From the NCBI GenBank assembly GCA_020441025.1, contig JAGRMX010000003.1, positions 1-33,100 of the forward strand: a DNA stretch of 33,100 nucleotides, written 5' to 3'. The notes beneath the pieces are model-generated. The model had not been told where the DNA came from. It saw only the letters and a list, made by a program, of their open reading frames with translations, and made no database searches. Below, in pieces: positions 1-33,100 of this stretch (position 1 is its first letter; each line of letters starts with the position of its first letter). The DNA is from Leptospiraceae bacterium (GTDB lineage Bacteria > Spirochaetota > Leptospiria > Leptospirales > Leptonemataceae). A program made the translations under genes and the position numbers.

Positions 1-252
1 AGTCTTGATTCTGTCAATTGTTGCGTACAAAAAATGGCTCGCCCAAAAAAACCCCGGTGCGGACCTTGATTTTTTCCTCGTCGCTTCCATCGTGCAAAGC
101 ATACCGTCACCGAACGATTTCCAAGACGGTAGTCCCATCAGGCGATTCGGAACGACTCTCGAAAGACAGCATGGCGCTTTTTGTGGACGCGCCACGCCAC
201 CCGGATGCGAGGAAGCGCATCAATTGGAAAGATTTTCACAGGCAGATAGCAT
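1..252. other. Left edge, no confident gene; possible decayed solute-binding-protein tail
   Basis: No convincing intact gene is visible here. In plus frame 3, about positions 129-215, the translation reads VVPSGDSERL, then KDSMALFVDAP, then HPDARKRINW. This resembles the C-terminal region of PotD/PotF-type polyamine-binding proteins, where a VxPxEGS stretch is followed by DSMAIPKDAPxPExAxKFINF. The frame then runs on into the ilvE start without the expected ending. A short stretch in plus frame 2 near 50-85 (NPGADLDFF) could be an upstream piece in another frame. If real, this is a frameshifted remnant. Chance similarity is an equal possibility. A TGA in frame 2 overlaps the ilvE ATG (ATGA at 253-256), which may be incidental. 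Confidence 0.2.
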
Positions 253-1179
253 ATGACGGCCACGGATCAAAACAGCATAGCGTACCATGCGGGCGAATTC
301 AAAACCCTGCGCGACTGCAACGTAAATATTTCCACACACGCGTTACAGTACGGTACCATGGTTTTCGGCGGCCTGCGCGGTTATTACAACGCGGCCCATG
401 ATAACCTGTACATCTTTCGTATTGACGATCATTACAATCGTCTCGTGAAGAGCGCTCGCATCATGCAGATGAATCCGCCTAAAACCGCCGCCGAGATGAA
501 GTCAATCACACTCGAACTGGCGCGCAAAAATAATTTTCGCACCAATACGTATTTTCGACCGTTCATCTATAAGAGCGATTTACAACTTTCGCCGCGTCTA
601 CACGACATTCACGATGCTTTTGCGCTGTACACGGTTCCGTTGAACGATTATCTGGACACCACCCGCGGCATGCGCACGGCGGTTTCCAGCTGGCGTCGAA
701 TCGATGAGAATATAATTCCCACCCGCGCCAAGGCGTCGGGCGGTTATATTAACTCCGCGTTGGCCAAATCGGAAGCCGTGCAAAACGGATTCGATGAGGC
801 CATCTTTCTGGATATGCGCGGCATGGTCAGCGAAGGCAGCGCCGAGAATATTTTCATTGTTCGGGAAAACACGATTATTACTCCGCATCTGGCCAGCGCC
901 GTGCTGGAAGGCATCACGCGCCGCTCTATCATTGAACTGGCCCGCAGCATGGGTTATTCCGTCGTAGAGCGCGATGTGGCCCGGGCCGAATTGTATATTT
1001 GCGATGAAGCGTTCTTCTGCGGCACCGGTGCACAGGTCGCCTGGATCGCCGAAATTGATCGGCGGGTTATCGGCGACGGCAATATCGGTCCAATTTCTTC
1101 CAAATTGCGCGATCGCTTCGTTAATATCGTAAATGGTGAAGACCCGGAATTCAAACACTGGTTGACTGCGGTGTATTAA
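253..1179 (+). CDS. ilvE: Branched-chain amino acid aminotransferase (PLP fold type IV)
   Basis: This enzyme transfers the amino group between glutamate and branched-chain 2-oxo acids in the cytoplasm, in the last step of Leu/Ile/Val synthesis or the first step of their breakdown. The protein has 308 residues, the usual family size. The N-terminal THALQYGTMVFGGLR segment matches the family hallmark. Lys160 in TRAKASGGYINS is the expected Schiff-base lysine. SEGSAENIF (193-201), LEGITR (218-223) and CGTGAQV (256-262) are the usual cofactor and substrate loops. The ATG at 253 leaves the normal short lead before the first strand, though no strong Shine-Dalgarno is visible. An amino-acid permease follows 40 bp downstream on the same strand, suggesting a shared transcript. 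Class IV also contains D-amino-acid transaminases and ADC lyases, but the motifs fit IlvE best. Confidence 0.93.
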   Translation: MTATDQNSIAYHAGEFKTLRDCNVNISTHALQYGTMVFGGLRGYYNAAHDNLYIFRIDDHYNRLVKSARIMQMNPPKTAAEMKSITLELARKNNFRTNTYFRPFIYKSDLQLSPRLHDIHDAFALYTVPLNDYLDTTRGMRTAVSSWRRIDENIIPTRAKASGGYINSALAKSEAVQNGFDEAIFLDMRGMVSEGSAENIFIVRENTIITPHLASAVLEGITRRSIIELARSMGYSVVERDVARAELYICDEAFFCGTGAQVAWIAEIDRRVIGDGNIGPISSKLRDRFVNIVNGEDPEFKHWLTAVY

Positions 1180-1219
1180 ATCGCCTTGCCGTGCCGTCGA
1201 AGAACCCGCACAGCGCCTT

Positions 1220-2662
1220 ATGCCTGCCGCCACACCGGAACTTGAAGCCCGCCTGGGATTGACCGAAGCATTATCCATCGTCATCGGTCGCATTATCGGC
1301 TCGGGAATATTTCGCACGCCCGGCCCTATGATGCTGGCGGTCAGCGGACTGGACGCTTCGGCTACCTATACCACCGGAGACATTCCGGTCGGTCAGATAT
1401 CCATCGGCTTATTCTTTCTGGCCTGGATAATCGGCGGCATCGCCACTTTCTTATCTTCGTTTTGCTTCGCCGAGTTGGTGGCCATGATTCCGCGCTCGGG
1501 CGGTCCGTACGCTTATTTAAAAGCGGCCTATCCCGAATTCTGGACCTTCTTACGCGGCTGGGCCATGTTCTTTGTTTCCGAAACGGCTTCCATTGTGGCC
1601 GTAGCGCTGGTGTTCAGTGAGTACACCGACTACGCACTGCGCACTTCCGGTGGCAGCGGAATCGGATTGGTGGGACGTACCGGATTGGCATTGGGTGTCA
1701 TCTGGTTGCTGACGGCCGCCAATTCTTTCGGCGTGCTGGCTTCGGGCATGTTGCAAAACGTACTGAGCTTTCTAAAAGTTGCGTCACTGATTGCCATCAT
1801 TGGTTTTTGTTTCGCCGCGCCCGGTGAATCGATAAACTTCACCACGAATGTCTGGCCGGAAGAATGGACTTATGGCACCGTACTTACCGTACTTACGGCG
1901 TTGCGGTACGGCTTCTTCGCGTACAGCGGCTGGGAAGGCGCCACTTATGTAGCCGAAGAGGTGCGCAATCCGCGTCGCAATTTGCCGCTTTCACTGTTTC
2001 TTGGAATCGGCGGCGTTATGTTGATTTACCTGGCGGTGAATTCGGCTTACCTCTATCAACTGGGTGCCGTCGAAATGATTCTGGCACGCAAAGAAATCGC
2101 GTCGCGTGCCATGCAGGTATCCGTGGGTACCGCCGGTGGATTGCTGCTGGCGGGCATTGTGATGCTGTCCACTTTCGGAAATGTCAGCACCCAGATTATG
2201 GTCAAGGCCCGCACGTGGCACGCCATGGCCCGGGATGGACTATTTTTTCGATTCGTGCGTGATACCAGTCCGCGCTGGCACACACCCAATCGCGCTCTAA
2301 TATTGCAGGCCGGTTGGGCATCGGTTTTATTAATAGTCGCAGCGCTGGATACCGGCATCGGCGGCGGCACCATCTATGAAAAGGTCATTGATTTTTTCAG
2401 CTTCACATCCGGCATTTTTAATATATCCACCATTATGGCGGTCTGGGTGCTGCGTAAAAAAATGCCCGATGCCGAGCGACCCTTTCGGGTGCCATTGTTC
2501 TATTTTACTATAATACTTACGTTGTTGATATATTCGATGTACACATTGTGGACCTTGATTGATCGGCCTGTAGAAAGTATGGCCGGTATATTGCTCACCT
2601 TAACCGGAATAGTGTATTATTTTTATATTAAGAAATACCGGCATGAAGTGGTAAAGGGATAG
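1220..2662 (+). CDS. APC-superfamily amino acid permease
   Basis: This is a 480-residue inner-membrane transporter, probably an amino-acid/cation symporter or exchanger of the LAT-like branch. The N-terminus has the unwound TM1 motif GSGIF after IVIGRIIG, which in this superfamily contacts the substrate amino and carboxyl groups. About twelve hydrophobic helices follow. The loop SGWEGATYVAEEVRNPRRNLP-like region (about residues 235-255) matches the SGW/EE/NPRRNLP signature of LAT-type permeases. It begins 40 bp after ilvE, so uptake or exchange of branched-chain amino acids is a reasonable inference, but specificity cannot be read from sequence. The ATG at 1220 has no good Shine-Dalgarno, which fits downstream position in an operon. 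A possible terminator lies about 20 bp after the stop. Confidence 0.88.
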   Translation: MPAATPELEARLGLTEALSIVIGRIIGSGIFRTPGPMMLAVSGLDASATYTTGDIPVGQISIGLFFLAWIIGGIATFLSSFCFAELVAMIPRSGGPYAYLKAAYPEFWTFLRGWAMFFVSETASIVAVALVFSEYTDYALRTSGGSGIGLVGRTGLALGVIWLLTAANSFGVLASGMLQNVLSFLKVASLIAIIGFCFAAPGESINFTTNVWPEEWTYGTVLTVLTALRYGFFAYSGWEGATYVAEEVRNPRRNLPLSLFLGIGGVMLIYLAVNSAYLYQLGAVEMILARKEIASRAMQVSVGTAGGLLLAGIVMLSTFGNVSTQIMVKARTWHAMARDGLFFRFVRDTSPRWHTPNRALILQAGWASVLLIVAALDTGIGGGTIYEKVIDFFSFTSGIFNISTIMAVWVLRKKMPDAERPFRVPLFYFTIILTLLIYSMYTLWTLIDRPVESMAGILLTLTGIVYYFYIKKYRHEVVKG

Positions 2663-2681
2663 TTGCCCAACGAATCACACG

Positions 2682-2717
2682 TCGGATTGGAAAAATAATC
2701 CGATCAGATTCTTTTTC
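2682..2717 (+). terminator. Possible weak rho-independent terminator after the permease
   Basis: A 7-bp perfect inverted repeat, TCGGATT (2682-2688) and AATCCGA (2697-2703), has an 8-nt loop. A T-rich run (TTCTTTTTCTCT) follows a few bases later. The stem is AT-rich and the T-tract is interrupted and offset, so termination would be inefficient. It sits between the permease and the histidine kinase, where a transcript boundary is expected. Confidence 0.4.
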
Positions 2718-2750
2718 TCTTGCGTATTCTCCGTATCCGATCACTACTGA

Positions 2751-5177
2751 GTGCATTTTGTGTTCACGATATGGAATTCAAGTAAAGGCACAAAATCAGA
2801 TCGCATCAGAAAAACTCAGCTCCGATTAATACTGGCTGTTAGTTGCATCTTATATTCATGCTCGCCTGATTCGGTAAGCACCGGCGATCAAATTTCAGCT
2901 CCAGGCATCGCAAATGGCGTGCTTGATCTCACGAATTATCAATTAGAGAACAATCAGCCCGTATCGCTGAAGGGTCCCTGGTTGTTTTATTGGAACAAAT
3001 TTGTAACCCCGGTAAACCCCTGGAACGAACCCGACTTGCTTCCGGAAATGTATCCCGAACCGACCGGATTTTTTAACGTCCCCGGTTTCTGGAATGAAAA
3101 TAAGGCGGGAACGACGGACTTACAGGCCGAAGGCTTTGCCACCTATAGATTGAAGATAATACGTAATCCGATTCCTTCGATTCTGGCTATTCGAATGGTG
3201 GATCTGGAATCAGCTTATAGATTGTACGCTAATGGAAAGTTGATTGGCACGAACGGCCGGCCGGGGAAAAGTCAGGTAACAGAAACCCCCGAATGGCGGC
3301 CGGCTGTTCATGTGTTTTTCGCCGAGCAAAATGTAGAACTTATCTTGCATGTATCCAATCATCATCATCGCTGGGGAGGTGTCTGGGAGCAACCAATCCT
3401 TGGAACCGAACAACAATTGCGTACCGATCAAAACCGCCGCATCGCTCTGGAAGTATTTGTCGCAGCAGCCATTCTGGCTGTCGGGGTTTACCATTTACTC
3501 ATTTTTGTTCTACGTAGAAATGAGATACCATTTCTTTTACTGGGCCTTTTTTGTTTTATAATGGCTTTACGTACCGCAATAACCGGTGAGCGTATTCTTC
3601 AAGAGTTCTGGTCGTTTGGCTGGAACTGGCTTGTCACTCTGGATTACCTCACTGTTTATATAGGAGCCCCGATCTGTCATTGGTATCTCGTGCAGATCTA
3701 CCACAAAGATTATTCGCGCAAAGTATTTCAAATTTTCGCCGTATTATCATTGATATGTGCGGCGATCGTACTTTTTACCGCACCGTCGGTTTTTACGCAT
3801 ATTGCAGACGCATATCATTTACTTCTGGTGTCAGTATCGGTATTTTTTACGTGTGTCACGATTATTGCAATTTATCGCAAAAGAGAAGACGCGTCATTAA
3901 TGTTTGTTGCGTGGCTAATTTTTACGTTGGCCAATTTTAATGATATTTTATATGTACAGGCCTTAATTGATTCCCGGTATCTTTCAGCATTCGGGCTTCT
4001 AGAATTTTTATTCATCCAATCATATATACTGGCAAAACGATACAGTCGCGCGTTACATACATCGGAACGGCTGCGTCAGAGAGTCCGCAATCTGTTAACA
4101 TTAACACGTACTTTAAATCAGTCTCGGAATGCCATAGACGCCATTCGAACCGCACTGAATGAAGGTGCCAACGCGTTGGGCACTCCGGATACGATTGCAA
4201 TGCGCGCACTGTTTAAAGATCCCGTTACAGGTCAATATATGACAATCGATTCTAACGAAAACCGACTTCCCGAAAAGGTCAGCAATAAGAACATTGAAAA
4301 ATATTGGCAACTTCCGAAGATACAATTGAATCAACTGCAAATGGTCGCCAATATCGAACAGAGTAGTCTGCGTTCAGCCGCAAGACGAAACGAAGAGACG
4401 CTGGCTGTCCTGGAATGGTGCAACGTACTTCCGCAGTCTATTCAACAGGAAAAAGTCTATATACGCGGGCTATGCGATTCGCTGGCACTGGTACTTGAAA
4501 ATATTCGCAGCACACGAACCGAAACATTAGCGGCGGTTGGACAGGCCGCTTCTGAGATTGTCCATGACATCAACCACCATTGCCGAGTTCTGTTGATGCA
4601 ATCGGATAAAATCAGGAGTTCTAAAAACGGAGACGTTTCTACGGTAGCCGGAGATATAGATCGTGAGGTTACCCGGCTGAAGAATATGGCGCTGGATATT
4701 CTCGATTTTGCGCGGCAGCACATAATTGTAAGTACACGTCCGGAATCATTACAGGATATTGCTCGTTCAATCGAACAGGATTTACGCGATTTATTTACCG
4801 GAACATCTATAATTTTTTCTGTTGAGTATTATGAGAACCAGGATATCCTTATCGACCTGGATCGATTCCAGCGCGTCACAGCCAATCTGGCTCGTAATGC
4901 TGCAACTGCCATGCCCCTGGGAGGTGAGTTTCGTGTACGAATTGAGGTTCAGGATGATCGAGTGTATTTCATTTTTGAAGACAATGGTCCGGGTCTGTCT
5001 TCCGAGCTTCGAAATCGATTGTTTCAGCCGTTTCCGGGAAGTAATAGCAAAAAGGACAGCTTTGGATTGGGGCTGGCGGTTGTTGACCGTATTGTCCGGG
5101 CGCATAATGGGGAAATATTCGTCTATTCACGTAAAGGCCAGGGAACACGATTCACGATTGTATTACCTGCAAAATAA
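2751..5177 (+). CDS. 7TMR-DISM sensor histidine kinase with lipobox-like N-terminus
   Basis: This 808-residue membrane receptor kinase starts with a hydrophobic signal ending in a lipobox-like LYSC near residue 38. A beta-rich extracytoplasmic DISMED2-like domain follows, recognisable by PVSLKGPWLFYW, VDLESAYRLYANGKLIG and NGRPGK. A seven-helix 7TMR-DISM block spans about residues 225-430. A linker resembling a diverged GAF domain comes next. The kinase core has His605 in EIVHDINHH as the likely phosphorylation site, an N-box around Asn712 (NLARNAATAM), a G1 box DNGPG (744-748) and a G2 box GLGLAV (772-777). The H-box is unusual (HDINHH in place of the common HEIRTPL). The GTG start at 2751 lacks a clear Shine-Dalgarno and the true start is uncertain. 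A NarL-type regulator begins 73 bp downstream and is the likely partner. The gene looks more AT-rich than its neighbours. Confidence 0.88.
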   Translation: MHFVFTIWNSSKGTKSDRIRKTQLRLILAVSCILYSCSPDSVSTGDQISAPGIANGVLDLTNYQLENNQPVSLKGPWLFYWNKFVTPVNPWNEPDLLPEMYPEPTGFFNVPGFWNENKAGTTDLQAEGFATYRLKIIRNPIPSILAIRMVDLESAYRLYANGKLIGTNGRPGKSQVTETPEWRPAVHVFFAEQNVELILHVSNHHHRWGGVWEQPILGTEQQLRTDQNRRIALEVFVAAAILAVGVYHLLIFVLRRNEIPFLLLGLFCFIMALRTAITGERILQEFWSFGWNWLVTLDYLTVYIGAPICHWYLVQIYHKDYSRKVFQIFAVLSLICAAIVLFTAPSVFTHIADAYHLLLVSVSVFFTCVTIIAIYRKREDASLMFVAWLIFTLANFNDILYVQALIDSRYLSAFGLLEFLFIQSYILAKRYSRALHTSERLRQRVRNLLTLTRTLNQSRNAIDAIRTALNEGANALGTPDTIAMRALFKDPVTGQYMTIDSNENRLPEKVSNKNIEKYWQLPKIQLNQLQMVANIEQSSLRSAARRNEETLAVLEWCNVLPQSIQQEKVYIRGLCDSLALVLENIRSTRTETLAAVGQAASEIVHDINHHCRVLLMQSDKIRSSKNGDVSTVAGDIDREVTRLKNMALDILDFARQHIIVSTRPESLQDIARSIEQDLRDLFTGTSIIFSVEYYENQDILIDLDRFQRVTANLARNAATAMPLGGEFRVRIEVQDDRVYFIFEDNGPGLSSELRNRLFQPFPGSNSKKDSFGLGLAVVDRIVRAHNGEIFVYSRKGQGTRFTIVLPAK

Positions 5178-5250
5178 CTACTGCCGAATTACCGATAAGC
5201 ATTACTTTTGAATTTTATTGAATGCGCATACTACCGTGCAAATATAATAA

Positions 5251-5925
5251 ATGAGTCTATCTATGCCGGACGCAAATCCGAAGCGTATTCTATTTGCGGA
5301 TGATCATCCGCTTGTGCTCTCCGGTCTGAAGAGTGCCATTATGCAAACCGCAGATCTGGAATGGCTGGGTGCCGTGCATACCTGCGTCGCTCTCAAATCA
5401 CGTTTGCAAAAGGAACCCGTTCCGGATCTGGCACTGATAGACATCTGGCTCGCTGACGGTATAGTGTTTACCGTATTGCACGATCTTTTCCGTCAAAATC
5501 TACTCCCTGCGTTCGCCATCCTCACCGGATCACGGGACTGGAGTCATCTGAATCAGGCCCAGCAGGCAGGCGCAAAAGGATACATATTAAAAGAAGAAAA
5601 GCCGGAAGCAATCGTTGATTCCATCCGGCGCATCCTCAAAGGGGAGCTGGTGTTTCCTGCCGGCACCGGTAGCCAGTCTGAACAAGAGACGCTATCTCCG
5701 GACCTGGTAAAGGCTTACCACAGTTTGAGCAAGCGCGAAAAACAACTGCTGCTATATATCGCCCGGGGATATCTGAATCGCGAAATCGGGGAGTATTTGA
5801 ATATCAGTATCCGGACTGTAGAGAATCACCGGGCCAGAATAGCCGAAAAACTGGGAGCGCGCTCGCCGGTGCAACTGACCACCATGGCCATCCAACTACG
5901 CGATCTCCTGGAAAACGATAGCTGA
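5251..5925 (+). CDS. NarL/FixJ-family response regulator (REC + LuxR HTH)
   Basis: This 224-residue DNA-binding regulator has a receiver domain at about 12-125: acidic pair Asp17/Asp18, phosphoacceptor Asp64 in LALIDIW, Thr92 in LTG and Lys114 in YILK. A LuxR-type helix-turn-helix spans about 158-205 (LSKREKQLLLYIARG, then NISIRTVENHRARIAEKLG). Phosphorylation of Asp64 by the adjacent 7TMR-DISM kinase is expected to control DNA binding. The start is either ATG 5251 or the in-frame ATG at 5263; neither has a strong Shine-Dalgarno. The 73-bp gap to the kinase shows no terminator, so the two genes are probably co-transcribed. Confidence 0.93.
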   Translation: MSLSMPDANPKRILFADDHPLVLSGLKSAIMQTADLEWLGAVHTCVALKSRLQKEPVPDLALIDIWLADGIVFTVLHDLFRQNLLPAFAILTGSRDWSHLNQAQQAGAKGYILKEEKPEAIVDSIRRILKGELVFPAGTGSQSEQETLSPDLVKAYHSLSKREKQLLLYIARGYLNREIGEYLNISIRTVENHRARIAEKLGARSPVQLTTMAIQLRDLLENDS

Positions 5926-5955
5926 ATACGAATAAATAATTCCAGAAGCTTGCGT

Positions 5956-5999
5956 GCTATCCGCAAAATCGGGGCGGTTCTGCGGATTCCCCGGATAGC
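5956..5999. repeat. Nested inverted repeats upstream of the OmpA-like gene
   Basis: The outer arms GCTATCCG (5956-5963) and CGGATAGC (5992-5999) are perfectly complementary over 8 bp. Alternative arms ATCCGCA (5959-5965) and TGCGGAT (5981-5987) are also perfectly complementary and are mutually exclusive with part of the outer pairing. No T-tract follows on either strand. The element may be a structured leader, an operator or a terminator relic between the response regulator and the OmpA-like gene. Confidence 0.4.
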
Positions 6000-6031
6000 G
6001 AATTACTGGCCGGTCGGGTATTCTCAGCGGT

Positions 6032-6904
6032 ATGGGTCACACTCATCACCGGACACTTTTCTCAATCGCGTTATCTGCCGTGTTGTTTTTCCCAGTCAAC
6101 GCCTGCATGACTACCGGCGAGAATTCGTCCGGCCATACCGCCAATCAACATGGAAGTCATTCTCCATCCGGCACCTTCAGCTACGAATATACAACCCAAA
6201 CGCTGGCCGCGCCGCCGGACAGAAATCTGGCGCTTGCGACCGGCAACGATCAATGCGAGGAGATCGGGCGCTCGCGAGTGGTGCGCTTGATTTACTTATT
6301 TCCGATCAATGAATTGGAAGAAAGCGATCTCGCCAACAGCGATTTGCCCGCGCGCCGGTATCGCACGGCCATTACACCCTGGGACGCCGTCTTTTCCCTG
6401 GCCGGCTTTTTATTCGGCGTTGTTACAGAAACTCAAATAGCGGAAGCATGCCACTCGGACGCGCTCCTGGCATTACGTCAGGATATACAAAACGATCAAG
6501 GAAGTAACGTCGGCGGTAAAACACAATCCCTGCCGGTTGTTTCGCTGGGCAATTCCGAAGAAGAACGCAACGCGCGTTCGCTCTTTTTTCAATTCAATTC
6601 CACCAACTTCGCGCAGGGAGAAGAAGAACGATTCAATCAAATGCTGCCCACCATCAGAAACGCGATTGCCGACGGGAAATCACTTTTGCTCATCGGTCAT
6701 TCCGATCCCTACGGAACCGAATCCGGCAATGAACGCTTGAGCGTCTGGCGCGCGAAACGTATTCGCGAAAAGCTGGTGGAACACGGACTGCCCGAAGAAC
6801 GCATCTATGTATTATCCGCCGGTGAAGAATGGTCCTATGCCGATTCCGCCAGGTCCCTCGATGAACGCGATCGCCGCGTGGAACTCATGATTGTGGAACG
6901 GTAA
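6032..6904 (+). CDS. OmpA-like peptidoglycan-binding lipoprotein
   Basis: This 290-residue envelope protein has a signal peptide ending in a lipobox-like PVNAC (Cys25), so it is probably an outer-membrane or periplasmic lipoprotein. The middle (about 73-145) contains CEEIGRSRVVRLIYLF and a glycine-rich hydrophobic segment ending TETQIAEAC, loosely reminiscent of Bor/Iss-type lipoproteins. That similarity is an inference. The C-terminus (about 180-288) is an OmpA-family domain: FFQFNSTNF, GHSDPYGTESGNERLS and RAKRI, then DERDRRVELMI. Asp225 and Arg240 match the residues that bind diaminopimelate in this family. The stop is 10 bp before the ATG of the first RCC1 lipoprotein, so the three genes may form an envelope operon. 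Confidence 0.85.
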   Translation: MGHTHHRTLFSIALSAVLFFPVNACMTTGENSSGHTANQHGSHSPSGTFSYEYTTQTLAAPPDRNLALATGNDQCEEIGRSRVVRLIYLFPINELEESDLANSDLPARRYRTAITPWDAVFSLAGFLFGVVTETQIAEACHSDALLALRQDIQNDQGSNVGGKTQSLPVVSLGNSEEERNARSLFFQFNSTNFAQGEEERFNQMLPTIRNAIADGKSLLLIGHSDPYGTESGNERLSVWRAKRIREKLVEHGLPEERIYVLSAGEEWSYADSARSLDERDRRVELMIVER

Positions 6905-6914
6905 GGGTCGAATT

Positions 6915-8369
6915 ATGAATAGTTTTCTCAAGCATAGCATGCAACGGCAATCATTCGATGCCGTGCCGAAGCTGCGCCTTTTAGAAAATCAATCCCGGCT
7001 TTTTCCCGCATCGGTGCACCGCACTCTGGTTGCAACTCTCGCCGGGGCCGCAATTGCGATCGGAAGTGCGCACTGCGGTATCGGCCACAATGCTCTCGGT
7101 ACGTTTAATGGCGCAGACGAAACGAATACCGACCTATCGCTTCTGACACTTCTACTTGCTGCGCCGCCAGCATCCGGTTCGTCGAGAACCACCAGCACAC
7201 AAATCGTGGCCGGGAGGGATCTTACCTGCTATTTATCGTCGGCAGGTACCGTGCACTGCTGGGGCCGGAGTGATCAGGGCCAACTGGGTTATGGAAACAC
7301 GAACGACATCGGGGATGATGAATTACCGGCTGCAGCCGGTACCGTCGATGTCGGCGGGAACGTCACGCAACTCACTGCCGGGGGCTCTTATGCGTGTGCC
7401 CTTCTGGATACGGGTTCCGTTCGATGCTGGGGCTACGGTATTCACGGCCGTCTGGGTTACGCAAACACGAATAACATCGGTGATGATGAAACACCGGCCT
7501 CCGCAGGCGATGTAAATGTCGGCGGGATCGTCACGCAAATTTCGGCCAGTAACATTCATACCTGCGCTCTTTTGAACACCGGCTCCGTTCGCTGCTGGGG
7601 CTACGGTGATTTCGGCCGCCTCGGCTATGCAAACACGAACAATATTGGCGACGATGAAACACCCGCTTCGGCGGGCGATGTGGATGTCGGCGGCACCGTA
7701 ATACAGATTGCTTCTGGTTTTCATCACACCTGTGCTCTGCTGGACACCGGCTCCGTGCGTTGCTGGGGTACCGGCACCAATGGCCAGCTGGGTTACGGAA
7801 ACACGAATCACATCGGTGACGATGAATCGCCAGCCACGGCGGGCGATGTAAATGTCGGCGGCACTGTTACACAGATTACCGCCGGGAGCAACTACACCTG
7901 TGCCCTTCTGAATACGGGTTCCGTTCGATGCTGGGGCCTGGGCACTTTCGGTCGGCTGGGTTACGCAAACACGAATAACATCGGTGATAATGAAGCACCC
8001 GCTACAGCAGGCAATGTCAACATCGGCGGCCTGGTTACACAAATTTCGGGCCGTTACACGCATACCTGTGCCCTTCTGGACAACGGTTCAGTACGCTGCT
8101 GGGGCTCAGGTTTTGTCGGCGCACTGGGCTACGGAAACACGAATAACATTGGTGATGATGAGATGCCGGCCACAGCAGGCGATGTGAACGTCGGCGGCCC
8201 CGTAACACAGGTTGCAACCGGCGAACACCATAACTGTGTCATTCTGAGCAATGGTTTCGTGCGTTGTTGGGGCCGGAGTCAATTTGGCCAGATGGGTTAT
8301 GGAGATACGAACATCATTGGCGATAACCCCGGCGAAATGCCGCCCGGAGATGTGCAGGTATTCGAGTGA
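6915..8369 (+). CDS. Seven-bladed RCC1-repeat lipoprotein, copy 1
   Basis: This is an exported protein of 484 residues. The start at ATG 6915 is supported by AAGGG about 8 nt upstream; a GTG at 6891 in frame would overlap the OmpA-like gene. The signal peptide ends in a lipobox-like GSAHC. The segment GIGHNALGTFNG and a Leu-rich SLLTLLLAAP follow. The rest is seven consecutive RCC1-type repeats of 56 residues (7197-8366). Each has the core C-x9-CWG, then GxLGYxNTNxIGDD and VNVGG. Seven RCC1 repeats normally close into one beta-propeller. Eukaryotic RCC1 is a nucleotide-exchange factor, but a lipidated secreted version is more likely a binding or adhesion scaffold. Two cysteines per blade suggest regular disulfides in an oxidising compartment. 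The next gene is a close paralogue. Confidence 0.87.
   Translation: MNSFLKHSMQRQSFDAVPKLRLLENQSRLFPASVHRTLVATLAGAAIAIGSAHCGIGHNALGTFNGADETNTDLSLLTLLLAAPPASGSSRTTSTQIVAGRDLTCYLSSAGTVHCWGRSDQGQLGYGNTNDIGDDELPAAAGTVDVGGNVTQLTAGGSYACALLDTGSVRCWGYGIHGRLGYANTNNIGDDETPASAGDVNVGGIVTQISASNIHTCALLNTGSVRCWGYGDFGRLGYANTNNIGDDETPASAGDVDVGGTVIQIASGFHHTCALLDTGSVRCWGTGTNGQLGYGNTNHIGDDESPATAGDVNVGGTVTQITAGSNYTCALLNTGSVRCWGLGTFGRLGYANTNNIGDNEAPATAGNVNIGGLVTQISGRYTHTCALLDNGSVRCWGSGFVGALGYGNTNNIGDDEMPATAGDVNVGGPVTQVATGEHHNCVILSNGFVRCWGRSQFGQMGYGDTNIIGDNPGEMPPGDVQVFE
7197..8366 (+). repeat. Exact-period 168-bp RCC1 coding repeats, array 1
   Basis: There are seven in-frame units. Units 1-6 are each exactly 168 bp (56 codons): unit 1 starts at the ACA codon at 7197 and unit 7 starts at the ACA codon at 8205. 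The last unit is 162 bp and ends at the stop codon. Unit identity is highest around GGNAACACGAAYAACATYGG and the Cys-Trp-Gly codons. The exact length conservation points to repeat amplification or homogenisation. Confidence 0.9.
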
Positions 8370-8430
8370 CGTGAAGCGCAATATTGGGCAATGCGCAACG
8401 CCCGGACGTTACCAATGCCGGGAATAGTAA

Positions 8431-9852
8431 ATGATACACAGTCATGACAGAAATAGAATTTTTTTCAGAAAGCAGGTGTTTGATGGCGCATCCCGCTCAA
8501 TCGCGCGTATTGTGCTTTCGTTTCCCGTCGGCCTGTTACTGCTTTTCACTCTTGTCAACTGCGGTATCGGTCACAATGCGCTCGGTACGTTCAATGGCAC
8601 GGGTGAATCAAGTACAGACCTTTTGTATCTCGCACTCCTGCTCTCTGCGCCATCGTCCGACTCATCGGGAACCAATAACACGCAAATCGCGGGCGGAAGG
8701 GAGCATTCCTGCTACTTATCGGCAGCGGGTACCGTACGCTGCTGGGGTCTGGCTGATCGGGGCCAGTTGGGCTACGGTAACACAAACAATATTGGCGACG
8801 ATGAATCGCCGGCTTCCGCGGGCGATGTAAACGTCGGCGGGACGGTTACTCAGATTGCAGCAGGCGCTTATCATACCTGTGCTCTGTTAAACACCGGTTC
8901 CGTTCGCTGCTGGGGTGAAAATACTCTGGGTCAGTTGGGGTATGGCAACACAAACAATATTGGCGACGATGAAACACCCGCTTCGGCGGGCGATGTAAAT
9001 GTCGGCGGAATGGCTACACAGATTGTTGCCGGTGGCCGCCATTCCTGCGTGCTTCTGGACACCGGTTCCGTTCGCTGCTGGGGCGGCGGCCTTTCCGGCC
9101 GGTTGGGTTATGGAAACACGAATGCCATTGGTGATGATGAAACTCCCGCTTCAGCAGGCGATGTGAATGTCGGCGGCACTGTCAGGCGGATTGCAGCCGG
9201 CGGATTCCATACCTGTGTCATACTGGACAACGGATCCGTACGCTGTTGGGGCGGAGGTATTTCCGGCCAACTGGGTTATGGAAACACGAACAACATCGGA
9301 GACGATGAAACGCCCGCTTCGGCAGGCGATGTAAATGTCGGCGGCACTGTCTCGCAAGTCGCAGCAGGCAGCAGTTATACCTGTGCTGTTCTGGAGACTG
9401 GTTCCGTTCGCTGCTGGGGCCTGGGTACTTTCGGTCGGCTGGGTTATGGAAATACAAACATCATCGGCGACGATGAAACACCGGCCTCCGCAGGCGATGT
9501 AAATGTCGGGGCAACCGTTGCACAAATTGCTGCTGGTGCTGCGCATACCTGTGTCATCTCAGGCACCGGAACCGTGCGTTGCTGGGGCCAGGGTAGCAGT
9601 GGCCAACCGGGCTACGGCAACTCAAATGACATCGGCGACGATGAAACACCGGCTTCAGCGGGGGATGTTAATGTCGGCGGCACCGTTACACAGATAGACG
9701 CAGGAGATAATCACAATTGCGCGATTGTAGACACCGGATCCGTACGCTGCTGGGGTGACGGCGCTAATGGCCGTCTTGGCTACGGCAACACGAACAGTAT
9801 AGGTGATAACCCCGCCGAGATGCCACCCGCCGATGTCAATGTAGTTGAGTGA
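8431..9852 (+). CDS. Seven-bladed RCC1-repeat lipoprotein, copy 2
   Basis: This 473-residue paralogue of the preceding gene starts 61 bp after it. The signal peptide ends in a lipobox-like TLVNC. The following GIGHNALGTFNG is identical to that of copy 1, and a Leu-rich LYLALLLSAP comes next. The body has seven 56-residue RCC1 repeats with the same C-x9-CWG core and a terminal IGDNPAEMPP cap also seen in copy 1. The ATG at 8431 has a GGGAA sequence about 6 nt upstream. The repeats are more uniform than in copy 1 (ETPASAGDVNVGG recurs almost unchanged), suggesting more recent homogenisation. Role unknown; a surface or periplasmic beta-propeller with disulfide-braced blades is the best structural inference. 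A single Leu-to-Pro change (GQPGYGNSN) in blade 6 breaks the consensus. Confidence 0.87.
   Translation: MIHSHDRNRIFFRKQVFDGASRSIARIVLSFPVGLLLLFTLVNCGIGHNALGTFNGTGESSTDLLYLALLLSAPSSDSSGTNNTQIAGGREHSCYLSAAGTVRCWGLADRGQLGYGNTNNIGDDESPASAGDVNVGGTVTQIAAGAYHTCALLNTGSVRCWGENTLGQLGYGNTNNIGDDETPASAGDVNVGGMATQIVAGGRHSCVLLDTGSVRCWGGGLSGRLGYGNTNAIGDDETPASAGDVNVGGTVRRIAAGGFHTCVILDNGSVRCWGGGISGQLGYGNTNNIGDDETPASAGDVNVGGTVSQVAAGSSYTCAVLETGSVRCWGLGTFGRLGYGNTNIIGDDETPASAGDVNVGATVAQIAAGAAHTCVISGTGTVRCWGQGSSGQPGYGNSNDIGDDETPASAGDVNVGGTVTQIDAGDNHNCAIVDTGSVRCWGDGANGRLGYGNTNSIGDNPAEMPPADVNVVE
8680..9849 (+). repeat. Exact-period 168-bp RCC1 coding repeats, array 2
   Basis: Seven in-frame units have the same geometry as array 1. 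Unit 1 starts at the ACG codon at 8680 and unit 7 at the ACA codon at 9688, exactly six times 168 bp later. The final unit is 162 bp. The matching unit number and length in both arrays indicate that the whole gene was duplicated after the seven-blade arrangement was fixed. Confidence 0.9.
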
Positions 9853-9856
9853 TAGT

Positions 9857-9952
9857 TCATGCTTGTTTATTGGCCCCGCGCATTCCCTTATGAAACTGTT
9901 TCGGAACCTGCATAACGGCAATGGCAATCAGCAAAACGATGCCGGTAACAAC
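9857..9952 (-). pseudogene. Possible C-terminal remnant of a membrane protein gene
   Basis: On the minus strand, directly after a TAG codon (9953-9955), 31 codons read VVTGIVLLIAIAVMQVP, then KQFHKGMRGANKQA, then a TGA at 9857-9859. The hydrophobic stretch followed by a basic tail looks like the last helix and cytoplasmic end of a transporter or other membrane protein. No start codon or upstream coding sequence in the same frame exists between here and the next gene, so if it is real it is a decayed fragment. It lies between two converging genes. Chance is not excluded. Confidence 0.3.
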
Positions 9953-9985
9953 CTATTTAAGCATTCAAATCCAGTAGCAAGAGTT

Positions 9986-10981
9986 TTAATTCTTTATCGC
10001 CGGCGCATTTAAGTCCAACAGGTGAAAGCGCGCGGTTTGCATGCGCGTACGCTTTAACTGCCGGCGAATACCGCGATGTTCCTTAAGCATTTCCGGCTTC
10101 ACGTCTTGAACCTGGAAACAAAATCGGGTCGGCAAATCGGTGTACAATGATCGGGGCGGTGGCGCCGCGTGCATATGTTTATAAACCAGACTGGATTCGA
10201 ATGTGTGGTAAAAGATCCGCCGGATGCCGATCTCTTCCACCAGAAACCATATGCCGGCCGCCAGGGTCAACTCCGCCCACATGCGACGATATGGTTGTAG
10301 TGTATCCTGTACATACCGATGCAATTCGTCTCGACTGACGGAACGCCGAACCTGACGACGTCTCCAGCGCGCGGGCACTACCTGACCCAGATGATCCACA
10401 ACGAAGCGATCGCCGCCGGCCTGCAAACGATAAGCGGCATAGCGCAACCAATCGCTTTGAATCTCTTCGATCAACGCTTCTCCATTTTCCCAGTCCAGGT
10501 CCAGACGCGCCCACGAAAGCGTGATTTCGCGTTCATCCACCGGATGCGACGCAATGGCAAAGGCCTGATTGTTCTCGCGTCCGAAAATGCGCGCATATGT
10601 ATCATTATGCAATCCCGCAAAATTAACGTGCAATACCAGATTATGCTGCCTGCGACTGGTCTGTTGCCAGGCCTGTACCCGGTGAGCGGCGGCCGAAGGC
10701 CAACGGGAGAGTGTCAGACGAAACGGGTGCGTATCCGTCGGCCAATCCGAGTCCATTGCGGATGGATACAATTTGCCATCGCCGCAATTCGCAATGCGAT
10801 TGCGTACGACCGGTCGATTCAACAAGGCCGACCAACGCGATTTTTTAACCGTGGCGACGGATGCACCGTCTGCCACCGCGTACTTTAGAAGCAGGCCGGC
10901 ATACCGGTCTTTATAATAGTAGAAAAGGGTGCGATTCTGCGGCAGGCAGTCGCGAATAAAATCGATTTCTTGAGCTTGCAT
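9986..10981 (-). CDS. Uncharacterised protein with an EEIQSDW motif
   Basis: This 331-residue, probably cytoplasmic protein has no signal peptide or membrane helix. Function unknown. A motif IEEIQSDW lies at 171-178, preceded by a beta-like stretch ITLSWARLDLDW. About 60 residues later comes a helix WAELTLAAGIWFLVEEIGIRR (235-255). In phage and mobile-element large polyvalent proteins an EEIQSDWHQ motif is likewise followed by a helix of the type WxxLxLKRxIxxAxxxGYDxIxW. That resemblance is from memory and unverified, but order and spacing fit. The ATG at 10981 has a CAGG sequence about 8 nt upstream. The gene stands alone, convergent with the RCC1 genes and divergent from the LamG lipoprotein. 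The C-terminus is basic. Confidence 0.7.
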   Translation of the reverse strand: MQAQEIDFIRDCLPQNRTLFYYYKDRYAGLLLKYAVADGASVATVKKSRWSALLNRPVVRNRIANCGDGKLYPSAMDSDWPTDTHPFRLTLSRWPSAAAHRVQAWQQTSRRQHNLVLHVNFAGLHNDTYARIFGRENNQAFAIASHPVDEREITLSWARLDLDWENGEALIEEIQSDWLRYAAYRLQAGGDRFVVDHLGQVVPARWRRRQVRRSVSRDELHRYVQDTLQPYRRMWAELTLAAGIWFLVEEIGIRRIFYHTFESSLVYKHMHAAPPPRSLYTDLPTRFCFQVQDVKPEMLKEHRGIRRQLKRTRMQTARFHLLDLNAPAIKN

Positions 10982-11160
10982 TTGATTTACCTGTAAACAT
11001 ATAGCTTAATCCGTCCCGAAACCATCAGTGGTCCGGGGTAATTCGAATTCGGTTATATGTTGGCAATCAAACACATGATTCTATCCGCCGTTCAATGGAG
11101 CACGAATGTGTATATTTGACCCCGATCGACGCTGTTTTAGACGAAGTTGCTGATCTCGTG

Positions 11161-11180
11161 TTCGTATACGAATTTTTTTT
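11161..11180 (+). terminator. Palindrome TTCGTATACGAA followed by T8
   Basis: A perfect 12-bp palindrome (11161-11172) runs straight into eight T residues. As RNA this gives a short TTCG/CGAA stem with a four-base loop before a U-tract, a minimal intrinsic-terminator shape. No plus-strand gene lies upstream, so it could end a small untranslated transcript. Alternatively it is a regulator-binding palindrome between divergent genes. Confidence 0.3.
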
Positions 11181-11225
11181 TATTAACAGAAATTCCGGGC
11201 TCAAATAGTATCTGCAATCTGGAGT

Positions 11226-11246
11226 CTGCCCGGTTCAGCCGGGCAG
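11226..11246. promoter_or_regulatory. Strong GC-rich hairpin upstream of the LamG lipoprotein
   Basis: CTGCCCGG (11226-11233) and CCGGGCAG (11239-11246) form a perfect 8-bp stem with a 5-nt loop. No T-tract follows on either strand, so an intrinsic terminator is unlikely. It sits about 38 bp before the ATG at 11284, probably inside the leader, where it could affect stability or translation. Confidence 0.4.
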
Positions 11247-11283
11247 GCAATCATAATTTCCCAAACGCCGACCGATAAACGGG

Positions 11284-12441
11284 ATGATAACAAAGCGAAT
11301 AATGGCAATGAGAATCCGTACACTATGCTGTTTGTTACTATCGCCGGTTGCAGTATCTCAATTATATTACTGCGGACAATACAACGCGACCGAGAGCTGG
11401 TTGGGATTATTGCTTTCCAATACCAATCTGGATGTCAACTCTTCCGGTTGGAATTATCGACATAAGCTGACCATTCAGAACGGAGCATACGCGGAATCAT
11501 TTACGGATTTTCCCGTGTTGGTCCGTTTAAATGCGGGACGCATTGATTATGCTCACACCAATGTAAACGGAAGCGATATTCGCTTCACCGATTCCACCGG
11601 GAACCTGTTGGATTACGAAATAGAACAATGGAGCTATAATGGAGAATCGATACTATGGGTTCGAGTACCCGGCATAACGGCCTCCTCCAACAACGATTTT
11701 ATTTATATGTACCATGGCAATTCCGCGGCCGTTGACGGTCAGAATGCGGCCGGGGTCTGGTCGAGCTATACCGGTGTATGGCACTTGAAGGAATCTCCTT
11801 CCGGTATTGTCGGTGAGATCATTGATAGCACGGGTAATTACCATGGAACTTCCTATGGCGGGATGAACGCCGGGAACAGCATTACCGGTCAAATTTCCGG
11901 TGCGCTTAGTTTTGACGGCACTAATGACTATGTTGAAATCGCCCATAATGCCGCCTTCAGTTATCCGGCTGCAGGCAGTTTTACACTGAGCGCCTGGATT
12001 AACGAAGGAACGTTACCCGGCAGTTGGACAGGCATCGTAACCAAATCGCGTGATCTGGGCAACTGGTATGGCATATGGATCAGTAGTTCTAACAACTGGA
12101 TATTCGGCGCGTCCGGCAGCAATCAATCCTATGGCGCAGCCTCAACCGGATGGAACCATGTACTGATCGTGCAGGATGCGACTTCCACTCAGCGGCGTAT
12201 TTACGTAAATGGAGGCGCACCTTCCATAATCGGCAGTGTGACCAATATGAGCGGTACCGGCGATCTGTGGTTTGGTGGGGCGAAAGGCGTATCGGAATAT
12301 TTTTCGGGCGGCATTGACGAAGTACGGATTTTCAGCGGCGCTTTTACCACTGCGCGGGCACAGGCGGAATACGCCGGTCTCTCCGATTCCTATTTAATCT
12401 ACGGAAGCGAAGAGTCTCTGAGCGTCCCCCAATCACTCTGA
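11284..12441 (+). CDS. DUF2341 and LamG-domain lipoprotein
   Basis: This 385-residue predicted surface lipoprotein has a short hydrophobic signal ending in a lipobox-like LYYC (Cys30). A Leu-rich LGLLLSN follows soon after, as in the two RCC1 lipoproteins. Residues about 56-165 form a DUF2341-type beta domain (WNYRHKLTIQN, FPVLVRLN, GSDIRFTD, YMYHGN). Residues about 175-375 form a LamG/concanavalin-A-like jelly roll (ALSFDGTNDYVEIAHN, FTLSAWIN, WNHVLIVQD, YVNGG, GGIDEVRIFSGAFT). This architecture is common in secreted binding proteins that recognise glycans or host surfaces; ligand unknown. Three in-frame ATGs cluster at 11284, 11302 and 11308. The stop overlaps the convergent DUF4405 gene by 9 bp. 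Confidence 0.85.
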   Translation: MITKRIMAMRIRTLCCLLLSPVAVSQLYYCGQYNATESWLGLLLSNTNLDVNSSGWNYRHKLTIQNGAYAESFTDFPVLVRLNAGRIDYAHTNVNGSDIRFTDSTGNLLDYEIEQWSYNGESILWVRVPGITASSNNDFIYMYHGNSAAVDGQNAAGVWSSYTGVWHLKESPSGIVGEIIDSTGNYHGTSYGGMNAGNSITGQISGALSFDGTNDYVEIAHNAAFSYPAAGSFTLSAWINEGTLPGSWTGIVTKSRDLGNWYGIWISSSNNWIFGASGSNQSYGAASTGWNHVLIVQDATSTQRRIYVNGGAPSIIGSVTNMSGTGDLWFGGAKGVSEYFSGGIDEVRIFSGAFTTARAQAEYAGLSDSYLIYGSEESLSVPQSL

Positions 12442-12876
12442 TTGTCGGTGACGGAGTCGGTCCTGGTTTATTGAATCAGCTTCACGCTGCGATCGTCCAT
12501 GGCCATCTTCCGGTCGTATGTTACCGGTCGAATCAACCGGAAAAAAGAACGGTAAGCTCACTAACAGTAGCAGCATTATTAATCCGAATAAACCGAGCAA
12601 TACGCGTACGTGCGATCCTTGCCTGGGTTTTCCGCGCACCATGGCCACAATCCACTGCCAATGTAGAATCAAATGAATCACAAGCACCGCCAGAAAAACT
12701 ACTGCCGAGTAGAAATGCACGGCACCCCAATCATGACGATTCCAGCCCAGCAGCGTACTCCAGTGACCGGTTCCGGGTGGCAACACGTAGTGCATCATAA
12801 TACCGGTTGCCGCCAGTATTGTAAGGGCCACAAAAGCAAGAATGTCAATAAGCAGGTTAACCTGCGGACGTCTCAT
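12433..12876 (-). CDS. DUF4405 cytochrome-b-like membrane protein
   Basis: This 147-residue integral membrane protein starts at the ATG at 12876, chosen because a perfect AGGAG sits 6 nt upstream; a longer reading frame reaches 12936. Four hydrophobic segments are visible. The core has a conserved His pattern: GIMMHYVLPPG (His29), WNRHDWGAVHFY (His48, His54) and IHLILHWQWI (His68, His72). This matches DUF4405 proteins, thought to be small haem-b membrane proteins related to the formate-dehydrogenase/hydrogenase gamma subunit fold. Spaced histidines in helices suggest bis-His haem ligation. No redox partner is adjacent. It converges with and overlaps the LamG gene by 9 bp. A plausible promoter lies directly upstream. 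Confidence 0.8.
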   Translation of the reverse strand: MRRPQVNLLIDILAFVALTILAATGIMMHYVLPPGTGHWSTLLGWNRHDWGAVHFYSAVVFLAVLVIHLILHWQWIVAMVRGKPRQGSHVRVLLGLFGLIMLLLLVSLPFFFPVDSTGNIRPEDGHGRSQREADSINQDRLRHRQSE

Positions 12877-12903
12877 ATGCAACTCCTGCAAACACCCAAT
12901 CGA

Positions 12904-12931
12904 TGTATAATTCAAACAAATCAGTCGACAA
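12904..12931 (-). promoter_or_regulatory. Candidate sigma-70-type promoter for the DUF4405 gene
   Basis: On the minus strand, a -35-like TTGTCG (12926-12931) is separated by 16 bp from a -10-like TATACA (12904-12909). Transcription would start about 20 nt before the ATG at 12876, leaving room for the AGGAG at 12883-12887. Consensus match is moderate. Confidence 0.4.
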
Positions 12932-13015
12932 ATCATAATATGCTTAAATCAGCACACCGATTTCGATTCAATAAGTATAACCTGCCATAATAAATGTTTG
13001 TCCATTCCGGTTGAA

Positions 13016-15079
13016 TCAGCGTTGCTCCGCAATTTCTCCCAGCATGCTTTTCAAATCCGCCAGACGCAACGGTTTGGAAAGAAAAAAGCGCATACCCGCC
13101 GCGCGACATTTACGACGATCATCTTCCAATGTGCTGGCGGTCAACGCTACCATAATGGGAGCGCCTCGTTCCGGAGGCTGCTCGGTTATCCGGCGGGCCA
13201 CTTCCGGTCCGTCCAGACCCGGCATGTGCATATCCAGAAAGACGCAATCAAACTCGTTGGAGCGAATTTGTTGTTCCGCATCGACGCCATTGTCCACCCA
13301 TTCACATTGCAGACCGGCCATTTTCATCATTCGCTGGGTCAGCACGCGATTGTCTTCATCATCCTCCGCCAGCAACACTCGCCAGTTTTGATACCGACTG
13401 GAATGCTCTCGATCCGGCGCGACTTCGACCCGATCCTGCTCCGCCGATTCCACCAACGGAATTTGAAACCAGAAAGCGGCGCCTTCACCGGGGCGAGCAC
13501 TGGCCTGTATGGTTCCATTCATCAATTCCACTAACCGTCGACAGATGGCCAATCCCAGTCCGGAACCGCCATACCGGCGGGTTGTTGAGACATCGGCCTG
13601 CACGAAACTTTCAAAAAGGGTCTCGGCCTGTTCGGCGGCGAAGCCGATGCCCGTATCGCGGACTTCAAATTTCAGTTCGGGGGGGGATGCGTTGGATGTT
13701 ATTATTTTCGAAACCGTAACGGTAACATTGCCTTCCGACGTAAATTTAATGGCATTACTGATTAAGTTGTTCAGCACCTGTGTCAGCCGCGTTTCATCCG
13801 CCTGGATATGCTCGGGCACATCCGAATCGATGTTGACTATTAATTCGATGTGTTTGCGTTGTGCCGCAACCTGAAACAATTGTAGACTTTCGCGCACCAG
13901 ACTGCGTAACCGCACCTGCCGAATTTCAAGTTCCATCAATCCGGCGTCGATGCGTGAGAAGTCCAGAATATCGTTAAGCAGTGCCATGAGATTGTTGCTG
14001 CTGCGATATAAAACATCCACCAGGCCGTTTTGCTCATCATCCAGGCCGGTTTGTTTTAACAGATCGGTAGACGCAATCACCCCGTTCAAGGGTGTTCGGA
14101 TCTCATGACTCATGCGTGCCAGGAATTCACTCTTGGCACTGTTGGCCCGGTTGGCGTCGTCGCGCGCCTGTTTGTATTCGATTGTCATTTTATGCGCCAA
14201 CTCGGTAGCCCGGGCCCGGGCGCGAGTCACCTGACGCATATTCAAATACAATAAAATCGTAATGATCAGTCCGCCGCCCAGAAAGAAAGGCGAGGCCTGT
14301 TGGCTCAGAGGGGAGGTATTCGGTATGGAAAAAAATACGTTCTTCTTCAATCCGGCTATATCGATAGTGACCACTTCCGTGTAAGTTTCTTCCGGACCCA
14401 TGTTCGTGCCGGCAGCCGGTCGGTCGGATTCAAACGGACCTTCCATCAAACTGGAAAGCGAAAGAATCGCGCCGGTGTAACCGCGTATGCTATTTACATC
14501 ACAGGGCGCGTCACAATCGGGCATGACCAGGTAAATCAGTTTACGCGAATCTTTTGCGTTGCCCTGCGAATCGATGGTTTGCATTTCGAACGCAAAAGGG
14601 TTGTGTCTGGCAAACGAAGTCTCAAACGCCTGAAAAAGATTCTCTTGATTACGTGGCAATGCCATCCAATCGATCGGATCCTGAACAGAATCCAGATTCT
14701 CGGCGCACATACTGTGCCTATATCGGGGCTTGAATTCGGCACCCTGTCGGTCATAGTAGGCGATGCAGAGCATACCACCGAAGCGAAACGTGCCTTTTAA
14801 TAGCGATTCATACTCATGCCATTGCCGTTCAGTGGGGCGGCCGGCTACAAAAAACGCGTGCATGGATTTGAAGTTTTCCTGAAAACCCTGAATGCGCGTT
14901 TCGAAATCGTCCAACTCCAGCTTTAATCGCGTACTCAGATTTTGCCGATTGATTTGATTCTCTACCTGGCGTACATACGCAAATACGGTCAATGTGGCTA
15001 TCAGACTCAGAGCGGCGGATACCAGGGCGGCCCGGGTACTCAGTATAGATGACAGGGAATATAACAATCGTCCACGCAT
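13016..15079 (-). CDS. CHASE-domain hybrid sensor histidine kinase
   Basis: This is a membrane hybrid kinase of 687 residues from ATG 15079, chosen for a GGAG 7 nt upstream; an in-frame ATG at 15112 adds 11 residues. TM1 is followed by an extracytoplasmic CHASE-type sensor ([19 protein letters not shown], then [11 protein letters not shown] and [13 protein letters not shown]). TM2 is at about 260-280 and a coiled linker follows. The kinase core has His325 in [14 protein letters not shown]-box [15 protein letters not shown] and GGSGLGLAI. The C-terminal receiver has Asp616 in [13 protein letters not shown] and Lys in LSKPL. No HPt domain or second regulator is adjacent, so the phosphorelay partner must lie elsewhere. 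CHASE sensors bind small extracellular ligands; the ligand is unknown. The downstream neighbour is the DUF4405 gene, with its own promoter candidate. Confidence 0.92.
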
Positions 15080-15353
15080 GCAGGCGCTCCAGAGACCATT
15101 CGGCGTGGCCATAATGCTTTTATCAATTTATTTAAGTTTTTCACAATCAGTCCCTTAATGCCCGGATATTGTGCATTAGAAGTACCCATCACGCCACGAA
15201 ATCTTGCATATCAATGACATCGCGCCAATATCCAGATTCAATAACAGGTTTATTCTATTGAAATGTGTAGCTTTATTTAATTACCCTGAATCCATTCCGG
15301 AAATAAATTGGACAGGCTACCTCTTGCGCGACATTTGAGCCAGACAGACTGCT

Positions 15354-17183
15354 ATGTTTCGGGGTCGCACATATCTTCCGGTCATTATCCTGGTGTGGTC
15401 CGGCCTGGTTACAGCCTGTGAGTCTCGTTCAAACGTGCCCATCGAAAAGTGGGAGCACCGCCGCGCAGATCAGACCGAATTCACGACCATAAATCGTCCC
15501 TGGAATCCACCGAATCACCGGGGCACCGAGTTACATTTTTTTCAGGCGCGCTTACCCATTTTTGCATACACTGAGCCGTATCTATACCTGGAAAATGTGG
15601 ATGAAGTCTTTGAAGTGCGATTGAACGGCCGACCCATCTATCGGTCCGGTAACCCGGACAGCGCTCACTTTACCTATCCCGGCGCTCCCTGGCATCTGAT
15701 ACAATTGCAGAGCGCCCGACCGGGCGATTTGATCGAATTGCTTGTCCGGTCGGCCCATGTGAATCTGGGAGTACTGGGCGTTCCGGCCATCGTGTCTTAT
15801 AGAGAACATCTGGGGGCCATGTTTCGCACCGATGCGGATCGTATATTCGTTTCCAGTACGTTGCTATTCATTGGAATCTTTTTGATCGGGTTGGCATTGG
15901 CCATTCGACGTGAATACGCCGCCTTTTTGTATCTGGGATTGTTCTCCTGCTTGATGGGCACCTGGATTTTCGGTACGACGCATGTAAAACAACTGCTCTG
16001 GAACGCGCCTATTTTCTGGAAGTATATCGAATACACATCCCTGTATCTGATTCCGGTGGCCATTGCGGTTTTTTTGCAAAAGACCATACAGAGAAAATCG
16101 CGTAAATATTTACGATTCATAACTTTCAGTCATTTGCTGTTTACCATAGCGGCACTATCCCTGGCATTGACCGGCACGGTTCGCATTACGACCACTCTGC
16201 TGCCATTCAATTATCTGATGTTGTTCAGCATGATTACCTTTCTGGCTCTGTTGATTTATTGGAATAGAATGGGGGACCATGCGGCGCGCTATTTTTTATA
16301 CGGTTCCCTGTTTTTGATTATTTTCGCCGTGCACGATATTCTGGCCAATCTCGATTTAATCGCCTGGAACCGCGCCTTTTCCCACTGGGGCGCTCTGGCT
16401 TTTACCATCAGTCTGTCGGTATTGCTGGTGCGCGAAATACAGAATACCCGCGTGCGCTTACGTGAAGTGAATACGGAGCTTGCTCTGGCGCGCGATATTC
16501 AACAATCTTTACTGCCCGCATCGCCGGCCCATACCGCCGGAATACGCGTGCATGTTCTGTACAATCCGGCTCAGGAAGTCGGTGGCGATTATTACGATTT
16601 CGCGCCCAGCGATGAACATCGACTGGGTGTGTTAATTGCCGATGTAACCGGACACGGATTATCCGCGGCTCTGATTGCCAATATGATGCGGGTTTCATTT
16701 TCAGCGGCCGTACAACACGACTCGCAACCGGAACGAGTTCTGGAGGGCATGAACAAAATTCTGTACGGACAATGTGGTAACCAGTTCATCTCCGCCGGTT
16801 ATATTCTATTCGATCAGGTGGATCAGACGGCCATGGCCGGCATTGCCGGACACCCGGCTCCGATATTAATTCGCAACGGACAGGTTCGGGAGCTACAATT
16901 ACGTGGACCTGTGCTGGGATGGCAACGCAATATCCGGATTCAGGCCGAGCGCATACCGATACAGAGCGGCGATCGCTTTTTTTGTTTTACCGACGGCGCC
17001 ATTGAAGTGCGCAACAATGCCGGGCAAATTTTCGGCTATGACCGCTTTTTTGAGCTGGTAGCGAAAGAACATCATAAAGCGCCGGCGGATTTCATTCAGG
17101 GCATTCTGGTGGAAATTTTCGGCTGGCATGGTTCACGCAACCTGGAGGATGACATTACTTTCGTGGTGGTGGACGTGGCCTGA
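15354..17183 (+). CDS. Lipobox-bearing membrane receptor with SpoIIE/PP2C phosphatase output
   Basis: This 609-residue protein has a signal ending in a lipobox-like LVTAC (Cys22). A beta-sandwich-like extracytoplasmic domain spans about 40-160 (VDEVFEVRLNGRPIYRSGN), and a multi-helix membrane block of 7TMR-DISM type about 165-365. A short coiled linker (LREVNTELALARDIQQSLLP) joins a SpoIIE-type phosphatase. Metal-binding and catalytic motifs are intact: GGDYYD (410-415), ADVTGHG (Asp430), GHPAP, FTDG (Asp547) and DDIT (about 599-602). Such enzymes dephosphorylate STAS anti-sigma antagonists, releasing them to sequester anti-sigma kinases. A STAS protein is encoded at 31668-32003 and is a possible substrate, but no RsbW-like kinase is in the window. 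The gene diverges from the hybrid kinase across 240-270 bp. Confidence 0.9.
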   Translation: MFRGRTYLPVIILVWSGLVTACESRSNVPIEKWEHRRADQTEFTTINRPWNPPNHRGTELHFFQARLPIFAYTEPYLYLENVDEVFEVRLNGRPIYRSGNPDSAHFTYPGAPWHLIQLQSARPGDLIELLVRSAHVNLGVLGVPAIVSYREHLGAMFRTDADRIFVSSTLLFIGIFLIGLALAIRREYAAFLYLGLFSCLMGTWIFGTTHVKQLLWNAPIFWKYIEYTSLYLIPVAIAVFLQKTIQRKSRKYLRFITFSHLLFTIAALSLALTGTVRITTTLLPFNYLMLFSMITFLALLIYWNRMGDHAARYFLYGSLFLIIFAVHDILANLDLIAWNRAFSHWGALAFTISLSVLLVREIQNTRVRLREVNTELALARDIQQSLLPASPAHTAGIRVHVLYNPAQEVGGDYYDFAPSDEHRLGVLIADVTGHGLSAALIANMMRVSFSAAVQHDSQPERVLEGMNKILYGQCGNQFISAGYILFDQVDQTAMAGIAGHPAPILIRNGQVRELQLRGPVLGWQRNIRIQAERIPIQSGDRFFCFTDGAIEVRNNAGQIFGYDRFFELVAKEHHKAPADFIQGILVEIFGWHGSRNLEDDITFVVVDVA

Positions 17184-17358
17184 ATTACCGCGGCCATCAA
17201 ATAATCGCATGATTTCGGCTTGATGACAACTTATAAATCCACTGAACCCGGCTACGGTCCGGACGTCTAATTATCCGACCGGCAAAAACAACCCCGTGGC
17301 ACGATGTTGTACTTGCCATCGCGTACGCCTCCGGCATCATTTGAATTCGCAATCCGCT

Positions 17359-18288
17359 ATGAAAAAATTAATTTCTTCATTTACACAGAATATCAAGCGC
17401 TCTTCACCGCTATCGCTCTGGCCCGTGCTGGCAATGGGCATGCTGCTGATAGGGAATCTATCCGTACCTGCCGGTTTACAGGCCCGGCGCAGTCGTTGTG
17501 CGGCTCTAATGCGTGACGATTTAAAGCGTACCTGCTACGAGAATGAATTTCAAGAACGAGAAAGAGAGCGGGAACGCTACTATGAAAGAATATTTCGCGA
17601 ACTGACCGAGACCGATAAGTTGGCCTTCCGGGACAATATGGTCATGTGGAAAGACCATCGGGATTATATGTGTGAGTGGAGCGCGTCGCTGGAGAACGAC
17701 GCCGCAAAGCCGGAAGAAACCGTGGCCTACCATGAATGTCGCTTATCCATGACCGACGAACGTATAGCCTATATTCGGCGGGCCTTCGGACGCGAAGGCG
17801 TCGGCGCCGGACGGGCCGGTTTGTATGAGGACGGTTATGGCGGTCGTCTGGAGTTAAAGGCATTACCGACCACGGAAGGTGAAGAGCTGTATTCGTATGA
17901 TCTGACGGTAGTGCGCGGTCCGACCGCCCATCTGGGTGAAATTCACGGGCGCGTACAATGGAAAGCCGCCACGGTCGAATCAAATAGTTGCGATTGGGAT
18001 GAAACCGAAGCGGAAGACACGACCGAATCCGAAGATACGCATGTGGATACGCGCGAAGCCATGGATGATCACATCAACTCGGATGCCAACGACACGGAAA
18101 CGGAATCCACAAATGATCATATGGATGAAGCGGAAGAGTCGGAAGATTTTGATGAAAGCATGACAGACTGTTGCACTCTAACGTTCCAGCTTGCTCCATA
18201 TATAATCAAACTGGAAGAATCGGATGGATGCCAGATGTTTCACGGAGCCCGGGCTTACTTTGACGGCACGTACCGCAAGGTGAACTGA
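17359..18288 (+). CDS. Secreted LprI-like protein with acidic insert
   Basis: This 309-residue exported protein starts at ATG 17359, which gives a clean MKK-type signal peptide cleaved near GLQA; a GTG at 17296 is in frame but adds an unlikely His/Arg-rich lead. Residues about 50-145 resemble the LprI/DUF1311 fold: paired Cys, YYERIFRELTETDKLAFRDN, MWKDHRDYMCEW and YHECRLSMTDERIAYI. In that family the domain can inhibit lysozyme. A second domain follows (GEIHGRVQW, later CCTLTFQLAPY and MFHGARAYFDGTYRKV). It is interrupted at about 215-270 by a stretch rich in Asp, Glu, Thr and Ser (DETEAEDTTESEDTH and similar). The insert looks like a disordered, possibly cation-binding linker. No partner genes are adjacent. 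Family assignment is from pattern, not alignment. Confidence 0.72.
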   Translation: MKKLISSFTQNIKRSSPLSLWPVLAMGMLLIGNLSVPAGLQARRSRCAALMRDDLKRTCYENEFQERERERERYYERIFRELTETDKLAFRDNMVMWKDHRDYMCEWSASLENDAAKPEETVAYHECRLSMTDERIAYIRRAFGREGVGAGRAGLYEDGYGGRLELKALPTTEGEELYSYDLTVVRGPTAHLGEIHGRVQWKAATVESNSCDWDETEAEDTTESEDTHVDTREAMDDHINSDANDTETESTNDHMDEAEESEDFDESMTDCCTLTFQLAPYIIKLEESDGCQMFHGARAYFDGTYRKVN

Positions 18289-18392
18289 GCTCGACTCGTA
18301 TGCGGTTTGGCGACAGGAACCGACAGACATTTTTAGAAACTCATTCAACCAAATTCTTAATGCGTGACGAAATGCGATTTTGCCGGAACCGC

Positions 18393-18836
18393 TTAACCGG
18401 AAGCCGGTCCCCTGGCTCCGATTGGAAAGCGGTTTAAATCCAGTTGGATGGGATCACCCAGGTCCATACGGGAAATAATATCCTGTAAAGCCGGATTCTG
18501 AAATCCTTCGACTACATCGGAGACAATGCGATGCGCGTACATATCGTTTTGCACGCCATTGTGTAGAATGATCGGGTAATGCCGCTGTAAGAAAGTACCT
18601 TCCCGGGCATGGTCTTCCGTCTCCCAGCTACGACAGTCATGCAGACCGTTTTCCGGGTCCCAGTACACCGTGCCCAGATCGGAAGAATTGAAGAATATGG
18701 ATTCGGCCCGCGATTCTTCATCGAGAGTGAAAACCACGGCCCGCCGAATGAAGTCGTCACGCAGCAGCTCTTCAATAATCAAGCGGCGCTCCCCGTTCTG
18801 ATCCTGTAGAGTGGTTCGATATCGATCGGCATTCAT
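18393..18836 (-). CDS. Hypothetical protein, 147 residues
   Basis: Unrecognised. The ATG at 18836 is preferred over a longer frame to 18884 because AGAGG lies 6 nt upstream. The protein is soluble, acidic in the middle, with no signal peptide or membrane helix. Features include LIIEELLRDDFIRRAVVFTLDEE near the start, a DLGTVYWDPENGLHDC segment, and RHYPIILHNGVQNDMYAHRIV. The beta-rich, aspartate-rich make-up could suit a small binding or metal-binding protein, but no family is evident. It converges with the LprI-like gene and diverges from the ECF sigma operon. Codon usage resembles its neighbours. Confidence 0.6.
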   Translation of the reverse strand: MNADRYRTTLQDQNGERRLIIEELLRDDFIRRAVVFTLDEESRAESIFFNSSDLGTVYWDPENGLHDCRSWETEDHAREGTFLQRHYPIILHNGVQNDMYAHRIVSDVVEGFQNPALQDIISRMDLGDPIQLDLNRFPIGARGPASG

Positions 18837-19140
18837 AGGTAACCTCTTTATGGGATGATAAAAATTGAATTCCCCCCGATCCAATTATCAATGACAGTCT
18901 AACATGCAAGCGTTAAGATGAGCAAGAATTTTGTATGATTTTTTACGGACATGCATGTACGCCCGTACCCGTTACCTTTCCCATAAAAACGGAATAAAAA
19001 GCCGAATGCTTAGTACATATGGCGATTTTCGCGGCTAACACGCCAAAATCTAATGCAAATTTACCCTGGATTTTGCACTCACAGGGATATGGCCCGCACC
19101 GATCGCGTATACTATCATAGAAGGAATTTCAGAAGGATAC
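18837..19140. other. Divergent intergenic region upstream of the ECF operon
   Basis: This 304-bp spacer must carry the promoter of the ECF sigma operon and that of the hypothetical protein. A TATACT (19108-19113) is placed like a -10 element 28 bp before the sigma ATG, but no good -35 lies at the right distance. A palindrome ACATGCATGT is at 18949-18958. On the minus strand TTGCTC and TAGACT are 18 bp apart, upstream of the 18836 start, and form a weak promoter candidate. No reading frame of interest is present. Confidence 0.4.
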
Positions 19141-19743
19141 ATGCAGGATCTTCTGTCGGAACTGATTCAGGGCAATACCGGTGCCTGGAAGCGCTTTCAA
19201 GAGCGCTACGCAGCCGTGATTTACGACGCGGTGCGCAAGACTTTTATGAAGTACGACCCCGGATCTCTGGAACAGACCGAGGATGTGGTTCAGAATGTTT
19301 TTCTACGCCTGGTTCAGAAGGATTACAACAGCTTGCGGCGGTACGATTCCAGTAAGAGTTCACCGACCACGTTTTTGTATGTAATCGCCCGTAACACTAC
19401 AATCGATTTTCTACGGCGCAAACAGCCGGAACATCCGGTCGATCTGGACTTAATTCCGGAGATACCGGCGCCGCCGGATAACCCGGAAGAATTCGGACTG
19501 GAAGATTTGCCCACGGAGATTTTAACGCCCCGACAGCGATTGGTTTTACATTTGTTGTATGATCGCCATTTAAACATAGCGGAAACCGCTCGATTCATGG
19601 GCGTCAAAGAACAAACCGTACGTAGCGCCAAGCACAAGGCGGTGCAATCGCTGCGAAGACACTATCGACAGGCCGAAGATCAATCGGCGGAATCCGGAGA
19701 TCCCGACACCTGGAAGGAGACGAATGATCTGGTTGTGGACTGA
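19141..19743 (+). CDS. ECF-type RNA polymerase sigma factor
   Basis: This is a 200-residue extracytoplasmic-function sigma factor. Region 2 (about 20-93) contains EDVVQNVFLRLVQ for core binding and -10 recognition and TFLYVIARNTTIDFLRR. Region 4 (about 128-175) contains LTPRQRLVLHLLYDRHLNIAETARFMGVKEQTVRSAKHKA, a -35-binding helix-turn-helix. Region 3 is absent, as usual for the class. The ATG at 19141 has AAGGA just upstream. It is followed by a zinc anti-sigma and a periplasmic sensor-like protein, so it is expected to be held inactive until an envelope signal releases it. The C-terminal tail after region 4 (about 25 residues) is acidic and probably disordered. Confidence 0.92.
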   Translation: MQDLLSELIQGNTGAWKRFQERYAAVIYDAVRKTFMKYDPGSLEQTEDVVQNVFLRLVQKDYNSLRRYDSSKSSPTTFLYVIARNTTIDFLRRKQPEHPVDLDLIPEIPAPPDNPEEFGLEDLPTEILTPRQRLVLHLLYDRHLNIAETARFMGVKEQTVRSAKHKAVQSLRRHYRQAEDQSAESGDPDTWKETNDLVVD

Positions 19744-19786
19744 ACACCTGGCAGACGGCTGGAATTCAACATGGGAGCTATGCGTA

Positions 19787-20296
19787 ATGACAGATCAAGA
19801 TAAACTAAATCAGAGCAATGCGACCCTCTGGCGGATCTATAACAAAGAATTCCCGGCAGTACGGACGCCCTGCCCATCAGAGGAGCTTCTGGCGGCTTAT
19901 CTGCACGCCGGGCTGGAAGAACGACAACATGCATTACTGGAATATCATCTCACACACTGCGTAGCCTGCCAGAGCCTGGTGCGGGACGCCAGGCATGACA
20001 CGCTCGTTAAAAATGATGCTCCGAGAGTACAATCCGAACGAAAGCTCAACGCGATTAAATGGCCGTTCGTACACAATCGTCAGGGTGTATCCGGTCTGCC
20101 CTGGTGGCAGGCGGCCGCGGCGGTTGTATTACTCACCGGCATCAGTCTGGTCGGATATATGGCCGGATACAACACTTCCAGCAATCAGGCTCATCAAAGA
20201 CGGGCAGTCAATGATATGATTCTGCCGCATACGCATATGGCCGTGCATGCCATTAACGCGACCGGAAATATTCAGGAGACCGATTATGAAGAATAA
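19787..20296 (+). CDS. Membrane-anchored zinc anti-sigma factor (ZAS type)
   Basis: This 169-residue protein begins at ATG 19787, with GGGAG about 9 nt upstream; a longer in-frame start at 19724 overlaps the sigma gene. The cytoplasmic N-terminal domain has the zinc anti-sigma signature H-x3-C-x2-C (His54, Cys58, Cys61 in EYHLTHCVACQ), after a helix SEELLAAYLHAGL. One transmembrane helix lies at about 106-127 (WWQAAAAVVLLTGISLVGYM), followed by a 40-residue periplasmic tail with several His and Met residues. It should bind and silence the upstream ECF sigma. The stop overlaps the next gene's start by 11 bp, implying coupled translation of anti-sigma and sensor. Confidence 0.87.
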   Translation: MTDQDKLNQSNATLWRIYNKEFPAVRTPCPSEELLAAYLHAGLEERQHALLEYHLTHCVACQSLVRDARHDTLVKNDAPRVQSERKLNAIKWPFVHNRQGVSGLPWWQAAAAVVLLTGISLVGYMAGYNTSSNQAHQRRAVNDMILPHTHMAVHAINATGNIQETDYEE

Positions 20297-20726
20297 ACTG
20301 CTGTATCTGCTGCTGTTCGTATCACTGGCATTTAATGTTTTCTTCGCTATCGGCTATCTACGATCCCACAGCCGATCGGAACAGGTCCACTCCATCGAAG
20401 GGCGAGTAGCGTTATTACGAGCCGAATTACAATTGACCGCGGAACAGGAATCCATATTAAAACAGAGCCAGGAACAATTGCAGAATGATCTGGCGCAATT
20501 CAATGGTCGGGTGGCATCGCGCCGCACCCGATATCTGGAACAGATGAACGGTCAGTTTGATACTCAAAAGTACAATCGTTTTGTTCAGGAAACCGAGGCG
20601 GATCTATTGCTGTTTCGTCGGCAGGCCGCGCAAAACAGCACGCGCTTTCTGGAATCTTTAACCGCGGAACAAAAAGAGGCGTTGTTGCGTCTCAGTAACG
20701 GCGACTCGGTTTTTCAATTGTTTTAA
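20286..20726 (+). CDS. Periplasmic heavy-metal-sensor / Spy-CnrX-like protein
   Basis: This is a 146-residue protein starting at ATG 20286, with AGGAG at a good distance upstream inside the anti-sigma gene. One N-terminal signal-anchor helix (about 5-25) is followed by a long, almost all-helical periplasmic domain with two LTAEQ motifs (about 50-60 and 126-135), hallmark of the Spy/CpxP/CnrX heavy-metal-resistance superfamily. In CnrYXH-type systems the equivalent protein senses metal and controls the anti-sigma. The domain lacks the histidine-rich metal site of classic CnrX (almost no His after residue 36), so the signal may be envelope stress and not a metal. It is the third gene of the operon and ends 12 bp before a convergent gene. 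Confidence 0.8.
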   Translation: MKNKLLYLLLFVSLAFNVFFAIGYLRSHSRSEQVHSIEGRVALLRAELQLTAEQESILKQSQEQLQNDLAQFNGRVASRRTRYLEQMNGQFDTQKYNRFVQETEADLLLFRRQAAQNSTRFLESLTAEQKEALLRLSNGDSVFQLF

Positions 20727-20738
20727 TGGCCGGCAGCA

Positions 20739-21608
20739 TCAGTGTCCGGCAATGTACTTCGTTAAGGTTACATCAACCGAACCTACCAGCGGGACCGCCG
20801 CGCTGACTTTTAAGGGCCAGCGATTTTCATCGGCGGAAATCCACACAATCACATCGCCCTTGGCCCGTTGAAACATTCCGGTGGTGTTTAAGAAAGGTTG
20901 AATGCGCCAGGCCGAAATTGTGCGCTCGGTCTCGTTGACCTCCAGAGTCAATTCTTCCTTTTGATGGATGTGCATCTTTAATTCGGTCAGCTTTAACTCA
21001 TCGTATACATCCAGAATGAACGATTGACCCGCCCGGGCCTGCTCGGAATGGGTACGGGCGAAATACACCGCCGAGAGCATGTCCTGAAACTGATCGGGCA
21101 GCATCCAGGTAGTGCCGCTGCGTTCTTCCCATACCGCCTGCCTTTGCGGCCCGCCGGTTTTGCCCCGGGGGCGATTGCCCGAGTAACGCTTTTCATACCA
21201 GTGGGCCTGTCCGACGGCATAGTCGAACGCAACCCGATAAAATCGAAAATAATTGCCTTCCCGTAAGTTCTTCTCATTCCACATGGTTCGTCGGCGTACC
21301 GGGTCCCAGTGGCTGGTGATTACATCCTTTACCGGGAAAAAAGCCGAGATCCAGGCCGCGCTTTCCGCAGTGGAACGCAACACCAGACAATCGACACCCG
21401 AGCGTTGTGTGCGTCCGGCCACTTCCATGGTAGCCGTGCCGGAGTACACCCCGCCCACATCAATATCATAAATAAACTTTTCACCAATCTTCAACGGAGT
21501 GGCCGAAAGCGACTCCGATAACGCTATGAACGGCAGCAAACACGGCACCACAAATCGGAGCCATTTACGCCGCGGCGATTGATGATTGTAAGATTTGCAT
21601 TTTTGCAT
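20739..21608 (-). CDS. DUF3108-family exported protein
   Basis: This 289-residue protein has an N-terminal signal peptide (WLRFVVPCLLPFIALSESLSA). The mature part is beta-rich: LKIGEKFIYDIDVGGVYSGTATMEV at the start, then SAFFPVKDVITSHWDP, and near the end GDVIVWISADENRWPLKVSAAVPLVGSVDVTL. This order (KIGEKLxYxI, phase of SxFFPVxD, then WlSdDerrxPvkxxxkxxiGsvxaxL) is typical of DUF3108, a periplasmic family of unknown role. The ATG at 21608 lacks a strong Shine-Dalgarno. The C-terminal end faces the ECF operon across only 12 bp, so the two transcripts converge. Confidence 0.8.
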   Translation of the reverse strand: MQKCKSYNHQSPRRKWLRFVVPCLLPFIALSESLSATPLKIGEKFIYDIDVGGVYSGTATMEVAGRTQRSGVDCLVLRSTAESAAWISAFFPVKDVITSHWDPVRRRTMWNEKNLREGNYFRFYRVAFDYAVGQAHWYEKRYSGNRPRGKTGGPQRQAVWEERSGTTWMLPDQFQDMLSAVYFARTHSEQARAGQSFILDVYDELKLTELKMHIHQKEELTLEVNETERTISAWRIQPFLNTTGMFQRAKGDVIVWISADENRWPLKVSAAVPLVGSVDVTLTKYIAGH

Positions 21609-22048
21609 AGCTTAAGAAATGCCCATATCAGCGATTGCGGAGATGGATACAGAAGTATTTTTTCAGACGTTTACCGAATTTAATATCAAACCGTCTTTTA
21701 TTCTGTTGTCGACCGGGCGAGCGCATTTCTCCCGCTGCTTTCAACTGTACAGCATTAAATGGTTGCACAACATGAAAATGTAGTTGTTTCAATTTAGACG
21801 ATTGGCAAGCAATAAAAGATCATACAAAACAGCCTCCCGGTGTCGATGAATTTGGTGGCCATGTACGGCGGAGCGGCATAAAAAGTCTTGACGGCAAGCG
21901 GCAAACAGACGGATCAATTGGATGCGTACAGGACGTGCAATCCCTGACGATCCTGTTTCTGAAAATCCGGGCTTTTCGCAGGCCCGTCTCTGAATTTCAG
22001 GAAACGTGATCGGGGAACAGCTTCTTAAAGATACAACAGGAATTCGCA
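21609..22048. other. 440-bp leader/intergenic region before the AIM24 genes
   Basis: This region separates the DUF3108 gene (leftward) from the AIM24 cluster (rightward). A 54-codon plus-strand frame at 21619-21783 (MPISAIAEMDTEVFF...) has no good ribosome site and looks random. A TTGACG near 21888 could be a -35 but has no clear -10. The main structure is the long imperfect hairpin at 21948-22012. No family-level coding similarity was recognised on either strand. Confidence 0.5.
21948..22012 (+). promoter_or_regulatory. Long imperfect hairpin in the AIM24 leader
   Basis: Nested complementary arms occur in order: CGATC (21948-21952) with GATCG (22008-22012); GTTTC then TGAAA (21955-21964) with TTTCA, one bulged G, then GAAAC (21995-22005); and CGGGC (21968-21972) with GCCCG (21982-21986). 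Together they give about 20 base pairs in one stem-loop, 37 nt before the first AIM24 ATG. No T-tract follows, so it is more likely a leader RNA structure, processing site or small repetitive element than a terminator. Confidence 0.5.
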
Positions 22049-22708
22049 ATGAAAGCAACAATCAACGGCGCTCCCTCATTTTGTTTCGTTCACATTGATC
22101 TGGAACCGGGCGAAACCATTATCGCCGAATCGGATGCCATGGCCAGTATGGATGCCGAAATCGCCATGGAGACCAAATTTAACGGCGGATTTTTCTCGGG
22201 GCTGTTAAAAAAATTTCTCGGGGGCGAGTCATTATTCGTAAATCATTTTACCAATAAAAGCGACCGAGCCCGGCGCGTAACGGTAGTACAACCTACTCCG
22301 GGTGAAATTCGACAGATCGACCTGAATGGCCAGGCGCTCTGTCTGCAACCGGGGGCGTACGTAGCTTCGACACCCGGTGTAAAACTGGGCCTTAAATGGG
22401 CCGGGCTGGCTTCCTTCATAGCGCGAGAAGGCCTGTTTAAGCTGGAAGTCTCCGGTAGTGGAACCGTGTGGTACGGAGCGTACGGCGGACTGGTGGAGAA
22501 AGAAGTCGATGGCGCTTATATTGTGGATACGGCGCACCTGGTGGCTTATGATCCGCAAATGAAACTAAAAGCGCAGTTAGCCGGCGGAATCCTGTCCAGC
22601 TTCTTCGGCGGCGAGGGTCTGGTTACCAGAGTAGAAGGTAAGGGTCGCATTGTAATGCAATCGCGTAGTCTGAGCGGATTGGCCGGTTGGGTCAACCCAC
22701 GATTATAG
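22049..22708 (+). CDS. AIM24-family protein, paralogue 1
   Basis: This 219-residue, beta-rich protein belongs to the AIM24/TIGR00266 family. Typical segments are LEPGETIIAESDAMASMD near the start, GGESLFVNHFTN (about 58-69), PGEIRQIDL, a VDGAYIVDTAHLVAYD strand and GGEGLVTRVEGKGRIVMQSRS near the end. The family forms pseudo-symmetric beta-helix barrels. Yeast Aim24 is needed for mitochondrial inner-membrane organisation, but the bacterial role is unknown. No signal peptide or transmembrane helix is visible. The ATG has AGGAA 8 nt upstream and a structured leader. Two more paralogues follow on the same strand. This copy has GGGFFSGLLKKFLGG-type hydrophobic residues in the loop where copy 3 is shorter. 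Confidence 0.87.
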   Translation: MKATINGAPSFCFVHIDLEPGETIIAESDAMASMDAEIAMETKFNGGFFSGLLKKFLGGESLFVNHFTNKSDRARRVTVVQPTPGEIRQIDLNGQALCLQPGAYVASTPGVKLGLKWAGLASFIAREGLFKLEVSGSGTVWYGAYGGLVEKEVDGAYIVDTAHLVAYDPQMKLKAQLAGGILSSFFGGEGLVTRVEGKGRIVMQSRSLSGLAGWVNPRL

Positions 22709-22871
22709 GCTCCGTGCATTCATGAATCGGCGTATACGATGGGAATACGTTCCAGTCGAATCGCGTTGAGAAATTAAGGAAACGCAAATATCCAGACGTA
22801 AGTCTTAATACGAAAGCATTCAAACACAGGCATACACAAGTACAGAATACAGGACAGCACGCAAATTTACG

Positions 22872-22907
22872 CAGGAACTCATTGCAGAATTCATTCAGGA
22901 ACTCATT
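22872..22907 (+). repeat. Triplicated 12-bp ribosome-binding-site repeat
   Basis: Three abutting 12-bp units, CAGGAACTCATT, GCAGAATTCATT and CAGGAACTCATT, end exactly at the base before the AIM24 copy 2 ATG (22908). Units 1 and 3 are identical and each carries an AGGA Shine-Dalgarno core. Only the last copy is correctly spaced from the ATG. Confidence 0.85.
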
Positions 22908-23591
22908 ATGGAAGTAAAGATTGAACACAGTCCCGGCAACGCCACCGCCCGCCTGGCTCTGAGCGCCGGCGAAACGGTTACGGCGGAAGCGGGCGTAATG
23001 ATTGCCATGAGCGGCAACATTAACATTGAAACCACCACGCACAAGAAAGGCCAGGGCGGCGTGCTTAAAGCATTGAAACGCATGCTGTCGGGTGAGTCTT
23101 TCTTTTTGAATCACTTCACCGCCAACGGCGGTCCCGGAGAAGTCGTAGTGGCCCCTACACTTGCCGGCGATTTAATGAGCTATGAACTGAAAGGCGAAAC
23201 TCTGGTTGTGCAGAGCGGTTCTTTCCTGGCCAGCGAACATTCGGTGAATATGGATATGGGCTGGCAGGGCTTTAAATCCATGTTTTCGGGCGAAAGCATG
23301 TTCTGGCTCAAGATGAGCGGCAGTGGAAAAATTGTGCTGAGTTCATTCGGCGCGATTTATCCCATTGAAGTGGACGGCGCCGTGATAGTGGATACCGGAC
23401 ACATTGTGGCCTTTCATGAATCGCTGAAATTTTCCGTTAAAAAAGCCGGAACCAGTTTAATCGGTTCGTTTCTGGGCGGGGAAGGATTGGTCACACGTTT
23501 CGAAGGCAAGGGTACGGTCTGGTGCCAATCGCATAACGCGGGCAACTTCGGATCTTCGCTGACGCCGCACCTGCGCCCGCGTCAGGGTTGA
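22908..23591 (+). CDS. AIM24-family protein, paralogue 2
   Basis: This 227-residue paralogue has the same family landmarks: LSAGETVTAEAGVMIAMSG, LSGESFFLNHFTANG, a central SGSGKIVLSSFG, VDGAVIVDTGHIVAF and GGEGLVTRFEGKGTVWCQS. It begins 199 bp after copy 1. The spacer is AT-rich without a recognised gene and ends in three 12-bp repeats carrying the ribosome-binding site. The N-terminus (MEVKIEHSPGNATARL) lacks the longer lead of copy 3. Copies 2 and 3 share SGESLF/SGESMF motifs, whereas copy 1 has GGESLF. No catalytic residues are known for the family. A cytoplasmic scaffold or membrane-associated role is only inference. The unusually conserved triplet order suggests hetero-oligomers. Confidence 0.87.
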   Translation: MEVKIEHSPGNATARLALSAGETVTAEAGVMIAMSGNINIETTTHKKGQGGVLKALKRMLSGESFFLNHFTANGGPGEVVVAPTLAGDLMSYELKGETLVVQSGSFLASEHSVNMDMGWQGFKSMFSGESMFWLKMSGSGKIVLSSFGAIYPIEVDGAVIVDTGHIVAFHESLKFSVKKAGTSLIGSFLGGEGLVTRFEGKGTVWCQSHNAGNFGSSLTPHLRPRQG

Positions 23592-23658
23592 ATCAAATTT
23601 AAGAACTGAATTAAACTTAAAAAGATATATTTTCTATTTCGTACCGAGGATCGCAATC

Positions 23659-24348
23659 ATGGACAAAACCCGATCAGACTTCCAATACAAAATGTTATGC
23701 CAGCCGGATTACAGCATGATCAACGTGCGCATTCCTTCCGGGCAGACCCTGAAGGTGGAAGCGTCATCCATGGCCAGCATGGACACCTGCGTGAAGATGA
23801 AGACCAAATTCAAGGGTGGTTTCAGTCGATTTCTGACCGGCGAATCTTTGTTCGTAAATGAATTCACCGCCGAGGGATCGGACGGAGAATTAAATATTGC
23901 TCCGGGAGCGCCGGGTGATATGGAACATGTGTACCTCGAAGGCAACGACGTAATTTATCTGCAAAACTCGGCCTGGGTGGCGTCCGGTACGGGTGTGAAT
24001 CTCGAAACCAAATGGCAGGGTATGATAAAAGGCTTCTTCTCCGGCGAATCGTTGTTCTTGATTAAGTGCAGCGGACAGGGCGACCTATGGTTTAACACAT
24101 ATGGCGCCATGATTGAGGTCGATGTGGACGGCGATTATGTTGTTGATACCGGCTACATTGTGGCTTTTACGGAAGGACTGAACTATAACGTAACCCGGGT
24201 AGGCGGTTATAAGTCGCTGTTTCTCTCGGGCGAGGGATTGACCTGTAAATTCACCGGCAAAGGGAAACTGTGGATTCAAACCCGCCAGATGCCGGCCTTC
24301 GCTTCCTGGGTGCAGGTATTTCGGCCGGTGCAGCGCAACAGTTCGTAA
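23659..24348 (+). CDS. AIM24-family protein, paralogue 3
   Basis: This is a 229-residue paralogue and the last of the triplet. Landmarks: IPSGQTLKVEASSMASMDTCVKMKTKF, LTGESLFVNEFTAEG, PGDMEHVYLEGNDVIYL, FSGESLFLIKCSGQGDLWF, VDGDYVVDTGYIVAFTEGL and LSGEGLTCKFTGKGKLWIQTRQ. The ATG at 23659 is preceded by GAGGATC at a suitable distance. Gap to copy 2 is 67 bp without a terminator, so copies 2 and 3 at least are likely co-transcribed. The N-terminal motif MASMD is shared with copy 1, placing copies 1 and 3 closer to each other there. Role unknown. Confidence 0.88.
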   Translation: MDKTRSDFQYKMLCQPDYSMINVRIPSGQTLKVEASSMASMDTCVKMKTKFKGGFSRFLTGESLFVNEFTAEGSDGELNIAPGAPGDMEHVYLEGNDVIYLQNSAWVASGTGVNLETKWQGMIKGFFSGESLFLIKCSGQGDLWFNTYGAMIEVDVDGDYVVDTGYIVAFTEGLNYNVTRVGGYKSLFLSGEGLTCKFTGKGKLWIQTRQMPAFASWVQVFRPVQRNSS

Positions 24349-24476
24349 ACATATTAGCGGTGAAAGTTTAGAACCGAGATTTTCATTACGATTCAAATGA
24401 GAATTAAGCCGATTGAAATTTGTGCAGATCAATCGTCGTGCAAATTATTCCAATTGCAATCTTAACACTCAGTTTG

Positions 24477-25070
24477 TTATTCTCGCCGGCATACGCCCAA
24501 TAACATGTAACCGACTGCGTAGGCGGCCAACGATGCCAGCAAGCCCCCCGCCAGAATCGCGAAAATCCCCGCAGGCAACAATACCCAATCATGCAGATTC
24601 ATGCCATCGGAGAGAAGGGCCACACCGAACAGACCGCACGACGACCCGCCGATGCTGGCCAGGATGGCACTCCAGCTTAAAAAGCGTATCCGGCGCACAT
24701 GATAAAAAATGGCCAGCATCATTCCCATAATCAAACCGAATATAGCGCCGGCCAGCAATCCGAAAAAGCTGCCGCCTACGGATGCGACCAGGTATTCGGT
24801 ATAACAATCGGAAGAAGCCTCACTGAAATGCGTCGCGCAGAACAAAACACTGTCCGGTTTGTGCAGAATGGTAGCAAGCACCATCAATGACAATCCGCCG
24901 ACCAATCCCGCCAGCATTCCGGCTACGCCACCCGAAAATGCGCCGACAAAAGGTGTGAGCGTTCGCCGCACCGGATACATCGGCTGCTGCTCCGTTTGCC
25001 TGATGCCCGGCTCAAAGGATTGCTCGCTGGCCTGATAAGGATTATGCAATTCGCTCATCTGGTTCAACAT
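24477..25070 (-). CDS. Small multi-pass membrane protein of unknown function
   Basis: This 197-residue protein has a soluble N-terminal lead of about 38 residues (Gln/Glu/Pro rich: NPYQASEQSFEPG) followed by four to five hydrophobic helices rich in Gly, Ala and Leu (FVGAFSGGVAGMLAGLVGG; VGGSFFGLLAGAIFGLIMGMM; LSWSAILASIGGSSCGLFG; LPAGIFAILAGGLLASLAA). The GxxxG-like spacing suggests tight helix packing. Two Cys in the first loop (FCATHF and DCYTEY) could form a disulfide. No family was recognised. The start is ATG 25070 or the in-frame ATG at 25058. The gene ends facing the AIM24 cluster, with a 128-bp gap, and lies 133 bp downstream of the YndJ-like gene. Confidence 0.65.
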   Translation of the reverse strand: MLNQMSELHNPYQASEQSFEPGIRQTEQQPMYPVRRTLTPFVGAFSGGVAGMLAGLVGGLSLMVLATILHKPDSVLFCATHFSEASSDCYTEYLVASVGGSFFGLLAGAIFGLIMGMMLAIFYHVRRIRFLSWSAILASIGGSSCGLFGVALLSDGMNLHDWVLLPAGIFAILAGGLLASLAAYAVGYMLLGVCRRE

Positions 25071-25203
25071 TACTCAAGCTTAACTTATTCCGACGGTTGA
25101 GTCTAACACCGTAATCGTATACGGATGCCGCCCGGGTCTTGTTACGCAGGCACGCGGGTGGCATGCGGACGAAATCGCATCTGAGCGGATAGCAAATGTG
25201 ACT

Positions 25204-27000
25204 TCAGGCCGGTGTTAAACGTTCACTTCGCATTTCATAATGCAATTGCAAAAATGGAATGCCGAACAGCCACATATCGTGTCGGGCGCGCAGCAAAGCA
25301 TCGGCCTCGACCTTTGCATTCGCATTCGCATTCGTAGATTCGGAAGCAACAAAACCGGCGCGCCCTTTCTTAGATTTCGATTCCACCCACACATAGATAC
25401 TTTCATTCAATGGTAAACGGATAGTCAACAACGGCAGAACCAGATACACACCCTGATCGCCGGGACTTTTTTGATGTTCCCGTGATGTCAGCAATAGTTC
25501 ATTGCGTTGCGGTCGCCATTCCAACCTGAGAATGCTGGTCAAATTCCCCCCCGGAACCGGAAAGGCAATGTTCATGTACGTTCGATTGGAATCACTGTGT
25601 TCCGAATATGCGGCGGCATAAATGGCGCGCTCTACACTGCCATCCGGGCGTACATAGCCCCGCACCCATGCGCGCACTCTGTTCCTTCCATCGCGCTCGC
25701 TGTTGATCGGAAAAATACGACTCAATAAGCGGGACGCCTCTTGCCCGAAATTCTGAGTGGTCTGTTCCTGCGTCGGAAAGTTCATCTGTTCAATCCGACG
25801 GCTGATCCAGCGCGCGTACAAACGACCGGCTCGTTTAAACCCGAGTTGCCATTGGGCGGATACTATCAGATTATAATCGCGTGTGTTTTCGTAAAAGTCA
25901 CGGATAGATACCGGCACACTTTTTACATTCAATTCCGCGCTCTGAAAAGAATCGAACCGGTCCATAAGGCCGCGAACCGACTGACCAATATGGTCGCCGG
26001 ACAGGGCGCGGCCTTGCTTATCCGTTGCTGTTTCCAGTTTGTGGCGCGTAAAAAAATCCGTTCCGATGCGCAGGCCCCCGCGCAGTCGACTGAACGGAAT
26101 AGGATCGAATTTCAATCGCAACCAGGGGCGCATTATAAACATCGCCAGCAGAGCCAGTCCCGTGAATCCAATCGCGTTCCACATGCCGTGCGTCGCCACC
26201 ATACCCGGAATGGATATGACCGGCAACCAGCTACCGCGTAATGCGAAACGCAATGCATACCACATGCCGATTGTTAAACACAACAGCGCCCCGGTCCAGA
26301 GCAGCCGCGCCGTACGGTTGCGAAATCGCTCACGCGAGCGGTCAAAGCTCCCGAAAGAAACGCGCCAGATGCCGATGCCCGTGATGAGAATCATGCCCAC
26401 AACAATCATTATAAACATAATCGCCAGAGTGATTTCGATTGTACCGCCCAGCAGAATACCCGTTGCGGTAAGCCAGATTCCCGTCAGTAAGAGCAAGATA
26501 CCGATTCGATAAATTCGACGCATTGCCACGCCACAACCGTATTCAAGCAATCGGCCCGATAGACCCATGAGAACCGGCAGAAAATATCCGGCAAAGTGAA
26601 AATGAATGGAAGTTAAGATTACAATCGGTTCCCGAATGCCCAGGGGATGCATGTGCCAGGCATGCGCCGTCCACCACATTCCGGCCACGGCCAGATTCAC
26701 ACGGCCCAGGTCAATCGCCAATTCGCTGAAAGGTGTCGGCCCGCGACCCACCAATCGAAAAAAGCCCTGACCGGCTATTACGAATGTAAAGCACAGATAC
26801 GGCAATATGAGAAACGGAAGCCATTCGGATTGTTTGGCGGAAATAATAAAGGCGACCACAGCCGACAGCCATAGTATCCGACGCACCGCATTTTGCCGGT
26901 CGAAGATTTGCGGGCCGGATGCGCGGTCGGTAAGCAGCATGCTCACCGGCAGACCGATCAATACGGCCACGAATAAAAGCGCCTCAATTACCGATTGCAC
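25204..27000 (-). CDS. YndJ-like multi-pass membrane protein
   Basis: This is a 598-residue protein. The N-terminal half has about ten hydrophobic segments, with [13 protein letters not shown] and [19 protein letters not shown], the His-rich FHFAG pattern of the YndJ family (transporter-like, role unknown). The C-terminal half (from about 330) is soluble and beta-rich: [49 protein letters not shown] and [13 protein letters not shown]. It starts with GTG at 27000 inside the end of the UDP-glucuronate decarboxylase gene (17-bp overlap), so translational coupling is likely. The C-terminal tail has [15 protein letters not shown], a short Asn-Ala repeat. Family assignment is from the FHFAG region only. 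Confidence 0.7.
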
Positions 27001-27928
27001 TTTTAAAGTATGCTATGGTTTCCTTTAAGCCGTCTTCTAATTTTACCTGCGGCTCGTAGTTGATTCGGGAACGCGCCAGAGTCAGGTCCGGTCTTCGACG
27101 CGTAGGATCGTCAACCGGCAGGTCTTTATGAATGATTTTCGATTTCGATCCGGTCAGTTGAATTACTTTCTCGGCCAGTTCCAATATGGTAAACTCACCG
27201 TCATTACCCAGATTCATGGGTCCGGTAAAATCCGGGTTATCCATAAAATCCACAATTCCCCGCACCAGATCGCTTACATAACAAAAGGAACGCGTTTGCG
27301 ATCCGTCGCCATAGACCGTAATATCTTCGCCGCGCAGAGCCTGCACTATGAAGTTGGATACAACCCGGCCGTCGTTGATATCCATATTCGGTCCATATGT
27401 ATTAAATATACGGACCACGCGAATATCCACTCCATGCGTGCGATGATAATCGAAACACATGGTTTCAGCGGCGCGCTTACTCTCATCATAGCAAGACCGG
27501 GGACCGGTAATATTCACATTCCCGGTGTACGATTCGGATTGGGGATGCACCTCCGGATCGCCGTACACTTCGGATGTACTGGCCTGCAAAATCTTTGAAC
27601 GCGTGCGTCGCGCCAGACCGAGCATATTCAGCACCCCGATCACCGATGTTTTCATGGTTTTGATGGAGTTGTATTGATAGTGAGGCGGACTGGCGGGACA
27701 GGCCATGTTATAAATTTCATCAACTTCCACATACAACGGTTCGACAACGTCATGCCGTATGATTTCAAAATTACGATTATCCAGCAAATCGACGATGTTC
27801 TGTCGGCGTCCGGTGAAAAAATTATCAACACATAAAACGTAGTCGCCTCTGTTCAGGAGCTTTCGACACAAATGCGATCCGATGAATCCCGCTCCGCCAG
27901 TAATCAATATTGTTTTTTGTTTTTGCAT
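26984..27928 (-). CDS. uxs: UDP-glucuronate decarboxylase (UDP-xylose synthase), SDR family
   Basis: This 314-residue extended short-chain dehydrogenase has the NAD-binding [10 protein letters not shown] (11-20), a catalytic Thr/Ser and Glu in [11 protein letters not shown] (Glu120), and Tyr147/Lys151 in CYDESKR. The motifs [33 protein letters not shown] and [18 protein letters not shown] are characteristic of UXS enzymes, which decarboxylate UDP-glucuronate to UDP-xylose for glycan or LPS decoration. Sequence similarity to dTDP-glucose dehydratases is shared by the fold, but the [14 protein letters not shown] segment favours UXS. It lies 8 bp downstream of the M50-type protease gene and overlaps the YndJ-like gene by 17 bp, so the three form an operon. 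No other nucleotide-sugar gene is in the window. Confidence 0.9.
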
Positions 27929-27936
27929 ACGTATAA

Positions 27937-28839
27937 TCAGTTAATCGTTTCCGCCGCGGTATTAACTTTTTCAGTCGATTCCGGTTCGGCATCCATCATT
28001 TCATCTAACAATTCAGGAGGCAAGGGCCTGCCGTCCAGCCCAAAACCATTCGCCAGAAACCACTCCTGGACTTCCGGAGTGATTTCAGCCGGGAATTCAG
28101 GCGTCGTCGGTTCGACCGGATCGGGTGTTTCGAAAGTTACAACCGGAGTCGTATAGTGACTTAGAGCGGGCCACAATGTCAAACCCACCAACAGCAGCAT
28201 ACAAACGGTCCATATTATGGATATGTATACCGATAGCGCGACCGGATCGGTCCGAGTCAGCCAATCTTTACTGTACAAATAGCGCGCCAGGATACCGGCA
28301 TCGGTTGAAGTAACATCTCTGGTGAAATCGAATATATCATAAACGCTGTACCAGATGAATGCGGTACCCAACACAATCAACGTATAGCGACTGACACGTC
28401 GTCCGAATACGATCGGCAGCATCAGAAACAGCGACCATCCCATTCCGGTGTAAAAGGCGGTCGTGTCGACTACCGTAAAAAGGTAGCTCATGTAAAACAG
28501 GAGACCCGCGAAAGCTCCCAGACCGATGCGTTCCAATCTGCCCATCAGTCCCCTGTTCAGCAAGATGCCACCCACCAGCGCGGTGCCGATGTAACCGGCC
28601 GATACGGTAAAAATGAATCCGGAAGATGAATACAGGCCCGAAACGGATGTCTCGCCCCATTCCGCAAAATTCACCGTTATATTTGTGAGAAACGCTCCGC
28701 TCAGCACCGCCGCCAGGCCGTGCCAGATTTCATGCACCAGCACAATCAATAGCTTTAGCGGAAGCAGCAGCGGACTGTCCCACAGGATTGTGGCCAGCAG
28801 ACCGATGCCCAGTACGGCCCATAAGCGGTGATTCTTCAC
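27937..28839 (-). CDS. M50-type (M50B-like) membrane metalloprotease
   Basis: This 300-residue polytopic membrane protein has a zinc-site motif HEIWH (His36, Glu37, His40) in [18 protein letters not shown] within an early helix, as in M50 intramembrane proteases. It then has five or more helices and a second possible ligand in [12 protein letters not shown] (about 178-190). The C-terminal 70 residues are cytoplasmic or periplasmic, proline/glutamate rich ([14 protein letters not shown], then [29 protein letters not shown]). That tail looks like a short docking helix pair. M50 proteases often release membrane-bound regulators, but no substrate is evident here. It starts with GTG at 28839, with no clear Shine-Dalgarno, and is the first gene of the operon with uxs. 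The assignment rests mainly on the HExxH helix. Confidence 0.78.
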
Positions 28840-28958
28840 CTTAATAATATCGGCGTATCGGGAATCTTATTGGACCCATGTCGGTTGATCCGGTAACGGA
28901 ATACTTTCGTAAGTACAGGGCTCAAATTCCGGCCGGCGACGGCAAATCGGTTCGCCTG

Positions 28959-31589
28959 TTATTTTAACAAGTTGCCATCCGGGTCGACCTGGTGGTCTAC
29001 CGCCAGCAGTCGGGCAGGCAACCGCACACCCTCCTGTAAACGAGTTACGGTTCCGGCCGCCACCTGTAGCAGTTGCGCCAGAATCGAATCCATAGTTTCG
29101 GTCGGTACGCCATAGAATAAGAAATTGATCGGCGTGAGACCGCCCAGCAAGTACAGATCTCGAAATGTACCCTTCAGGTGATTGAATTGGGCCTGGTCAC
29201 TGCCCGGATTAAAAAATATCCGAACTCGACTGCCGACTATATGCCTGGTCTGCGGATCGCGCACCGGTGTGACATCCAGTTCTACCGGAATTTTTTGTAT
29301 GGTCGGTTTGCTCTGTTTCTGTAATTTTTGCAGCCACTGCGAAAGGTGCGTGAATTCCGCCGTCTTGGTGGATCCACTGGCGAAATAAATTTCGCGTCGG
29401 CGGTTATGAATTATCAGCTTTTCTATTTTCGCTTCGGTAAGTACCGATATGCCGATCACGCCGATGATCATGTCTATATTATATAACTCTCGCTCCGGCA
29501 GTTTCGAAATAGATTGGGTTTCGAGCCATTTTCGTTTGCCGTCGGCTACCACATCCACACCCAGTAGATTCTCCGCACCGATTTTAGCCGCCAGGTCTTC
29601 CATTAAATTGCGTCCAATAGCTCCGCAACTGCCCAACACCAGAACTCGCCTTTGAGAAAAAACCCGACCCAGTCCGTGCAGGATACTTTCGATTGCGTGT
29701 AAAATGGAAATCGACACTTCACGAGATTCGCCTTCCCGCTTGATGTTCGAAACCGCAATGGAAGCGGCCGGAAACGCTAACTTCTTGAATTTCTCCTGCA
29801 CCGCCTCCAGTCGATTGTATCCGTTGCGGGTGTGTTCGACCGTCGCCGGTAGCAATCCCTGCAACCATTCATATAACGGTTTTCTTAAATCCGCGTCGGA
29901 ACAATAGAGCATGGGGACAACCGACTCCAGGTCGATGTTCGCGCTTCTTTTGCGACGCCGTGCAGGCCGGGCCTTCTGGGCCGATTTGTTCGGTTTGGCC
30001 GCGGATGCTTCCGTGGTGACACGCACTCCGAAATGCTTCAGTGCATCGCCCAACGTTTTATTTTCCAGACAGAATTGATTGAGCGTCGGTCCCAGATAGC
30101 CGCCGTCTTCAATTAGCAATATGCGCTCTCCGTGCTCACGGGCCTGCAGGGCTTCTCTTAAAAATAAATGCCCCGCCGCATAATTCATGGCCTCAAAAAA
30201 AGCATGCCGCCGCCGATCCAGTTCCACATCCAGATCGATCAACCGGCTGATATCCGAGTACTGACGGGAAAGAATATAATGACCTTCAATTTCCTGATGC
30301 GTTTCGATCTTTTGCAGCCCGTAAAAATGAAAGCGATTATCCGGTAGAGATAGCAACGCTTCCAGATAATCGGCCGGAACCACACCGGCGTATTTAACAT
30401 ACAGAACCGAAATTTCCGACATACCCATATTTTCCAGAGCCCGGATGGTTCCCAGAATCTCACCGGTTATGTGGTGAATCAAAAAAATGCGCATGTTCTT
30501 AAACGCATTGGGATGCTTCAGACTGATAGCTTCCAGATCGGGCATGCGTTCCAGATAGTATTCCAGGTTGGCCGCTTCTCTCTTCTGGTGTAAGCTCAGA
30601 TTCAAGCCCCGGCCCCGCCGCGAAAGATCCAACCAGGCTTTCTGACCGTTACTGGTCATAAGGATACTATCACCTTTCAGCAGGCGCTCGACGACCTGCT
30701 TGTCTTCCAGTACGATCAGCGCCCGTTTGAGTGTAATCGTGATTTCAGCAGAAGGTCCGCGCACCAGATAGCCGGTCATTTCCTGCGGCCAACGCACGGT
30801 GATGGACTCGCATTCCGTCAAACCCACCCGATGCAATTGCTCAAAAAAATGACCGTGCCGGCGCGCGTTATCCATGTACTCATTATGATAATTCTCGCAT
30901 TCCCGTTGAATACCCAGATAAACCGATTCCGTTATACGTGTGAGCCCCTGTAAATACGTCCTTCGATCCAGATCATCTACCGTTATGGCTTTTACCGATT
31001 TGAGGTTAATACGCGAGCCTTTGTCCCGTTCAATCGTTATGCGTACGAATCCTCTTGTCGAATCGCGCTCTACCAGAAAGAAATAGTCAATATCCTCTTC
31101 TTCTGAATGCAAATGAAATGGAAACAGCAGGGCGTTCTCATGCTCTTTTTTATTTGCACCGGGAAATAATTCGGGAAAGAGAATACTGCCCCAGCGTGGT
31201 CGTTGCAGAGTGCCGAACACGGTACGGATTTGATTATGGAATTGCTGCTGATATGAGGGCAATCCGCGCAGCACGTCATCCAATGCGTAGATTGATATCC
31301 CGGTAATACCCAGCTCGGTCAGTTCGGGCGTGATTTCGGCGATTACCCGTCGTTGAACGACTATGTCCACCTGTCCGGCCCGGGATTGATCAAGAATCTC
31401 ATCGCCGATCAATCGCGCGATAACGGACAGGCCCGTGAATAACTTCAGATTGGATAAATCCAGCGCCCATTCCGAATCGCCGCGCGCGCGCAGGGGAACG
31501 CCCAATGAAGTCAGTAATTCGGACTTTTGATTTTGCGCTTTGCGTCCGGGCTTTGGCTTCGAAGGCTGAACTTTTTTCTTTTTTTTCAC
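28959..31589 (-). CDS. Large protein with diverged S-adenosylhomocysteine-hydrolase-like domain
   Basis: This 876-residue soluble protein has no clear known function. The first 20 residues are very basic. Residues about 40-350 are unassigned. The C-terminal part resembles AdoHcyase-type proteins: FLIHHITGEILGTIRALENMG (369-389), ILLIEDGGYLGP (490-501), VEHTRNGYNRLEAVQ (584-598), FPAASIAVSNIKRE (606-619), RVLVLGSCGAIGRNL (648-662) and YFASGSTKTAEF (735-746). These align in order with the hydrolase's EETTTG-RL, FPAINVNDSVTK, GYGDVGKG and downstream strand. The dinucleotide motif is non-canonical. An insert at 528-550 is Lys/Arg rich (QKARPARRRKRSA). It starts at GTG 31589 in an A-rich tract. 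Upstream (on its own strand) lies the STAS gene. The fold is inferred and the activity is unknown. Confidence 0.7.
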   Translation of the reverse strand: MKKKKKVQPSKPKPGRKAQNQKSELLTSLGVPLRARGDSEWALDLSNLKLFTGLSVIARLIGDEILDQSRAGQVDIVVQRRVIAEITPELTELGITGISIYALDDVLRGLPSYQQQFHNQIRTVFGTLQRPRWGSILFPELFPGANKKEHENALLFPFHLHSEEEDIDYFFLVERDSTRGFVRITIERDKGSRINLKSVKAITVDDLDRRTYLQGLTRITESVYLGIQRECENYHNEYMDNARRHGHFFEQLHRVGLTECESITVRWPQEMTGYLVRGPSAEITITLKRALIVLEDKQVVERLLKGDSILMTSNGQKAWLDLSRRGRGLNLSLHQKREAANLEYYLERMPDLEAISLKHPNAFKNMRIFLIHHITGEILGTIRALENMGMSEISVLYVKYAGVVPADYLEALLSLPDNRFHFYGLQKIETHQEIEGHYILSRQYSDISRLIDLDVELDRRRHAFFEAMNYAAGHLFLREALQAREHGERILLIEDGGYLGPTLNQFCLENKTLGDALKHFGVRVTTEASAAKPNKSAQKARPARRRKRSANIDLESVVPMLYCSDADLRKPLYEWLQGLLPATVEHTRNGYNRLEAVQEKFKKLAFPAASIAVSNIKREGESREVSISILHAIESILHGLGRVFSQRRVLVLGSCGAIGRNLMEDLAAKIGAENLLGVDVVADGKRKWLETQSISKLPERELYNIDMIIGVIGISVLTEAKIEKLIIHNRRREIYFASGSTKTAEFTHLSQWLQKLQKQSKPTIQKIPVELDVTPVRDPQTRHIVGSRVRIFFNPGSDQAQFNHLKGTFRDLYLLGGLTPINFLFYGVPTETMDSILAQLLQVAAGTVTRLQEGVRLPARLLAVDHQVDPDGNLLK

Positions 31590-31667
31590 AATACTAATAT
31601 ATAATAAATCAAGTAACTTTATAAACGCGTGGCATGCTTCGGATCGAACTGTTAGTTACGAAGTAAA

Positions 31668-32003
31668 CTATAACTGATTGTACTCCGCTTCATCGATCAC
31701 TTCGAACACGGAATTTAAACCCGACACTCGAAAGACGCGCTCCATATTGGCCGTTAAACCTAGAATGCATACTCGTTTAAAAGATTTCATCGCTTCCATT
31801 TTCAGCTTGATTAGATCGCCGATGCCCGATGAATCGATATAATCAAGCTGGCGAGCGTCGATGCACAGTACTCCGCCCTGATCATCGATACTATCACTGA
31901 CAAACGAAAGAAAGTCTTCTTTGTCTTCCAGTGTGAAGCGACCCTCAATTCCAAGCAGAGCCCGGTTCCCCTCGCGACGAAAAGTAAATTTATCCGATTC
32001 CAT
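31668..32003 (-). CDS. STAS-domain anti-sigma factor antagonist
   Basis: This 111-residue single-domain protein belongs to the SpoIIAA/RsbV class. The core has GIEGRFTLEDKEDF at the N-terminus, the phosphorylation loop IDSSGIGDLIKL (Ser58 or Ser59 the likely acceptor) and CILGLTANMERVFRVSGL near the end. Unphosphorylated antagonists bind anti-sigma kinases and free a sigma factor; the SpoIIE-type phosphatase encoded at 15354-17183 is a plausible activator. No anti-sigma kinase gene is in the window. The ATG at 32003 has a GGTGAT-like site about 7 nt upstream. A 10-bp palindrome TCTGATCAGA (32024-32033) lies just before it. It is followed, 78 bp on, by the 876-residue protein. Confidence 0.9.
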   Translation of the reverse strand: MESDKFTFRREGNRALLGIEGRFTLEDKEDFLSFVSDSIDDQGGVLCIDARQLDYIDSSGIGDLIKLKMEAMKSFKRVCILGLTANMERVFRVSGLNSVFEVIDEAEYNQL

Positions 32004-32213
32004 GTTTCTATCACCCGGTTTAATCTGATCAGACCACTTATTGGCGACCCGCTTAACGCATGAATTGGCGGCGCAAATCGATTTATTATTTCATGTGAGT
32101 ACCCGAAGGAGGCATGTCAAGACCATCTTCCCGCAACCGGCAGATTATCCTTCGTCATTTTCCCATCGGGTGTATGTATTATCGGCCGAAACCGACGGCT
32201 TTTCCAATCGGGG
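32004..32213. other. Spacer between prmA and the STAS gene
   Basis: This 210-bp spacer carries the promoter/leader of the STAS gene (minus strand). The palindrome TCTGATCAGA at 32024-32033 lies 21 bp before its ATG. The minus-strand TTGACA (32115-32120) matches a -35 element but no -10 lies 16-18 bp away. A plus-strand AAGGAGG directly before an ATG (32114) opens a 35-codon frame, judged spurious. No clear terminator for prmA was seen. Confidence 0.5.
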
Positions 32214-33100
32214 TCAACTGACGCGCTCCATATCAAGCAACACCCAGCCATCGTTCGTAAGCATCCGATTCAGTCGCCAGGCCGGTTGAAAGGCCTCCAC
32301 AACCCGATCGCTTTGTTCCGATAAAATCCCCGAAAGTGCCATGCGTCGATGACTGCCGGACATAATCACATTTTGATTCTGTAATATCACGCCGGCGGTA
32401 ATATTTCCCAACAACAGGTCCGCGTGCTCCAGCTCCCTTTCGAGTTCGGGTAAATCAAATCCGCCGTGATGCGCACTGAGTTGCCCTTCCACCAACGGCG
32501 GGCAGTTCATCCGTAAATTCTGTCGCATTGCGGTGAGTGCGTTGCCGTCAATATCAAAGGCAAAGACCGAACGGGCGCCCAATAGCAAAGCGCCCAGCGA
32601 TAGTATGCCCGATCCGGCGCCGGCATCCACAATGCGCATGCCATTCGGTTTCAGATCATCCAGAAACTGGAGACACAATTCGGTGGTGGGATGTTTACCG
32701 GTACCAAATGCGAGACCGGGGTCGAGATACAACGCTAACAAATCAAATTCCGCGTCGGCTTCAGCCTCATTTAATGCTTCTGCTGCTTCTGCTGCTTCTG
32801 CTGCTTCGATTTGATCGGATAACTTCGCCGAACGAAATTGACTCAGTTCAATGGATTCTTTTTCCCAGGACGGCACAATCACCAGCCGACGGGAAATTCG
32901 AAATGAGCGATAATGCTCCTGATAGGCCAGTAAATAATCGGTTTTAGCGACCTGCTTTTCCTGTATGCCGTAATCGCCGATACCGACGGCCTCCAGCAGA
33001 ATCTGCACCTGTAATGCGGCGGCTTCGGCATGCAGAGGAAAATACAGCATCAACACCGCGTGCTCAACGGAAGGCCGGCTTTCATCATACAGCACTTCAT
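32214..33100 (-). CDS. prmA: Ribosomal protein L11 methyltransferase, 5' end beyond window
   Basis: This AdoMet-dependent methyltransferase trimethylates ribosomal protein L11. Visible motifs: LDPGLAFGTGKHPTTELCLQFLD (the family signature, here a little changed), VDAGAGSGILSLGALLLGA (AdoMet-binding motif I), VFAFDID (motif II) and LLLGNITAGVI (the NI/LAG motif equivalent). A GTG at 33095 is in frame, but codons continue to the window edge, and PrmA normally has about ten more N-terminal residues, so the start is probably outside. The linker between the N-terminal domain and the catalytic domain contains an EAAEAAEAAEA run encoded by 9-bp tandem repeats. Gene is transcribed towards the STAS gene, with a 210-bp gap. 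Confidence 0.9.
   Translation of the reverse strand, partial: EVLYDESRPSVEHAVLMLYFPLHAEAAALQVQILLEAVGIGDYGIQEKQVAKTDYLLAYQEHYRSFRISRRLVIVPSWEKESIELSQFRSAKLSDQIEAAEAAEAAEALNEAEADAEFDLLALYLDPGLAFGTGKHPTTELCLQFLDDLKPNGMRIVDAGAGSGILSLGALLLGARSVFAFDIDGNALTAMRQNLRMNCPPLVEGQLSAHHGGFDLPELERELEHADLLLGNITAGVILQNQNVIMSGSHRRMALSGILSEQSDRVVEAFQPAWRLNRMLTNDGWVLLDMERVS
32776..32808. repeat. 9-bp tandem microrepeat within prmA
   Basis: Three full copies of GCTTCTGCT (32776-32784, 32785-32793, 32794-32802) are followed by a partial GCTTCG. On the coding strand this encodes an EAA triplet repeat in the linker of PrmA. Being a multiple of three, copy-number change would lengthen or shorten the linker without breaking the frame. 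Confidence 0.9.

Follow-up and report, generated by a model that had tools for sequence, protein, structure and literature searches.

How might an ECF sigma factor be controlled through a CnrX-like sensor that seems to lack the metal ligands of CnrX? This question is raised by an operon of three plus-strand genes in a Leptospiraceae bacterium. The stretch of DNA analyzed here, termed the window, is 33,100 nucleotides long and forms one entire contig (JAGRMX010000003.1) of a draft genome (GCA_020441025.1; 743 contigs, ~68% complete). A preliminary description, made from the sequence alone, had read the operon as an ECF sigma factor, a zinc-type anti-sigma factor and a sensor of the Spy/CnrX fold. 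Family searches return the same domains in the same order, with part of the Pfam matches falling below cut-off (Table 1). The combination of an ECF sigma, a membrane anti-sigma and a CnrX-fold sensor is of a known kind.

Table 1. Positions in the window of the operon's genes and of the features within and ahead of them.
Feature	Positions	Strand	Basis
Intergenic region, presumed promoter of the sigma gene	18885..19140	+	GC 0.41 vs 0.51 in the operon
ECF sigma factor, 200 aa, regions 2 and 4 only	19141..19743	+	Pfam and NCBIfam
ZAS-type membrane anti-sigma factor, 169 aa	19787..20296	+	zf-HC2 below cut-off; one hydrophobic helix; directly after the sigma gene
CHCC codons: C29 (19871-19873), H54 (19946-19948), C58 (19958-19960), C61 (19967-19969)	19871..19969	+	
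Anti-sigma transmembrane helix	20111..20167	+	Hydropathy peak at residues 130-148 (190-aa numbering)
42-aa tail of the anti-sigma, predicted to be periplasmic, containing H136, H148, H150, H154 and M151	20168..20293	+	Sequence, hydropathy
Sensor ribosome-binding site, CAGGAG	20273..20278	+	Ahead of ATG 20286
Spy/CnrX-fold sensor, 146 aa, N-terminal anchor or signal peptide	20286..20726	+	Weak LTXXQ and Metal_resist matches, model, Foldseek
Sensor N-terminal hydrophobic segment, cleaved signal peptide or membrane anchor	20289..20360	+	Hydropathy; model helix 2-30, low confidence
First LTxxQ motif, residues 50-54	20433..20447	+	Alignments A1 and A2
Second LTxxQ motif, residues 125-129	20658..20672	+	Alignments A1 and A2; Q129 invariant in A1

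The sigma factor matches Pfam Sigma70_r2 (E 2.6e-12) and Sigma70_r4 (E 1.5e-11), both above cut-off, and the NCBIfam sigma70-ECF superfamily model TIGR02937 at 74.8 bits (cut-off 42.9). The match of the anti-sigma to Pfam zf-HC2 (E 0.0021, 18.6 bits) lies under the cut-off of 22.2, its best match in 60 relatives has an E-value of 0.0017, and its structure model is unusable at a pLDDT of 39. An alternative in-frame start, ATG 19724, gives a protein of 190 aa and a 20-bp overlap with the sigma gene; the numbering used here begins at ATG 19787. Inspection of the protein confirms the previously reported ZAS motif (H54-x3-C58-x2-C61) and reveals what had been missed, namely that C29 supplies a fourth zinc ligand and that the periplasmic tail contains four His (136, 148, 150 and 154). 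C29 precedes H54 by 25 residues, which agrees in spacing with the CHCC type as defined in PMC4960319, that is, a Cys or His 23-26 residues ahead of HxxxCxxC. The sensor gene begins at an ATG inside the anti-sigma gene, with the 11-bp overlap already described.

The sensor itself matches two Pfam families, each under cut-off: LTXXQ (E 6.6e-4, 20.8 bits, cut-off 24.3) and Metal_resist (E 2.1e-3, 18.7 bits, cut-off 29.2). Its single-sequence model (pLDDT 74) shows four helices, at residues 37-48, 52-87, 93-124 and 127-139, in the Spy/CnrX layout. Two LTxxQ motifs lie within this modeled four-helix hairpin, as is characteristic of the Spy/CpxP/ZraP family. A Foldseek comparison of the model with the PDB returned CnrX chains as the five best matches (probability 0.98-1.00), the first of them with a probability of 1.00 and a TM-score to the target of 0.68; NccX followed at rank 13, ZraP at rank 17 and CpxP at rank 19, and no match fell at E < 0.001. 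A second structural aligner scored Spy at Z 9.3 and CnrX at Z 9.1, with unrelated or designed helix bundles reaching 10.8; a shared fold by itself thus lends support without being decisive. By sequence alone, phmmer recovered no related protein from the PDB. Queried against 100 genomes, the sensor gave only weak matches, the best of them beyond its own genome at E 1.3e-4, and on plasmids six weak ones. A profile of 34 sequences, which combined the window's sensor with 33 of the 49 other ECF-linked sensors listed, matches Spy, CpxP and ZraP at E 2e-13 to 3e-8; its match to a Salmonella VirG-like protein is better still (E 6e-15). The same profile matches NccX at E 0.015, and CnrX is absent from the best 60 of its 81 matches up to E 10. 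The window sensor thus resembles Spy, CpxP and ZraP in its two LTxxQ motifs, its four-helix layout and the matches of the ECF-linked profile. It differs from them in being encoded with an ECF sigma and an anti-sigma, in a possible uncleaved anchor and in the net charge of its domain, which is 0.

We take the metal ligands of CnrX to be H42, H46, E63, H119 and M123. The CnrX reference sequence, from plasmid pMOL28, carries H, H, E, H and M at these positions, and M123 is also given as a ligand in PMC7689651. Three alignment modes agree in setting V41, R45, Q62, N117 and F121 of the window sensor opposite these five residues. As a positive control, all five ligands are kept in six of six CnrX relatives encoded on Sphingomonadales plasmids (31-38% identity to CnrX), which were chosen by hand from 79 plasmid records matching CnrX. 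The register is least certain in the first helix, where structural alignments begin with offsets of 4 to 6 residues; none of these offsets places H28 or H35 on H42 or H46, provided that no gap follows the start. With five ligands replaced and all six controls intact, the alignments firmly indicate that the CnrX metal site is missing from the window sensor. The preliminary description had held classic nickel/cobalt sensing to be unlikely for a protein with almost no His in its periplasmic domain, and had named conserved CnrX ligands as the result that would tell against it. None of the five is conserved, and past the hydrophobic stretch the sensor has two His (H28 and H35), no Cys and one Met; the claim stands.

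To place this absence in context, we searched 100 genomes of the phylum, the window's own included, for Metal_resist matches at E 0.01 or better and read their neighbors. The survey used 98 rows, 97 with a readable ORF, and dropped five more in which the match lay within an ORF of 315-1837 aa. A sensor was called linked where an ECF gene lay within 700 bp on the same strand. Because this threshold missed the window's own sensor, diverged sensors are undercounted; the window's genome yielded only a match on contig C15. That protein (L090, positions 5670-6020 of C15, minus strand) has eight His past its hydrophobic segment, and no same-strand ECF gene was found on its 8.9-kb contig. ECF linkage was observed for 52 of the 97 other sensors, or 53 of 98 with the window's, which amounts in raw counts to 53 modules in 47 genomes; of the 45 unlinked sensors, three lie 884-1107 bp from an ECF gene. 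Among the 52 other linked sensors, ten have one of the three His of CnrX (nine in one alignment mode), and no sensor has two or more. None of the 45 unlinked sensors has any, although tolerating a one-column shift gives three of them a single His. With no linked sensor keeping more than one such His, the ECF-linked sensors surveyed in this phylum generally lack the CnrX site, and the window's is no exception.

The linked modules show two gene orders: 46 of the 53 have the sensor ahead of the sigma, and the remaining seven, the window's included, run sigma, membrane protein, sensor. An ORF immediately follows the sigma gene in 50 of 53 modules, and 47 of these 50 ORFs encode proteins of 80-250 aa with a hydrophobic helix, which are likely anti-sigma factors. 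The motif HxxxCxxC occurs in seven of the 50, the window's among them, three of CHCC and four of HHCC type. Only five of the post-sigma ORFs of sensor-first loci carry a zinc motif; another sigma-first module, that of genome G070, also has a CHCC membrane protein. At 46 loci, then, a Spy-like sensor and an ECF sigma, mostly with a short membrane protein next, form a recurrent module of the phylum. The window operon shares these parts with the sensor-first modules and differs from them in having its sensor gene last. One locus with the window's gene order, L096 (G008:C1, 3513-4938), comes from a genome of the same family and encodes a sigma, a membrane protein with no zinc motif and a Spy-like sensor; the latter resembles the window sensor in its N-terminal hydrophobic segment and likewise lacks every CnrX ligand, and identity to the window is low.

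The sigma factor has no close relative in the 391 other genomes of a 392-genome draw from the phylum. Matches at E 1e-7 or better occur in 11 other genomes of the 392, the best (45 bits, 39% across residues 41-172) in genome G057, where the matching sigma adjoins a Metal_resist protein. A contig scan of named genomes yielded no ortholog, only eight loci at 25-32% identity; on plasmids 151 records matched, and the 30 listed, at 28-31% identity, likewise include no ortholog. Searches of the phylum's genomes with the operon's proteins found no orthologous operon for a comparison of conservation. We placed the sigma in a tree of 83 rows. The 47 sensor-first sigmas in this tree comprise those of the 46 loci and of one locus with a weak sensor; L031 was labeled sensor-linked by hand on the basis of a weak Spy-like ORF upstream. 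Thirty-nine of the 47 form one clade (100/100), four CnrH-type sigmas form their own (100/100), and five of seven sigma-first sigmas form a third (92/92). The window sigma sits outside all three on a long branch with no supported position. A pairing with the long-branch sigma L172, seen at 91/82 in a tree of 64 rows where long branches met, is absent from the 83-row tree. An ECF phylogeny that grouped the sigma with a different regulator type would have contradicted the preliminary description; in the tree obtained, the sigma is not firmly placed with any type. The tree suggests that different sigmas likely recruited Spy-like sensors more than once.

We favor, with a probability of roughly 0.5, a reading of the operon as an envelope-stress switch in which a Spy-like sensor would gate a zinc-binding membrane anti-sigma, possibly with a second input through thiols. 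The gene anatomy, the domains, the missing CnrX ligands and the recurrence in the phylum of modules with sensor, sigma and membrane protein are observed; the binding, topology, signal, autoregulation and targets of this switch are inferred. The ECF sigma would be held inactive at the inner membrane by the single-pass anti-sigma, with a cytoplasmic anti-sigma domain that would bind zinc at its CHCC motif. On the periplasmic side, the tail of this protein would contact the Spy/CnrX-fold sensor, itself anchored in, or secreted across, that membrane. A signal would alter this contact such that the sigma is released, and the freed sigma would then switch on its own operon and further targets. A sensor that has the Spy/CpxP layout and both LTxxQ motifs but no CnrX site would most likely respond to unfolded protein or another disturbance of the envelope, not to nickel or cobalt. 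The CHCC site may provide a cytoplasmic thiol or redox input or may be purely structural. Several observations weigh against this reading: the Pfam matches of anti-sigma and sensor fall short of their thresholds, the sensor model is of limited quality and designed helix bundles score as well, the sensor domain carries no net charge, family scans recognized no chaperone or envelope-repair gene next to the operon, and the anti-sigma tail is rich in His.

A described counterpart of such a switch is the CnrX-CnrY-CnrH relay (PMC7689651). Like the CnrYXH operons of Cupriavidus metallidurans and the Sphingomonadales, the window operon joins a sigma, a membrane anti-sigma and a periplasmic four-helix sensor, and CnrX is the nearest solved structure to the sensor model by Foldseek. 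One could thus regard the operon as a nickel/cobalt system of CnrYXH type with a diverged sensor, given that its components are of the same three kinds and that the sensor fold is shared. We consider this very improbable. All five ligands are absent from the window sensor, though six chosen relatives keep them at only 31-38% identity; the window anti-sigma is of the zinc-finger kind, unlike the class II CnrY; and the sigma falls outside the CnrH clade, albeit on a long branch. Gene order differs as well. The preliminary description had seen in it a parallel to CnrH, CnrY and CnrX, and here it was mistaken: the window runs sigma, anti-sigma, sensor, whereas the order in C. metallidurans is cnrY-cnrX-cnrH, and in all six Sphingomonadales plasmid relatives a small gene annotated "hypothetical protein" likewise stands ahead of sensor and sigma. 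No efflux genes were recognized among the window proteins scanned, in contrast to the CnrYXH operons examined here, which adjoin cnrCBAT or copper genes. The best reading is that the switch works like CnrYXH without being a member of it and answers to something other than metal at the CnrX site. A metal could also act elsewhere, since the His-rich tail of the anti-sigma leaves room for a metal signal. The run H148-x-H150-M151-x2-H154, together with H136, is a possible metal-binding element, and a novel type of periplasmic metal sensor might bind metal there, perhaps with the help of H28 and H35 in the juxtamembrane stretch of the sensor. The 42-aa tail holds four His and one Met, compared with 0-2 His in the tails of the six other sigma-first modules, and the whole anti-sigma, at 5.9% His, ranks highest among the 27 window ORFs taken as genes. 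We nonetheless judge such a sensor unlikely: so small a cluster could be chance, no relative was found that shows its conservation, and family scans of 25 of the 27 window proteins, several of them without any family match, recognized no metal resistance gene.

Two further explanations would shift the signal, or the sensor's role, away from the periplasm or from sensing. In one, the operon is mainly a cytoplasmic redox switch: the CHCC site is oxidized as in RsrA, zinc leaves, the sigma is freed, and the Spy-like protein serves as output or modulator. Like RsrA, the window anti-sigma has all CHCC ligands, including the N-terminal Cys that the redox response of RsrA requires according to PMC4960319, and the 169-aa form contains exactly three Cys, each a residue of the motif. 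The earlier remark that a ZAS motif can respond to redox is, in view of the CHCC type, somewhat stronger than first stated. Its force is reduced in that the authors of PMC4960319 describe the link between CHCC and redox as confounded by another study. Unlike RsrA, moreover, the window anti-sigma spans the membrane and has a periplasmic tail, and according to PMC7406223 a zinc motif, possibly of structural role, is carried by ~48% of the class I anti-sigmas that are bound to the membrane. The overlapping sensor gene also argues for a periplasmic input, and we find a mainly cytoplasmic switch quite unlikely. The other explanation treats the sensor as a target only, a Spy-like periplasmic chaperone under control of the sigma with no role in sensing. 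Spy and CpxP are themselves regulon members of envelope stress systems, and the window sensor gene is last in its operon. Yet its start inside the anti-sigma gene suggests synthesis coupled to that of the regulator, and the sensor gene stands ahead of the sigma in 46 of the 53 linked modules, which leads us to regard a sensor without sensing as improbable.

Among the literature matches listed, we found no description of a Spy-type ECF sensor free of a metal site, nor of sigma-first order combined with a CHCC membrane anti-sigma and such a sensor; either may exist in print. The operon of Azospirillum brasilense RpoE8 comes near: by order of locus tags it comprises a sigma, a hypothetical protein and a "periplasmic heavy metal sensor" (PMC12826043), an order that the window shares when the two are compared by description only. 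All three of its genes are up on overexpression of RpoE6, and the portion of that source available to us gives no signal. It is conceivable, though doubtful, that the window operon belongs to a class of ECF switches that is widespread and, to judge from these searches, undescribed. In this class a chaperone-like, metal-site-free protein of Spy fold would report stress to a membrane anti-sigma; in the window operon the anti-sigma would add a cytoplasmic CHCC thiol switch, and one protein would integrate periplasmic protein damage with cytoplasmic oxidation. The plasmid records examined here name such sensors "periplasmic heavy metal sensor". Should ECF-linked sensors in fact detect unfolded protein or other envelope damage, a common type of sigma switch would have been misinterpreted. 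The operon is small and its three parts are clear, such that the candidate inputs (periplasmic sensor, CHCC site and His tail) are separable by point changes.

The surroundings of the operon were inspected for further indications of its control and function. A scan of 18880-20800 for sigma-70-like promoters gave two sites, as against 2.5 in shuffled sequence. Bipartite motifs common to the operon's upstream region and 21 other upstream regions of the window were not above chance (nine shared motifs observed, a resampling mean of 6.2, and 41 of 200 resamplings as high). The sigma's own promoter motif, which the preliminary description had proposed to seek upstream of 19141, was therefore not recovered above chance within the window. 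Recent horizontal transfer of the operon was considered and set aside, as its GC content equals that of the window (0.509 vs 0.508) and so offers no compositional sign of it. Family scans of the window's proteins recognized no chaperone or envelope-repair gene adjoining the operon. The gene downstream, on the opposite strand, encodes a DUF3108 protein, and no metal efflux or oxidase gene lies directly downstream. Several other loci of the window were noted. Upstream of the operon and on its strand, 15354-17183 encodes a fusion of a 7TMR-DISM receptor with a SpoIIE phosphatase (Pfam). The locus 17296-18288 encodes a protein with a long Glu/Asp/Thr-rich stretch and a weak match, just under cut-off, to the LprI lysozyme inhibitor. 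A cluster of AIM24/TIGR00266-like proteins occupies 22049-24348, where family scans identify 22049-22708 and 23659-24348, and the protein of 22908-23591 appears by eye to be a further one. Finally, 6891-8369 encodes an RCC1-repeat protein in which Pfam RCC1_2 matches seven repeats.
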